50,915 nt of DNA from Alphaproteobacteria bacterium (GTDB lineage Bacteria > Pseudomonadota > Alphaproteobacteria > CAAHEQ01 > UBA3637): positions 1-50,915 of the forward strand of contig JAFTSJ010000001.1 in NCBI GenBank assembly GCA_017467335.1. The letters are read 5' to 3'. The position numbers and the translations under genes were made by a program. This document shows positions 1 to 50,915 of the stretch, piece after piece. Numbering within the stretch: position 1 is the stretch's first letter; each line of letters starts with the position of its first letter. A model generated the notes under the pieces. The model saw only the letters and a program-made list of their open reading frames with translations, did no database searches and was not told the DNA's origin.

Positions 1-2000
1 ACGTAATCAACAACTAATCCACCTTCTTTATCTCTAAACACTCTATTTACACGAGCAATAGCCTGCATCAAATTATGGCCAGACATTGGTTTATAAACAT
101 ACATTGTGGCAAGAGATGGTACATCAAAACCTGTTAACCACATATCAACTACAATAGCGATTTTGAGAGGATCGTTATTATCCTTAAATTTACGAGCCAA
201 TTCGTCTTTATAGTTTTTATTACCAATAATCTCGCGCCAATCCTCCGGATCGTTATTGTCAGAAGTCATAACAACAGCAACTTTTTCTTTCCAAGATGGG
301 CGAAGTTCTAATATTTTACGATAAATTTTAAGTGCAATTGGACGAGAATAAGCTACAACCATTGCCTTACCGGTCAATAAATCAGCACGATTATTTTCAT
401 AGTGATCTAAAATATCAGAAACTAATGAATTGATGGTGTTATCATCACCAAGAATAGTTTCCATTTTTCCAAGCTCACGTTTGCTCTTTTCTATAACTTC
501 AGGATCAGCATTATGAGCCATCAAGTCATACTCGGCATCAATGAGCTTTAATACCTCTGGTTTCAGATGTAATTTAATAACGCGGCTTTCATAATAAACC
601 GGGCGGGTTGCCCCATCTTCCACCGCTTGCGTCATATCATAAACATCAATATAATTCCCAAATACTTCACGAGTATTTTTATCTTTAGAAGAAATCGGTG
701 TGCCGGTAAATCCAATATATGTAGCATTTGGTAAAGAATTACGAATAATACGAGCGGCACCGGTTTTTATCTTACCAGTTGTTGCATCAATTTTTTCAGA
801 CAATCCATATTGACCACGATGAGCCTCATCTGCCATAACAATAATATTGCGACGAGTGGAAAGAGGCTCTTCTGATTCTTCAAATTTTTGCATGGTGGTA
901 AAGAAAATACCATTTGCTTTGATACCATTTAAGAGTTGTTTTAAATGTGCGCGACTTTCTGCTTGTACTGGTGTCTGTCTTAAAAAGTCTTTGCATTTTG
1001 AAAACTGGCCATATAATTGGTCATCTAAATCGTTTCTATCAGTTAAAACAACAATCGTTGGACTATTTAAGGCTTTTTGCAATAATTGAGCATAGAAAAC
1101 CATTGATAAAGATTTACCACTACCTTGTGTATGCCAGAACACACCACCTTTACCATCTGTTTCGGTTGCTTTTTGTGTAGATGCAATCGCTTTTTTAACC
1201 GCAAAGTATTGGTGGTATCCTGCTAAAATCTTAGCAGCTCCTTTTTGCTCATTAGAAAAACAAATAAAGTTTTTTAAGATATCAAGCAAACGTTCTTTTT
1301 CAAAAATACCTTTAAAGAAAGTATCAAATTGAGCATATTGGGTATTTTCATAATTCCCATCAACGGTTTTCCATTCCATGAAACGATCTTCACCGGAAGT
1401 AATAGTGCCAGCTCTTGATTGCAATAAGTCGCTCATAACACAGATTGCATTATAAATGAACATTGAAGGGATTTCATGCTTATAGTTTTGAATTTGGCGA
1501 TAAGCTTCTGAAACATCTGTTTCTTCACGAGAAGGAGATTTTAACTCCATCAAAACCAAAGGAAGACCATTGATAAACAATAAAACATCAGGCCTTTTGT
1601 TGCTGTTTTCAATAAATGTCCATTGATTAGCTACGATAAATGAATTGTTGTTTGGCTTTTCATAATCTATCAAATAAACAATAGTATCTTTAGGTTCACC
1701 TTTTTCTGTATAGTGGACAGTGATACCATTTTGCAGATAATCCATAAAAAGCTTGTTTTTTTGCACCAATTCGGCATTTTCAAAGTTTTTGAGCTTGTAT
1801 AAAGCCTCTTTAATAGCGCTTTCTGGTAATTTAGGATTGATTTTGTAAAGGGCATTAACAAGCACATCTTCATATAATGGAGAATAAAAATCTCTATCCT
1901 CAATATCCGGACCATAGACATGAGTATATCCCATACCTTCAAACAACTCTATAACCGAGTTTTCATAAGCATCTTCATTTGCTGGGTTTGTGTATGTCAT
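1..2000 (-). CDS. hsdR: Type I restriction enzyme R (motor/endonuclease) subunit, 3' end outside window
   Basis: Encodes the ATP-driven translocase and nuclease subunit of a type I restriction-modification complex. The frame is open without interruption from an ATG at 2000 to the window edge, giving 666 codons of a protein usually near 1000 aa. Visible in order: a PD-(D/E)xK nuclease core (PDVLL then ELK, about residues 137-152), Walker A QGSGKS (about 295), DEAH box (about 388) and FTGTP (about 428). The last codons read GGLVVDYV, typical of helicase motif VI and just after. It starts 16 nt after the fic stop, so it is probably cotranscribed with fic. It pairs with HsdM and HsdS encoded upstream. 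The missing C-terminus normally binds the methyltransferase core. Family call is very secure. Confidence 0.95.
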   Translation of the reverse strand, partial: MTYTNPANEDAYENSVIELFEGMGYTHVYGPDIEDRDFYSPLYEDVLVNALYKINPKLPESAIKEALYKLKNFENAELVQKNKLFMDYLQNGITVHYTEKGEPKDTIVYLIDYEKPNNNSFIVANQWTFIENSNKRPDVLLFINGLPLVLMELKSPSREETDVSEAYRQIQNYKHEIPSMFIYNAICVMSDLLQSRAGTITSGEDRFMEWKTVDGNYENTQYAQFDTFFKGIFEKERLLDILKNFICFSNEQKGAAKILAGYHQYFAVKKAIASTQKATETDGKGGVFWHTQGSGKSLSMVFYAQLLQKALNSPTIVVLTDRNDLDDQLYGQFSKCKDFLRQTPVQAESRAHLKQLLNGIKANGIFFTTMQKFEESEEPLSTRRNIIVMADEAHRGQYGLSEKIDATTGKIKTGAARIIRNSLPNATYIGFTGTPISSKDKNTREVFGNYIDVYDMTQAVEDGATRPVYYESRVIKLHLKPEVLKLIDAEYDLMAHNADPEVIEKSKRELGKMETILGDDNTINSLVSDILDHYENNRADLLTGKAMVVAYSRPIALKIYRKILELRPSWKEKVAVVMTSDNNDPEDWREIIGNKNYKDELARKFKDNNDPLKIAIVVDMWLTGFDVPSLATMYVYKPMSGHNLMQAIARVNRVFRDKEGGLVVDY

Positions 2001-2016
2001 GAGTTAGGCTCCTTTA

Positions 2017-3162
2017 TTACTTAAACTCTACAAAATTTTCATTCACTAAACTTTCTAACATACCACGAGTAAGCGCATGTGCATTCAAATTAATAGTATA
2101 TTTTCTAGATTTTTCGCCATCTTTTCTTAACAGATGTTTAGACAACATTTGCTTAATCATATACGTTAGTTGAGCATCATTTTTTTCTTTAAAGACTTCT
2201 TTTAGGTCTTTAACCATTATTGTATAATCTTCTTGTTCTACAGAGCGTTTTAAGACAATATTTTCTTCTTCGCTAATTAAATTGTTATTAAGAGAATAAT
2301 GTATAGCTGGTAAAATAATTTTTGTATCCAAAAACTCTTTGCTCATTAATTTTTTTATTTTTTGGCTTTCTCTCTGTAATCCGTCTAAAACATATAAACA
2401 CCATTCTTTAATATTTTCATCGGTTCCTGTATCAGCCTTTTCTAAACCACTTATATATTTATCTCTGTTCTGGCAAAATACAGCAGCAGGATTTAGAAAA
2501 TACACCTTAAAAAAGCCGTATTGTCTAAGCATTATATAAGTTAACAATCTAGCCATGCGTCCATTGCCATTATCAAATGGGTGGATCCAAACAAAACGGT
2601 GGTGCGCAATAGCTACCTTTAATAAATCGACCTGTCGTGGATCTTTTATAGGATCTTTTCTATTAACGAAACCAATCAAATCAGACATTAACATCGGAAC
2701 TTCTAAAAACTCAGGTGGTTTATGCTGTGAACCAGTTATTTTAACATCATGAGAACGATATGCTCCTGGAACTCTACTTCCTTCACTTGTTAAATCCTTC
2801 ATTAAAACTGAGTGCAACTGTTTTATAAAAAATTCAGATATTTGAAATTTAGGATTGTTCTTAAATTCATCATTAATAAGTTGAATACATTCTTCAATAT
2901 TAGCAATTTCTTTGTGTTGCTGAGAAGTATCTTTCCCCTCTATTTTATCTTGCACATAATCTGCAATAGTTGTATGATTTCCCTCAATTCTTGCAGAAGC
3001 TAAACTCTCCGTAATTCGAAACAAGCTATGTAATTGCGAAAAAGCTGATGGCGGTGTTGAAGCTGCTATTGTTTTTTCGCGCAAATTTTCCAATTCAACT
3101 ATTTTTGTTGTAATAGGGTCAAAAAAATCAATATGAGGAATTTTAAGCTCGGCTGTTTCCAT
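2017..3162 (-). CDS. Fic family protein (probable AMP transferase) inside the type I RM operon
   Basis: Fic enzymes usually transfer AMP from ATP to a hydroxyl side chain of a target protein. The signature HPFDNGNGRMAR lies at residues 196-207 (numbered from an upstream GTG at 3168), with catalytic His and the phosphate-binding loop intact. An inhibitory-helix motif of the [S/T]xxxE[G/N] type, SARIEG, is at 58-63, so this looks like a class II, self-inhibited Fic protein. The C-terminal third resembles a winged-helix domain. I prefer the ATG at 3162 because AGAAAG sits 8 nt before it; the GTG at 3168 is only 2 nt from AGAAAG. The gene lies between hsdS (192 nt upstream) and hsdR (16 nt downstream). 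Fic genes are known neighbours of type I RM loci, but the target is unknown. Fold is certain; enzyme activity and role are inferred. Confidence 0.9.
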   Translation of the reverse strand: METAELKIPHIDFFDPITTKIVELENLREKTIAASTPPSAFSQLHSLFRITESLASARIEGNHTTIADYVQDKIEGKDTSQQHKEIANIEECIQLINDEFKNNPKFQISEFFIKQLHSVLMKDLTSEGSRVPGAYRSHDVKITGSQHKPPEFLEVPMLMSDLIGFVNRKDPIKDPRQVDLLKVAIAHHRFVWIHPFDNGNGRMARLLTYIMLRQYGFFKVYFLNPAAVFCQNRDKYISGLEKADTGTDENIKEWCLYVLDGLQRESQKIKKLMSKEFLDTKIILPAIHYSLNNNLISEEENIVLKRSVEQEDYTIMVKDLKEVFKEKNDAQLTYMIKQMLSKHLLRKDGEKSRKYTINLNAHALTRGMLESLVNENFVEFK

Positions 3163-3291
3163 GATCACAACTTTCTATAAAACAAAAAATCACTATCTGT
3201 AATGATTAAAAATGGTATCTTTAATTATTTTTAATTTTATACGCATTTTCAATGAACTACAAAATATATTTTAACAAAACATCTATAATGT

Positions 3292-3335
3292 AATAAAAAA
3301 TTATCTTAAAATCAATAAAAAATTATCTTAAAATT
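3292..3335. repeat. Tandem duplication of a 22-bp AT-rich unit between hsdS and fic
   Basis: Two adjacent 22-bp copies (3292-3313 and 3314-3335) match at 21 of 22 positions; the unit contains AATTATCTTAAAAT. They lie just downstream of the hsdS stop and upstream of the fic start, so they could be an operator or a slipped-strand duplication. No regulator that would bind them is identifiable. Confidence 0.7.
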
Positions 3336-3360
3336 TCAAAAATATTTTTACGTACCATTT

Positions 3361-4509
3361 CTACTCCTCGGTAAATGATAATTTATCAGCCGAAATGTTA
3401 ACTTTTGAAACATCAATTTCCCCACTCATGAGTTTCGGTAATAACGTATCTCGCAACACTGATAATTTTTCGTTTTCTTGTTCATTAGTTTGTATTTTAT
3501 CAATTATTGCTTTACATGCAGGAGATATTTTATCAAAAATTTCTTTATCAAAAGGAACTTCAAATTTTGCAATATCATTCATTACAATATAAGGAATTGC
3601 AGAACCATGAGTACCGCCCATAAGTTTTTTTTCCAATACCATTTTTAACAAAGGATATAAAAGATAAATATAGTTGCTATTAACCTTTTCTTTTAACGTA
3701 CAAGCATAAGTTCTCTGATATAAATCAAATCTGCCATTATAAAATCTTGTTCTTCCTGTGTATGCTCCATTACCAGATATAATTACAGCTGGGCCATCAT
3801 AAATGTAACTATTGATACTCAAAGCTTCTGGGCCGCAAGTAAAAAACTTATTTACGCCATTTTTATCAAATTCGTTTGCATTTTTTCTTCCTGTGAAAAT
3901 ATTACAAAATTCATCTAAAGGGATAATCGTTTGAAGATTGATAGTATGTTCTTGTATTAGCGCCTGAGCCTGTTGTTCTAAATTATTATTTATCTTATTA
4001 TTCAGTTCAATCTTATCATCCAACGCACCCAACACCTCAGCAATTTTCTTCTGAATATCTATCGGTGGAACCGTAAATTCTAAATTTTTGACCTGTGTTC
4101 CAGATATTTCTGCAAAAGTAGATCCAGAGCCCATACCTATAATGTAATCTATATTATTTTTTAGCAAATAATAGAAAAACTCAGGGCAATATCCATCTTT
4201 TAATATAATACTTTTGAAGCCTTGATTTGTGCAAACATCATTTTCTGCAATGGCTAAATAGCCAATTGGTGCACGACTTGTTAATAATACAGTTCCTTTG
4301 GGTAACATCCGAGCACTACTATTTTGTAATCCTAATTTTGTGATATTTCTTTCACCTCTGGATACATATCGATTATTATAACCGGATAAATCCTTAGGAG
4401 TTAACCATGGTATATCACCATTCCAAAAGTCATAATTTTTGGTGCTAGGGGTGCCTCCACCAATAACTTCACTAATATCACCTAGTTTAATCTTCTGCCA
4501 GTCAGTCAT
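3361..4509 (-). CDS. hsdS: Type I restriction-modification specificity subunit S
   Basis: HsdS provides DNA recognition for both the methyltransferase (M2S) and the restriction complex. At 382 aa it carries two target-recognition domains: TRD1 about residues 5-150 and TRD2 about 195-345. Each is followed by a conserved helix: 152-183 with the EQQAQA signature, and a C-terminal helix ending LLPKLMSGEIDV. The N-terminus WQKIKLGDISEVIGGGTPS is typical. Its ATG overlaps the stop of the upstream membrane-protein gene (ATGA), so translation is coupled to the hsdM operon. The DNA encoding residues 172-183, exactly the junction of the two halves, is a 33-bp perfect inverted copy of sequence at 7716-7748 in an hsdS fragment. 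That suggests past or present recombinational exchange of the second recognition half. Confidence 0.95.
   Translation of the reverse strand: MTDWQKIKLGDISEVIGGGTPSTKNYDFWNGDIPWLTPKDLSGYNNRYVSRGERNITKLGLQNSSARMLPKGTVLLTSRAPIGYLAIAENDVCTNQGFKSIILKDGYCPEFFYYLLKNNIDYIIGMGSGSTFAEISGTQVKNLEFTVPPIDIQKKIAEVLGALDDKIELNNKINNNLEQQAQALIQEHTINLQTIIPLDEFCNIFTGRKNANEFDKNGVNKFFTCGPEALSINSYIYDGPAVIISGNGAYTGRTRFYNGRFDLYQRTYACTLKEKVNSNYIYLLYPLLKMVLEKKLMGGTHGSAIPYIVMNDIAKFEVPFDKEIFDKISPACKAIIDKIQTNEQENEKLSVLRDTLLPKLMSGEIDVSKVNISADKLSFTEE
3962..3994 (-). repeat. 33-bp inverted repeat, copy within hsdS
   Basis: The minus-strand sequence here is identical over 33 bp to plus-strand 7716-7748, so the two copies are in inverted orientation about 3.7 kb apart. 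It encodes INNNLEQQAQA in the central helix between TRD1 and TRD2. Recombination sites of invertible hsdS loci commonly sit in this segment. Confidence 0.9.
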
Positions 4510-5402
4510 CTTGATTCTCCATTATCTTGAACGAAATGAAAACGGCTTTCTCGTGCCTTCATATTATCAGGGATTTCCCCATCATAGTAAATTGTCATTT
4601 CATCCAACTGAAACATAAGTTCCGTTAATCTTTTTGAAACAAGTTGCCTATACTCTTGTAACTTTTCTTCTGGATGCTTATTAATATATTCCATTTTTTC
4701 TACATCTTCTTTTTTGCTTAAATCTGGCTGAATTAACCTAAAAGCAATTGTTGTAATAAATGCTCTACCTATTGTTCCACATTCTTCCAAACAATATTCT
4801 TCTCCCATATTGTCTTTTTTTACCAAGCGATAGTGCATATCTTGATTCTTTAAAAATACACCACTATCCAAAATTGCATTTATATAATATATCGCATCTT
4901 CCATTTTGTATTTTCGAAAGATAATCTGATTTGCATTGTATAAATTATTTAAACGGTTAAGCATTTCAAAATGTTTTAAATAGGTTTTTCTCTTGATAAC
5001 CAGTTGCTCCGGTTTTGGTGTTACATCCTGGTCCGGTGTCATTTTTTGAAAGCGTAAAGGGCTCATTAATGTAAAAAGAAACCAATTAATGGAGTGTTGT
5101 GCATTATATAATGCATCCCTAAATTCCAAAATAATTTTTGCTTCTCTTTGAATATATACATCGTACAGCCATTGTTTTCTTTGAAGATCTAATTGTTGGT
5201 TTAGATTTCGTTGTTCTTGCCGTAGTTGAAGCAAAAATTGCTTATTCTGTTGTTTTATTCCTCTTTTGGAAATACAGTTTGCAATGCACATAATTATGAT
5301 AGTGATAACACCCACAGCAAGTGGACCAAATGCTATAAAGTAATCAAGTAAATCTTTTTCATTTACCACAACCCGCTCAACTGTACAAACCATTGTTTCC
5401 AT
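4506..5402 (-). CDS. Membrane-anchored coiled-coil protein of unknown function in the RM operon
   Basis: I do not recognise a family. The 298-aa product has one hydrophobic segment at about residues 20-43, followed by Lys/Arg, so the rest should be cytoplasmic. A Gln/Leu/Arg-rich stretch (about 48-78) looks like a coiled coil. The remainder is helical and charged, with no catalytic motif that I can see. It starts inside the stop of the preceding 150-aa gene (TAATG) and its stop overlaps the hsdS ATG (ATGA). It therefore sits between hsdM and hsdS in a tightly coupled unit and is very unlikely to be a chance neighbour. It shares an N-terminal TM plus helical cytosolic layout with the gene before it. 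A role tethering or sensing for the RM complex at the membrane is speculation. Confidence 0.8.
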   Translation of the reverse strand: METMVCTVERVVVNEKDLLDYFIAFGPLAVGVITIIIMCIANCISKRGIKQQNKQFLLQLRQEQRNLNQQLDLQRKQWLYDVYIQREAKIILEFRDALYNAQHSINWFLFTLMSPLRFQKMTPDQDVTPKPEQLVIKRKTYLKHFEMLNRLNNLYNANQIIFRKYKMEDAIYYINAILDSGVFLKNQDMHYRLVKKDNMGEEYCLEECGTIGRAFITTIAFRLIQPDLSKKEDVEKMEYINKHPEEKLQEYRQLVSKRLTELMFQLDEMTIYYDGEIPDNMKARESRFHFVQDNGESR

Positions 5403-5854
5403 TATTTTTTATTCTTTCTGTTTAAAATAGATTTGACATTTGCATCAAGGAAAATTTGAGCTAATTCTCCTTTTTTTAACATAAAATCGTAATGACCTAA
5501 ATCTCTGCGTATCATTTTTTCTAAAAAATCCATAGTCATTACAGGTGCTTTATCGCTCATATCCATATTTTGCAATAACTCTTGATATTTGATAAAATCC
5601 TTTATCATTCTAGGTTTTCCCCAAATCAGAATAGCCTTTTTAAATTCTAATAATAGTTGATAACTTTGTTGTAAATTAATCGGTTTACCATGCCGTATAT
5701 CAATGGCTATTTCAATAAAAGAGTTAAGGTATTTTTGATAAACCTCAGCTTTTCTCTCAAAATGCTTATATTCAAGTTCTCTGTTTTTTAAAATCCATTG
5801 GCCAATCAACCAACCAATTCCGGTCAAGCATAAAATGATTATTTCTACACTCAT
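5402..5854 (-). CDS. Small single-pass membrane protein of unknown function in the RM operon
   Basis: Unrecognised 150-aa protein. Residues 3-21 form a hydrophobic anchor (EIIILCLTGIGWLIGQWIL) followed directly by KNRELEYKHFERKAEVYQKY, a basic helical stretch that should lie in the cytoplasm. No enzymatic motif is visible. The start codon is one nucleotide after the hsdM stop, and its own stop overlaps the start of the next membrane-protein gene, so translation of all three is probably coupled. The similar layout of the two membrane proteins suggests a heteromeric pair or diverged paralogues. Alternative explanations include an anti-phage effector or a membrane sensor attached to the restriction system; nothing in the sequence decides between them. 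Confidence 0.8.
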   Translation of the reverse strand: MSVEIIILCLTGIGWLIGQWILKNRELEYKHFERKAEVYQKYLNSFIEIAIDIRHGKPINLQQSYQLLLEFKKAILIWGKPRMIKDFIKYQELLQNMDMSDKAPVMTMDFLEKMIRRDLGHYDFMLKKGELAQIFLDANVKSILNRKNKK

Positions 5855-5855
5855 T

Positions 5856-7364
5856 TCATATCTCCCAACCGATTTGTTTCAGTTTGTCTTTGATTTCTTC
5901 TTGCAAAGCATCAGATTGTTTGAACATGTCAGAAAGCTCTGATGTCAAACGCTTCATCTTATCTTCAAAAGGCTCACCGTCATCTTCTTGTTCTTCAATA
6001 CCAACATAACGCCCTGGGGTTAAGATATAATCTTGAGCTGCGATATCTTGTATTGATGCAACAGAGCAGAAACCTTTGATATCTTCTAATGTTCCTTCTT
6101 GGAAAGCAGTAAATGTATCAGCAATTTTTTTGATATCAGCATCTGTAAAATCGCGATGTTTACGATCTACCATACAACCCATTTTACGGGCATCAATGAA
6201 AACTGTTTTTCCTTTTTGTTGTTTGTTTTTGCTAATAAACCACAAAGTAACAGGAATTGTTACACTATAAAACAATTGCGGTGGAAGAGCGATAATACCT
6301 TCTACCAAATCATCTTCAATAATACGTTTTCTGATTTCACCTTCGCCACTTGTTTGTGTTGAAAGCGCACCATTTGCAAGAACAAGACCAATCTTACCAT
6401 TAGGTGATAAGTGATGTATCATGTGTTGTATCCACGCATAGTTTGCATTTCCTGCTGGTGGAATTCCATATTTCCAACGCACATCATCAAGCAACTTATC
6501 CCGTCCCCAGTTAGAAAGGTTAAAGGGTGGATTTGCCATAATAAAATCAGCCTTTAATTGCGGATGTAAATCATTAAAGAATGTATCTGCTTGATAAGGC
6601 CCAAAATCAGCATCAATTCCTCGAATTGCCATGTTCATTTTTGCCATTTTCCAAGTATCTGCATTTGATTCTTGACCATAAACAGAAATACGATTTCTAT
6701 TTCCACTGTGTGCTTGTAAGAATTTAACCGATTGAACAAACATACCGCCAGAGCCACAAGCTGGGTCATATACGCGACAGTTATCAAAAGGCTTCAATAC
6801 TTCAACAATGGTCTTAACGATACTTTGTGGCGTATAGAATTCACCACCTTTGGTTCCTTCATATGCTGCAAATTGTTGAATGCAGTATTCATAAGTTCTA
6901 CCGAGTAAATCTTTATCCTCATCTGTGCCAGACATATCAATGTTATTGGTAAATAAGTCAACCACATTACCAAGAACTCTCTTATCAAGGTCTTGATTGG
7001 CATAATTTTTAGGGAGAACATTTTTCAAAACTTTATTTTCGGCTTCAATAGCACGCATAGCTTCATCAATCACCATGCCGATTTCTGGAGTATGAGCGGC
7101 GGCAGCAATTGTACTCCAACGTGCTTTTTCTGGAACGAAGAAGATATTCTCTTCAATGTAAGCATCTTTATCGTCCTCAAAACCATCGCCTTCAGCAACT
7201 AACTGGTTATAGCGTTTTTCAAAAGCAAAAGAAATATAACGCAAAAAGATAAGTCCAACAATTACTTTTCTGTAATCTGCAGCAGGAATATGTCCCCAAA
7301 GCTCACAAGCTGCTTCCCAAATTTGTTTTTCAAATCCGATATTTGCATTGTTTTTTCCAGCCAT
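5856..7364 (-). CDS. hsdM: Type I restriction-modification DNA methyltransferase subunit M
   Basis: N6-adenine DNA methyltransferase that modifies host DNA with HsdS and forms the core to which HsdR binds. The 502-aa product has the N-terminal helical HsdM domain (residues 1-140), the SAM-binding motif I YDPACGSGGMFVQ (about 200-212), and the catalytic motif IV NPPF in IMANPPFNLSNW (about 279). Length is normal for the family. The start is set by M-A-G-K at 7364, preceded by an AGAGG element. It is the first gene of the operon; a sigma70-like promoter lies about 60 nt upstream. No truncation or frameshift is seen, so the modification half of the system should work. Confidence 0.97.
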   Translation of the reverse strand: MAGKNNANIGFEKQIWEAACELWGHIPAADYRKVIVGLIFLRYISFAFEKRYNQLVAEGDGFEDDKDAYIEENIFFVPEKARWSTIAAAAHTPEIGMVIDEAMRAIEAENKVLKNVLPKNYANQDLDKRVLGNVVDLFTNNIDMSGTDEDKDLLGRTYEYCIQQFAAYEGTKGGEFYTPQSIVKTIVEVLKPFDNCRVYDPACGSGGMFVQSVKFLQAHSGNRNRISVYGQESNADTWKMAKMNMAIRGIDADFGPYQADTFFNDLHPQLKADFIMANPPFNLSNWGRDKLLDDVRWKYGIPPAGNANYAWIQHMIHHLSPNGKIGLVLANGALSTQTSGEGEIRKRIIEDDLVEGIIALPPQLFYSVTIPVTLWFISKNKQQKGKTVFIDARKMGCMVDRKHRDFTDADIKKIADTFTAFQEGTLEDIKGFCSVASIQDIAAQDYILTPGRYVGIEEQEDDGEPFEDKMKRLTSELSDMFKQSDALQEEIKDKLKQIGWEI

Positions 7365-7421
7365 TTATAACCTCTGTGCTTTGAAATTGTTCATAAATTG
7401 ATATTCAAAAGTATTTTTCCC

Positions 7422-7450
7422 AGAATATTAATTTTCAATAAAAAAGTCAA
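7422..7450 (-). promoter_or_regulatory. Sigma70-type promoter for the hsdM operon
   Basis: On the minus strand TTGACT (7445-7450) is followed after 17 nt by TATTCT (7422-7427), placing a start site about 50 nt before the hsdM ATG. The -10 is imperfect (4 of 6). Confidence 0.55.
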
Positions 7451-7524
7451 AGAAAATGTAAAAATTTACTCCCAAATCTGTATGTTTTTGAAAAAACTAA
7501 CGCTAAACTATTGAGGGTAATAAA

Positions 7525-7720
7525 ATGAAAAATACAATCATCAATGAAATTATACTTAAAATGCAAACAAAATTAAATAATGGTCAGTTGGAAGAGCTAA
7601 AGAAAACATTTAGAACAATTGCAAAAACTATTAGGGCATGCACGAATTGATACAACACTACAGTATGCAATGGTAAAACAAAGCAATGTCAAACTCGCAC
7701 ATCGAAAATTCATTGGATAA
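7525..7720 (+). pseudogene. Internally deleted tyrosine recombinase (integrase) relic
   Basis: An ATG at 7525 opens a reading frame (MKNTIINEIILKMQTKLNN) resembling the N-terminus of Xer-like integrases, but it stops after about 42 codons. In another frame (about 7610-7720) the sequence reads LEQLQKLLGHARIDTT, then LQYAMVKQSNVKLAHRKFIG and a stop. This is the recombinase C-terminus, with the LLGH histidine and the nucleophile tyrosine in LQYA. The central catalytic part with the arginine boxes is gone, so an internal deletion with frame change has killed the gene. Its stop codon lies inside the 33-bp repeat shared with hsdS. Recombinases in this position drive hsdS inversion in other bacteria; this one cannot act by itself. 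Confidence 0.8.
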
Positions 7721-7748
7721 ATAATAATTTAGAACAACAGGCTCAGGC
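7716..7748 (+). repeat. 33-bp inverted repeat, copy in the hsdS fragment
   Basis: Identical on the plus strand to the minus strand of 3962-3994. The flanking bases differ on both sides, so the identity stops sharply at the repeat, as expected of a recombination site or the edge of a conserved exchange segment. Confidence 0.9.
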
Positions 7749-7821
7749 TTTGTTTAAGTCTAGTTATTGCGAAGAAAATAATGGTACATTAGCTGATATT
7801 ATAGACGCTGTAGAAACTTGA
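7716..7821 (+). pseudogene. Fragment of a second hsdS (silent specificity cassette relic)
   Basis: The frame reads INNNLEQQAQALFKS, the HsdS central helix, then NGTLADIIDAVET, the start of a second target-recognition domain, and ends at TGA 7819-7821. The portion after the shared repeat differs from the live hsdS, so this is a different recognition half, cut off after roughly 20 residues. It follows the recombinase relic directly on the same strand. That order is typical of invertible hsdS loci (recombinase next to partial, promoterless hsdS copies). Confidence 0.75.
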
Positions 7822-7969
7822 TAGACGCTTAAATCGGCTCAACACCCCAGCGCTACCACATAAATATAAATACGAAATCAATCGTCTAGCACATAAACTG
7901 GAACAAATGGTCGCCAAATACAAAGCCCTTGAAAAGGAGTTGGAGTATGTCCGAACCAAAATATTCTGA
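7814..7969 (+). pseudogene. Open frame without a start, basic helical peptide, probably a decayed gene end
   Basis: After a TAG at 7811-7813 an open stretch of 51 codons reads LDRRLNRLNTPALPHKYKYE and continues with NRLAHKLEQMVAKYKALEKE. It looks like a real helical coiled-coil protein but has no in-frame start until an internal ATG at 7907. It overlaps the beginning of the next gene and carries that gene's ribosome-binding site. It may be the 3' end of a gene whose 5' part was lost when the recombinase/hsdS fragment arrived. No family recognised. Confidence 0.35.
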
Positions 7970-8150
7970 GATAACTGTGCACCTGGTGGGCGAGAACGGG
8001 AATGCGTTTTATATTTTAGGCAAGTGTCTTTCGTCAATGAGGTGCGCCAACATCCCTAAAGAAGAACAAGACGAATTTTATCGCCAAGCCACCGCAGGCG
8101 ATTATAATAATTTACTCATCACCTGCATAGAGTGGTTTAATGTAGAATAG
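7947..8150 (+). CDS. Conserved small protein of unknown function (67 aa)
   Basis: Start ATG at 7947 is chosen because AAGGAG lies 7 nt before it; an upstream TTG would remove this. The product begins MSEPKYSEITVHLVGENGNA and ends LLITCIEWFNVE. I recall similar short proteins in bacteria with the pattern V-x-L-V-G-x-x-G-N-A-F and a C-terminal GDYxxLL, but I know of no assigned function. No membrane segment or signal peptide. It overlaps the tail of the basic helical open frame upstream and stands 62 nt before the Nudix gene, so it may be the first member of the following plus-strand group. Confidence 0.7.
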   Translation: MSEPKYSEITVHLVGENGNAFYILGKCLSSMRCANIPKEEQDEFYRQATAGDYNNLLITCIEWFNVE

Positions 8151-8212
8151 GTCTATTTTTCTTGATTTTTTATGAATTAAAAGATATTCTGATTGAAAAT
8201 CAGGAGGAAAAC

Positions 8213-8647
8213 ATGTCAGGACCGGAAAGATTTAAAGTACCCGTTGGGATTTTCATTATGCTACGCCAAGATGATAAAGTCTTATTACAATTAAGGCAAA
8301 ATTGCTCGTTCAGTGGTTTTTGGGGTTTTGTAGGTGGTCATTTGGATGGGAATGAACAGGTTATATCGGCTGCTATTCGTGAAGCAAAAGAGGAAATAGG
8401 TGTTGATATTCATCCGGACGATTTAATCTTAAAAACCATTTGCCACAGTAATAAAGGCGAAGAGTACCTGCAATTTTATTTTGAATGTTGTAAGTGGTCA
8501 GGTAATATTGAAAACAAAGAACCAAACAAATGTGAACGTTTAGAATGGCATGAATGGAATAATACTCCTAACAACACTTGTCCTTATTTAAAAGAAGCCA
8601 TTTTTAAAATCAATTCAGGAATTTCTTTTTACGAGGATACTTTTTAA
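8213..8647 (+). CDS. Nudix hydrolase
   Basis: Hydrolyses a nucleoside diphosphate linked to another group; the exact substrate cannot be read from the sequence. The Nudix box is complete: G, five residues, E, seven residues, then REAKEEIGV in the segment starting GHLDGNEQ, giving the Mg-binding Glu residues. I choose ATG 8213 (MSGPERFKVPVGIFIM), since AGGAGG precedes it by 5 nt; a longer frame from 8162 lacks such a site. The 144-aa length is normal for a single-domain enzyme. The stop overlaps the start of the pyrophosphatase gene (TAATG), so the two are translationally coupled. Together with that gene it suggests nucleotide-pool cleaning. Confidence 0.9.
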   Translation: MSGPERFKVPVGIFIMLRQDDKVLLQLRQNCSFSGFWGFVGGHLDGNEQVISAAIREAKEEIGVDIHPDDLILKTICHSNKGEEYLQFYFECCKWSGNIENKEPNKCERLEWHEWNNTPNNTCPYLKEAIFKINSGISFYEDTF

Positions 8648-9231
8648 TGCAGAATAAACTTATTTACTTAACGACAAATCCTCATAAAGTTCAAGAAGCC
8701 AATGAATTTCTTGTTAAGAAATATGGGTTTAATTTGGAAATCATGAAACCTTCTTTTGAAGTGCTGGAGATTCAGGCAAAAACTTGTGGTGAGGTTGCTA
8801 AATTTAGCGCTAAATATGCTGCCGAAAAACTTGGTGTTCCGGTTTTAAAATCCGATTCAGGACTTTATATCGAAGCATTGGGCGGTTTGCCAGGACCTTA
8901 TAATGCCTATTTTGACAAGCAAATAGGAACAGAAAAGTTTTTAGATATGATGAAAGATATCCCAAATAGGCATGCTAAATTGGAACATTGTTTTGCCTAT
9001 TGTGAGCCAGGACAAGAACCTATCTTGTTTACAGGGGGAAGCACGGGGCGCATTTCTTATGAAGCCAAAGGAGAGAAAGGGCGTTGGCATGACAAGTTTT
9101 ATATCCCTGATGGGGAAGAAAAAACACTCAGCGAATTACGCGCCATTAACTATGAATATGAAGCACAATTTTGGGGACATGCCCTAGATGATTTTGCCAA
9201 GTGGTATAAGGAAAAATTAGAAAGGAAATGA
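8647..9231 (+). CDS. RdgB/Ham1-like non-canonical purine NTP pyrophosphatase
   Basis: Members of this family convert ITP, dITP or XTP to the monophosphate plus pyrophosphate, keeping deaminated purines out of DNA and RNA. Visible features are the N-terminal LIYLTTNPHKVQEA (Thr/Asn-x-x-K nucleotide grip) and the conserved core SDSGLYIEALGGLPGPYNAY (about residues 69-88). Length is 194 aa, standard. The start overlaps the Nudix stop, and its own end overlaps the MFS gene by 4 nt. It differs from the housekeeping RdgB in several loops, so it may be an accessory paralogue rather than the cell's main enzyme; that is a guess. Confidence 0.88.
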   Translation: MQNKLIYLTTNPHKVQEANEFLVKKYGFNLEIMKPSFEVLEIQAKTCGEVAKFSAKYAAEKLGVPVLKSDSGLYIEALGGLPGPYNAYFDKQIGTEKFLDMMKDIPNRHAKLEHCFAYCEPGQEPILFTGGSTGRISYEAKGEKGRWHDKFYIPDGEEKTLSELRAINYEYEAQFWGHALDDFAKWYKEKLERK

Positions 9232-10445
9232 ATATAATTTCACTTAAATCAGCCCCCAGATGGTTATCCATCGCTTATGCCTTAAAATCGGCATTGTTTT
9301 GCCTGCCGACATTAATGCTTTTTTATGGGTTTAAAGGTGTTGGTATGGGGGATTTTTTCTTGATTCAAGGAATATCAAATCTTACTGTATTTTTTATGGA
9401 AGTTCCAACCGGCTATATCGGTGATTTATTTTCCAGAAAACACACTTTAATTATCGGGGTATTATTTTGGATCTTGGGGCATGTTATTTGGATTTTGGGT
9501 TCAGGATTTTTCATTATTTTACTGGGGGAATTGTTATTTGCATTAGCGATTGCTTTCATTTCCGGCACGGCGGAGGCATATTTATACGATTTACTGAAAA
9601 AACGACATAAAGAAAGTTTATTCCATAAAAAATATGCTAAAATGGAAATGTTAAGTGGAATTGTTTTGATGGTGGCTACGCTGACCGGCGCCTTTATCTA
9701 TCAATTTTGGGGGCCAACTATTCCGTTATACATAACAATTTTCTGTTTAATGTTAAGTGTTGTTATTTTATGGCAATTACCGGATGTTCCCGAATCCAGA
9801 CGTATTGTTGACAAAGATAAAAGCAAATGGCAGGATATTTTGGATATTTCCAAATATGCCGTTAAACATCCTGAAATAAAATGGCTGATGCTTTTACCGG
9901 CGATATATGGAACATTAACACTTATTTTGATGTGGGGATTACAATCCGTTATGGTATTTCATCAATTACCTGTATTTGTTTTTAGTTTGATTTTAGGTGC
10001 AAACGCATTGATGAGAACTTTTTGGTCGGGTATTTCCGGTCGCATTTTGGAAAAAATAAACCTTTCCGGAACCATAAAATTACAAAGTTTAATAATCATC
10101 ATTTCCTCTTTGGGAGCATGTATATCGGCCTATGTTCCGTTATGGGGTGTTTATATGTGTTTGGGCTTGATGATACTCGGATCAGCATCCAGTTCTTTAT
10201 CCAGTATCACAACATCTGTTTTGGTCAATCATAGGGTTCAATCCGATGAACGGGCGACAATTTTATCGGTTAAATCAATGCTGGCAAAAGCATTTCACGG
10301 GATAGGACTTATCTGCTTAAAACCCTTGTTTGACGGGATAGGTGTCGGACCGACCTTTATGGTATCAAGCTTCCTTTTAATTCCGATATTGGTTTGTGCC
10401 AAGCATTTGTATAAGATGAATTTAAGGATAATGAAAGGGGACTGA
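9228..10445 (+). CDS. Major facilitator superfamily transporter
   Basis: A 405-aa integral membrane protein with about 12 hydrophobic segments in two halves. The loop between segments 2 and 3 reads EVPTGYIGDLFSRKHTLIIG, a good match to the MFS signature motif (G-x-x-x-D/R-x-x-G/S-R-R/K). A longer charged loop near residues 190-210 (PESRRIVDKDKSKW) separates the halves. The ATG overlaps the stop of the preceding gene, with AAAGGAAA before it. The substrate is unknown. Being locked in an operon with nucleotide-hydrolysing enzymes, it could export a drug-like or nucleoside compound, but this is inference only. Confidence 0.9.
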   Translation: MNIISLKSAPRWLSIAYALKSALFCLPTLMLFYGFKGVGMGDFFLIQGISNLTVFFMEVPTGYIGDLFSRKHTLIIGVLFWILGHVIWILGSGFFIILLGELLFALAIAFISGTAEAYLYDLLKKRHKESLFHKKYAKMEMLSGIVLMVATLTGAFIYQFWGPTIPLYITIFCLMLSVVILWQLPDVPESRRIVDKDKSKWQDILDISKYAVKHPEIKWLMLLPAIYGTLTLILMWGLQSVMVFHQLPVFVFSLILGANALMRTFWSGISGRILEKINLSGTIKLQSLIIIISSLGACISAYVPLWGVYMCLGLMILGSASSSLSSITTSVLVNHRVQSDERATILSVKSMLAKAFHGIGLICLKPLFDGIGVGPTFMVSSFLLIPILVCAKHLYKMNLRIMKGD

Positions 10446-10446
10446 T

Positions 10447-11328
10447 ATGCTGATACTGAACATTAACGGGCCGATAAATTCCGGAAAAACGACGGTTTCT
10501 AAGATTTTGGTGAACTTGTTGCCGAAAGCCACTTTTATTGAAGTGGATGAGCTGATGAGTGATGCCGAACAAGAAAAACTCGGACTTTCATTAAAAGAAG
10601 GATGGGCAGAACGAAAAAAACGACTGAATGAAAAGTTATTGGCATTAAAAGAAGGTGAAGAGTTTGAAACCGTTATCTTCGCTTATCCGATTACAGAAGA
10701 AAGTTATCAAAAATGGTCTGCTCTATCCGATGAAAACACTCGATTTTTGAACATTACCCTTGCCCCCAGTTTAGAAGAATGTTTAAAAAATCGTGGTACA
10801 CGTGAACTGGACAATTGGGAAAGAAATCGCATTCGGCAAATGTATGAAGAAGGTTATCAAAATCGTTCCTATTCCGATTTTATTATCAACAATGATAATC
10901 AAACACCCGAAGAAACTGCTGAGATTATTAAAGGATTTATAGAACACGTTGTATCCCCAAAACAACAGTGGCTTCATTTAGTTGAAAGGCGTTGGTCGGC
11001 TCTATTGAATGGAGAAAAGACTTCAACACTTCGCTTGAACGAAGGTTTTATTCATAAGGGCTTTTTGGTTTATAAAGACTGTCCGAAAGAACAATGGGCA
11101 GAGGTGGTTTATGTGACAGGGGTCTATTATCTGCCCTTAAAACGGGCTTTGGAAACAGACGGTTTTGATGAACACACGCCGGATGTAGAAACAGGCCTTA
11201 AACAAATGCGGGTTCATTATCCGGATATAACACTAGATACACCGATTTTATTGGCAAAACATTTAAGTATTCCCGAGACAAAGAAACTTTATCCAAACGA
11301 AGTAAAGGAGATTTTGAAGAATGCCTAA
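10447..11328 (+). CDS. P-loop kinase-like protein fused to an ASCH-like domain
   Basis: Residues 1-165 form a small P-loop NTPase: Walker A GPINSGKTT (8-16), an acidic VDE at 33-35 and a lid-like segment with RGTRELDNWERNRIR (116-130). This layout is that of shikimate/gluconate-kinase-type enzymes. From about residue 175 a second domain begins WLHLVERRWSALLNGEKTST and has the pattern expected of an ASCH domain (RNA- or nucleotide-binding beta-barrel). The fusion hints at phosphorylation or recognition of a nucleotide or RNA-linked substrate. The gene starts one base after the MFS stop and its last 8 nt overlap the next gene. The kinase-like half is secure; the ASCH assignment is moderate, and substrate is unknown. 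Confidence 0.75.
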   Translation: MLILNINGPINSGKTTVSKILVNLLPKATFIEVDELMSDAEQEKLGLSLKEGWAERKKRLNEKLLALKEGEEFETVIFAYPITEESYQKWSALSDENTRFLNITLAPSLEECLKNRGTRELDNWERNRIRQMYEEGYQNRSYSDFIINNDNQTPEETAEIIKGFIEHVVSPKQQWLHLVERRWSALLNGEKTSTLRLNEGFIHKGFLVYKDCPKEQWAEVVYVTGVYYLPLKRALETDGFDEHTPDVETGLKQMRVHYPDITLDTPILLAKHLSIPETKKLYPNEVKEILKNA

Positions 11329-11803
11329 AATTTATATTTCGGGTGGACCGGGGAGTGGCAAAACCACCTATGCCAAAAAATTATCGCAAGAATTAAATAT
11401 ACCTTGTTTTGATTTAGATGAGGTTAAGTGGATTAATCGCCCGAATGCATTTAATCTGCGCCGTCCTAAAGAAGAAAGATTAGCCTTGTTAAACCAAATT
11501 TTATCTGAAAATAAAGATTGGATTTTAGAAGGTGTTTATTTTCAAGATTGGATTATACCCGTTATTGAACAAGCCGATAAAGTCATAATTTTAAAACCGC
11601 CCCGCCGACTAAGGCAGTTCCGAATAATAAAACGTTCTCTCTGCCGTATGTTTCATGTTGAGCCTAAAAAGCACCGTGAAAATCCGATTACGCTTTTTCG
11701 TCTTTTACGGTGGAGCCATGAATACGAAAAGAAATATCTACCCATTTTATTAGAGAAAACGAAAAAAGAAAACAAAATTGTTGAAATGATAGAAAGCATT
11801 TAA
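11321..11803 (+). CDS. AAA/adenylate-kinase-like P-loop protein (FlaR/topology-modulation type)
   Basis: A 160-aa small NTPase with Walker A GGPGSGKTTYAKKL (residues 8-21), an Asp pair in FDLDEVKW (about 35-42) and a basic region RRLRQFRIIKRSLCR in the lid. Proteins with this layout are often annotated as 'DNA topology modulation protein FlaR', a name with little biochemical support; they resemble nucleoside or shikimate kinases. The ATG lies inside the end of the P-loop/ASCH gene (8-nt overlap), so the two kinases are coupled and may act together. Its substrate cannot be predicted. Confidence 0.85.
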   Translation: MPKIYISGGPGSGKTTYAKKLSQELNIPCFDLDEVKWINRPNAFNLRRPKEERLALLNQILSENKDWILEGVYFQDWIIPVIEQADKVIILKPPRRLRQFRIIKRSLCRMFHVEPKKHRENPITLFRLLRWSHEYEKKYLPILLEKTKKENKIVEMIESI

Positions 11804-11807
11804 TTTT

Positions 11808-11836
11808 TTGACTTTCTTTTAAAGATGTTTTATAAT
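11808..11836 (+). promoter_or_regulatory. Near-consensus sigma70 promoter for the second Nudix gene
   Basis: TTGACT (11808-11813) and TATAAT (11831-11836) are separated by 17 nt, only one base from consensus, ending about 20 nt before the Nudix start. The second Nudix gene can thus be transcribed independently of the operon before it. Confidence 0.8.
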
Positions 11837-11857
11837 TTAGGCTAAACGGAGGAAATG

Positions 11858-12295
11858 ATGTCTGAACGGGTCAAGTTCAATGCCACTGTCAGTTTTGTTT
11901 TGGAGCAAGACGATAAAATCTTACTGTTCTATCGGACGGATGGTTATTTTAAAGATGGGTGGTGGGTATTGCCGGCCGGCCATATAGAAGAAAATGAAAC
12001 CGCTACTCAAGCTATTGTCCGAGAAGCCAAAGAAGAATTGGGAATTGATGTGGGTATCAATGATGTTGAGTTTGCTCACATTGTTCATAATTTGGTCGGT
12101 GAAAACAAACGGATGGATTTGTATTTCCTTATAAAAGATTTTAAAGGTGAATTGCAAAATCTGGAACCGTCTAAATGTACCGATATGCAATTTTTTAGCA
12201 AGGATAAATTGCCATTTGAAAAAATCGCTCCAACCACATTGCAGGCTTTGCAAAGTATTTGGAATAAAAAACATTATTCAGAAAGACAAGAATAA
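11858..12295 (+). CDS. Nudix hydrolase
   Basis: A second Nudix enzyme of this block, about 145 aa. The Nudix box begins GHIEENETATQAIVREAKEE and is followed by LGIDV; all four catalytic acidic positions are present. Two in-frame ATGs occur at 11855 and 11858; the second is preferred because GGAGG lies 5 nt before it and only 2 nt before the first. It has its own strong promoter at 11808-11836. The end converges with the acetyltransferase gene on the other strand with only 6 nt between them. Substrate unknown; the N-terminal VSFVLEQDDKILLFYRTD is typical of MutT-like members. Confidence 0.9.
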   Translation: MSERVKFNATVSFVLEQDDKILLFYRTDGYFKDGWWVLPAGHIEENETATQAIVREAKEELGIDVGINDVEFAHIVHNLVGENKRMDLYFLIKDFKGELQNLEPSKCTDMQFFSKDKLPFEKIAPTTLQALQSIWNKKHYSERQE

Positions 12296-12301
12296 AAATT
12301 G

Positions 12302-12841
12302 TTATTTTATTTTCCGAATGACTTTACAGGGGACTCCGTAGGCCAAAGTATTGGTTGGAATGTCTTTTGTGACGACACTACCGGCACCGATAACTGCATT
12401 ATCTCCAATGGTAACGCCTGACAAAATTGTTACATTTGCCCCAATCCATACATTATTGCCGATTGTAATATCTTGAACCGTTTGCCAACCTTCTTTGCGT
12501 TGCTCTGAATTCAAGGGATGTTGGGCTGTATAAATACCAACATAGGGACCAACTATCACATTATTGCCGATTTTGATTTTCCCGCCATCTCCAATAGATA
12601 AATGATGATTGAAATAACAATCGTTTCCAATCTCGGTAAAACAACCATAGTCACAGTTTAATGGCAATTCAAACCAACTGTTTGTCCCCAATTTTTTAAA
12701 AATTTTAGGTAAAATCTGTTGATGAATTTCCACTCTTTTGTCTGGACAAGACATATTGATTTCATATACTAACCGAGAGGTATTTTCTTTTAATGCTAAC
12801 AACTCACTGTCGTTTCCTTTATAAGGTGTGTTTTGTTTCAT
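12302..12841 (-). CDS. Sugar O-acetyltransferase, left-handed beta-helix (maltose/galactoside acetyltransferase type)
   Basis: Transfers acetyl from acetyl-CoA to a sugar hydroxyl. The 179-aa product has an N-terminal helical Mac-like domain (residues 1-55) and then hexapeptide repeats, for example IGNNVWIGANVTILSGVTIG and DNAVIGAGSVVTKDIP. The tail YGVPCKVIRKI is typical of the NodL/LacA/Maa family, and HH in FNHHLSIGDGG carries the likely catalytic His. ATG 12841 is preferred over a TTG one codon earlier. It overlaps the end of the tyrosine phosphatase gene by 23 nt, so the two form an operon. Whether the acceptor is free sugar or surface glycan is unknown. Confidence 0.92.
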   Translation of the reverse strand: MKQNTPYKGNDSELLALKENTSRLVYEINMSCPDKRVEIHQQILPKIFKKLGTNSWFELPLNCDYGCFTEIGNDCYFNHHLSIGDGGKIKIGNNVIVGPYVGIYTAQHPLNSEQRKEGWQTVQDITIGNNVWIGANVTILSGVTIGDNAVIGAGSVVTKDIPTNTLAYGVPCKVIRKIK

Positions 12842-13316
12842 CAACTTCTTTTTCCTCTTTATTTTTCAAACACTTCAAAAACGCATCACAGCCTTCAACA
12901 ATATCCCAATAGGTTTCATCAAAGTTGCCGGTGTACCAAGGGTCTTTGATATTACGAGGATTGCTCGTAAAATCAAGTAAGCGATGGATTTTGTTATCCG
13001 TATCCACGCCAACGATAGATTGAATATCTTCAATATTGCTATCATCCATCGCTAAAATGTAATCATAAGAAGCATAATCAGATGGACGAATACGATGAGA
13101 ATAATGTTCTTCAAAAGGAACATGCATAGCGGTTAGTATATCCCGAGTGCCATAATGAATGCCGGCATGACACATCTCGTTATATCCTTCGGTCGCAGCA
13201 GAATCAATTTCAAACTTATCAGATAAACCACGCTCTTCAACCATTTGCTTAAACACAAACTGTGCCATCGGCGACCGACAAATATTTCCCAAACACACAA
13301 ACAAAACTTTAATCAT
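12819..13316 (-). CDS. Low-molecular-weight protein-tyrosine phosphatase
   Basis: Removes phosphate from phosphotyrosine, often on a tyrosine kinase controlling capsule or exopolysaccharide. The active-site loop VCLGNICRSPMA (C-x5-R-S, residues 7-18) is intact and the general-acid DPW loop is found near the C-terminus (DPWYTGNFDETYW). Length of 165 aa is normal. Cotranscribed with a sugar acetyltransferase, which fits a role in surface polysaccharide, though no partner kinase is in the window. The C-terminal 8 residues overlap the next gene. Confidence 0.93.
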   Translation of the reverse strand: MIKVLFVCLGNICRSPMAQFVFKQMVEERGLSDKFEIDSAATEGYNEMCHAGIHYGTRDILTAMHVPFEEHYSHRIRPSDYASYDYILAMDDSNIEDIQSIVGVDTDNKIHRLLDFTSNPRNIKDPWYTGNFDETYWDIVEGCDAFLKCLKNKEEKEVDETKHTL

Positions 13317-13410
13317 TTTAAATAACCTTTACAATATATTGTTTATAACTTTATCACATAAAAATCAAAACAAATCTATCTGGTATTATTTTAAAAACAA
13401 GACTCGGATG

Positions 13411-14088
13411 TTATTCAATTAAAATTTCATCTCGTTTCCAAGTGATGTTTTTCTTAATTATTTTCGCCGGATTTCCGGCAATAATGATGTGTTCATCTTG
13501 AAAACGATTGGTAACAACGCTACCGGCACCAACAACAGAATGAGATGGAATTTTTGAATCTTTTAAAATCGTTACCCGTGTTCCACACCATACATGATTA
13601 CCAATTTCCACACCATATTGAGATTGATTTAACAAAGAACGTTCTTTTATATCCCAAATTTGATGCGTATCGGATGCCCAAATAACAACATCATTTGAAA
13701 ACATACAATCTTTACCTATTTTACATGATACATTTTTTTCTGAATTTAAATAAATTTTTGTATTTTGAAGTGTTGAATCTTCATCAATAAATAAAAAAGA
13801 TTTATATCCTCCTTGAACACGAATATTTCCTTGCACATGTTTCAAAATAAAATAATCACCATTCCCTAAGTAAAAAGAAGATTTTTCCAAACTATACGGT
13901 TCAAACAATTCAATTGTATTGTTTTTTCCTTTAAATCGAACTTTAATATCCGGTACGAAAAAAGGATTGATAACTGTTTGACCGTTTTTTAAATGAATAA
14001 TTACTTTGTTATTCTTTTTTTTATACTTAACAAGATGACATTTTTTGCCGGACAATAAACTTTTAAATGAAAAGAAAAAACGATTCAT
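13411..14088 (-). CDS. Hexapeptide-repeat acyltransferase (WbbJ/colanic-acid type)
   Basis: A 225-aa protein whose C-terminal half is a left-handed beta-helix: IGNHVWCGTRVTILKDSKIP and SHSVVGAGSVVTN are hexapeptide repeats, with the usual end IIAGNPAKIIKKN. The N-terminal half is a weaker beta-rich region beginning MNRFFFSFKSLLSGKKCHLV. ATG 14088 is chosen because GGAGGA precedes it at 9 nt; a longer frame to 14166 begins with a hydrophobic stretch that has no ribosome-binding site. It probably O-acetylates or otherwise acylates a surface sugar. Single gene on the minus strand, divergent from the CorC-like gene. Confidence 0.88.
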   Translation of the reverse strand: MNRFFFSFKSLLSGKKCHLVKYKKKNNKVIIHLKNGQTVINPFFVPDIKVRFKGKNNTIELFEPYSLEKSSFYLGNGDYFILKHVQGNIRVQGGYKSFLFIDEDSTLQNTKIYLNSEKNVSCKIGKDCMFSNDVVIWASDTHQIWDIKERSLLNQSQYGVEIGNHVWCGTRVTILKDSKIPSHSVVGAGSVVTNRFQDEHIIIAGNPAKIIKKNITWKRDEILIE

Positions 14089-14177
14089 AAAAAATCTCCT
14101 CCATAATACAAAACGTGTTTTTATTAGCGAAAAATGAACAAAAAGTAAAGTAAAAAACAAGAACAATCAAAGCATGA

Positions 14178-14207
14178 TTGACATAATTAACGAAATAGTA
14201 ATATTTT
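14178..14207 (+). promoter_or_regulatory. Possible promoter for the CorC-like gene
   Basis: TTGACA at 14178-14183 is followed after 18 nt by TATTTT (14202-14207). A better-looking TATAAT at 14214 is 30 nt away, too far for this -35, so the exact -10 is uncertain. Confidence 0.4.
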
Positions 14208-14241
14208 ATTGTATATAATAATTTGTAAGAGAGGAATTTTT

Positions 14242-15552
14242 ATGTCAGATTTATCCATTACGGAATTATTGGTATTTCAATTCATTCTGATTTTTATCAA
14301 TGCAATATTTGCCTGTACGGAAATTGCCGTTATATCCATCAACGATGCCAAATTAAAAAAAATGGCTCGAAACGGGGGGAAAAGAGCTCAATTACTCAAT
14401 ACATTAACTCAACAACCGGCACAATTTTTAGCAACCATACAGGTCGGTATTACGCTAACGGGATTTTTAGGCAGTGCTTTTGCGGCTGACAATTTTTCCG
14501 ATAGAATGGTGGATTGGTTATTATCTGTCGGTGTTAATATATCTCCTCAAAAATTAGATATTTTAGCCGTTGTTACGATTACACTGGTCTTATCTTATGC
14601 AACACTGATTTTAGGTGAATTGGCTCCCAAACGTATCGGTATGCAATATGCTGAAAAAATCGGTTTATTTATGGCATATCCCATTTTTATTATTGCAAAA
14701 ATATTTGCACCGATTGTTTGGTTTTTAAGTGTATCGACAAATATTATTTTACGTTTAATCGGTATTCATCCGGAAACAAAAAATGAAAAAGTAACCGAAG
14801 AAGAAATTCGTATTATGATAGATGTCGGCAGTGAAAACGGCACGATTGACGCTTCTGAAAAAAGAATGATTCACAATGTGTTTGAATTTGATGATAAATT
14901 GGTTTATGAAGTTATGACCCATCGAACGGATATTCAATTTTTAGATGTAAAAGACGATTTAAAACATTGGGAAAAAATCATGACAACAACCCGTTATTCC
15001 GTTTATCCGATTATAGCGGACAGCAACGATAATATTGTCGGTATATTACGTATCAAAGATTATCTGAAATGTCGTCATATGACCAAGGAAAATGTACTTA
15101 AAAATGTTGTTAGAGTCCCTCAATTTGTTTATGATTCACTTCACATCAACGAATTGTTTTCAATCATGCAAAAAAGCCGAAATCACTTCGCTGTTGTTTT
15201 AGATGAATATGGCGGTGTTGCCGGTATCGTAACAATGAAAGATTTATTAGAACAATTAGTCGGAGAATTAGATGACGATGTATCTTCTCCCCCATCAACA
15301 CCTCTGATTGAAAAAATCAATGATACAACTTGGACGATTCAAGGTATTACTCCGATTGAAGATGTTGCAACTCATCTGGGTATTGATTTACCGACAGATG
15401 ATTACGATACGTTTGCCGGTTTTGTCTTGTCATTGATGAAAAACATTCCGTTAAACAAAAAAGACATCAAATTAAAATACAAAGATTTGCACATTCAAAT
15501 TACGAAAACAAAACGCCACAAAATTGAAACTGTAACCGTACAAAAAAAATAA
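14242..15552 (+). CDS. CNNM/CorC-HlyC family membrane protein (DUF21 + CBS pair)
   Basis: A 436-aa protein with a DUF21 transmembrane domain (about residues 1-190; four hydrophobic segments), two CBS domains (about 205-330, with EVMTHRTDIQFLD and a FAVVLDEYGGVAGIVTMKDL stretch) and a C-terminal CorC_HlyC domain (about 345-425, with DDYDTFAGFVLS). Such proteins take part in Mg2+/Co2+ resistance or efflux; the old name hemolysin is misleading. ATG 14242 follows AGAGGAA at 6 nt and removes a spurious 11-residue leader. It stands alone between divergent and convergent minus-strand genes. Confidence 0.93.
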   Translation: MSDLSITELLVFQFILIFINAIFACTEIAVISINDAKLKKMARNGGKRAQLLNTLTQQPAQFLATIQVGITLTGFLGSAFAADNFSDRMVDWLLSVGVNISPQKLDILAVVTITLVLSYATLILGELAPKRIGMQYAEKIGLFMAYPIFIIAKIFAPIVWFLSVSTNIILRLIGIHPETKNEKVTEEEIRIMIDVGSENGTIDASEKRMIHNVFEFDDKLVYEVMTHRTDIQFLDVKDDLKHWEKIMTTTRYSVYPIIADSNDNIVGILRIKDYLKCRHMTKENVLKNVVRVPQFVYDSLHINELFSIMQKSRNHFAVVLDEYGGVAGIVTMKDLLEQLVGELDDDVSSPPSTPLIEKINDTTWTIQGITPIEDVATHLGIDLPTDDYDTFAGFVLSLMKNIPLNKKDIKLKYKDLHIQITKTKRHKIETVTVQKK

Positions 15553-15562
15553 TATAACAAAA

Positions 15563-15594
15563 CCTGCGTATTCAATTGGGTATAAATACGCAGG
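15563..15594. terminator. Strong hairpin after the CorC-like gene
   Basis: A perfect 10-bp inverted repeat, CCTGCGTATT and AATACGCAGG, with a 12-nt loop lies 10 nt past the stop codon. There is no T-run after it, so it is an RNA hairpin or Rho-assisted end rather than a classical intrinsic terminator. The rest of 15595-15727 holds nothing recognisable. Confidence 0.55.
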
Positions 15595-15727
15595 ATGTTA
15601 ATGAAATCTTAAATTTGTTTAGTTATGAAACATATACGACTTAAAACTGAAAAGTTGAATAAAACAAATCACCGTTTACGATTTAAGTTATATATCAAAA
15701 ATCCACAAAAGATACTCTTTTTTGTTA

Positions 15728-16102
15728 TTATAAATTTTCATCGATTTCAAAAGGGATATCCAAAGGGCAATCTCTCTCTTTTTTAATAGCATAAGACATT
15801 TTAAGACCGCTTGGTTTATTATCATTAACCAAAATTCGTTCCCCCATTGGGGCATCAAAAATCACCTTATCATATCTTAAATTATTTTCTTTCATAAAAG
15901 AGTCCAACCGTTCCCGTTCTTCTTCTTTACGTGAAGTCAACAAAATAATCATATCCTCCGGTGGAATTTGATTAAATAATTCTTGAACCCCCTTTAAAAG
16001 CACGTCTTTTCCGTTTTTATAGCCGTTATGAACACAAATGGTTCCATCTACATCAAAAATCCATGTATGCGGAAGCGGTGAAAGAATAAGTTTATTGTTC
16101 AT
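15728..16102 (-). CDS. Small HAD-superfamily phosphatase
   Basis: A 124-aa HAD-fold protein. Motif I is IFDVDGTICVHNG (DxDGT; residues 15-27), motif II is ILLTSRK (about 53-59) and the motif III/IV region is ILVNDNKPSG (about 90-99). It lacks a large cap domain. The start overlaps the end of the nucleotidyltransferase-kinase gene by 11 nt, so it belongs to a two-gene operon. Its likely job is to dephosphorylate an intermediate made by that partner. This trio of activities (nucleotidyltransferase, kinase, HAD phosphatase) recalls capsule-modification pathways, but the product is unknown. Confidence 0.85.
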   Translation of the reverse strand: MNNKLILSPLPHTWIFDVDGTICVHNGYKNGKDVLLKGVQELFNQIPPEDMIILLTSRKEEERERLDSFMKENNLRYDKVIFDAPMGERILVNDNKPSGLKMSYAIKKERDCPLDIPFEIDENL

Positions 16103-17600
16103 CTAAATACTCCTGTAATTCCCATACGCCTTTATAGAAAGCTCCGCATATCGCATCATAATCTTCCCAAGCGTACGTTGTTAAAGACAACCATATAATA
16201 GCATGAAGTAATTTAATTTTTTGACGGTTGGCTCCGGTCATTTCAAAAAAATCATCTTCCAAGTTTTTCCAATTATTTGAAACGATTTCCAATTCAACTT
16301 CTTTTTCCTTAATATGCAAAGAAAAATTCTTACGGTTAAATTGGTCATAATCACCAACAACGCTATAATACAGCTTTGCCCAATCATAATCTACATCCCC
16401 ATAAAATTTGGTCTTACCAAAATAACCTCTCGGGTCAATTAACACGGGACGTACCCCTTCCGTTTCAATCATCATATTATGGAAAGTACAATCGCCATGA
16501 ATCAAATGAAATTCCAATGGATACATTGTACGTATATCTGCCATAATTTTATCTTTAACAGCAAAAATATTGGTACACTTTTTACCATTTATTGTGATTG
16601 TTTTATCTTTAGCAAAAGGAACCAAATCTTCTACTTTTGCCAAACGGTCAAATGTTTTCGTAATGTAATTATCTTCACAATCACCCGTATTGGCAGGAAT
16701 TGAAGGAGTTAAATGATGTAATTCTTTTAAGGCATCCACAATTTTTCCCAATAAAGCTTTTTTAAATCCTTTTGTTAAAAAAGCATATTCAAAAACATTT
16801 TGCCCTTTTATTTTTTCCATAACCAAAGGATCAAAACCATATAATTTTGGAATATTTGTATATCCTAACTCCGCTACTTTCTTATACCAAGCGATTTCAT
16901 CTGCCGCTAATTTTTGTCCTTGCTCATTCAGAGGATACTTCAAAATAATATCTCCCTTAAATTCCATTTTATTAAAAGGACGACACTTCGGTTTATTAAG
17001 TTCATTTTGAAAATAAGAAAGCATTGTTCCGATTTCCAAACCACCGTACATATCAAACCGTTCAAAAGCAATTGGTTGTGTTGCTAACCAACGAACAAAC
17101 TCTCCTTCATCAGGAACATCTTGAATTTCAGATTTATCTTTAAAAATAAATAAACCGGCTACCCCATTTTCTGAAGACGGTTCCTGTTTAAAGGAATTGC
17201 CTATATGAGACCAGCGACACGGAAAATCTTTTGAAATACCGATATAATTCAAATCCGGTTTTAAAAAGGCGTTAATTTCAGATAAAACAAGGTCACACCA
17301 AATTAACATAAACGGTGTTTTTGCCGGAATATTTTTCATGGCATCTTTTAATCCGGAACAAGTCCCTTTTTTATCCGGTTCAACAACTTCATAATCAACC
17401 GTTGCAAAAGCATTTAAATAATTTTTTAAAACATCTTTTTTGTAATCAGCAATAATTTTAAAATGAGCATTCGGATACTTTTTAAACAAATGAAAAATCA
17501 TTGGTAAATTATCCACAGGTACTAATGCTTTCGGTTTATTCGTAGTTAAAGTCTCTAAACGAGACCCCCGCCCTCCGGCTTGAACAATTATATATTCCAT
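16092..17600 (-). CDS. Fusion of sugar/choline-type nucleotidyltransferase and APH-like kinase
   Basis: About 502 aa in two parts. Residues 1-230 are a nucleotidyltransferase: QAGGRGSRLETLTTNKPKAL carries the nucleotide-binding GGxGSR and the catalytic Lys, and WCDLV is the metal site. Residues 270-500 are an aminoglycoside/choline-kinase-like phosphotransferase: LIHGDCTFHNMMI is the Brenner motif, and LIDPRG takes the place of the metal-binding DxD/DFG. I choose ATG 17600 since AAGGAG precedes it by 5 nt; a longer frame upstream has no such site. An arrangement like LicC plus LicA in one chain could phosphorylate and nucleotide-activate one small molecule for surface decoration. Substrate unknown. 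Confidence 0.85.
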   Translation of the reverse strand: MEYIIVQAGGRGSRLETLTTNKPKALVPVDNLPMIFHLFKKYPNAHFKIIADYKKDVLKNYLNAFATVDYEVVEPDKKGTCSGLKDAMKNIPAKTPFMLIWCDLVLSEINAFLKPDLNYIGISKDFPCRWSHIGNSFKQEPSSENGVAGLFIFKDKSEIQDVPDEGEFVRWLATQPIAFERFDMYGGLEIGTMLSYFQNELNKPKCRPFNKMEFKGDIILKYPLNEQGQKLAADEIAWYKKVAELGYTNIPKLYGFDPLVMEKIKGQNVFEYAFLTKGFKKALLGKIVDALKELHHLTPSIPANTGDCEDNYITKTFDRLAKVEDLVPFAKDKTITINGKKCTNIFAVKDKIMADIRTMYPLEFHLIHGDCTFHNMMIETEGVRPVLIDPRGYFGKTKFYGDVDYDWAKLYYSVVGDYDQFNRKNFSLHIKEKEVELEIVSNNWKNLEDDFFEMTGANRQKIKLLHAIIWLSLTTYAWEDYDAICGAFYKGVWELQEYLDEQ

Positions 17601-17923
17601 CTTGACTCCTTTACAAATGATAGGAAGATTATCATAACTTACATGATAAGTCAAATTAAATTTAATTTCCATATAAAAGACATCGATTTTAAAATTATAA
17701 TATATGAGTATGCGATGACGCAAACAAAGAGGAATTCATGGCTAAAAAAATACCTGTCATTATTTTATCATGGTCAACAGTATCGTGAAAAATATTTAGA
17801 TTTCATTTTTCAAAAAAAAACGGATGGGGTAATTTGATACATTCAACATGACAATTTTCATGCGTATAAGTATCCATGTATATTTGTTTAAAACATATTT
17901 TTAAAAAATCAATCCTGACTTGC
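17601..17923. other. Intergenic region with a short broken open frame
   Basis: Between the fusion gene and the ATPase relic I see no complete gene. An AGAGGA followed by ATG at 17738 opens a frame that stops after 16 codons. A different frame from ATG 17715 reads MTQTKRNSWLKKYLSLFYHG and ends after 40 codons. This may be the 5' remnant of a lost gene; no family can be named. Confidence 0.4.
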
Positions 17924-18118
17924 TCATAACCAATCTATCATGTTAACAATCTGTATTCCTTCATCATTTGTGTTTGTAAACAATTCATCCATAGAAAGAA
18001 CAATTTTGGGATAATTATCTTTAATTGTTTTTAAAGAAGACAATTCTCGTTCACGTGTCTGTTTATTTATCAATATTTCGGTTACCTGAATATACAATTT
18101 TTCATTTATAAAAGAAAT
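17924..18118 (-). pseudogene. C-terminal relic of a DUF4143-type AAA ATPase
   Basis: The minus-strand frame ending at TGA 17926-17924 reads KLYIQVTEILINKQTREREL, then SSLKTIKDNYPKIVLSMDEL and ends GIQIVNMIDWL. This is the usual C-terminus of the ATP-binding DUF4143 proteins (KDNYPK and the final N-x-I-D-W/F-L). A stop codon lies just upstream and no ATPase domain is found, so only about 65 of roughly 400 codons remain. Function lost. Confidence 0.7.
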
Positions 18119-18240
18119 TTATCAATCTTTTTTTGTTTTATATAACATAAATTGTATTCATTTCTTTCATTGTTCCAACACAACCCCTCTCATCTACACA
18201 AATATATCAAATACAGAAGAAATCTAAAAACAAAAATGTA

Positions 18241-18372
18241 TGGAAAATGTACCTCCGCTCAAAATCGCTGCACATTGCGGAACAAGTGTTGCGATGATTG
18301 AAAAGTATTATTGGAAAGTTAATAATTTGATGAATCCGGAAGAATTATTTATTAACGAAATTGCTGTATAGA
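18241..18372 (+). pseudogene. C-terminal relic of a phage-type tyrosine integrase
   Basis: ATG 18241 opens a 43-codon frame reading MENVPPLKIAAHCGTSVAMI followed by EKYYWKVNNLMNPEELFINE. The segment AxHCGTSVxMIEKYY matches the end of phage-type integrases, with the nucleophile tyrosine in EKYY. The catalytic core is absent, so this is a fragment. It lies about 490 bp from tRNA-Gly, whose 3' end is duplicated nearby, consistent with the scar of an integrated element. Confidence is limited by shortness. Confidence 0.5.
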
Positions 18373-18496
18373 AAAAATTAAATTTATCATAATCATAATT
18401 ATATAAAAGAAGAAAGTTAGTGTTTATAAGACATCAACTTTTTTATTATTATCAGACCTAAAAGTAAAAAAAACGAATCGATGAAAAAAAACAGGT

Positions 18497-18662
18497 GTGC
18501 AACGTACTTTTTCGAATTTTGCACAAATTTGTGCAAAAAGTGTGCAAAACGAAAAATGCGTGTTGAGGATTATCCTTAAAGTAACATATTGATTTTATTT
18601 GTATTTTAAGCACATTAAAAACAAGATAAAAAACGTTGCACAGTGCAATTTTTTTTGTGCAA
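18497..18662. repeat. Cluster of seven GTGCAA/TTGCAC motifs with two palindromes
   Basis: GTGCAA or its complement starts at 18497, 18519, 18531, 18542, 18636, 18643 and 18657. Two form palindromes: 18517-18538 (22-bp perfect, half site TTTTGCACAAA) and 18636-18648 (TTGCAC-A-GTGCAA). The spacing looks like clustered binding sites of a dimeric regulator or iterons. Nothing in this intergenic stretch encodes a protein. The binding factor is unknown. Confidence 0.65.
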
Positions 18663-18666
18663 AAAT

Positions 18667-18702
18667 AAAAAAAGGTGTTCAGGATAACCCTTGAAACACC
18701 TT
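18667..18702 (-). terminator. Intrinsic terminator, minus strand
   Basis: Read on the minus strand, AAGGTGTT and AACACCTT form an 8-bp stem around a 15-nt loop and are followed by a run of T (complement of 18667-18673). It lies just past the tRNA-like GC-rich element. Confidence 0.7.
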
Positions 18703-18707
18703 AATAA

Positions 18708-18727
18708 TTGGAGCGGGAGAAGGGATT
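18708..18727 (-). repeat. Att-like copy of the tRNA-Gly 3' end
   Basis: This 20-bp segment matches 18863-18882 (the CCA end, acceptor strand and part of the T arm of tRNA-Gly) at 19 of 20 positions, as a direct repeat 155 bp apart. Duplicated tRNA 3' ends are the usual scar of integrase-mediated insertion. An integrase relic lies at 18241-18372. Confidence 0.6.
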
Positions 18728-18831
18728 GCTCGGACACATGTCCTCGTCCTAACGGACTGTCCTGACGGACATCTACTTCGCTTACGCTTCGTGAACGAAC
18801 CCTCTGCTCGGGTTCTTATCCCCTTACCCAC
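18728..18831 (-). other. GC-rich structured element between the two tRNA-Gly 3' ends
   Basis: A stretch clearly richer in G+C than its AT-rich surroundings, with several short hairpins: GTCC-TAAC-GGAC, GTCC-TGAC-GGAC, GGACA-CA-TGTCC and a 6-bp stem with 7-nt loop (GAACCC...GGGTTC). The minus-strand reading continues from tRNA-Gly past its terminator to a second CCA-like end at 18708 and then another terminator. It could be a degenerate tRNA-like or small RNA, or a dispersed palindromic element. It does not fold as a canonical tRNA by eye. Confidence 0.4.
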
Positions 18832-18858
18832 AAAAAAAACCGACCCTCTGGTCGGTTT
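18832..18858 (-). terminator. Intrinsic terminator of tRNA-Gly
   Basis: AACCGACC and GGTCGGTT form an 8-bp stem with a 4-nt loop. On the minus strand it is followed by eight T residues, and it starts 5 nt after the tRNA CCA end. Confidence 0.85.
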
Positions 18859-18863
18859 GTTTT

Positions 18864-18938
18864 TGGAGCGGGTGAAGGGATTCGAACCCTCGACATCAAC
18901 CTTGGCAAGGTTGCGCTCTACCCCTGAGCTACGCCCGC
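18864..18938 (-). tRNA. tRNA-Gly (anticodon GCC)
   Basis: On the minus strand the cloverleaf starts GCGGGCG at 18938, with D arm GTAGCTCAGGGGTAGAGC, anticodon loop TTGCCAA (GCC), T arm GAGGGTTCGAATCCC and acceptor CACCCGC. The discriminator base T is followed by an encoded CCA (18866-18864). All stems pair. A terminator follows at once. Its 3' end is duplicated at 18708-18727, marking it as a probable integration target. Confidence 0.97.
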
Positions 18939-19098
18939 ATGCAATGTAGATGTAGTTATGCCACATTTTTTTCAATTTTGCAAGCCTTTTTTTTATTTTT
19001 TTTTATTTTTTTTCTAATCCATTCATTTTATTTATATTTTTTACTAAATAATATGTATTTATTCGAATTATAATACAATAATCTACTGTTATAAATAT

Positions 19099-19134
19099 AA
19101 AAAAAGACTTTATCATTCCAAGATAAAGTCTTTT
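19099..19134 (-). terminator. Intrinsic terminator of the rsmG-parA-parB operon
   Basis: A perfect 13-bp stem (AAAAGACTTTATC and GATAAAGTCTTTT) with a 7-nt loop, followed on the minus strand by a T-run, 18 nt after the parB stop. Confidence 0.9.
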
Positions 19135-19152
19135 AATGCAATAACAATAACC

Positions 19153-20034
19153 TTAATATGTTATTTGCCCACCCGTACTCAATCGAGATAAAACACTATC
19201 AAGATGTTCCGTTGAAACACAATCAATCACAATTTTGCCCATCGCACCTTGCCATTTTATTTGAACTTTTGTTTTTAATACCTCTGACAATTGTTCTTCC
19301 AAAGCAAGAATGTCTTTGTCTTTATTTGGTTTTGGCGGTGTCGGTTTCAAATGTGCAACCGATAACTTTTCCGTTTGACGAACATTCAACCCTTTTTTAA
19401 TCACTTCCCGTGCCAATTCAACCGGTTTTTTGGCTGTCAATAAAGCGCGTGCATGCCCGGCTGATAATTCTTTTTTTTCAAGCATGGTTTTTATTTCTTC
19501 CGGTAAATCCAATAAACGCATCATATTGGCTAAATGTGATCGAGATTTACCCACAACCCGAGAAAGACCTTCTTGCGTATAATTGAATTCCTTTAATAAG
19601 CGTTTATAAGCTTCCGCCTCCTCTAAAGGATTTAAATCTTCTCTTTGTAAGTTTTCAATAATAGCTACTTCAAGAGCTTCTTTATCAGTAAAATTTCTAA
19701 TCAAAACAGGTACTTGCGTCAAACCAGCCATTTTAGATGCCCGATAACGGCGTTCACCGGCAATAATTTCAAACATACCTGTCTTATTAGGATGAGTTCG
19801 AACTAAAAGCGGTTGTAAAACCCCCTTTTCTTTAATCGAAACAACCAAATCAGCTAATGCCTCTGTTGAAAAAACACGCCGAGGCTGAAACATCCCCGCT
19901 TCAATTTCTGATATACTTTTTAAAACAACTTCATTACCGGTTGATTTTTTTTCTTCCGGTAAATGACGGACAACAACTTCATCATCACCCATTAACGCAC
20001 TTAAACCACGTCCGAGTCCAACACTTTTATCCAT
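19153..20034 (-). CDS. parB: Chromosome partitioning protein ParB
   Basis: Binds parS, loads as a CTP-dependent clamp and spreads to form the partition complex segregated by ParA. The 293-aa product starts with the conserved SVGLGRGLSALMGD, the ParA-stimulating tail. It has the CTP-binding boxes (LQPLLVR about 94-100; IAGERRYRASKMAG about 110-123) and a helix-turn-helix region near YTQEGLSRVVGKSRSHLANM (about 167-186). The C-terminal dimerisation segment is present. It overlaps parA by 8 nt. Two parS-like sites lie at 21401 and 21497 next to the operon. Normal length, no anomaly. Confidence 0.97.
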   Translation of the reverse strand: MDKSVGLGRGLSALMGDDEVVVRHLPEEKKSTGNEVVLKSISEIEAGMFQPRRVFSTEALADLVVSIKEKGVLQPLLVRTHPNKTGMFEIIAGERRYRASKMAGLTQVPVLIRNFTDKEALEVAIIENLQREDLNPLEEAEAYKRLLKEFNYTQEGLSRVVGKSRSHLANMMRLLDLPEEIKTMLEKKELSAGHARALLTAKKPVELAREVIKKGLNVRQTEKLSVAHLKPTPPKPNKDKDILALEEQLSEVLKTKVQIKWQGAMGKIVIDCVSTEHLDSVLSRLSTGGQITY

Positions 20035-20812
20035 GAGCCATTAACTCCTTTTCTCTGTTTAAAACTTCCGCTGCTAAACGAATATAACTTTTTGCACCAA
20101 CACTACGAATGTCATATATCATAACCGGTTTTCCATGCGATGGTGCTTCCGGTATGCGTACATTACGAGGAATAAGTGTGTCGTAAACCTGATCTTTAAA
20201 AAACTCTTTTACGTCACTAACAATTGATTTTGACAAATTGGAACGCCCGTCAAACATGGTCAAAACAATGCCATGAAGTTGCAAATTCGGGTTAAAATTC
20301 TTTTTCACTTTTTGAACTGTTTTCATTAAATCAGCAACCCCTTCCAATGCTAAATACTCACATTGAACGGGAATAATCACATAATCGGAAGCAACCAAAG
20401 CATTCATTGTTAACAAACCGACTGCCGGTGGACAATCAATAAATATATAATCAAACATATTTATTTCGTTCAGTGCATTTTTTAAATAAAATTGAGGTTG
20501 TTCTGCTGACGCTAATTCAATATCAACACCCAATAATTCTTTACTGGCCGGTAAAACATATAAATATGGTATCTCGGTTTCAAGAACAGAATCAACCAGT
20601 GTGTCAACACCGGTTAAAACCGAATAGGAATTTAAAGAACCGATACGCCGTTTTGCCCCAACACTAACCGTTGCATTGCCTTGCGGGTCTAAATCAATAA
20701 TCAATACTTTTTTTTCTAACGCAGCCAATGCTGTCGCTAAATTAACGGTTGTTGTTGTTTTACCAACTCCCCCTTTTTGATTGGAAACCGAAAAAATACG
20801 TGGTTTAACCAT
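20027..20812 (-). CDS. parA: Chromosome partitioning ATPase ParA
   Basis: Deviant Walker ATPase that moves ParB-parS complexes. The P-loop NQKGGVGKTTTTVNLA includes the signature KGGxGKT with two lysines (about residues 10-25). The Walker B-like FIDCPPAVGLLT is near 115. I choose ATG 20812, preceded at 6 nt by GGAGGT; the longer frame to 20842 loses this site. The ATG overlaps the rsmG stop (TAATG), so expression is coupled. Length of 261 aa is that of a chromosomal, Soj-type ParA lacking an N-terminal DNA-binding domain. Confidence 0.97.
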   Translation of the reverse strand: MVKPRIFSVSNQKGGVGKTTTTVNLATALAALEKKVLIIDLDPQGNATVSVGAKRRIGSLNSYSVLTGVDTLVDSVLETEIPYLYVLPASKELLGVDIELASAEQPQFYLKNALNEINMFDYIFIDCPPAVGLLTMNALVASDYVIIPVQCEYLALEGVADLMKTVQKVKKNFNPNLQLHGIVLTMFDGRSNLSKSIVSDVKEFFKDQVYDTLIPRNVRIPEAPSHGKPVMIYDIRSVGAKSYIRLAAEVLNREKELMAHG

Positions 20813-21417
20813 TATTTTACCTCCGATAATTTTACAATACACCCCGAGTTATCTGTTTGAGAAGAAAAAATATCCACCTGACAATTGATTTGATTGCTTT
20901 TTAATTCTTCTTGTACATTTTCACCTTTTAATAATAAAAAAACAGTTTCTTCATGTATAAAAGGGCGACCATATTCAATCAATTTATCAATTCGAGCCAA
21001 TGCACGAGATGTAATAACATCTGCCTTTATATTTGTAATTTTTTCCAATCTCTCATTTAAAATATGCACCTGAACATCTAAAATTCGAGCAACTTCACGC
21101 AAGAAAATACACTTTTTTGTATCACTTTCAATAAGATAGATATCCGTTAAAGAACCTTGAAAAATTTTATTTAAAATCGCAATAACCATAGCAGGAAAAC
21201 CGGCTCCGGACCCCATATCAACTAAAATTTTTGCATTTTTCGGAATGTATGGATATAATTGAGCAGAATCTAAAATATGACGATTCCAAATATCATTTAA
21301 ACTATTTGCCGAAACAAGATTAACGGCTTTTTGCCATTTAATCAATGTTTGTTCATATATTTTCAAACTGCTTTTTGCCGACTGTATAAATTGTTCAATT
21401 TGTTTCACGGGAAACAC
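20812..21417 (-). CDS. rsmG: 16S rRNA (guanine527-N7)-methyltransferase RsmG/GidB
   Basis: Methylates G527 of 16S rRNA using S-adenosylmethionine. The SAM-binding loop LVDMGSGAGFPAMVIAI is at about residues 66-82; further marks are the N-terminal WNRHILDS and SRALARIDKLIEY. Length of 201 aa is typical. The start is uncertain: GTG 21417 or GTG 21408, neither with a clear ribosome-binding site. A parS-like palindrome (21401-21416) covers exactly this start, so ParB binding may repress the operon. Location between the origin and parAB is a common gidB arrangement. Confidence 0.95.
   Translation of the reverse strand: MFPVKQIEQFIQSAKSSLKIYEQTLIKWQKAVNLVSANSLNDIWNRHILDSAQLYPYIPKNAKILVDMGSGAGFPAMVIAILNKIFQGSLTDIYLIESDTKKCIFLREVARILDVQVHILNERLEKITNIKADVITSRALARIDKLIEYGRPFIHEETVFLLLKGENVQEELKSNQINCQVDIFSSQTDNSGCIVKLSEVK
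21401..21416. promoter_or_regulatory. parS-like ParB binding site at the rsmG start
   Basis: TGTTTCACGGGAAACA differs at one position from the bacterial parS consensus TGTTTCACGTGAAACA. It overlaps the probable start codon of rsmG, first gene of the parAB operon. Confidence 0.85.
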
Positions 21418-21428
21418 CCAAAAAAATG

Positions 21429-21454
21429 TTAATCTTAAATTAACTAAACATTAA
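21429..21454. promoter_or_regulatory. Two overlapping CtrA-type motifs (TTAA-N7-TTAA)
   Basis: TTAA-TCTTAAA-TTAA (21429-21443) and TTAA-CTAAACA-TTAA (21440-21454) share the middle TTAA and are 11 bp apart, about one helical turn. This is the alphaproteobacterial CtrA recognition pattern, here upstream of rsmG and inside the candidate origin. Such motifs also occur by chance in AT-rich DNA, but a ChpT-like protein encoded at 46463 supports the presence of the CtrA phosphorelay. Confidence 0.45.
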
Positions 21455-21496
21455 CTTTTTTTATCAATAAATGCAAGCATATTTTTTAATTTTTTT

Positions 21497-21512
21497 TGTT
21501 TCACATGAAACG
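21497..21512. promoter_or_regulatory. Second parS-like site
   Basis: TGTTTCACATGAAACG differs from the parS consensus at two positions and lies 80 bp from the first site, inside the candidate origin. Confidence 0.65.
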
Positions 21513-22239
21513 ATACGTCTCTTTTTGAACATAAAAAAAGTGTTATCCACTTGAATTTTTAACATAAATAGAGCATTTTTCAGATATTTTGCCCCATTAA
21601 AAATGGCGTTGACTATATCTAAAATATTTCGCAACAAGAAACAATGATTTCATAATTGCCGATAAACATATGAACAATGTTGTGTGGTACCTGATGAATG
21701 TTACTATACACTATTTTTTTTGAAAAGCAAGTAAAATTTTTGAAATGTGAACGGGTGTTTTTTTTATCCCCACCCTCCTCCCATTATTTAAATAAAAAAT
21801 AATTATTATTGTTATGGTTGTGCATAATGTGGATAAAAAAAAATAATTTTTCTTGACATGATTTTTATGAAAATACGAATCGTTGTGTTTATTTATTTTT
21901 TTTACGGTGTTCGATTCGATGTGTTTTTAAGTTAGTTGTCGAATAGTGACTGAATGATTTGAGTATAAATGTGAATAAATATCTTTTGATTTTAAGCAAA
22001 GAAGAATAATACACACTTATCCACATAAAAAAAAGTTATGCACAGGTCGTCCGATAACATAAAAAATAACCTTATTTTTATTACTTTATTAAAATGATGT
22101 AAGCTGTTTGATTGTTTTTATTTATTATAAATCAATATGTTATTTTATAGTTTAACGAGTCGTTTTTAGCGAATACAAAAAAATCTTGCAGTTCTTGACA
22201 ATATCAGATATAGTGTTGACACATAAAAAAGGATATAAA

Positions 22240-22941
22240 ATGAGAGAAATTGTATTTGATACCGAAACAACGGGATTAGATCCGTTTTCGGGAGATAGGA
22301 TTGTTGAAATCGGGGCGGTTGAATTGATAAACCATGTTCCGACCGGTCGTAAATATCATCAATACCTGAATCCCGAACGGTCAATGTCCGAAGAAGTGAT
22401 TAAAGTGCATGGTTTAACGGATGAATTTTTATCTGACAAGCCGACATTTAAAGAAATTGCTCACGAATTTTTAGAATTTATTGGTACGGATTCAAAATTA
22501 GTTGCTCACAACGCTTCTTTTGATATGAAGTTTATCAATGCCGAGTTATCTTGGATTGGTTTAGAGGCTGTATCATCTGAACGTGTTATTGATACATTAT
22601 TGATTGCCCGACAAAAATTTCCCGGCTCAAAGGTTAACCTAAATGAATTGTGTAAACGGTTTAATATTGATAATTCTGCTCGAACAGTTCATGGTGCTTT
22701 GTTAGATAGTGAATTATTAGCCGATGTGTATCTGGAATTGTTAGGCGGTCGTGAACCGGGGTTGTTAGATAAAAAAACAATTATCAAAGAAGAAAAAACA
22801 AGCACTGTAAATACATTGGACTTACAATCTATCCAAGCATCGTATCGCCCTCCCCGACAATTTGATGTATTGCCGGAAGAATTAGAACAACATACAGCGT
22901 TTGTAAAGAAAATAAAAAATAATTTATGGGGAATTGAATGA
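22240..22941 (+). CDS. dnaQ: DNA polymerase III epsilon subunit (3'-5' proofreading exonuclease)
   Basis: Proofreads for the replicative polymerase. DEDDh exonuclease motifs are complete: Exo I FDTETTGLD (residues 5-13, Asp and Glu), Exo II VAHNASFDMKF (about 90-100) and Exo III HGALLDSELLAD (catalytic His and Asp, about 150-161). The C-terminal tail of about 60 residues would contact the alpha subunit. ATG 22240 is preferred, with AAGGAT before it; an upstream in-frame ATG at 22186 adds residues not typical of the family. A possible promoter is TTGCAG (22186) - 17 nt - TATAGT (22209). Its stop overlaps the next ORF (ATGA). It flanks the oriC candidate. Confidence 0.95.
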   Translation: MREIVFDTETTGLDPFSGDRIVEIGAVELINHVPTGRKYHQYLNPERSMSEEVIKVHGLTDEFLSDKPTFKEIAHEFLEFIGTDSKLVAHNASFDMKFINAELSWIGLEAVSSERVIDTLLIARQKFPGSKVNLNELCKRFNIDNSARTVHGALLDSELLADVYLELLGGREPGLLDKKTIIKEEKTSTVNTLDLQSIQASYRPPRQFDVLPEELEQHTAFVKKIKNNLWGIE

Positions 22942-23405
22942 GTAGCAAAGATTTATATAAGACTTTTGTTTGTGGGGCTTTGGTATCCGGTGGGATTGTT
23001 TTATCTGAAACAGCATGTGCACAAATGGTGGACATGATGTCCCATTTGGCTATTCAGGGTCAAATGAATGCACAAAGCGTTCAGCAAATCGGACAAGCTT
23101 TAAATATGATGACTCAAAACAATATTATTCAACAAATGAATATGATGATTTTAGATGTTCAAATGCGTCCTAAAAGCAGTTATCAACATTTAAATCGCAG
23201 TCAAATGCCCTATAATTTGACGCCTTTGGATTGGTATATCGGTCCACACCAACAAAAACAATTTTTTGTTGAGTTACGAAACATTGACGCTCATTCTTGT
23301 CAGCGGTTTATAAAGGCATTTCCGACAGCTAAAACTGTTTTAATCAATCACATTGTTAATGGTTCATGCGGACCAATCAACAATATAAAATTTATATTTG
23401 ATTAG
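22938..23405 (+). CDS. Secreted or periplasmic protein of unknown function
   Basis: A 155-aa protein with a likely signal peptide (KDLYKTFVCGALVSGGIVLS, then a possible AxA-type cleavage after ETACA or ACAQ). Residues 35-80 are rich in Met and Gln (MNAQSVQQIGQALNMMTQNN). The C-terminal part contains CQRFIKAF and ends NGSCGPINNIKFIFD. That Cys-x-G-x-x-N-x-I-x-F ending resembles the C-terminus of small pilin-like proteins, such as the one at 45907, but the N-terminal pilin helix is missing. The resemblance is weak. Translation is coupled to dnaQ by ATGA. Function unknown. Confidence 0.7.
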   Translation: MSSKDLYKTFVCGALVSGGIVLSETACAQMVDMMSHLAIQGQMNAQSVQQIGQALNMMTQNNIIQQMNMMILDVQMRPKSSYQHLNRSQMPYNLTPLDWYIGPHQQKQFFVELRNIDAHSCQRFIKAFPTAKTVLINHIVNGSCGPINNIKFIFD

Positions 23406-23419
23406 TAATTATAATGTGA

Positions 23420-24343
23420 TTACCTGTTTGAAAAAATAAATTTTTCAGCACTTAATGCGGCAATACAACCACTACCGGCGGCGATGATGGCTTGGCGATA
23501 TGTGTCTTCTTGTACATCACCACAGGCAAAAATTCCATTAACAGATGTTGCCATTGTTCGCTTGTCAGTTAAAATATGACCACTCGGTGTTAACAATATT
23601 TGTTGATGAACAAGTGATGTTTCCGGCTCTGTTCCGATAGCTTCAAAAACACCATTGACGGGCAAAACAGTCCTTTTTTGTGTTTTTGTATCTACAATGT
23701 TAATACTTTTTAAGCGGGAATCCCCTTCAAATGATTGAACAATTGTGTGATACAAAACATGAATTTTGGGATGATTGAATACTTGTTTTTGCAAAATTGG
23801 TTCACCAACAAATATATCAGATCGATTGATAAGATAGACTTTTTCAGCAATATGAGATAAGTATAACGCTTCATAAAGAGCTGTACTTCCCCCACCAATA
23901 ACGGCGATTGTTTTGTTGCGATAAAAAAAGCCGTCACAGGTTGCACAAACAGAAATACCGTTCCCTTTATATTTTTCTTCATTTGTTGCCCCTAGCCATT
24001 TTGCATTCGCACCGGTTGCTAAAATGACAGTTTTTGCTTGTCCGATTTGATTTGTTTCTGTTTTAAATTCAAACGGATACGTGTCACATTTTAAATGTGT
24101 TATTTTTTCGTTAAAAATATTTGTTCCTAATGATTTGACTTGATGTTGAAATTTTTCCATTAAATCCGGACCAGAAATGAAATCAAATGCGGGAAAATTT
24201 TCAACCGCATGCGTGTACATAAGCTGTCCGCCAATATTGACGCCGGTATATAAGTTGGTTTTTAAACCGGCTCGAGTTGTATAAAGGGCTGCCGTATATC
24301 CGGCAGGCCCTGAACCAATAATAAGAACATCACAATCTATCAT
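23420..24343 (-). CDS. trxB: Thioredoxin-disulfide reductase
   Basis: Transfers electrons from NADPH through FAD to thioredoxin. The FAD-binding GSGPAGYTAALYTTRAGL is at about residues 11-28, the redox-active CATCDGFF (CxxC) at about 133-140, the NADPH-binding VIGGGSTALYEALYL at about 149-163, and the second FAD motif GIFACGDVQEDTYRQAIIAA near 277-296. Length of 307 aa is normal. The usual GDSAxEEA after the NADPH motif is altered to GSTALYEA, a modest departure. It follows greA on the minus strand, 30 nt apart, so they may be cotranscribed. Confidence 0.95.
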   Translation of the reverse strand: MIDCDVLIIGSGPAGYTAALYTTRAGLKTNLYTGVNIGGQLMYTHAVENFPAFDFISGPDLMEKFQHQVKSLGTNIFNEKITHLKCDTYPFEFKTETNQIGQAKTVILATGANAKWLGATNEEKYKGNGISVCATCDGFFYRNKTIAVIGGGSTALYEALYLSHIAEKVYLINRSDIFVGEPILQKQVFNHPKIHVLYHTIVQSFEGDSRLKSINIVDTKTQKRTVLPVNGVFEAIGTEPETSLVHQQILLTPSGHILTDKRTMATSVNGIFACGDVQEDTYRQAIIAAGSGCIAALSAEKFIFSNR

Positions 24344-24373
24344 AATTATCTCCGTTATAAAGGTAATATAGGT

Positions 24374-24850
24374 TTAAATAAATTGTACGTCCAGTATTTC
24401 ATAAGATTTTTCACCTTTAGGTGTTTTAACATCAACAAAATCACCAATTTTTTTACCGATTAAAGCCCGAGCAATTGGTGACAGTAATGAAATGCGTCCT
24501 TTTTCAAGGTCTGCTTCGTATTTTCCGACAATTTTATACGTGTGATTATCGCCAGTTTCTGAATCTTCTAATCGGACAGTTGCTCCAAATAATACTTTAT
24601 CGCCGGATAAAGAAGCAACATCAATGACTTGTGCGTGGGATAATGCACTTTCCAATTCTAAAATGCGACCTTCGTTAAAACTTTGTTGTTCACGTGCGGA
24701 ATGATATTCGGCATTTTCCGATAAGTCCCCATGAGCCCGTGCTTCTTCAATAGCAGCAACAATACGGGGCCGTTCTTCAAACTTTAATCGTTTTAATTCG
24801 TTGGTTAAGTTGTCATAACCATTTGTTGTCATTGGAATTTTTTCTTCCAT
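24374..24850 (-). CDS. greA: Transcription elongation factor GreA
   Basis: Rescues backtracked RNA polymerase by stimulating RNA cleavage through the secondary channel. The 158-aa product has the N-terminal coiled-coil (residues 1-78) with the acidic tip [12 protein letters not shown] including GDLSENAEY. The C-terminal FKBP-like domain ends [10 protein letters not shown] with [19 protein letters not shown] precedes the ATG at 8 nt. A terminator-like hairpin stands 30-65 nt upstream of its start. Confidence 0.96.
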
Positions 24851-24881
24851 TTTGCAAATCCTTTCGTCTTAAAAAGCATTA

Positions 24882-24916
24882 AAAAAAATAAACCGCGATA
24901 GAATACTGTCGCAGTT
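24882..24916 (-). terminator. Terminator-like hairpin upstream of greA
   Basis: AACTGCGA and TCGCGGTT (minus-strand reading) form an 8-bp stem with one G-T pair and a 10-nt loop, followed by TATTTTTTTT. It may end the minus-strand transcript coming from the M23 peptidase, or attenuate greA. The remaining 24917-25156 is AT-rich with no gene I can support. Confidence 0.6.
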
Positions 24917-25156
24917 TTTGCTCAATATGGGGTGAGTATAGTATTTTTTTTTATGAATTGCAAGTCTTTATTTTAATTAAAATAATCAGAATGGGTATGC
25001 TTTATGTGATATAGATGATACAAATTGATGTATAAAAGATGTAAAAGGTATCGTAATGTGTTGATGACGGTTGCATCAAATATGTTTTCATGGATGATGA
25101 AAAAGTATATTTTTGATAATTATGTGTCGGCTCGGTATTTATTGTCAGAAAGGTAA

Positions 25157-26008
25157 TTACTTTGTAATACATTGAAAAGTATCAAAGACAAATTCGGGGT
25201 CGATACGGGTTTGATGCCATGTTATCGTAAAATGTAAATGTGGACCGGTTGCCCTGCCTGTTTGACCAATTTTCCCAATTATTTGACCTTGGTTAACAAT
25301 TTGTCCGTTTTCAACATCTATTTGATTTAAATGGGAATAAGATGAAAAGATACCGTATCCATGGTCAACCAAAACCGTTTTTCCCGATAAAAACATGTCT
25401 TCATGGGTTAAAACAATGCGTCCTTTAGCCATTGCATAAACAGGTGTATTGATAGGTTGGGCGTAATCAGTCCCGCTATGACCGGCTTTAATTTGTTTGT
25501 TGAAAATACGCCGATTTCCGAATTGACCGGATATGCGATACGGTTTTTTAACCGGACGAATAAAACATGTCGGGAAAAAATCTTTTGTTAAGTGTTGGCG
25601 GTTTTGAAATAACAAAGCGTTTTCTTGTTGTATGCGTTTTTGATGTGAGGGTTTGATATTCACTTTTGCAGGGGGCAGATTGTTAATATATTGTTCTTGC
25701 CATTGACGATTTTGAACAGGCAAAACAACTGTTTTTGCATGATTGGGTGTTTTTAATACCAATTTTAACGGTGAATGAAAATCTTGAGGTAAACCAAAAT
25801 AAAATAAACCGTTTGAGTTGGGAATGATTTCTGTTTGATTAAAAAACAATCGTTCATCTTTTTGTAACGTGCCTTGAATTAAACTCCCTTCTTGAACGGG
25901 GGTGTGAATGGTTAAAGCACATAATCGACATGGGTATAAAGGTAAACAAAGTATGCTGATAAAAATGAAAGTTTTGTAATTACAATGTAATAATATTTTT
26001 TTTACCAT
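25157..26008 (-). CDS. M23-family peptidoglycan endopeptidase (LytM domain), exported
   Basis: Zinc metallopeptidase or LytM-type regulator acting on peptidoglycan in the periplasm. An N-terminal signal sequence is visible (KTFIFISILCLPLYPCRLCA). The LytM domain occupies the last 120 residues: GHSGTDYAQPINTPVYAMAKG carries the first zinc ligands (HxxxD), SYSHLNQ and the HLHF motif (TGPHLHFTI) the rest, so it should be catalytically competent. Middle residues 30-130 form a separate beta-rich region. I use ATG 26008; a TTG at 26017 would overlap the xseA stop. It follows xseA closely, so it is likely cotranscribed with tadA-xseA. Confidence 0.92.
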   Translation of the reverse strand: MVKKILLHCNYKTFIFISILCLPLYPCRLCALTIHTPVQEGSLIQGTLQKDERLFFNQTEIIPNSNGLFYFGLPQDFHSPLKLVLKTPNHAKTVVLPVQNRQWQEQYINNLPPAKVNIKPSHQKRIQQENALLFQNRQHLTKDFFPTCFIRPVKKPYRISGQFGNRRIFNKQIKAGHSGTDYAQPINTPVYAMAKGRIVLTHEDMFLSGKTVLVDHGYGIFSSYSHLNQIDVENGQIVNQGQIIGKIGQTGRATGPHLHFTITWHQTRIDPEFVFDTFQCITK

Positions 26009-26013
26009 GATAA

Positions 26014-27378
26014 TCAATCGAATAAATTGGGTTGTTGGGTATTTGTTGATTGTTTGTTTTTTTGACGAGTTTGTCTTTTTGGTTGAGAAAGGGTGTTCTT
26101 GGTTTTTATCGGTGATGTTAATAAAGAGTCGGATGTTTTTTCATGAAATGAATTGGGAAGAGGGGTTGTTAAGATTTGTCCGTCCGCAAATGCAATTTGT
26201 AGCATTGAAGACGTTTGTGCAACACGCCCTGAGGACAAAATATGCCCGTGATTGTCCGACACCAAAGAAAATCCTCGCTCTAAAACGGCGTTATATGAGT
26301 AGGATTTTAATAGTTTTGATAAACTATCTGTTTGATTTTCAATATTTTTTATATAGTTAAACATGCTGTTTTTTAATCTTTCCGAACGGTCGTCTAATCG
26401 TTCAAAAAACAGATTGATAACATCAGACAACCGAGGCATTCGATGAGAAAGTGTTTCTAATCGATTTTGATTGTCTTTTAAAACACGATACAAATTATCG
26501 CCCATGCGAACTTGCACCAATTGTAGCGTATTCAACAACTCAGAACGAACAGGGACGGCTTTTTCGGCGGCACCGGTGGGGGTTGGGGCTCGTAAATCAG
26601 AAGCATAATCTATCAATGTTGTGTCAGTTTCATGTCCGACAGCCGAAATAAGTGCAATAGAACTGTCAGCAACGGCTCGGACAACGATTTCTTCATTAAA
26701 GCACCATAAATCTTCGAAACTGCCCCCGCCTCGAGCAACAATCAATAAGTCCGGACGAGGAATAATACCGTCCGCTGTTTTTATACCCTCTTTGGGAATG
26801 GCATTAAATCCATGGATGGCAGAAGCAATTTGTTGGGCTGCTCCCTCCCCTTGTACAAGGACGGGCCACAACAAAACGTGACGTGGAAAACGGTCGTTTA
26901 ATCTGTGCATGATGTCCCGAATAACAGCACCGGAGGGGCTGGTTACAACACCGATTGTTTGAGGTAAAAAAGGAATGTTTTTTTTGCGAGATACATCAAA
27001 CAACCCTTCTTTTTCAAGTTTTATTTTTCGGTCGTTGAGTAATTTTAACAATGCACCGATACCGGCCGGTTCGGCTTGTTCCACAATCATTTGATAATTT
27101 GACCGACCAGGATAAGTCGATAATTTACCGGTACAAATAATTTCTAAACCGTCTTGTAAAGCATTTGTTGTTACTTTATCCCGACCACGCCAGCAAACGG
27201 CTGATAAAACAGAATCTGAATCTTTTAATGAAAAATACGTATGACCGGAAGGGGCTTTTTTTACTCCGACAACTTCGCCTCGAACACGAATATTGCTAAA
27301 CACCTGTTCAACACAAGATTTAAGCGATAAAGAAATTTCTGTAACCGATAAAATAGGGCGTTGTTCCAATGATGTCAT
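26014..27378 (-). CDS. xseA: Exodeoxyribonuclease VII large subunit
   Basis: Forms ExoVII with XseB, degrading single-stranded DNA. The 454-aa protein has an N-terminal OB-fold (SVTEISLSLKSCVEQVFSNI; RGEVVGVKKAPSGHTYFSLK) and a catalytic domain with GVVTSPSGAVIRDI, ARGGGSFEDLWCFNEE and SAVGHETDTTLIDYASD, all hallmark motifs. A coiled-coil follows and a Lys/Thr/Gln-rich tail of about 40 residues ends the protein. The start overlaps the tadA stop (ATGA). XseB is not encoded in the window. Confidence 0.96.
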   Translation of the reverse strand: MTSLEQRPILSVTEISLSLKSCVEQVFSNIRVRGEVVGVKKAPSGHTYFSLKDSDSVLSAVCWRGRDKVTTNALQDGLEIICTGKLSTYPGRSNYQMIVEQAEPAGIGALLKLLNDRKIKLEKEGLFDVSRKKNIPFLPQTIGVVTSPSGAVIRDIMHRLNDRFPRHVLLWPVLVQGEGAAQQIASAIHGFNAIPKEGIKTADGIIPRPDLLIVARGGGSFEDLWCFNEEIVVRAVADSSIALISAVGHETDTTLIDYASDLRAPTPTGAAEKAVPVRSELLNTLQLVQVRMGDNLYRVLKDNQNRLETLSHRMPRLSDVINLFFERLDDRSERLKNSMFNYIKNIENQTDSLSKLLKSYSYNAVLERGFSLVSDNHGHILSSGRVAQTSSMLQIAFADGQILTTPLPNSFHEKTSDSLLTSPIKTKNTLSQPKRQTRQKNKQSTNTQQPNLFD

Positions 27379-27845
27379 TTTAATCTCATTTTTTGTCGTT
27401 TTGATTGAAAAAAAGTTGTTAAGAGTTCAGCACATTTTGTTTGTTCAATCCCTTTGTAAACAATGGGTTTGTGATGTGTTTGTGTTTGATTGAACACTTT
27501 TGCCCCCTGCTCTATGGCACCTGTTTTGGAATCAGAGGCCCCATAATAAACAGTATCTAAATGAGCCCAGCTGATAGCTCCCGCACACATTACACACGGT
27601 TCAAGTGTTACAAATAAAGCGTATCCGTCCAGCCGTTTGACATTGAGTGTTCGGCAAGCCTTTTGAATGACCAGTATTTCCGCATGAGCAGTCGGATCTT
27701 GTTGTGTTCGGGTTAAATTATGTGCACAAGCGATGATTTCAAACGTTTCAGGATGAAACACAACTGCTCCGACAGGGACTTCATCAGCCATGAAAGCTTG
27801 ACGGGCTTGCTCATATGCAACATCAAAAACATGTTGTGGAATCAT
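27375..27845 (-). CDS. tadA: tRNA-specific adenosine deaminase TadA
   Basis: Deaminates A34 of tRNA-Arg(ACG) to inosine. The zinc-binding sites HAEILVIQKAC (His plus catalytic Glu, about residues 52-62) and PCVMCAGAI (two Cys, about 82-90) are both present, and the N-terminal DEVPVGAVV is typical. Length of 156 aa matches the family. First gene of tadA-xseA-M23 on the minus strand, divergent from the pseudouridine synthase gene. Confidence 0.94.
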   Translation of the reverse strand: MIPQHVFDVAYEQARQAFMADEVPVGAVVFHPETFEIIACAHNLTRTQQDPTAHAEILVIQKACRTLNVKRLDGYALFVTLEPCVMCAGAISWAHLDTVYYGASDSKTGAIEQGAKVFNQTQTHHKPIVYKGIEQTKCAELLTTFFQSKRQKMRLK

Positions 27846-27909
27846 TTTTTACTTTCCTCTTTTGTATTTTTCGTATAATATAACATTTATAACAAAAAAG
27901 AAAGACACT

Positions 27910-28623
27910 ATGACAGAAAAAAAAGAAAGAATTGCAAAAGTAATGGCCGGGGCGGGATTATGTTCTCGCCGAACGGCAGAACAATGGATTTTATCCGGTC
28001 GGGTAAAAGTAAACGGACAAATACTCACAACGCCGGCATGTGTTGTTGGCTCGGAAGATGTTATTTTGGTTGATGATAAACCGATTGGTAATAAGCAAGA
28101 ATGCCGTTTGTGGTGTTACCATAAACCCACCGGTTTGGTAACTACGCACAAAGATCCGCAAGGTCGGCCGACTGTTTTTGATTCCTTACCGATACATTTA
28201 CCACGGGTTGTATCGGTCGGTCGGCTTGATTTAAATTCAGAAGGATTATTATTGTTAACAACAGACGGAACTTTGGCTCGGGAATTGGAACATCCGTCAA
28301 AAGGATGGAAACGCAAATATCGGGTTCGTGTCCATGGTCGTTTTTCACCTGAAATACAACAACGCCTATCCAAAGGGGTAACCATATCCGGTATTCGATA
28401 CGCACCGTGTGAAACGGTTGTTGAAAAAGTACAAGGAACAAATACATGGTTGCTTGTAACATTGACAGAAGGTAAAAATCGTGAAATTCGTAAATTGATG
28501 GATTTTTTTGATTTAAAAGTAACACGGTTAATTCGTATATCATATGGTCCGTTTCAGTTAGGGAATTTAGAAAAGGGCGGTGTTCGTGAAGTAACAAAGA
28601 AAGCGATGAAAGAATTGTTATGA
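27910..28623 (+). CDS. rluB: 23S rRNA pseudouridine synthase, RluB/RsuA family
   Basis: Converts a uridine in ribosomal RNA to pseudouridine. The 237-aa product has an N-terminal S4 RNA-binding domain (ERIAKVMAGAGLCSRRTAEQ; residues 6-60) and a catalytic domain with the GRLDLNSEGLLLLTTDG motif containing the catalytic Asp, plus EGKNREIRKLMDFF. ATG 27910 is preferred to an upstream frame start at 27862, which adds a hydrophobic unrelated leader. The RluB label over RsuA or RluE rests on general similarity and is less certain than the family. It is followed by rsmD with ATGA overlap. Confidence 0.88.
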   Translation: MTEKKERIAKVMAGAGLCSRRTAEQWILSGRVKVNGQILTTPACVVGSEDVILVDDKPIGNKQECRLWCYHKPTGLVTTHKDPQGRPTVFDSLPIHLPRVVSVGRLDLNSEGLLLLTTDGTLARELEHPSKGWKRKYRVRVHGRFSPEIQQRLSKGVTISGIRYAPCETVVEKVQGTNTWLLVTLTEGKNREIRKLMDFFDLKVTRLIRISYGPFQLGNLEKGGVREVTKKAMKELL

Positions 28624-29177
28624 GAATTATTGCTGGTACATATCGGGGGAAAAAACTGATTTCGGCACCGGAAAATATTACCCGACCCACGTCAGACAGA
28701 GCCAAAGAAGGCCTGTTTAATATTTTAGACAGTTGGTTGCTTAAATCAGAAAAACGATGGTCAGATATTATTTTTGCAGATGTTTTTGCCGGTTCGGGAG
28801 CCATTGGTTTAGAATCATTATCCCGTGGGGCAAAGCAGGTTGTTTTTTTTGAATCAAACGCCATAGCTGTTCGTTTTTTAAAAACAAATCTGAAACAAAT
28901 GACAGGGCAAGTACAATTATATTCTGATGCGTTAAAACCGATGACCGGATGTCAACCGGTTGATATTTTATTTATGGATCCGCCTTATCATCAACAATTG
29001 ATTGAAAAAGCACTCCCTTTGTTTTTACAAAACGGGTATATCGGTTCAAATACATTGGTTGTTTGTGAAACAGATAAGACAGAAACAATTATCTATCCGG
29101 ATTTATTTTCGGTCATTAGAACGATAAATTACGGTCGTAACCGATTTGATTTTGTTCAATTGAAAGATAATGTATGA
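28620..29177 (+). CDS. rsmD: 16S rRNA (guanine966-N2)-methyltransferase RsmD
   Basis: Modifies G966 of 16S rRNA. Visible: N-terminal MRIIAGTYRGKKLISAP, the SAM motif I DVFAGSGAIGLESLSRGA (about residues 57-74) and the catalytic motif IV DILFMDPPY (about 117-125). Length of 185 aa is normal. Its start overlaps the pseudouridine synthase stop and its end overlaps the next gene, so four plus-strand genes up to tkt are translationally linked. Confidence 0.95.
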   Translation: MRIIAGTYRGKKLISAPENITRPTSDRAKEGLFNILDSWLLKSEKRWSDIIFADVFAGSGAIGLESLSRGAKQVVFFESNAIAVRFLKTNLKQMTGQVQLYSDALKPMTGCQPVDILFMDPPYHQQLIEKALPLFLQNGYIGSNTLVVCETDKTETIIYPDLFSVIRTINYGRNRFDFVQLKDNV

Positions 29178-30697
29178 CAAAGCAAACAAATTTAGCTACG
29201 GATGAATTTAAAAAAATTATACACTCAACGGCTTTTACCGTTTTTTTATTGACGCTTATCTCATTTGTAACGGATATTGTTCTATTTCGCCGTATCGGAG
29301 CTTTTTTTAACACGTTCGGGTATAGTGTTATTTTGTTGATATATGCGTTGGGTTGGTATATCTGTATTTTGTTCGGACGAGGGATAACAGTCTTTTTTTT
29401 GATTTTTAATTTTTTGATTTTTTGTGTTTTTAAAGAATATTACAAAGTTAATGTAGATGCGTTGAATTGGTATGGTATTGTATCAGCCGGTCAAGAAGGT
29501 TTACGAGCCGGTTTTATGAATTATCGGTCGTTATTTGACGGTTCATTTTGGGGGATGGGATGTGTAACCGTTTTAGGGATTGTTTGGGTTATAAAACATC
29601 GTTTTTATCAAGGTAAAAAAGCCCTTTGCATTGTTTTCATCAGTTGTGTATCTGTTCTTATTTTAAAAATAACAGGCGTTTTGAAATGGTTATCACTTGG
29701 TCTGTTTTTGTTTCCGAATTTATATACGGCTTATGAACAAGGATTACTGTATAAAATCACGTTTCCAGTTGAAATGAGTATGCCAAACCCCATGGTTGAA
29801 TTGAATGCCGTTATTGAAAAAGGAAATGCTGATATTGTTCATTCTTATCAAACAGATGAAATCGGATTATCTTTTTTACCGAAACATATTTACCTGATAC
29901 AGGCTGAAAGTTTAACAACCCTACCGATACAAAAACATATTATGCCGTTTTTATCGGCTTTAACAACAGATGAACAAACATTGTTGTTTCGCCAAGATAA
30001 AAAACATTATCATTGTTTGGGGTCGGCTAATACTGATTTTATGATGATGACGGGGATTGATTTAAATTGTCAAAAAAACCATGTCATTATTTATTTTAAA
30101 TATCCTCGGGATATATATCATCATCAAATCACAACATTAGCACAACGTCTTCGAAAAAAAGGGTATCAAACACGATTGTATCACGGATTTGAAGGTATGT
30201 TTTTTAATCGATTAAAACATTATCCGGCAATGGGATTTGATAAAGTCTTTTTTATGGAACAATTTTCGCAACAGTATGAACGAGGCGATTGGGGTATTTC
30301 CGATAAAGATGTTTTGGTTGCCTCTGCCAAGCAAACCCGACACGAACAACCGACTTTTTCGTTCATTATAACGGCTTCAACACACCCACCGTATCAACCG
30401 AACATTGAAACGGTTTTTGATGATAAAACAAACAACGAAGAACGATTAAATTATTTACGGGTTTTTCATGAATTTGATGAAGCGTTGGCTTTGTTTCATC
30501 ACCATTTACCGGAAGATTCATTGGTTATCTTGTATGGGGATCATAATGCTCCGGAAGTGGGAGATGACGCACTGGACACACCGTTGCTGATATGGTACAA
30601 AGGTATTCAAAAACCCGTTTTATTCGGTACAAAACAAAATGGATTTCAAAACAGTATTTACTTTATCAATTCATTATTTGACAAGGAGGAAAAATGA
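29174..30697 (+). CDS. Membrane-bound sulfatase-fold transferase (LtaS/phosphoglycerol or phosphoethanolamine transferase-like)
   Basis: Residues 20-180 contain about five transmembrane segments. Residues 220-500 form an alkaline-phosphatase-type extracellular domain: HIYLIQAESLTTLP has the metal-binding Glu and the nucleophile region, GSANTDFMMMTG a substrate loop, TASTHPPYQP and ILYGDHNAPE the remaining metal ligands. These enzymes transfer a phospho-headgroup from lipid onto envelope glycans or lipids. The call to LtaS versus a glucan phosphoglycerol or OpgB-like transferase cannot be settled. The neighbours are unrelated (rsmD, tkt), coupled by ATGA overlaps on both sides. Confidence 0.8.
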   Translation: MTKQTNLATDEFKKIIHSTAFTVFLLTLISFVTDIVLFRRIGAFFNTFGYSVILLIYALGWYICILFGRGITVFFLIFNFLIFCVFKEYYKVNVDALNWYGIVSAGQEGLRAGFMNYRSLFDGSFWGMGCVTVLGIVWVIKHRFYQGKKALCIVFISCVSVLILKITGVLKWLSLGLFLFPNLYTAYEQGLLYKITFPVEMSMPNPMVELNAVIEKGNADIVHSYQTDEIGLSFLPKHIYLIQAESLTTLPIQKHIMPFLSALTTDEQTLLFRQDKKHYHCLGSANTDFMMMTGIDLNCQKNHVIIYFKYPRDIYHHQITTLAQRLRKKGYQTRLYHGFEGMFFNRLKHYPAMGFDKVFFMEQFSQQYERGDWGISDKDVLVASAKQTRHEQPTFSFIITASTHPPYQPNIETVFDDKTNNEERLNYLRVFHEFDEALALFHHHLPEDSLVILYGDHNAPEVGDDALDTPLLIWYKGIQKPVLFGTKQNGFQNSIYFINSLFDKEEK

Positions 30698-32658
30698 CAC
30701 AAAACTTAACATCCATGGCTCATGCCGTTCGCATGCTGTCTGTTGAAATGATAGAAAAAGCCAAATCGGGACATCCCGGTATGCCGTTAGGTATGGCAGA
30801 TATTGCAACGGTTTTATGGACAAAGTTTTTAAAATTTGATGCAACATGTCCGACATGGTTTAATCGTGATCGGTTTATTTTATCGAACGGACACGGTTCA
30901 GCTTTGTTATACAGTTTAATGTATTTAACCGGTTTTTCGGATATAACGCTTGATGAATTGAAAAATTTTCGCCAATGGGGTTCTAAAACGGCAGGACATC
31001 CTGAAAAAACATTGGTTCAAGGGATTGATTTTTCAACCGGACCACTCGGGCAGGGAATAGCCGGCGGTGTTGGTATGGCATTAGCCGAACGCATGTTAAA
31101 TGCTCGATACAAAGATGATATTGTTAACCACAAAACATATGTTTTTGTCGGAGACGGTTGTTTAATGGAAGGTATTAGTGAAGAAGCGATTGCTTTGGCC
31201 GGTCATTTAGCTTTAAAGAATTTAATTGTGTTATGGGATAATAACCATATCACAATTGACGGACAAACCAATATTACCACGTCAACCGATATGAAAAAAC
31301 GGTTCGAAGCAAATCAATGGCTTGTTTTATCGTGTGACGGACATGATTTTCAATCAATTGAAACAGCCCTTCAAACGGCTCAAACATCATCTCAACCGGT
31401 TTTAATTGATTGTCGAACAACGATTGGATATTTATCTCCGACAAAGGCGGGTACGCCAAAATGTCATGGCTCACCTTTGGGACAAGATGAAATTGACGGA
31501 TTAAAAAAGGCTTTGAATTGGCCCTATGACGCATTTGATGTACCGGCGGATATTTTATCGGCATGGCGTGATGTGGGAAAACGATTTGTAACGCAACGAC
31601 AACAATGGGAAGAAAACATACAACATGCTTCTTGTCGGACTGATTTTTGGAATGATATTCATCAAACACTACCGATGAATTTTAATCAGATAATAACACA
31701 AGCAAAACAACAAATCTTAGATGAAAACAAAGCCGTTGCCAGCCGTAAATCATCTGAGCAGATATTAAATATTTTATCGCAACATCTTTCGTTTTTGGTT
31801 GGCGGTTCTGCTGATTTAGCCGGTGCTTGTTATACAAAACCGACTCAATCGACTATCGTTTCAGCACATCATTATATCGGTAATTACATTCACTACGGTA
31901 TTCGAGAACATGCGATGGGGGCTATCATGAATGGTTTATCAGCACATGGCGGATTTTTACCGTTTGGCGGAACGTTTTTATCATTTGTTGATTATATGAA
32001 ACCGGCTGTTCGGTTAAGTGCTTTAATGGATTTGCCTGTTTGGTATATTTTAACACACGATTCAATTGGTGTAGGCGAAGATGGTCCGACACATCAACCG
32101 ATTGAACAGTTAGTTTCATTACGTGCCACACCGAATGTGTTTGTTTTTAGACCGTGTGATGGTATTGAAACAACGGAAAGTTATGAATGTATGCTTCAAC
32201 GCAAAGATGGCCCGTCAGCCTTAGTTTGTTCCAGACAGGCATTACCTGTTTTACGGACGGATATATCGGAAAATAAAACAGCCAAAGGGGGATATGTTAT
32301 TTATCAATCATCTCGGCAAGATATCACGTTGATTGCAACCGGTTCGGAAGTTTCATTGGCTGTATCTGTTGCCAAGATGTTGGAACAACATAATTTGGGT
32401 GTGACGGTTGTATCAATGCCGTGTGTCGAATTATTTGAACAACAGTCCGAAACATATCAGCAAACTGTTTTGGGACAAGGGTACCGTTTTGTTATTGAAG
32501 CAGGTTCAAGTGGTATGTGGTATAAATATGTTGCCGGTAAGGGATTGGTTTTTGGGATAGATTGTTTCGGTTCTTCTGCCCCCGGTTCTGTTTTACAAGA
32601 AAAATACGGCTTTACACCGGATAATATAACAAAACAAATTTTAAATTATATTAAATAG
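30694..32658 (+). CDS. tkt: Transketolase
   Basis: Thiamine-diphosphate enzyme moving two-carbon units in the pentose phosphate pathway. The 654-aa product has the N-terminal ANAVRMLSVEMIEKAKSGHPG-like start, the ThDP motif GDGCLMEGISEEAIALAGHL (about residues 153-172), the pyrimidine-domain FVGGSADLAGA and YGIREHAMGAIMNG (about 400-413), and HDSIGVGEDGPTHQPIEQL (about 455-473). Length is normal. AGGAGGA precedes the ATG, which overlaps the preceding stop. A terminator follows 18 nt later. Confidence 0.96.
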   Translation: MTQNLTSMAHAVRMLSVEMIEKAKSGHPGMPLGMADIATVLWTKFLKFDATCPTWFNRDRFILSNGHGSALLYSLMYLTGFSDITLDELKNFRQWGSKTAGHPEKTLVQGIDFSTGPLGQGIAGGVGMALAERMLNARYKDDIVNHKTYVFVGDGCLMEGISEEAIALAGHLALKNLIVLWDNNHITIDGQTNITTSTDMKKRFEANQWLVLSCDGHDFQSIETALQTAQTSSQPVLIDCRTTIGYLSPTKAGTPKCHGSPLGQDEIDGLKKALNWPYDAFDVPADILSAWRDVGKRFVTQRQQWEENIQHASCRTDFWNDIHQTLPMNFNQIITQAKQQILDENKAVASRKSSEQILNILSQHLSFLVGGSADLAGACYTKPTQSTIVSAHHYIGNYIHYGIREHAMGAIMNGLSAHGGFLPFGGTFLSFVDYMKPAVRLSALMDLPVWYILTHDSIGVGEDGPTHQPIEQLVSLRATPNVFVFRPCDGIETTESYECMLQRKDGPSALVCSRQALPVLRTDISENKTAKGGYVIYQSSRQDITLIATGSEVSLAVSVAKMLEQHNLGVTVVSMPCVELFEQQSETYQQTVLGQGYRFVIEAGSSGMWYKYVAGKGLVFGIDCFGSSAPGSVLQEKYGFTPDNITKQILNYIK

Positions 32659-32676
32659 TGGTTTAAAATGCACATA

Positions 32677-32702
32677 AAACAGGGATAAAAATCCCCGTTT
32701 TT
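32677..32702 (+). terminator. Intrinsic terminator of the tkt operon
   Basis: AAACAGGGAT and ATCCCCGTTT pair with one mismatch around an AAAA loop, followed by T residues, just after the tkt stop. The rest of 32703-32842 shows no gene. Confidence 0.75.
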
Positions 32703-32842
32703 AAATTCAAGATACGTTATTTGTCTATAAAACAAATAACGAACCGATTGTCTTGTTAAAAATATCAAAAAAGGTATAAAAAAATGGATAAGTCAGTCGT
32801 CTTTTTTAACATAATACGATATACAATATGAAAGAGTGCACA

Positions 32843-33367
32843 ATGTATTTTTTGAAAGTATTTGTTTCAGTTGTCTTCATTTTAAGTGTTTTTGTTCACA
32901 TAATCGGTCGTTTATCGATACCCAATGATTTGTTAACAAACATATTATACGGGGGGATATTTGTGCCGTTAATTTTACAAAAAATATGGTTTGGTGTTTG
33001 GTTTCGCTGTCAAAGTATATTAACAGCGTGCGGATATATTTTGTTATCAGCTGTTTTTATTTTTGTAGCCATTGTTTGTATCAATGATGCTTTGTTTTTG
33101 GATATGTTGTGGGTAAAAGTTATGACATCGATGGAAAAAGGTATCAAAAATGCTATCGGTGAATTATCCGCAATCATTTTATTTTTTATGGTCAATAATA
33201 TCTTGTTTTTGTTTTCATTGATTTATTTATGGAACCATAAATACTTTAAACGCAAACATCGATTATTGCATGTTCTTTTTTTATTTATTCAAACCGTTTA
33301 TCTTATCATCGGTATTCCTTTGATTTTATGGATGGGTACGTATTTATGGCATGATTTGGGTTTGTAA
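32843..33367 (+). CDS. Four-helix integral membrane protein of unknown function
   Basis: A 174-aa hydrophobic protein with about four or five membrane-spanning stretches (FLKVFVSVVFILSVFVHIIG; ILTACGYILLSAVFIFVAIV; AIILFFMVNNILFLFSLIYL; LFLFIQTVYLIIGIPLILWM). No catalytic motif or family is recognised. The second ATG (32843) is preferred since AAAGAG precedes it at 6 nt; the first ATG (32828) has no such site. The gene is monocistronic, between the tkt terminator and a minus-strand gene. Confidence 0.65.
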   Translation: MYFLKVFVSVVFILSVFVHIIGRLSIPNDLLTNILYGGIFVPLILQKIWFGVWFRCQSILTACGYILLSAVFIFVAIVCINDALFLDMLWVKVMTSMEKGIKNAIGELSAIILFFMVNNILFLFSLIYLWNHKYFKRKHRLLHVLFLFIQTVYLIIGIPLILWMGTYLWHDLGL

Positions 33368-33466
33368 CCCAAATGGTGTTTTGTTCAGCCATAACAAGAT
33401 AATACGAAAGAACATATCTTTCTGACAGAAAGTGCGTTTTTTGTGGTTACTGTCAAATTTTAACCG

Positions 33467-33673
33467 TTAATAACCGGCAGAAAACCCGTGTTCAAGTGTG
33501 ATTTCAGGCGTAGATAAATCTTTGTGGGTTATATTTTCTGCTTGACCGTTAGCACATAATCCATCCCAAAAGGAAAATAAACCGGAGCGGGATTCATTCA
33601 ATTCTTCTTGTGCTTGGGAGGCGTGTTTTCCCATTGCAACATCTATCATACTACCTAAAATTGATTGAGCCAT
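33467..33673 (-). CDS. Small soluble protein of unknown function (68 aa)
   Basis: ATG 33673 has an excellent ribosome-binding site (AAGGAGG, 5 nt) and a promoter TTGTAT-17-TATAAT just upstream. The product starts MAQSILGSMIDVAMGKHASQ and contains FSFWDGLCANGQAENI and ends EHGFSAGY. There is no signal peptide, membrane segment or known motif. A longer open frame to 33874 exists but crosses a terminator and a homopolymer run and is not believed. Function unknown. Confidence 0.7.
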   Translation of the reverse strand: MAQSILGSMIDVAMGKHASQAQEELNESRSGLFSFWDGLCANGQAENITHKDLSTPEITLEHGFSAGY

Positions 33674-33704
33674 ACATTCCTCCTTAAAGCAATCTAACAA
33701 GTGC

Positions 33705-33733
33705 ATTATATCATAAAAAAAGGGCTTATACAA
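33705..33733 (-). promoter_or_regulatory. Promoter of the 68-aa protein gene
   Basis: Minus-strand TTGTAT (33728-33733), 17 nt, then TATAAT (33705-33710), about 32 nt before the start codon. Perfect -10, weak -35. Confidence 0.7.
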
Positions 33734-33745
33734 GTATATTTTTAC

Positions 33746-33778
33746 AAAAAAAAAGACGCCTTGAGGGTAAAGGCGTCT
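33746..33778 (-). terminator. Intrinsic terminator of the candidate small RNA
   Basis: GACGCCTT and AAGGCGTC form an 8-bp stem with a 7-nt loop; the minus-strand transcript ends in nine T residues (complement of 33746-33754). Confidence 0.9.
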
Positions 33779-33897
33779 ATATGAGAAAGAGATACTTAAA
33801 AAAAAAGGGGGGGGGACGGTATCTCTTTCAATACAGATATTTGATTGTTTAACATAGGGAGACGAACGTATCAAACATCTGCCATCCTAGGGATGAT
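33746..33897 (-). ncRNA. Candidate structured small RNA of about 150 nt
   Basis: A consensus-like promoter (33904-33932) and a strong terminator (33746-33778) bracket about 150 nt with no convincing reading frame. The RNA could fold into four stems: CATCC/GGATG (33883-33895); a 10-bp stem pairing 33872-33881 with 33834-33843; an 11-bp stem pairing 33819-33829 with 33785-33795; and the terminator. The loop of the second stem holds CUCCC, which could pair with Shine-Dalgarno sequences. The third stem's loop contains C9 followed by U9. Length fits 6S RNA or a trans-acting alphaproteobacterial sRNA, but I cannot match either. Confidence 0.6.
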
Positions 33898-33903
33898 ATA
33901 TAT

Positions 33904-33932
33904 GTTATATCATGATGTTTTTTATTTGTCAA
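33904..33932 (-). promoter_or_regulatory. Near-consensus sigma70 promoter of the candidate small RNA
   Basis: Minus-strand TTGACA (33927-33932), a 17-nt spacer and TATAAC (33904-33909); predicted start near 33897. Confidence 0.85.
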
Positions 33933-34148
33933 TAAGTTTTTATAATTTTTTTGTTAATTTTTTTAAATATTTTATAACTTATTGATTTAAAAATATAAAA
34001 TAATATATTTTTATATTTTTTATAGGGTGTTTAGGATGTTTTTACAAATGAAAAATGTTTTTTATTTCTTAAAAAAAGCCCCTCTTGACTTTCAAAAGAC
34101 CATCTGATAAAATGATGCCAATTTAATTTTAGCAGAAAAGGATTGATA

Positions 34149-35825
34149 ATGGCATCTTACCAATATATTTATGTGATGAAAGATTTATGTAAGACATTTC
34201 CGGGTGGAAAAGAAGTTTTAAAACATATATGGTTATCGTTTTTTCCGGGAGCAAAAATCGGGGTTATCGGTCCGAATGGTGCCGGTAAATCAACGTTGAT
34301 TAAAATCATGGCCGGATTGGATCAGGATTTTACGGGAGAAGCATTTGCTGCTGATGGTGTTAAGGTTGGATATTTACCGCAAGAACCACAATTGGATCCG
34401 ACTAAAAATGTGATGGAAAATATTATGGACGGTGTTGGTCCTATTCGGGATTTAATGCAACGTTATGAAGAAGTCAATATGAAATTTGCCGATCCGGATG
34501 CCGATATGGATGCTTTGTTGGCTGAACAAGCCGAATTGCAAGAACAAATTGACGCTTGTAACGGTTGGGAAATTGAACGCACGATTGAAATTGCCATGGA
34601 TGCGTTGCGGTGTCCCCCGGCCGATGCCGATGTGACAAAATTATCCGGTGGTGAAAAAAGACGGGTTGCTTTATGTCGGTTATTGTTATCCAAACCGGAC
34701 ATGTTGTTATTAGACGAACCAACCAACCATTTAGATGCCGAATCCGTTGCTTGGTTGCAAGTTTTCTTAAAAAATTACACCGGTACAGTTGTCATGGTTA
34801 CACACGATCGTTACTTCTTGGATAATGTGACGGGTTGGATTTTGGAAATGGACCGTGGGGAAGGGATTCCGTTTGAAGGCAACTACACCAGTTGGTTAGA
34901 ACAAAAAGAAAAACGGTTGGCACAAGAACAAAATGCTGAAAATAACCGTCAAAAAATGTTAAAAGAAGAATTGGAATGGGTTCGTCAATCACCTAAAGCC
35001 CGTCAGGCTAAATCAAAAGCCCGTATTACGGCCTATGAAGAATTGTTGAAAAAATCAACAGAAAAAGTGCCTGATGTGGCACAAATCGTTATTCCGGCAG
35101 GACCTCGTTTAGGTCAGGTTGTTTTGGAAGCCAAAGATTTGACCAAAGCATTCGGGGATAAATTATTATTTGATAATTTATCATTTAATTTACCGGCCGG
35201 TGGCATTGTCGGAATTATCGGACCGAACGGTGCCGGAAAAACAACATTGATGAAAATCATCACGGGACAAGAACAACCCGACAGTGGTTCTTTCCGTTTA
35301 GGAGAAACAGTACAGTTAGGATATGTTGATCAATCCCGTGATGCACTGGATGACACCAAAACAGTTTGGCAGGAAATTTCCGAAGGGAAAGATATTTTAA
35401 CGTTAGGCAAACGGGATATCAATTCACGGGCTTATGTGTCACAATTCAACTTCAAAGGGGGTGACCAACAAAAGAAAGTCGGTATGCTCTCCGGTGGGGA
35501 ACGCAACCGTGTTCATTTAGCCAAAATGCTCAAATCAGGGGCAAACGTTTTATTATTGGATGAACCGACAAATGATTTAGATGTTGATACGTTGCGTGCT
35601 TTGGAAGAAGCCTTGATGGACTTCCCCGGCTGTGCCGTCATTACATCACACGACAGATGGTTTTTAGACCGTTTAGCAACACATATTTTGGCTTTCGAAG
35701 GGGACAGTCAGGTTGTCTTCTTTGAAGGAAACTATGAAGAATACGAAGCCGACAAAAAACGGCGTTTAGGAGCCGAAGCCGATCAACCTCATCGGATAAA
35801 ATATAAACCGATTTCCCGTTCGTAA
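34149..35825 (+). CDS. ettA: Energy-dependent translational throttle protein EttA (ABC-F)
   Basis: Cytoplasmic ABC-F ATPase that binds the ribosomal E site and gates early elongation according to ATP/ADP. Two ATPase domains are visible: first Walker [10 protein letters not shown] (about residues 39-47), signature [16 protein letters not shown] and Walker [12 protein letters not shown]; second [24 protein letters not shown] and [11 protein letters not shown]. The linker between the domains is highly charged (about 240-320). The 558-aa length and N-terminal [17 protein letters not shown] identify EttA among ABC-F proteins. ATG 34149 is chosen over 34143, with AAAGGAT before it. A terminator follows. 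Confidence 0.96.
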
Positions 35826-35833
35826 TATTAACC

Positions 35834-35863
35834 GGTCGTTTGCTTTTGTAAACGACCTTTTTT
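35834..35863 (+). terminator. Intrinsic terminator after ettA
   Basis: GGTCGTTT and AAACGACC form an 8-bp stem with an 8-nt loop and six T residues after it. Confidence 0.92.
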
Positions 35864-35875
35864 GTAGGAGGAAAT

Positions 35876-36352
35876 ATGATTATCAGACAAGCAACACCCC
35901 TTGATGCCGAAGGCATTAAATATGTTCATGTGCAGGCATATCAAATATCATATAGAGGATATATACCTGATTCGTATTTGGATTCATTAACAGTTGATGA
36001 AGATGTTATCAAACGCACACAGGCATTTTTAGAAAAAACAGAAAGTTGGGTTGTTGAACAAGATAACAAAATCATCGGGTTTGCTTATATTTCCTATCCG
36101 TCACAAACCGATTTTGAAATTATGGCCATTTATGTTTTGCCGTCTTGCCATCAGCAAGGGGTCGGTTCAACTCTGTTTCGATTTTTATGTCGGAACAAAA
36201 AAGAAGCAGGCTTTCAAAAGTGTATCGCTTACACAATGAAAGATGGCCCGTCACGAGGATTCTATGAAAAAATGGGCTGTCAACAAAGGCCGACAGAAAT
36301 CAAAATGTGGAAGTTTGATATTCCATTGGTCTTATACGAAAAAACACTCTAA
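35876..36352 (+). CDS. GNAT-family N-acetyltransferase
   Basis: Uses acetyl-CoA to acetylate an amine of unknown substrate. Motif A is clear: IMAIYVLPSCHQQGVGSTLF with QxxGxG for the CoA pyrophosphate (about residues 81-100); GFYEKMGC is the motif B region. Length of 158 aa is normal. An ideal AGGAGG stands 6 nt before the ATG, directly after the ettA terminator. Similar to RimI-like acetyltransferases of the YuaI/YkkB type; substrate not predictable. Confidence 0.92.
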   Translation: MIIRQATPLDAEGIKYVHVQAYQISYRGYIPDSYLDSLTVDEDVIKRTQAFLEKTESWVVEQDNKIIGFAYISYPSQTDFEIMAIYVLPSCHQQGVGSTLFRFLCRNKKEAGFQKCIAYTMKDGPSRGFYEKMGCQQRPTEIKMWKFDIPLVLYEKTL

Positions 36353-36405
36353 CGGAAAAACATGTCAATTATGCGATAATCAACTATAAACCGACACTGG
36401 AAAAA

Positions 36406-36666
36406 TTAACCGGCTGTTTGTTTCAAGGCTTCAAAAATGGCTTGTGCCAGTTGGTCGGCACAAGACGTACCCTTTCCCCGACAATCGTTTCCTTTGAGCA
36501 AAAGAGCCACATCACGGGCGTTTTGTCCTTCTACCAATTTTGCAACTGCTTGTAAATTACCGGCACACCCACCGTCAAATTTTAAGTTAAACAAACAACC
36601 GTCCTCAATATCAAAACTGATATTGCGTGTACAAACGCCTTTGGGCGTGTATGAATAATGAGCCAT
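36406..36666 (-). CDS. TSCPD-domain protein (TIGR03905 family)
   Basis: An 86-aa protein with GGCAGNLQAV near residue 31 and KGTSCADQLAQAI near 66, the TSCPD pattern also found at the end of some ribonucleotide reductases. The Cys residues (12, 33, 62, 69) may bind metal. No function has been established for the stand-alone form. It is the last gene of the minus-strand run from moxR, 16 nt after the TerB-like gene. Confidence 0.88.
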   Translation of the reverse strand: MAHYSYTPKGVCTRNISFDIEDGCLFNLKFDGGCAGNLQAVAKLVEGQNARDVALLLKGNDCRGKGTSCADQLAQAIFEALKQTAG

Positions 36667-36682
36667 TTATATTTCCATTCCT

Positions 36683-37471
36683 TTACATGGATTGCGGTAA
36701 ATTAAAAACATAACCATCTTGCTTTAATAAATCAATTAACCGTGCCAAAAATGCCCGTTCTTTGGCATGAATTTGTTCATCGGCCATAATAATCGATAAG
36801 ACAGTTTCAAACAAGGGTTGAATAACAACAATTCCTTTCTTCAAAACACGCTGAAAAGCCATTGAAAAACTATCATCATCAGGTGCCATTGAAATTAAAT
36901 AATCATTCATTTTGTCTTCATCATAATTCAGATAAGGAACACGCCGTTTGATATATTCCAATACTTTTTTACGTTCAATAGAACTGCGAACACCGTCAAT
37001 AGCAACCAAATACATCAGAACGGTTATTTCTTGCCCTGTTTCTTGTATCGCTTTGGCAAAATCGGTCATGGTATCTGTTAATAAATCACGCTGAACCTGA
37101 ACGCCTAAAATATCTTGTAAAAACTGGTAAGGATTGCTGTAAGTATGGCGTGTCACCTTATCTTGAATAAAAGAAATTTGAGAAACCTTTATTAATCGAG
37201 GGGCATGAATATCAATAGCTAATCCGTCTAAAAAATATTCATTTTTGTTTTGAATAATACGGCGAATTAAAAAATCCCGATTCTTAATGTTACCTGTCAT
37301 AGATTTGTATCCGACACTGACCATGACGGAAATACCGACACGGTTTTCATCAGATTGAGTTAACGTATCTCGCACAACCGCCGGAGCAACCGATAAATCC
37401 GGTTGTGGATGAGATGGCGTTCCACGCAGGCTTTGAATGGTATCTAAAATATCTTGTTCTTTAATTTCCAT
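36683..37471 (-). CDS. TerB-like helical protein in the MoxR operon
   Basis: A 262-aa protein. Residues 40-130 are beta-rich (ISVMVSVGYKSMTGNIKNRD; IQNKNEYFLDGLAIDIHAPR, a WYL-like motif). Residues 130-262 are helical and resemble a TerB domain (LMYLVAIDGVRSSIERKKVL; IIMADEQIHAKERAFLARLI with acidic metal-binding positions). ATG 37471 follows AGAGG; the longer frame lacks a site. It overlaps the DUF4381 gene by 11 nt. The WYL-like call is a suggestion. The pairing of a TerB-like protein with MoxR and DUF58 suggests a role in envelope stress or chaperone-type assembly. Confidence 0.65.
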   Translation of the reverse strand: MEIKEQDILDTIQSLRGTPSHPQPDLSVAPAVVRDTLTQSDENRVGISVMVSVGYKSMTGNIKNRDFLIRRIIQNKNEYFLDGLAIDIHAPRLIKVSQISFIQDKVTRHTYSNPYQFLQDILGVQVQRDLLTDTMTDFAKAIQETGQEITVLMYLVAIDGVRSSIERKKVLEYIKRRVPYLNYDEDKMNDYLISMAPDDDSFSMAFQRVLKKGIVVIQPLFETVLSIIMADEQIHAKERAFLARLIDLLKQDGYVFNLPQSM

Positions 37472-37949
37472 GTGTCCTCTTTTTAAATACACAGATAATC
37501 CACTTACGAACACAAGTATAAAATTTTTTTTTGTCAATTGCAATTATTTTTTCAACCGGTAAATAGGCTGATTGTGCAATAAAGTTGGCTTGTTCTTGTG
37601 ATAAAGTATGGTGACCGTGTTGATATAAAAAATCTGCCCATGATTTTCCGCTTAAATCAGCAACCTGTTCATGTGGAAATTGTATCAGTGCAACCCGTTT
37701 TAATAATTTACCCGTTTCAACCCCGATGGCAACAAAAGATAAATCCGAGTGTTCAATTTTTTTTAACAATCTTAACGCATATTTTTGCGGTGATTGATAA
37801 TACAATCGATACCACAACCAGCAACAAATAAAAATCCATAAAATACCGCATAAAATCAACCACCACCCGCTTGCCGGCGGAAAAAAAGGCGGTTCAGGTA
37901 ATGTATGAATGTCTTTTAGTTGGGATAAATCTATCGTGTGAGGGGTCAT
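37461..37949 (-). CDS. DUF4381 membrane protein
   Basis: A 162-aa protein with the proline-rich N-terminus LPEPPFFPPASGWWLILC then a single transmembrane segment (about residues 28-50), typical of DUF4381. The cytosolic rest is helical. DUF4381 proteins are regular partners of MoxR ATPases and DUF58 proteins in operons linked to envelope or periplasmic protein maturation. It overlaps the DUF58 gene by 4 nt and the TerB-like gene by 11 nt. Confidence 0.9.
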   Translation of the reverse strand: MTPHTIDLSQLKDIHTLPEPPFFPPASGWWLILCGILWIFICCWLWYRLYYQSPQKYALRLLKKIEHSDLSFVAIGVETGKLLKRVALIQFPHEQVADLSGKSWADFLYQHGHHTLSQEQANFIAQSAYLPVEKIIAIDKKKFYTCVRKWIICVFKKRTHGN

Positions 37950-38863
37950 GACGGATTACCTCGACAATATGTTTCAATTAAGTCAATGGCATTGGTATCT
38001 GTTCGAATGGGAATATAGCCTAATTTGTATGTTTGTATCGCTTGTTCCAATTGGTGTTTATGTTGTGTTACATACGATTTAAAAGCCGTTTGAAATGATG
38101 ATGTTTGTGTGTTCAAAAAAACAATATCCGTCCCGTTGGAAACAGGTAACATATCAGGGGGTAAATTTTCTTCCGTTTGGTCATAAATATAAATAATGGC
38201 ACATGTGCTTTTTTGATTCCATCGGCCAAGCAAATGTTCGCATTTTTCATTCCAATCCGTAAAATCACTTAAAATAAAAACAATGCTACCGCTTTTGATG
38301 TGTTTATCAGATAAGCGAAACGCATTTTCTAATGAAATAATATCGGGCTGTATCATATCGGGTTGTGATGCCGTTTCCAGTTTTTGCAAAAAAGATAAGA
38401 CATCATTTGTGTTATTTGTTAACTGACCGATAAGGGTTTTATCTGAACAAATAATGGTATAACCGATTTTATCTTGTCTGTTTTGAGCCATAAATGTTAA
38501 AAAGGCCGTTATGCGTGCCGTTAAAACAGATTTAAACACCCCTTGTGTTGCAAATTTCATACCGGAACGCATATCACAAATAAAATAAACTTGTCGTTCT
38601 TTTTCATCCGTATAAAGTTTGGTAAACGGTTTGCCATATTTGGCTGTTACACGCCAATCAATTAAGCGAATGTCATCTCCGGCCTGATAAGCACGTACTT
38701 CCTGAAAATCCAATCCTTTTGTTTTAAACGGAGATTTCATATCGCCAACGCCGATGTAAGCGGTTTGATGTGTTTGTTTTAACGGGGCAATTGCCCGTTT
38801 TTTCAAAGATAATAAATCATTTAAATCTGCATATACCGGATTCATTTTTTTTGATTCAGGCAT
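37946..38863 (-). CDS. DUF58 domain-containing protein (MoxR partner)
   Basis: A 305-aa protein with the DUF58 core GLDFQEVRAYQAGDDIRLID followed by WRVTAKYGKPFTKLYTDEKE (about residues 50-90). A von Willebrand-like region follows (VYFICDMRSGMKF with DxRSG instead of a perfect DxSxS MIDAS). DUF58 proteins are substrates or partners of MoxR AAA ATPases. It starts 11 nt after moxR and overlaps the DUF4381 gene. No transmembrane region. Confidence 0.93.
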   Translation of the reverse strand: MPESKKMNPVYADLNDLLSLKKRAIAPLKQTHQTAYIGVGDMKSPFKTKGLDFQEVRAYQAGDDIRLIDWRVTAKYGKPFTKLYTDEKERQVYFICDMRSGMKFATQGVFKSVLTARITAFLTFMAQNRQDKIGYTIICSDKTLIGQLTNNTNDVLSFLQKLETASQPDMIQPDIISLENAFRLSDKHIKSGSIVFILSDFTDWNEKCEHLLGRWNQKSTCAIIYIYDQTEENLPPDMLPVSNGTDIVFLNTQTSSFQTAFKSYVTQHKHQLEQAIQTYKLGYIPIRTDTNAIDLIETYCRGNPS

Positions 38864-38874
38864 GAAGACTCCCG

Positions 38875-39834
38875 TTAAATCATGGGTACACGTTGAAGAA
38901 GTAAATCAATAATTTTTTCAGATGTTATACCGGCTGCTTTTCCTTCAAAAGAAGGTAAAATGCGATGGCGTAACACATCATAAATAATCGAACGAACATC
39001 ATCAGGTGTTACATAATCCCGTCCCGACAGCCAAGCAGAACCTCGTGAACAAAGATCTAAAGCAATCGTACCCCGTGGACTGACACCATAGCCGATGTAT
39101 TTGGCAATATCCGCTCCGTATGCAATCGGATTACGGGTTGCCATAACAAATTGAATAATATATTCTTCAATTTCCGGCGACATATACACACGAGAAACTT
39201 CCTCACGTGCCATAAAAATCGTTTTTTCGTTGATTTTTTTAAACTCCGGACACGGTTCTTGCCGTTCTTCTCTGCGAACGATTTTCAAAATTTGACGTTC
39301 GGCATCGGCGTTGGGATATTGAATGCGGACATAAAATAAAAACCGGTCTAATTGGGCTTCGGGTAACATATATGTTCCTTCTTGTTCAATCGGGTTTTGT
39401 GTTGCCATAACCATAAATAAATCAGGCAGACGATAGGTTGTATTACCAACAGTTATTTGACGTTCCCCCATGGCTTCCAATAAAGCGGATTGTACTTTGG
39501 CCGGAGCACGATTGATTTCATCGGCTAAAATTAAATTGTTAAAAATAGGTCCTTTTTGAAAGTAAAAAGAATGTGTTTCCGGACGATAGACATCACTACC
39601 GGTAATATCAGACGGTAACAAATCAGGGGTAAATTGAATACGTTGTTCACTGGCATCAATAGCGGAAGACAAAATTTTAATCGCTTTTGTTTTAGCCAAC
39701 CCCGGTGTTCCTTCAACCAATAAGTGTCCGTTACACAATAAGGCAATAATTAACTTTTTCGTTAAATCCGGTTGACCGACAATACAAGAGTTCAGGTATT
39801 GTTCTAAATTTTGAAAACTGGTGTGCAATGTCAT
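38875..39834 (-). CDS. MoxR-family AAA+ ATPase
   Basis: A 319-aa chaperone-like ATPase that remodels metal-containing or membrane complexes. Walker A GTPGLAKTKAI (about residues 38-48), Walker B ILADEINRAPAKVQSALLEA (about 101-120) and sensor 1 ATQNPIEQEGTY are all typical of MoxR. The C-terminal helical lid begins near 230. It is the first gene of the operon moxR-DUF58-DUF4381-TerB-TSCPD. The BatA/BatB vWA proteins common in such operons are missing here. Confidence 0.95.
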   Translation of the reverse strand: MTLHTSFQNLEQYLNSCIVGQPDLTKKLIIALLCNGHLLVEGTPGLAKTKAIKILSSAIDASEQRIQFTPDLLPSDITGSDVYRPETHSFYFQKGPIFNNLILADEINRAPAKVQSALLEAMGERQITVGNTTYRLPDLFMVMATQNPIEQEGTYMLPEAQLDRFLFYVRIQYPNADAERQILKIVRREERQEPCPEFKKINEKTIFMAREEVSRVYMSPEIEEYIIQFVMATRNPIAYGADIAKYIGYGVSPRGTIALDLCSRGSAWLSGRDYVTPDDVRSIIYDVLRHRILPSFEGKAAGITSEKIIDLLLQRVPMI

Positions 39835-39904
39835 TTTTTTACTCCCTTATTTCATGATTGCATTTTTTTAAAAATAATATATACTGCTTTTGTAAGGATT
39901 GCAA

Positions 39905-40666
39905 ATGACAAATTCAATTTTGTCCCTTTATCGGGTATTTTTTACGGATGAAAATCATCAATTATGGGCCGTTATGCGTGACGGTCGGGTGGTTTTTATG
40001 AAAAATATCCCGCCGTTTGCTACTTTTTCATCGGACAGAACAATTTTAACCGGTGTGGAAATTGACGGAAAACAAACTCATTTTAATTGGGTTTTTGCTA
40101 ATTTTCAAAAACAGGTTTATCCGCCGATTATGTCCCAAAACGGATATTGTTATTATCCGGCCTTATGGAATACTCCTCATGCGTTGTTTGCTTTTTTGCG
40201 GGCAGATTTATTAAATCCGAAAGGAACGGGGGATTTATTGATTTATCGAAAAGCCCGTACAAAATACCATCTGATTGATGAAATGACATGTGCCATGATT
40301 CCGCCTCATTTTGGTTTATCAGGAGCTTTGTATTATATTGATATTCATTCTTGCTTAACAAAACGGATTATGGGGGTTGATGAAGCTTTGTATCCGAAAG
40401 TCAGTCATTTTGCTTTGAACCCGACAGAACAAGAATATGCCGTTTATTGTGAAGAAACCATTCGACTGATTGATTTTAAAATCGGTTTATTAAGACAAGT
40501 TATCGCTTTTGATGTGACTGCTTTGGGATTTGATGAAACAGGACAGTATTTGTTTTTTGCTACCCACAAACACGGTCGAACGGGATTGTATCAATATGAC
40601 CGGCAAGGGCAGGAAATTACGCTTGTTTTGAATCATAGTGCTAAAATAACAGCTTTGTCATATTAA
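39905..40666 (+). CDS. Beta-propeller-like protein of unknown function
   Basis: A 253-aa soluble protein with repeated short beta-strand patterns (LWAVMRDGRVVFMKNIPPFA; LIRLIDFKIGLLRQVIAFDV; YLFFATHKHGRTGLYQYDRQ) resembling WD40 or NHL-type blades. The resemblance is loose and no catalytic residues are seen. ATG 39905, with AAGGAT 7 nt before it. It is divergent from moxR, sharing a 70-nt upstream region, and precedes uppP, which has its own promoter. Family unknown. Confidence 0.6.
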   Translation: MTNSILSLYRVFFTDENHQLWAVMRDGRVVFMKNIPPFATFSSDRTILTGVEIDGKQTHFNWVFANFQKQVYPPIMSQNGYCYYPALWNTPHALFAFLRADLLNPKGTGDLLIYRKARTKYHLIDEMTCAMIPPHFGLSGALYYIDIHSCLTKRIMGVDEALYPKVSHFALNPTEQEYAVYCEETIRLIDFKIGLLRQVIAFDVTALGFDETGQYLFFATHKHGRTGLYQYDRQGQEITLVLNHSAKITALSY

Positions 40667-40669
40667 GCG

Positions 40670-40698
40670 TTGACAAAATAATCTATGATTCGTAAGAT
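40670..40698 (+). promoter_or_regulatory. Sigma70 promoter for uppP
   Basis: TTGACA (40670-40675), 17-nt spacer, TAAGAT (40693-40698). Consensus -35 and a good -10, 20 nt before the uppP start. Confidence 0.8.
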
Positions 40699-40719
40699 AC
40701 ACCCAAAGGAGTTTTTGCT

Positions 40720-41505
40720 ATGGATGTCACACAATCAACGCTTATTTTGTCTTTTGTGCAAAGTGCAACTGAATTTTTACCGGTGAGTTCTTCCGGCCAT
40801 TTGGTTTTAATGGAAAAGTTTGGTTTTTCCAATCAAAGTTTATTGATGGATATTTCGTTGCATGTCGGCACATTATTAGCGGTTTGTGCATTTTTCAGCA
40901 AAGATATTTATCGTTTAATGATTGGATTTTGGCATAAAGGAATTGAACAAAAAATCGGGTTTGCGTTAATTATTTCGACAATACCGGCGTTGATTGTCGG
41001 TTATTTTTTGAATGATATTATCGAAACGGTTTTACGGTCGCCGTTTATTATTGCCGGTACGTCTGTTTTTTACGGTATTTTATTATGGGTTGCGGACAGA
41101 TTTTTTCCGGCAACCAAAACAGTGGAACAAATAACCTATAAACATGCTTTATATATCGGATTGGCACAAGCCTTGGCGTTAATCCCCGGTACCAGTCGAT
41201 CCGGTGTTACAATGACATGTGCCCGTTTTTTAGGATACCAACGGACGCAAAGTGCTAAATATTCAATGTTGATGTCCGTTCCTGTTATTGCGTTAGGGGC
41301 TATTTACATGTTTTATAAAGGGTTTACGCAAGGAACTTTGTCAACAGATATGTTGAATCAAATCGGTATCGGTATGGTCGCTTCGGCGTGTTTTGGTTTA
41401 TTAGCTGTTTGGTTTTTAATGAAATGGTTACAGCGAGCCTCATTTGGTTTGTTCGCCGTTTATCGGATTATGTTAGGACTTTTTTTGTTTTATTATTTTT
41501 GGTAA
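40720..41505 (+). CDS. uppP: Undecaprenyl-diphosphatase UppP/BacA
   Basis: Recycles the lipid carrier for peptidoglycan and other envelope polymers by removing a phosphate from undecaprenyl pyrophosphate. The 261-aa membrane protein holds both catalytic segments: EFLPVSSSGHLVLMEKFG (residues 17-34) and IPGTSRSGVTMTCARFLG (about 156-173). Around eight membrane segments. AAAGGAG precedes the ATG. Its 3' end overlaps the convergent RHH gene by 13 nt. Overproduction gives bacitracin resistance in other bacteria. Confidence 0.95.
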   Translation: MDVTQSTLILSFVQSATEFLPVSSSGHLVLMEKFGFSNQSLLMDISLHVGTLLAVCAFFSKDIYRLMIGFWHKGIEQKIGFALIISTIPALIVGYFLNDIIETVLRSPFIIAGTSVFYGILLWVADRFFPATKTVEQITYKHALYIGLAQALALIPGTSRSGVTMTCARFLGYQRTQSAKYSMLMSVPVIALGAIYMFYKGFTQGTLSTDMLNQIGIGMVASACFGLLAVWFLMKWLQRASFGLFAVYRIMLGLFLFYYFW

Positions 41506-41729
41506 GATGGTAAATCCGCTAATTGAAAATCGTCTTTGTGATAAAGGACAAAAATACGCAATGCGGCCGATAAATTCGGCAATCTGTCCGGTTGTGTATC
41601 AACTTGCATAATGAGTTGTCGGATAGAGGTATTTTGATGACGAGCAATCAATGCCAACGCCTCCCAAAAAACAGGTTCCAAGGAAACACTGGTTTGATGT
41701 CCCATTAATTGAACAGATTTTTTTTGCAT
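41493..41729 (-). CDS. Ribbon-helix-helix DNA-binding protein (RHH_4 type)
   Basis: A 78-aa protein with the pattern of the alphaproteobacterial RHH_4 domain: SVQLMGHQTSVSLEPVFWEA (strand and helix 1), IARHQNTSIRQLIMQVD (helix 2), and LSAALRIFVLYH. Likely a small DNA-binding regulator; no target is known. It starts within the stop of the sspB gene (TAATG), an arrangement that suggests a stable functional pair. Its 3' end runs 13 nt into uppP. Confidence 0.8.
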   Translation of the reverse strand: MQKKSVQLMGHQTSVSLEPVFWEALALIARHQNTSIRQLIMQVDTQPDRLPNLSAALRIFVLYHKDDFQLADLPSYQK

Positions 41730-42142
41730 TAAAACGTATCTTTCTTGGCTCGTATATCATCTAAACTCATGATTTTGGCGGATGTTTGTTGTGTTTGAGG
41801 TAAAATAGGGGTTAATATAAAACCAAATTCACTTTTGGTATCGGCAAATTGTGTCAACGCATTAAACGGTACATCGATACCGGCCGATACACCGCCAAAA
41901 GATAACTCAACCGAAAAACCAATGTCTGATACACATAAATTCGTAAATTGGTTTTCTAAAACAATTGTCATTTCATGGGGATATCGGGCTCGAATAAAAT
42001 CCGGTATCATAACATCTTCCCGATTAGTTTGGAACGTAATATAATAGGCACTGGTTTCATCAACACCATTTTCGGCAACGGTCTGTAAAATATCATGAAC
42101 AATCATGCGATGGGCTTTTTGAATAAAAGGTGTATAATCCAT
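41729..42142 (-). CDS. sspB: ClpXP adaptor SspB (alphaproteobacterial SspB-alpha)
   Basis: Delivers tmRNA-tagged proteins and other substrates to ClpXP. The 137-aa product has the expected core (AYYITFQTNREDVMIPDFIR; YPHEMTIVLENQFTNLCV; FSVELSFGGVSAGIDVPFNA) and a C-terminal tail SAKIMSLDDIRAKKDTF, presumably the ClpX-docking tail. ATG 42142 is used; a longer frame to 42358 overlaps the ankyrin gene and lacks similarity. Coupled to the RHH protein by TAATG and 17 nt downstream of the ankyrin gene. Confidence 0.9.
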   Translation of the reverse strand: MDYTPFIQKAHRMIVHDILQTVAENGVDETSAYYITFQTNREDVMIPDFIRARYPHEMTIVLENQFTNLCVSDIGFSVELSFGGVSAGIDVPFNALTQFADTKSEFGFILTPILPQTQQTSAKIMSLDDIRAKKDTF

Positions 42143-42159
42143 TTTGATTTTCTTTCGTT

Positions 42160-43512
42160 TTATTTTTGTTTGTTTTTCACATATTCGGTACGAATTTTTT
42201 GCATATAGGCTTGTGTTGTATCTTCTTGATTGAAGGTGTTTTCTAATTGGGCTTCTTGTTGTTGACGTTTCATCACTCCTAAAACCATTTTTTTGAAAGC
42301 CGGAGAAAATCCAAACCGAAGCAATGTACTGATATCTTGTCCTTTGTCGTCTTTCCATAATAAATTGGCTCCATGTTTTATCAAAAGAGCAGCTATGTTT
42401 TCTTGGCGATAACGCAAAGCAAAGTAAATCAACGGTTCTTCTACGCCTTCCGGATTATCGGACATACCACGTAATGAGCGAGGAACATAACGAACACCAG
42501 CATTGGGATTAGCCCCGTTTTCTAACAGTAATCGGATAATATTTAAATCACCTCTGCGACAGGCACGGGCTAATGGTGTATTTCCGAAAATATCAGCCTT
42601 GTTAATTGTTTCAGGCGTAATTAATTTTTGACACAAAGCGTAATGATGACGACAAACGGCATGAAAAAGCGGTGTCTGTCCATGAAAATCAGCTTCCGTT
42701 TTGCTGACGTTTTGTTTAATTAAAAACAAAGCCGTTCGGGCATGTAAAGACATGCAATCTTGATAATCTGTATGAGGTTGAGATAAAACATATGTTAATG
42801 GGGTCGCATATTCACCTCGTTGACGATAAATACGTTCAGGGATATGAATACCGGATTTAACCAAAAAATCTAAACATTCAACACTTCCGTATTTTAATGC
42901 TTTTCGCAAAACAACACTGCATCCGTCTTGCGGTTTTTGTGTATAATCCCGCCAGTTAGTCGGTAATGTTTCTAATGAAGCTCCCCTTTCCACCAAAAAA
43001 CGCATCATATCAATATCGTTTGAGCGAGCAGCCATTGATAACGGAGAAATATCTAAATCACCAACAATATCAAGAACGGCTCCATGATCTAATAATAAAG
43101 AAACCAACTCTTTATCATGATTACGAACGGCAACGCATAAAGGGGTCATTTGTCGCCATTCATCATAATTACGACCGGTCGGATTGATACCGCCTCCCAT
43201 ACGAATATAGGTGTAATTATTCGGATTGGCTCCAGCTTCCAGCAACGGACGAACAAGATCCAGTCGGCGAACAATGGCTACCCCTAATGCGGACACGCCG
43301 GCAACGTCTGTTAAGTTAACATCAATATCCGGATGGTTCAATAAATCTTGAAACATTTGTCGGCTGATGTCAGATGACCGTTGATAACATACATCAATTA
43401 ACGGTGTGCTGTCGTCATTCCCTTTGGCATTGACATCAGCTGTCGGCAACAGAGCACAAAATGTTTCATAATCTTGTTTACGAATAGCTTTATGTAAAGG
43501 GGTATCAGACAT
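42160..43512 (-). CDS. Ankyrin-repeat protein
   Basis: A 450-aa protein made of about ten ankyrin repeats, for example TPLHKAIRKQDYETFCALLP, TPLCVAVRNHDKELVSLLLD, TPLARACRRGDLNIIRLLLE. The repeats extend from residue 1 to about 400. A basic, Gln-rich helical tail of 50 residues follows. There is no signal peptide or transmembrane segment, so a cytoplasmic protein-binding role is likely; secretion as an effector cannot be ruled out. AAGGAGGA precedes the ATG. It lies 9 nt after rnd and 17 nt before sspB in one minus-strand operon. Confidence 0.9.
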   Translation of the reverse strand: MSDTPLHKAIRKQDYETFCALLPTADVNAKGNDDSTPLIDVCYQRSSDISRQMFQDLLNHPDIDVNLTDVAGVSALGVAIVRRLDLVRPLLEAGANPNNYTYIRMGGGINPTGRNYDEWRQMTPLCVAVRNHDKELVSLLLDHGAVLDIVGDLDISPLSMAARSNDIDMMRFLVERGASLETLPTNWRDYTQKPQDGCSVVLRKALKYGSVECLDFLVKSGIHIPERIYRQRGEYATPLTYVLSQPHTDYQDCMSLHARTALFLIKQNVSKTEADFHGQTPLFHAVCRHHYALCQKLITPETINKADIFGNTPLARACRRGDLNIIRLLLENGANPNAGVRYVPRSLRGMSDNPEGVEEPLIYFALRYRQENIAALLIKHGANLLWKDDKGQDISTLLRFGFSPAFKKMVLGVMKRQQQEAQLENTFNQEDTTQAYMQKIRTEYVKNKQK

Positions 43513-43521
43513 GTTTCCTCC

Positions 43522-44673
43522 TTATTCGGTCACGGTATAAAATTCGATTTGTTTTTGTTGCGGGTCATAACGAATACTGAGTAATCCGTTTTGAACCATT
43601 TCGGCTTTTTGGCCAAAAACCTGATAACGCCATCCCGATAAAAACGGTACGTCTTTTCCATGGATAAATTGCGTGATGTCTTCGGAACAAGCAATAAGTG
43701 ATACCGCAATTTTTTCTTGAACAGATACGATATTTAATAATAATTTTAATATATCGGCTAAGTTTCGTTCATGCGGTGTCAATGCCTTAATCGGTCTGAA
43801 AATTTTAATGTGTTTTAAATCGTCTTGTAAGGCTTTTTGAATGACATGTAAAATTTCACCGGCGATGGCTGTTTTTTCAAAATGAGCTCCGACACCTCGC
43901 AACCCCGTTAATTGTTCCGGCGTTGTCGGGCATAATAAAGATAATTCCTGTAATAATTCATCTTTGATTAAAAACCGGCGAGGTCTGTTTTTTAAGCGAG
44001 CCATATTTTCCCGCCACAAATAAAGTTGACGATAAACATGAATGGCTTGTGGTTTATTGACCGGTAAGTGCAGTTTTTCAATCAACAATTCATCGGACGG
44101 ATGATATGTTTCTTTGTTCAGTAATACTTTTAATTCGTCATGAATCCAAGGCATACGATTGTTTTCAACCAATGTATCGCACATATATTCATAAACTTGT
44201 CTTAAATAAGTAACATCATATAACGCATATTGAATTTGTTCAGGCGTCAACGGACGTTTTGCCCAATTCGTACAACGCATGCTTTTATCTAAAGAAACAC
44301 CGACAATTGTTTGTACCAATTGTTGATAACTGACATTATCTCCGAACCCGCAAACCATTGCACCGACTTGTGTGTCAAATAACGGCGATGGAATTTTTCC
44401 GCTGAGATGGTAAAAAATTTCAATATCTTGCCGGCCGGCATGAAACACTTTGACCACATCCGGATTTTGTAATAAATCAAACAAAGCCGTTAAATCCATT
44501 TCTTTCGCTAACGGGTCAATGCAATATGCTTCTGTCGGTGAAGCAATTTGTATTAAACATAAATCCGGATAGTACGTTTTTTCCCGTATAAATTCCGTAT
44601 CAATTGTTATATAAGGGGCTGTCGCAAAACGCTGACAGACACTTGTTAAATCTGGTGTGTTATCTATCATCAT
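43522..44673 (-). CDS. rnd: Ribonuclease D
   Basis: 3'-5' exoribonuclease involved in tRNA 3' maturation. DEDD motifs are visible: YITIDTEFIREKTYYP (Exo I, about residues 20-35), FHAGRQDIEIF (Exo II, about 95-105) and a Tyr-containing Exo III YALYDVTYL (about 169-177). One or two HRDC domains occupy the C-terminal half. The 383-aa length is typical. Two start ATGs stand together (44673, 44670). First gene of rnd-ankyrin-sspB-RHH; divergent from the CCA nucleotidyltransferase gene with 62 nt between them, so both tRNA-processing genes may share control. Confidence 0.94.
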   Translation of the reverse strand: MMIDNTPDLTSVCQRFATAPYITIDTEFIREKTYYPDLCLIQIASPTEAYCIDPLAKEMDLTALFDLLQNPDVVKVFHAGRQDIEIFYHLSGKIPSPLFDTQVGAMVCGFGDNVSYQQLVQTIVGVSLDKSMRCTNWAKRPLTPEQIQYALYDVTYLRQVYEYMCDTLVENNRMPWIHDELKVLLNKETYHPSDELLIEKLHLPVNKPQAIHVYRQLYLWRENMARLKNRPRRFLIKDELLQELSLLCPTTPEQLTGLRGVGAHFEKTAIAGEILHVIQKALQDDLKHIKIFRPIKALTPHERNLADILKLLLNIVSVQEKIAVSLIACSEDITQFIHGKDVPFLSGWRYQVFGQKAEMVQNGLLSIRYDPQQKQIEFYTVTE

Positions 44674-44735
44674 AATTCGTGCATTATATGCTTTTTTTTC
44701 TTGATTTGCAAGAAATTATTACATATTCTGACGAT

Positions 44736-45920
44736 ATGGAGTTAAAAACAATCATTACAGATGATGTAAAAACGCTTTTTCAGATATTTGATAATCAAAT
44801 CCGTTTGGTCGGCGGATGTGTCCGTGATTATTTGCTGGGTCAGGCATGTCAAGATTATGATTTGGCAACACCTTTATTACCGCAAGACGTCATTGACCGC
44901 TTACAACGGCATAATATACCTGTTTTTTTAACCGGTGCTCGTTATGGGACGGTAACAGCTGTTTATCATGGAACATCATATGAAATTACCACATTAAGAA
45001 CAGATGATAATCAAGACGGAAGGCATGCCAGCGTTCGTTTTGTTTCTCAATATCAGCAAGATGCTCAACGGCGGGATTTTACAATCAATGCATTGTATAT
45101 GGATTGTCTGGGTGACATTCAAGATTATACGAACGGTTTATCTGATTTAGAAAAAAAATGTGTTCGTTTTATCGGTCACCCCATTCAACGGGTTCGGGAA
45201 GATTTTTTACGTGTTTTGCGTTATTTTCGGTTTGTAGCGTATCTGGGAACACATCATATTGATAACGTTTCCTTGCAAGCGTGTCGAGATGAATGTGGGG
45301 GATTAAAAAAGATATCTGTCGAACGGATACAAGCGGAAATGAAACGATTGTTGATGGCTCCGCATGTTATTCAAGCGTTGGCGTTGATGCACCAAGCGGG
45401 TGTTTTAGCGGTTTTGATACCTCAATATCATATCAATCGCTTGGCAGATTTTATACACATATATCCGCAAGCTGATTTTTTGCAACGGTTGAGTGTGTTG
45501 ACTGATAATCCGTTAGCATTGAATTGGAAATGGAGTCGTTCTCAAAAAAAACAAATACAACAATACTTGTTGCCTGTTTGTATAACGATGGATGATATTC
45601 AAAACAAGTATTTATTATGGCAGTTGGGATGGGATGGTTTTTTATTTCATGTCTATCAAGCTGTTTTGAATTGTCGTTTGTCTTTATGTGAAGTTCAAAA
45701 TATGTACCGATGGACCATGCCTGTTTTTCCGGTAACGGGTCATGATGTGTATCAATTGGGGTTTCGGGGAAAAGAAATTGCCGACCAATTGAAAATAGCA
45801 GAAAATTTATGGGTTAAAATCGGGTTACCTTGTGAAAAAAAACTTGTCATCAATGCTCTTTTGCGTTATAATGAACAGAAGACTAACAATGGAAAGGATG
45901 TAAAAAATGCGAAAATGTGA
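44736..45920 (+). CDS. cca: CCA tRNA nucleotidyltransferase / poly(A) polymerase family protein
   Basis: Adds CCA (or poly(A)) to RNA 3' ends. The catalytic head RLVGGCVRDYLLG (residues 22-34) and DYDLAT (metal-binding DxD) are present, with the template-recognition segment REDFLRVLRYFRF and the RRDFTINALYMD motif. Length of 394 aa fits the alphaproteobacterial type. ATG 44736 gives the normal N-terminus; an in-frame extension to 44679 is hydrophobic and unlikely. No clear ribosome-binding site is seen. Sharing an upstream region with rnd supports a tRNA role; CCA versus pcnB cannot be fixed from the sequence. Confidence 0.88.
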   Translation: MELKTIITDDVKTLFQIFDNQIRLVGGCVRDYLLGQACQDYDLATPLLPQDVIDRLQRHNIPVFLTGARYGTVTAVYHGTSYEITTLRTDDNQDGRHASVRFVSQYQQDAQRRDFTINALYMDCLGDIQDYTNGLSDLEKKCVRFIGHPIQRVREDFLRVLRYFRFVAYLGTHHIDNVSLQACRDECGGLKKISVERIQAEMKRLLMAPHVIQALALMHQAGVLAVLIPQYHINRLADFIHIYPQADFLQRLSVLTDNPLALNWKWSRSQKKQIQQYLLPVCITMDDIQNKYLLWQLGWDGFLFHVYQAVLNCRLSLCEVQNMYRWTMPVFPVTGHDVYQLGFRGKEIADQLKIAENLWVKIGLPCEKKLVINALLRYNEQKTNNGKDVKNAKM

Positions 45921-46368
45921 TATGGAATCCGGTCGAAGTATGGTTGAAATGCTGGGTGTTATTGCCATTATCGGCGTTATTTCCGTTGGTGGTATTACGT
46001 CTATGTCTTATATTGATTCTTATTTCAGAACCAGTGCAACTTTATTGGAAATTGATCAGGTTGCACGGGATATTTCGGATATGTGTTCATGGGCAACGGG
46101 ATATGATACATGTGGTTTAAGTGTGGATATGCTTCAACAGGAAGAAATTATTGATTCTGATAAAAATCGCTGGGGGGGCACAATGAATGTTGAAGCCACG
46201 GTTGATGAATTTAAATTGACCTATACAGAAGTCCCTGAAACGGCATGTGAACAAATGGTTGAAGAATTGACGGTTGGTGAAGGTGAAACAAAAACCCAAC
46301 ACTTGGTTGAATTATATGCTACGGAAACGGATTGTCCGAACGGCAAAATTGTCTTTATCGGGCGTTAA
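45907..46368 (+). CDS. Type IV pilin-like protein with prepilin leader
   Basis: A 153-aa protein with a prepilin-peptidase leader: GRSMVEMLGVIAIIGVISVG places Glu at position +5 after the presumed cut following Gly (about residue 9), then a hydrophobic helix to residue 30. The mature part contains paired cysteines (CSWATGYDTC) and a C-terminal CPNGKIVFIG. It looks like a minor pilin or type II secretion pseudopilin, inserted in the inner membrane before assembly. It begins inside the cca stop region (14-nt overlap), an unusual neighbour; no secretion or pilus machinery genes are present in the window. Confidence 0.75.
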   Translation: MRKCDMESGRSMVEMLGVIAIIGVISVGGITSMSYIDSYFRTSATLLEIDQVARDISDMCSWATGYDTCGLSVDMLQQEEIIDSDKNRWGGTMNVEATVDEFKLTYTEVPETACEQMVEELTVGEGETKTQHLVELYATETDCPNGKIVFIGR

Positions 46369-46414
46369 TCATTAAAATTATGATAAAATTTTTATTGTTG
46401 TGTTGAATTGACAC

Positions 46415-46443
46415 TTGACGGTTTCGTTTTGGTTTTGTATAAC
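46415..46443 (+). promoter_or_regulatory. Sigma70 promoter for the ChpT-like gene
   Basis: TTGACG (46415-46420), 17-nt spacer, TATAAC (46438-46443), about 20 nt before the start codon. An AAAGGA ribosome-binding site follows. Confidence 0.75.
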
Positions 46444-46462
46444 GAACGACAAAGGATGAAAA

Positions 46463-46999
46463 ATGAAGTTAGAGGAAATCTATGTAACAAAAATGAGCCA
46501 TGATTTGGCCGGCACGATTGGTACGCTGGGCAATACGGTGGAATTGTTTGAAATAGATGCCTCTTTTGTTAAAGAAGGAACGGCTTTACTGAAAGAAACA
46601 ACTCGGGTTTTAACGGCTCGGTTAAAATTTTTTCGGGCTTTATTAGGATTAGAAACGGAAATTACAACGGATATGGGTCATAATTATTTAAAAACAATGA
46701 CGCCGTTGTTTTCTATTAACGGGGCTGTTTGTCAACGGGTTCATTTGGCTTTTTTATTGCTTGCCAGCGAAATTTTATTGCGAGGTGGTATTATTACCGT
46801 TTTATCGGATGGAGTTCGTTGTCAAGGAGATAAAATTTTATTAGATGATGAAAAAAAAGCTGTTTTGTTAGGGGAAAAACAAATTTTAAAACCGCAATAT
46901 ACATCTGTTTTGTGGTTGGCGGACTATGCTCGTCAAAACCAAAAGCATATTGAAATAATACAGCAAGACGATTCTATTTTATTTCGAATTATCCCCTAG
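46463..46999 (+). CDS. ChpT-like histidine phosphotransferase
   Basis: A 178-aa protein. Near the N-terminus, MSHDLAGTIGTLGNTVELFE has the phospho-accepting His in SHDL, as in ChpT, which passes phosphate from CckA to CtrA and CpdR. A second helix, ARLKFFRALLG, matches the ChpT four-helix core. The C-terminal half resembles a degenerate GHKL domain without ATP-binding motifs, as expected. If correct, the cell has the CtrA phosphorelay, fitting the TTAA-N7-TTAA sites at 21429. The family assignment is moderate: only motif pattern and length were used. Confidence 0.65.
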   Translation: MKLEEIYVTKMSHDLAGTIGTLGNTVELFEIDASFVKEGTALLKETTRVLTARLKFFRALLGLETEITTDMGHNYLKTMTPLFSINGAVCQRVHLAFLLLASEILLRGGIITVLSDGVRCQGDKILLDDEKKAVLLGEKQILKPQYTSVLWLADYARQNQKHIEIIQQDDSILFRIIP

Positions 47000-47042
47000 G
47001 GGGGATTTATTTTATTTTCAACATTTTTTTATGATATGAAAC

Positions 47043-47066
47043 AAATCAAGATTTAACTTGATTTTT
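47043..47066 (+). terminator. Weak AT-rich terminator before ileS
   Basis: AAATCAAG and CTTGATTT form an 8-bp stem with a 6-nt loop and a short T-run, 43 nt after the ChpT-like stop. AT-rich stem, so efficiency is uncertain. Confidence 0.5.
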
Positions 47067-47111
47067 ATGAATTTTATTGACATACTGGCTAAATAACAAA
47101 GAGAGGAAAAA

Positions 47112-50100
47112 ATGAGCCAACAAAAATATTATCCGGACTTATCGTCCAAAATGAATTTTCCTGAAATGGAACGGGATATCATTCGTTCTTGGGAAGAACA
47201 AAAAACATTTGAAAAATCAATAGAAATTCGCCGTAATGCCGAAGAATTTGTGTTTTATGACGGTCCTCCGTTTGCAAACGGATTGCCCCATTACGGTCAT
47301 ATTATGATTTCTTATGTCAAAGATACAATTGCTCGTTATCAAACCATGAACGGTAAACGAGTAGAACGGCGTTTGGGTTGGGATTGTCACGGGTTACCGG
47401 CAGAAATGGCTGCTGAAAAAGAATTAGGTGTTTCCGGTCACAAAGCCATTGAAGAATACGGCATGCAAAAATTTAATGATTATTGTCGTCAAAATGTATT
47501 AAAATATTCAACAATTTGGACGGATATGTTCCGCCGTATCGGTCGTTGGGTTGATTTTGGACATGATTATAAAACCATGGATTTACCTTTTATGGAATCC
47601 ATTATCAATAATTTTAAAGCCTTATATGAAAAAGGCTTGGTTTATGAAGATTATCGTGTTCAGCCTTATTCATGGAGTGCTCAAACGCCGGTTTCTAACT
47701 TTGAAGTTAACTTAGGTTATCGGGACAAAACGGACAATGCTATTACTGTTTTATTCAAATTGGAAAACGGTATGAATTTATTGGTTTGGACAACAACACC
47801 GTGGACGTTACCGTCTAACTTAATGATTGCTGTCGGAAGTGATATTGAATATACCATTATGCAGGAAGGGGATGAAAAATATGTTTTAGCAACGGCGTTG
47901 CTGGGGCGTTATAAACAGCAATTACAACATGCTCAACCGGTTGGTGTACTCAAAGGGGCTGATTTAATCGGCTTATCGTATGAACCGATGTTCCCGTATT
48001 TTGCAGATTATAAACAAAAAGGATGCTTTAAAGTATTGGGAGGTTCTTTTGTTTCAACGGAAGACGGAACGGGGATTGTTCATATTGCTCCCGGTTTCGG
48101 TCAAGATGACTTTGATGTTTGTCGTTCTCTTGATTCGGAATTTCCGGTTGTTTGTCCGGTTGATGAAGCCGGTTGTTTTACGGCCGAAGTTCCCGATTAT
48201 CAAGGGCGTCAAGTATTTGACACAAATGATGATATTATGGCTTGGTTAAAGGCCAATCGTAAGTTGGTTAAAAAAGAACAAATTACACATAGTTATCCGT
48301 ATTGTTGGCGAACAGATCAACCGTTAATTTATAAGGCAATGAGTGGTTGGTTTGTAAAAGTTTCTGATTTCCGTGATGAAATGGTTGCTTTGAATGAACA
48401 AATCAACTGGGTACCGGAACATTTAAAACACGGTCGTTTTGGGAAATGGTTAGAAGGGGCTCGTGATTGGTCGATTTCCCGTAATCGTTTTTGGGGGACA
48501 CCTATTCCGGTTTGGAAATCGGATAATCCGGCTTATCCTCGCATTGATGTATTCGGTTCTGTTAAGGAAATTTTTGAAAAAACCGGGATTCGTGTTACAG
48601 ATTTACATCGTCCGATTATTGATGAAGTTGTTTATCCGAATCCGGATGATCCGACCGGTCAAACAATGATGCGGCGTGTTACGGACGTATTTGATTGTTG
48701 GTTTGAATCTGGTTCCATGCCGGAAGGACAAATCCATTATCCGTTTGAACAAAAAGAATGGTTTGAAGGACATTTTCCGGCTGACTTTATTGTGGAAGCC
48801 ATTGACCAAACAAGGGGATGGTTTTATACATTGCATGTTTTAGGAACGGCGTTACATCATAAACCGGCTTATAAAACGTGTTTATGCACTGGTTTGATTA
48901 TGGCCGAAGGTGGCGTTAAGTTATCGAAAAAACTGAAAAACTATCCTGACCCGAACATTATTTTGGAAACAATGGGGTCGGATGCGTTGCGGTGGTTCTT
49001 TATTTCTTCACCGGTTATTAAGGGCGGAAATGTTGCTCTTGACCAAGAAGGAAAAGAAGTCGCTAAAAATGCCCGTAAAGCGTTAATGCCGTTTTGGAAT
49101 GCATATTATTTCTTCTGTTTATACGCAAATGCCGAAGGAATTAAAGCCACAAAAACGGTTAATTCTCCGGACGTACTGGACAAATATATCTTATCTAAAT
49201 TACGGTTGTTAACGGAACGGGTACAATCGTATATGAATGCGTACGATTTGAATCAAGCCTGTGCTGATTGTGCTGAATTTTTGGATATTTTAAACAATTG
49301 GTATATTCGCCGTTCTCGGGCTCGTTTCTGGGATGGAGAAGATTTGAATGCTTTTAATGTTCTTTATACGGTTTTGGAAACGTTAAGTCGAATTATGGCT
49401 CCTTTAATGCCGATGACGACAGAGTTTGTCTATCGGGGATTGACGGGTAAGGAATCGGTTCATTTACAAGATTATCCGGATGTAACAGCTTTAACGGTTG
49501 ATGAAAAATTGATGGCTCAAATGGATTTGGTTCGGGCGGTTTCTTCAACGGTTAAATCTATTCGTGAAGAATATAAATTACGCAACAGATTACCGTTAAA
49601 AACAATGACAATTGCCGGTGAAAAAGCAACACAATTGTATGACTTTGTGGAAGTATTAAAAGATGAAGTCAATGTTAAAAATGTTGAATTATCAACAGAT
49701 ATTCATCAAGTTGCCGATACATTTTTGTATTTAAAAACACCGCTTATCGGAAAACGTTTGGGTCGCTTTATGAAAGATATTATGGCGGCTTCCAAAGGAA
49801 CGGATTGGGTTCAAAATCCGGATGGCACATTATCGATAGCCGGACAAATTTTAACAGCTGATGAATATGAATTGCGTTTGGTCATGAAAGATGGTTTCAA
49901 TGGTCAACCGCTACCGGATAATACGGCTGTTATCCAGTTAGATACGCAAATTTTACCTGAATTGGAAAAAGAAGGGATTGCTCGTGATTTTGTGCGTATG
50001 ATTCAATCTTTGCGTAAAGAAAAAGAATTGGATGTCTCTGATAGAATTGAAGTTGTTTATAATACAACATCTTCTTTGGTTCAAGAAGCCTTATCGGAAC

Positions 50101-50222
50101 ATGAACGCTACATCAGTGAACAGGTTTTAGCCGTTTCTTTGAAACCAAAAGCGGATTTAAATTCTGTCCATCAAGACGAATTGGGTGATTCGATCATTCA
50201 TTATGATTTGGTAAAAGCCTAA
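47112..50222 (+). CDS. ileS: Isoleucyl-tRNA synthetase (long, type 2/eukaryote-like)
   Basis: Charges tRNA-Ile with isoleucine. The class I HIGH motif is PPFANGLPHYGHIM (HYGH at residues 60-63) and the KMSKS loop is VKLSKKLKNYPDP (about 603-615). An editing (CP1) domain lies between, including WTTTPWTLPSNLM and GTGIVHIAPGFGQDDFD. A C-terminal anticodon-binding and extension region ends the protein. The 1036-aa length and KLSKKLKNYPDP variant place it with the eukaryote-like type 2 enzymes that are often naturally mupirocin resistant. GAGAGGA precedes the ATG. No T-box leader is seen. A terminator follows. Confidence 0.97.
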   Translation: MSQQKYYPDLSSKMNFPEMERDIIRSWEEQKTFEKSIEIRRNAEEFVFYDGPPFANGLPHYGHIMISYVKDTIARYQTMNGKRVERRLGWDCHGLPAEMAAEKELGVSGHKAIEEYGMQKFNDYCRQNVLKYSTIWTDMFRRIGRWVDFGHDYKTMDLPFMESIINNFKALYEKGLVYEDYRVQPYSWSAQTPVSNFEVNLGYRDKTDNAITVLFKLENGMNLLVWTTTPWTLPSNLMIAVGSDIEYTIMQEGDEKYVLATALLGRYKQQLQHAQPVGVLKGADLIGLSYEPMFPYFADYKQKGCFKVLGGSFVSTEDGTGIVHIAPGFGQDDFDVCRSLDSEFPVVCPVDEAGCFTAEVPDYQGRQVFDTNDDIMAWLKANRKLVKKEQITHSYPYCWRTDQPLIYKAMSGWFVKVSDFRDEMVALNEQINWVPEHLKHGRFGKWLEGARDWSISRNRFWGTPIPVWKSDNPAYPRIDVFGSVKEIFEKTGIRVTDLHRPIIDEVVYPNPDDPTGQTMMRRVTDVFDCWFESGSMPEGQIHYPFEQKEWFEGHFPADFIVEAIDQTRGWFYTLHVLGTALHHKPAYKTCLCTGLIMAEGGVKLSKKLKNYPDPNIILETMGSDALRWFFISSPVIKGGNVALDQEGKEVAKNARKALMPFWNAYYFFCLYANAEGIKATKTVNSPDVLDKYILSKLRLLTERVQSYMNAYDLNQACADCAEFLDILNNWYIRRSRARFWDGEDLNAFNVLYTVLETLSRIMAPLMPMTTEFVYRGLTGKESVHLQDYPDVTALTVDEKLMAQMDLVRAVSSTVKSIREEYKLRNRLPLKTMTIAGEKATQLYDFVEVLKDEVNVKNVELSTDIHQVADTFLYLKTPLIGKRLGRFMKDIMAASKGTDWVQNPDGTLSIAGQILTADEYELRLVMKDGFNGQPLPDNTAVIQLDTQILPELEKEGIARDFVRMIQSLRKEKELDVSDRIEVVYNTTSSLVQEALSEHERYISEQVLAVSLKPKADLNSVHQDELGDSIIHYDLVKA

Positions 50223-50231
50223 AAACCATCA

Positions 50232-50263
50232 GGTCGAGGAGATTTTTCTTCTCGGCCTTTTTT
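50232..50263 (+). terminator. Intrinsic terminator of ileS
   Basis: GGTCGAG and CTCGGCC form a 7-bp stem (one G-T) with a 12-nt loop followed by TTTTTT, directly after the stop. Confidence 0.88.
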
Positions 50264-50318
50264 GTGTTTTATCGATATATAATAAGGTTTGATTAGACAG
50301 AGCTACCTTAAATCACAT

Positions 50319-50348
50319 AAAAAGGATTCGTTTTGCGAATCCTTTTTT
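50319..50348. terminator. Bidirectional terminator-like hairpin
   Basis: AAAAAGGATTCG and CGAATCCTTTTT form a 12-bp stem with a 5-nt loop, with A and T runs on both sides. It insulates ileS from the promoter region downstream. 50349-50611 has no gene that I can support; two overlapping frames of about 70 codons are low-complexity and lysine/phenylalanine rich. Confidence 0.85.
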
Positions 50349-50611
50349 GTAAATGAAAGCGTGATATGGATGGAAAATAATCAAAAAATCGATATGAAGG
50401 CGAATCAATACAGAATTTTTCTTTTATAAAGATACTTAAACAGTAAAAACCGATAAATTAAACCGGATTCAACGCAGATAAAAAATAGGATAAAAAAGTA
50501 AAAAAAGATAATTTACTTAAAAAGAAGTTTAAACAGGTATTTTAAAAAGCCATAAAAATCAATTGATTTTAAAAAAGATGAAAAAAAAGGTAAAAAAAAT
50601 GAAAAAAGGTG

Positions 50612-50640
50612 TTGACATTTGTTTTGTGGTCTGATATATT
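50612..50640 (+). promoter_or_regulatory. Strong sigma70 promoter with A-tract upstream region (probable rRNA promoter)
   Basis: TTGACA (50612-50617), 17-nt spacer, TATATT (50635-50640). Upstream from 50560 to 50610 are phased A-tracts resembling an UP element. A GC-containing stretch follows the -10 (GCCATC), like growth-regulated promoters. It starts a long non-coding leader. Confidence 0.75.
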
Positions 50641-50915
50641 GCCATCTACCGAAACGGAACAGAGTTCTGAAAGATGGTTCTCTGGAACGGTTCGTTTTGT
50701 TCTTGAAGACAGTGTGAATAGGGAAAAGGAATAGATGCACGGACGGCTTGTTTGGAAAAGACAGATGAGCGAGTTCATGTGCATTGGAACTATGAAGACG
50801 GAAAAGATATGTGTAATATTGGTAAAGTTTTTGTAGGGTTCTTGTTAAGGAAAGTTTATTTAGATAGACAGTAATTTGAGAGAAGATGCGCAGGACGGAC
50901 GCTTATGTTGGAATA
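50641..50915 (+). other. Non-coding leader with boxA-like element, probably of an rRNA operon
   Basis: No plausible frame occurs from the promoter to the window edge. TGTTCTTGAAGA at 50698-50709 resembles the boxA antitermination element (9 of 12 against TGCTCTTTAACA). Two related GC-containing segments, AGATGCACGGACGGC (50731) and AGATGCGCAGGACGGACGC (50883), follow. These features fit the region before 16S rRNA, but no 16S sequence is inside the window, so the call is inferred. Confidence 0.5.

What the first reader, a model, noticed from the sequence alone, without database searches (positions are those of the whole stretch)
2017..3162. Self-inhibited Fic AMPylase embedded between hsdS and hsdR
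The Fic motif HPFDNGNGRMAR and the inhibitory SARIEG motif are both intact. Position directly before hsdR (16 nt) suggests it could modify the restriction subunit or a host target when restriction is triggered, like a toxin kept silent. Combined with the two membrane proteins this makes a six-gene composite defence locus.
Basis: partly seen in the sequence, partly recalled or inferred. Interest (0 to 1): 0.6.

Follow-up and report, generated by a model that had tools for sequence, protein, structure and literature searches.

The report
Fic enzyme positioned to control restriction
A bacterial enzyme gene that can chemically tag proteins sits directly in front of the DNA-cutting gene of a type I restriction system, behind a promoter region carrying six regularly spaced copies of what looks like the enzyme's own DNA-binding site, so it probably also acts as the switch that sets how much cutting enzyme is made.

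Summary
The Fic gene is real (2017-3162, minus strand, 381 aa), intact, and lies between hsdS and hsdR, 16 nt before hsdR. It belongs to a rare Fic-plus-winged-helix subfamily. The only experimentally characterised relative found is CccR, a toxin that AMPylates FtsZ and represses its own promoter. The subfamily has HPFxNGNGR instead of HPFx(D/E)GNGR. The three alphaproteobacterial-type members sampled, window included, sit directly before a near-identical hsdR and form one clade. A spirochaete carries the same arrangement with a different RM system. Two sister RM operons lack fic, so it is optional. Most members elsewhere have no RM genes nearby, and an HsdR target is untested. The unexpected part is the promoter. 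The 198-nt gap before fic carries two triads of TTNNAGATA at exact 22-bp spacing. All four hsdR-linked loci have 22-bp repeats, and 19 of 25 subfamily members have their strongest repeat at 22-23 bp or its multiples, against 2 of 26 other Fic genes. CccR's footprinted half-site contains AGATA. Only fic-bearing operons have a gap there; sister operons pack hsdR tightly. Most likely Fic represses a fic-hsdR transcript, like a type II C protein, while keeping a latent AMPylase activity. Operator function is inferred. New variant of known kinds.

The parts
2017..3162 (-). fic: 381-aa class II Fic protein with C-terminal winged helix, CccR-like subfamily (Fic motif HPFDNGNGRMAR, inhibitory motif SARIEG)
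   Evidence: Pfam Fic 67.8 bits; 7XUX (CccR) phmmer E 2e-100; model pLDDT 82, TM 0.88 and 43% identity to 7XUX over the whole length
3163..3360 (-). 198-nt AT-rich gap before fic; putative promoter/operator region of a fic-hsdR transcription unit
   Evidence: gaps of 148-231 nt precede fic in 4 of 4 hsdR-linked loci; other junctions mostly -44 to +18 nt
3280..3332 (-). distal operator triad: TTTAAGATA 3332-3324, TTTAAGATA 3310-3302, TTATAGATG 3288-3280, exact 22-bp spacing
   Evidence: best lag 22, 0 of 300 shuffles; 3310 is the top-scoring site of the whole window with a matrix built without the window
3172..3224 (-). proximal operator triad: TTAAAGATA 3224-3216, TTACAGATA 3202-3194, TTATAGAAA 3180-3172, exact 22-bp spacing, 64 bp from the distal triad, ending about 10 nt before the fic start
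   Evidence: same positions relative to the start codon (-62/-40/-18) as in G308 (-61/-39/-17)
3323..3358 (-). remnant of a deleted gene: MVRKNIFEILR-stop, start of the ~290-aa 'RKNIFEIL' protein that lies between hsdS and fic or hsdR in sister operons
   Evidence: 31 nt at 90% identity to G308, 24 nt at 92% to G017, in the same place 2 nt after the hsdS stop
3..2000 (-). hsdR, first 666 codons (cut by the contig end)
   Evidence: TIGR00348 608 bits, HSDR_N, SWI2_SNF2
2001..2016 (-). 16-nt fic-hsdR junction with AAAGGAG ahead of the hsdR start
3361..4509 (-). hsdS
   Evidence: Methylase_S 159 bits
4506..5402 (-). orfB, 298 aa, one N-terminal hydrophobic segment, no family; accessory slot
   Evidence: no match
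5402..5854 (-). orfA, 150 aa, one N-terminal hydrophobic segment, no family; accessory slot
   Evidence: no match
5856..7364 (-). hsdM, 502 aa
   Evidence: N6_Mtase 367 bits, HsdM_N 82.7 bits

Best explanation
The Fic protein is a two-part enzyme-regulator encoded as the first gene of a separate fic-hsdR transcription unit inside a type I RM operon. Its C-terminal winged helix binds direct repeats (TTNNAGATA, two triads at 22-bp spacing) in its own promoter and represses fic and hsdR together. This sets and buffers the level of the cutting subunit independently of hsdM-hsdS, much as C proteins control the endonuclease gene of type II systems. Its N-terminal Fic domain stays self-inhibited by SARIEG, and on release AMPylates a still unknown target (possibly including itself), giving either an abortive, growth-arresting output or a change in repression. 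Shown here: gene order, gap, repeat array and its conservation, the clade, optionality, fold. Inferred: that Fic binds the repeats, that it represses, and that hsdR is read from this promoter. Unknown: AMPylation target and trigger.
For: The fold matches CccR (7XUX) over the whole chain, including the DNA-binding domain. CccR is a shown autorepressor whose footprinted half-site is AGATAATCAT (PMC9755527). In the window lag 22 ranks 1 of 61, reached by 0 of 300 dinucleotide shuffles; no other 198-nt piece of the window (0 of 839) reaches a lag-22 score of 18 (gap 22.7). Lag 22 is also best in G325, G308 and the spirochaete L036. Subfamily-wide, the best lag is 22/23, 44/45 or 64-67 in 19 of 25 upstream regions (binomial p 2.5e-12) against 2 of 26 other Fic genes. 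The motif is phased in 13 of 25 against 0 of 26. The best site in 50.9 kb with a window-free matrix lies in the gap. Fic-to-hsdR gaps are 16, 45, 11 and 1 nt; gaps before fic are 198, 148, 231 and 151 nt; in fic-less sister operons hsdR follows at -4 and +4 nt.
Against: No binding or transcription data. CccR's operator is described as an inverted pair with a 26-bp spacer, not a 22-bp direct array, and that arrangement is not found here above chance. The promoter scan finds no more sites than shuffles (26 against 23.1). G325 and L036 keep the 22-bp spacing but not the exact core motif. The motif was chosen after seeing the data. An upstream hsdM promoter could also read through into fic-hsdR. 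The repeats also occur before stand-alone fic genes, so autoregulation may predate and be unrelated to hsdR control.
Confidence: 0.6

Rival explanations
1. Stowaway toxin: fic is an autonomous abortive-infection or addiction toxin (CccR/SoFic-like) that uses the RM operon as a landing site. Its operators serve only its own repression, and reading into hsdR is incidental.
For: 20 of 26 tree rows have no RM genes nearby; the same slot holds other cargo in relatives: RKNIFEIL, Trypco2-like, DUF3800; DarTG2 is embedded between hsdS and hsdR in an E. coli island (PMC12255303); SoFic-type class II Fic proteins are reported as abortive anti-phage toxins (PMC12249575); several members carry stops or frameshifts.
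Against: In two unrelated RM types fic is placed directly before hsdR with 1-45 nt between them, and the clade of this class has kept that position while its sequence diverged to 45-50%. A mere landing site would not predict this.
Confidence: 0.27
2. One reading: Fic AMPylates HsdR (or an RM subunit) to switch restriction on or off.
For: Adjacency and co-orientation with hsdR in four loci.
Against: Fic diverges far more than HsdR (45-50% against 82-87%); sister operons keep an open hsdR without Fic (G017, G1284); most subfamily members have no hsdR nearby; no complex was predicted or tested.
Confidence: 0.08
3. The protein targets the division protein FtsZ as CccR does.
For: Closest solved relative, with FtsZ Thr8 as mapped target (PMC9755527).
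Against: Host FtsZ lacks the Thr8 position (N-terminus ...EFLLTPNIGVIG against MFEPMELTNDAVIKVIG in a CccR-clade genome); the paper says Thr8 is conserved only in Enterobacteriaceae.
Confidence: 0.05

Closest known systems
CccR (Yersinia pseudotuberculosis, PDB 7XUX)
   Same: Whole-length fold (TM 0.88, 43% identity), class II SARIEG motif, HPFxNGNGR motif, C-terminal HTH; AGATA core shared between CccR's footprinted half-site and the repeats here
   Different: CccR is described in a T6SS gene cluster; the relatives from the same phylum outside the class checked here (L049-L054) are mostly not RM-linked; its operator is an inverted pair with a 26-bp spacer; its target residue FtsZ Thr8 is absent from this host
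SoFic / class II Fic anti-phage toxins (PADLOC SoFic)
   Same: Class II Fic with C-terminal winged helix; PADLOC SoFic profile 166 bits
   Different: Scores 49 bits against a cut-off of 550 on NCBIfam's SoFic model; different Fic motif residue (N for D); no evident AS1-like gene (not searched for directly)
C (controller) proteins of type II RM systems, and HsdC of Mollicutes type I systems
   Same: Gene directly upstream of the endonuclease gene (type II C proteins), repeats in its own promoter, HTH
   Different: C proteins are small cI-like HTH proteins with no enzymatic domain; here a Fic enzyme carries the DNA-binding domain
RptR-RMS-DarTG-M48 island (EPEC)
   Same: Type I RM with a toxin embedded between hsdS and hsdR; repression through three direct repeats
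   Different: Separate 9-kDa repressor in front of hsdM, and a toxin-antitoxin pair; here one protein may do both and stands before hsdR only

Membership tests
[quoted passage not shown]
   HPFDNGNGRMAR: all positions met except D/E, which is N; N in all 29 subfamily members and in active CccR
Class II Fic (AMPylase) | Inhibitory (S/T)xxxE(G/N) motif N-terminal to the Fic motif | tested here: met
   SARIEG at residues 56-61; E60 and G61 invariant in A1
Class II Fic (AMPylase) | AMP transferase activity | not testable with these tools
   needs an assay
CccR-like Fic | Whole-length homology including C-terminal HTH | tested here: met
CccR-like Fic | Autorepression through promoter repeats | tested here: inconclusive
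   phased TTNNAGATA repeats found; the exact CccR operator arrangement is not found
CccR-like Fic | Target residue FtsZ Thr8 present in the host | tested here: not met
SoFic (NCBIfam equivalog NF046030) | Score over curated cut-off | tested here: not met
   49.1 against 550 bits
Controller (C) protein of RM systems | Gene directly upstream of the endonuclease gene, co-oriented | tested here: met
   gaps of 16, 45, 11 and 1 nt in four loci
Controller (C) protein of RM systems | Repeats in its own promoter | tested here: met
   (computational only)
Controller (C) protein of RM systems | Small cI-like HTH protein | tested here: not met
   381-aa Fic enzyme with winged helix
Type I RM system | hsdM, hsdS and hsdR together | tested here: met
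   hsdR cut by the contig end

The most novel reading that the evidence does not exclude
An AMPylating enzyme is the transcriptional controller of a type I restriction subunit: Fic's catalytic state (self-inhibited, active or auto-AMPylated) gates its binding to the 22-bp repeat array, so a phage or cell signal sensed by the enzyme directly changes hsdR transcription while also releasing a toxin.
Probability: 0.25. Interest if true: 0.8.

Novelty: new variant of a known kind. Interest (0 to 1): 0.55.

Why it matters
The biological role of most class II Fic proteins is unknown. A conserved, easily recognised operator architecture (two triads at 22-bp spacing) gives a testable handle on a whole Fic subfamily. 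If fic-hsdR is one autorepressed unit, it offers type I restriction an enzyme-controller in the place that type II systems fill with C proteins, and links restriction dose to a latent toxin.

Tried and rejected
CccR's exact operator (AGATAATCAT-N26-ATGATAATCT) was scored upstream of all members: not above shuffles in the window, so the repeat argument rests on the array itself. FtsZ Thr8 as target: host residue absent. Membership of SoFic proper: far below cut-off. Phage origin: no match in phage records at E 1e-30. Plasmids: three records only, none showing RM genes in the two annotated stretches read (the plasmid gene table is incomplete). Homology of the window gap to an intact RKNIFEIL gene: only its first ten codons remain. 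orfA, orfB, RKNIFEIL: no Pfam family. Promoter scan not above chance. Literature: no paper found on a Fic protein inside hsd operons.

Full report
Observation. The reported gene is there. Window 2017-3162 (minus strand) encodes a 381-aa Fic protein with no stops, matching Pfam Fic at 67.8 bits. SARIEG is at residues 56-61 and HPFDNGNGRMAR at 194-205. The acid normally found at the fifth motif position is Asn; this is true of all 29 subfamily sequences extracted, while 12 Fic proteins outside it have Asp. CccR shares this Asn and is an active AMPylase (PMC9755527), so activity is plausible but not shown. On the minus strand the order is hsdM, orfA, orfB, hsdS, a 198-nt gap, fic, 16 nt, hsdR. 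HsdR is cut because the window begins at base 1 of its contig.

What the protein is. The best solved relative is 7XUX, phmmer E 2e-100, which is CccR of Yersinia pseudotuberculosis. CccR AMPylates FtsZ at Thr8 in E. coli and represses its own gene through a C-terminal HTH (PMC9755527). A model built from eight subfamily members (mean pLDDT 82) superposes on 7XUX over the full chain, TM 0.88, 43% identity, including the C-terminal winged helix. The host's FtsZ lacks the Thr8 position, so the same target is unlikely. The protein is not SoFic by NCBIfam's own cut-off (49 against 550 bits).

Distribution. The subfamily is rare: 3 clear members in 385 genomes of the class, 6 more in the phylum sample, 9 of 277 and 1 of 218 in two other phyla. 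The class is not named by the tools; I take it to be Alphaproteobacteria from gene content. The three members in the class (window, G325, G308) all stand directly before an hsdR; the other two are 82-87% identical to the window's. They form one clade with 100/100 support although the Fic proteins are only 45-50% identical. A spirochaetal locus (L036) has hsdM-hsdS-fic, followed after 1 nt by a 1140-aa ORF in the hsdR position that is unlike the window's HsdR; I read it as a different type of HsdR from its N-terminal sequence and position, without a family search. Its Fic lies elsewhere in the tree, so the hsdR association arose at least twice or was lost repeatedly. Two more members lie near RM genes (L053, L079). 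The other 20 of 26 tree rows have none in the fetched flanks, though some of those flanks are short.

Optional cargo. Two sister operons found by HsdM/HsdR searches, G017 and G1284, have no fic. Between hsdS and hsdR they carry instead a ~290-aa 'RKNIFEIL' protein (G017) or a small protein weakly like Trypco2 (G1284). G308 carries RKNIFEIL, Trypco2-like and fic together, and G325 RKNIFEIL and fic. The window keeps a remnant of RKNIFEIL (MVRKNIFEILR-stop, 3358-3323) exactly where the intact gene starts in the relatives, with 90-92% DNA identity over 24-31 nt. So the earlier order here was probably hsdS-RKNIFEIL-fic-hsdR. The genes between hsdM and hsdS also differ in each locus. 'Six-gene composite defence locus' is therefore better read as an RM core with swappable cargo.

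The gap and its repeats. In all four loci where fic directly precedes hsdR, a gap of 148-231 nt lies before fic, while fic-to-hsdR is 1-45 nt and other junctions are mostly -44 to +18 nt. The fic-less sisters have -4 and +4 nt before hsdR. The window gap holds TTTAAGATA, TTTAAGATA, TTATAGATG at exact 22-bp steps and, 64 bp further, TTAAAGATA, TTACAGATA, TTATAGAAA at exact 22-bp steps, ending about 10 nt from the fic start. Lag 22 is the best of 61 lags in the window, G325, G308 and L036, and at that lag none of 300 dinucleotide shuffles reached the observed score in any of them. Outside the gap, 0 of 839 window pieces of the same length reach a lag-22 score of 18 (gap 22.7). Across 25 subfamily upstream regions, 19 have their best lag at 22/23, 44/45 or 64-67 (binomial p 2.5e-12); among 26 other Fic genes, 2 do. 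TTGTAGATA-like sites occur phased in 13 of 25 against 0 of 26. With a matrix built without the window, the top site of both strands of the whole window is at 3310-3302, inside the gap. The window fits the two-triad model at 40 of 42 positions, and G308 shares the proximal positions (-61/-39/-17 against -62/-40/-18). CccR's footprinted half-site AGATAATCAT contains the AGATA core, but its inverted, 26-bp-spaced layout is not seen here. G325 and L036 keep the spacing with a different core, as expected if site and protein change together; that is an inference.

Mechanism. The simplest reading is that the winged helix binds these repeats and represses a fic-hsdR unit, leaving hsdM-hsdS to its own promoter. 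[quoted passage not shown] in Mollicutes an HsdC binds direct repeats before type I hsd operons (PMC5282649); and RptR represses a type I island through three direct repeats, with DarTG2 lying between hsdS and hsdR (PMC12255303). What is different here is that the candidate regulator is itself a latent AMPylase. The main rival is a self-contained toxin that merely lodges in the RM operon. The tight, repeated placement before hsdR argues against that, but only promoter mapping and binding assays can decide.

Limits. No expression or binding data exist; the motif was defined after the repeats were seen, though it was tested on other members and on a window-free matrix. Flanks are of unequal length. 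Samples are one genome per species. HsdR was not tested as a Fic target, and no Fic-HsdR complex was predicted.

Noticed in passing
upstream regions of 26 Fic genes outside the subfamily (loci L004-L032, L038 second Fic, L042, L055): Their best repeat spacing clusters at 38-44 bp (12 of 26), which suggests another phased operator type for other Fic-winged-helix classes.
   Followed up: no
L043, L045, L046 (between hsdS and hsdR or fic); remnant at window 3323-3358: A ~290-aa protein starting M(T/A)RKNIFEILE(E/S)KY, no Pfam family, recurs between hsdS and hsdR in sister type I RM operons; conserved C-terminal half (HHASLKG, HNNK, ELYQLLLFCVL).
   Followed up: partly
L046 and L080, between hsdS and fic or hsdR: A 104-112 aa protein weakly like Trypco2 (PF19631, E 0.011) inside type I RM operons.
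   Followed up: partly
L056 (Lactococcus plasmid pUC073A): HsdR 73% and HsdM 70% identical to those of this locus, a likely cross-phylum transfer; DUF3800 sits in the slot before hsdR there.
   Followed up: no
L041, L048, G689:C73, G808:C96: Several subfamily fic genes are broken by stops or frameshifts, as expected of a costly or dispensable gene.
   Followed up: no
L038, L039 and L051: Subfamily fic genes lie beside gene pairs that look, by eye, like AbiEi/AbiEii defence pairs; L039 is on a conjugative-looking element.
   Followed up: no
window 8162-12295, plus strand: A cluster of NUDIX, HAM1-like, MFS and nucleotide-binding kinase-like genes beside the RM locus (read by eye from the translations), oriented the other way.
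   Followed up: no
L080: In G1284 the RM operon lies directly downstream of what reads as ftsA-ftsZ (about 350 nt).
   Followed up: no
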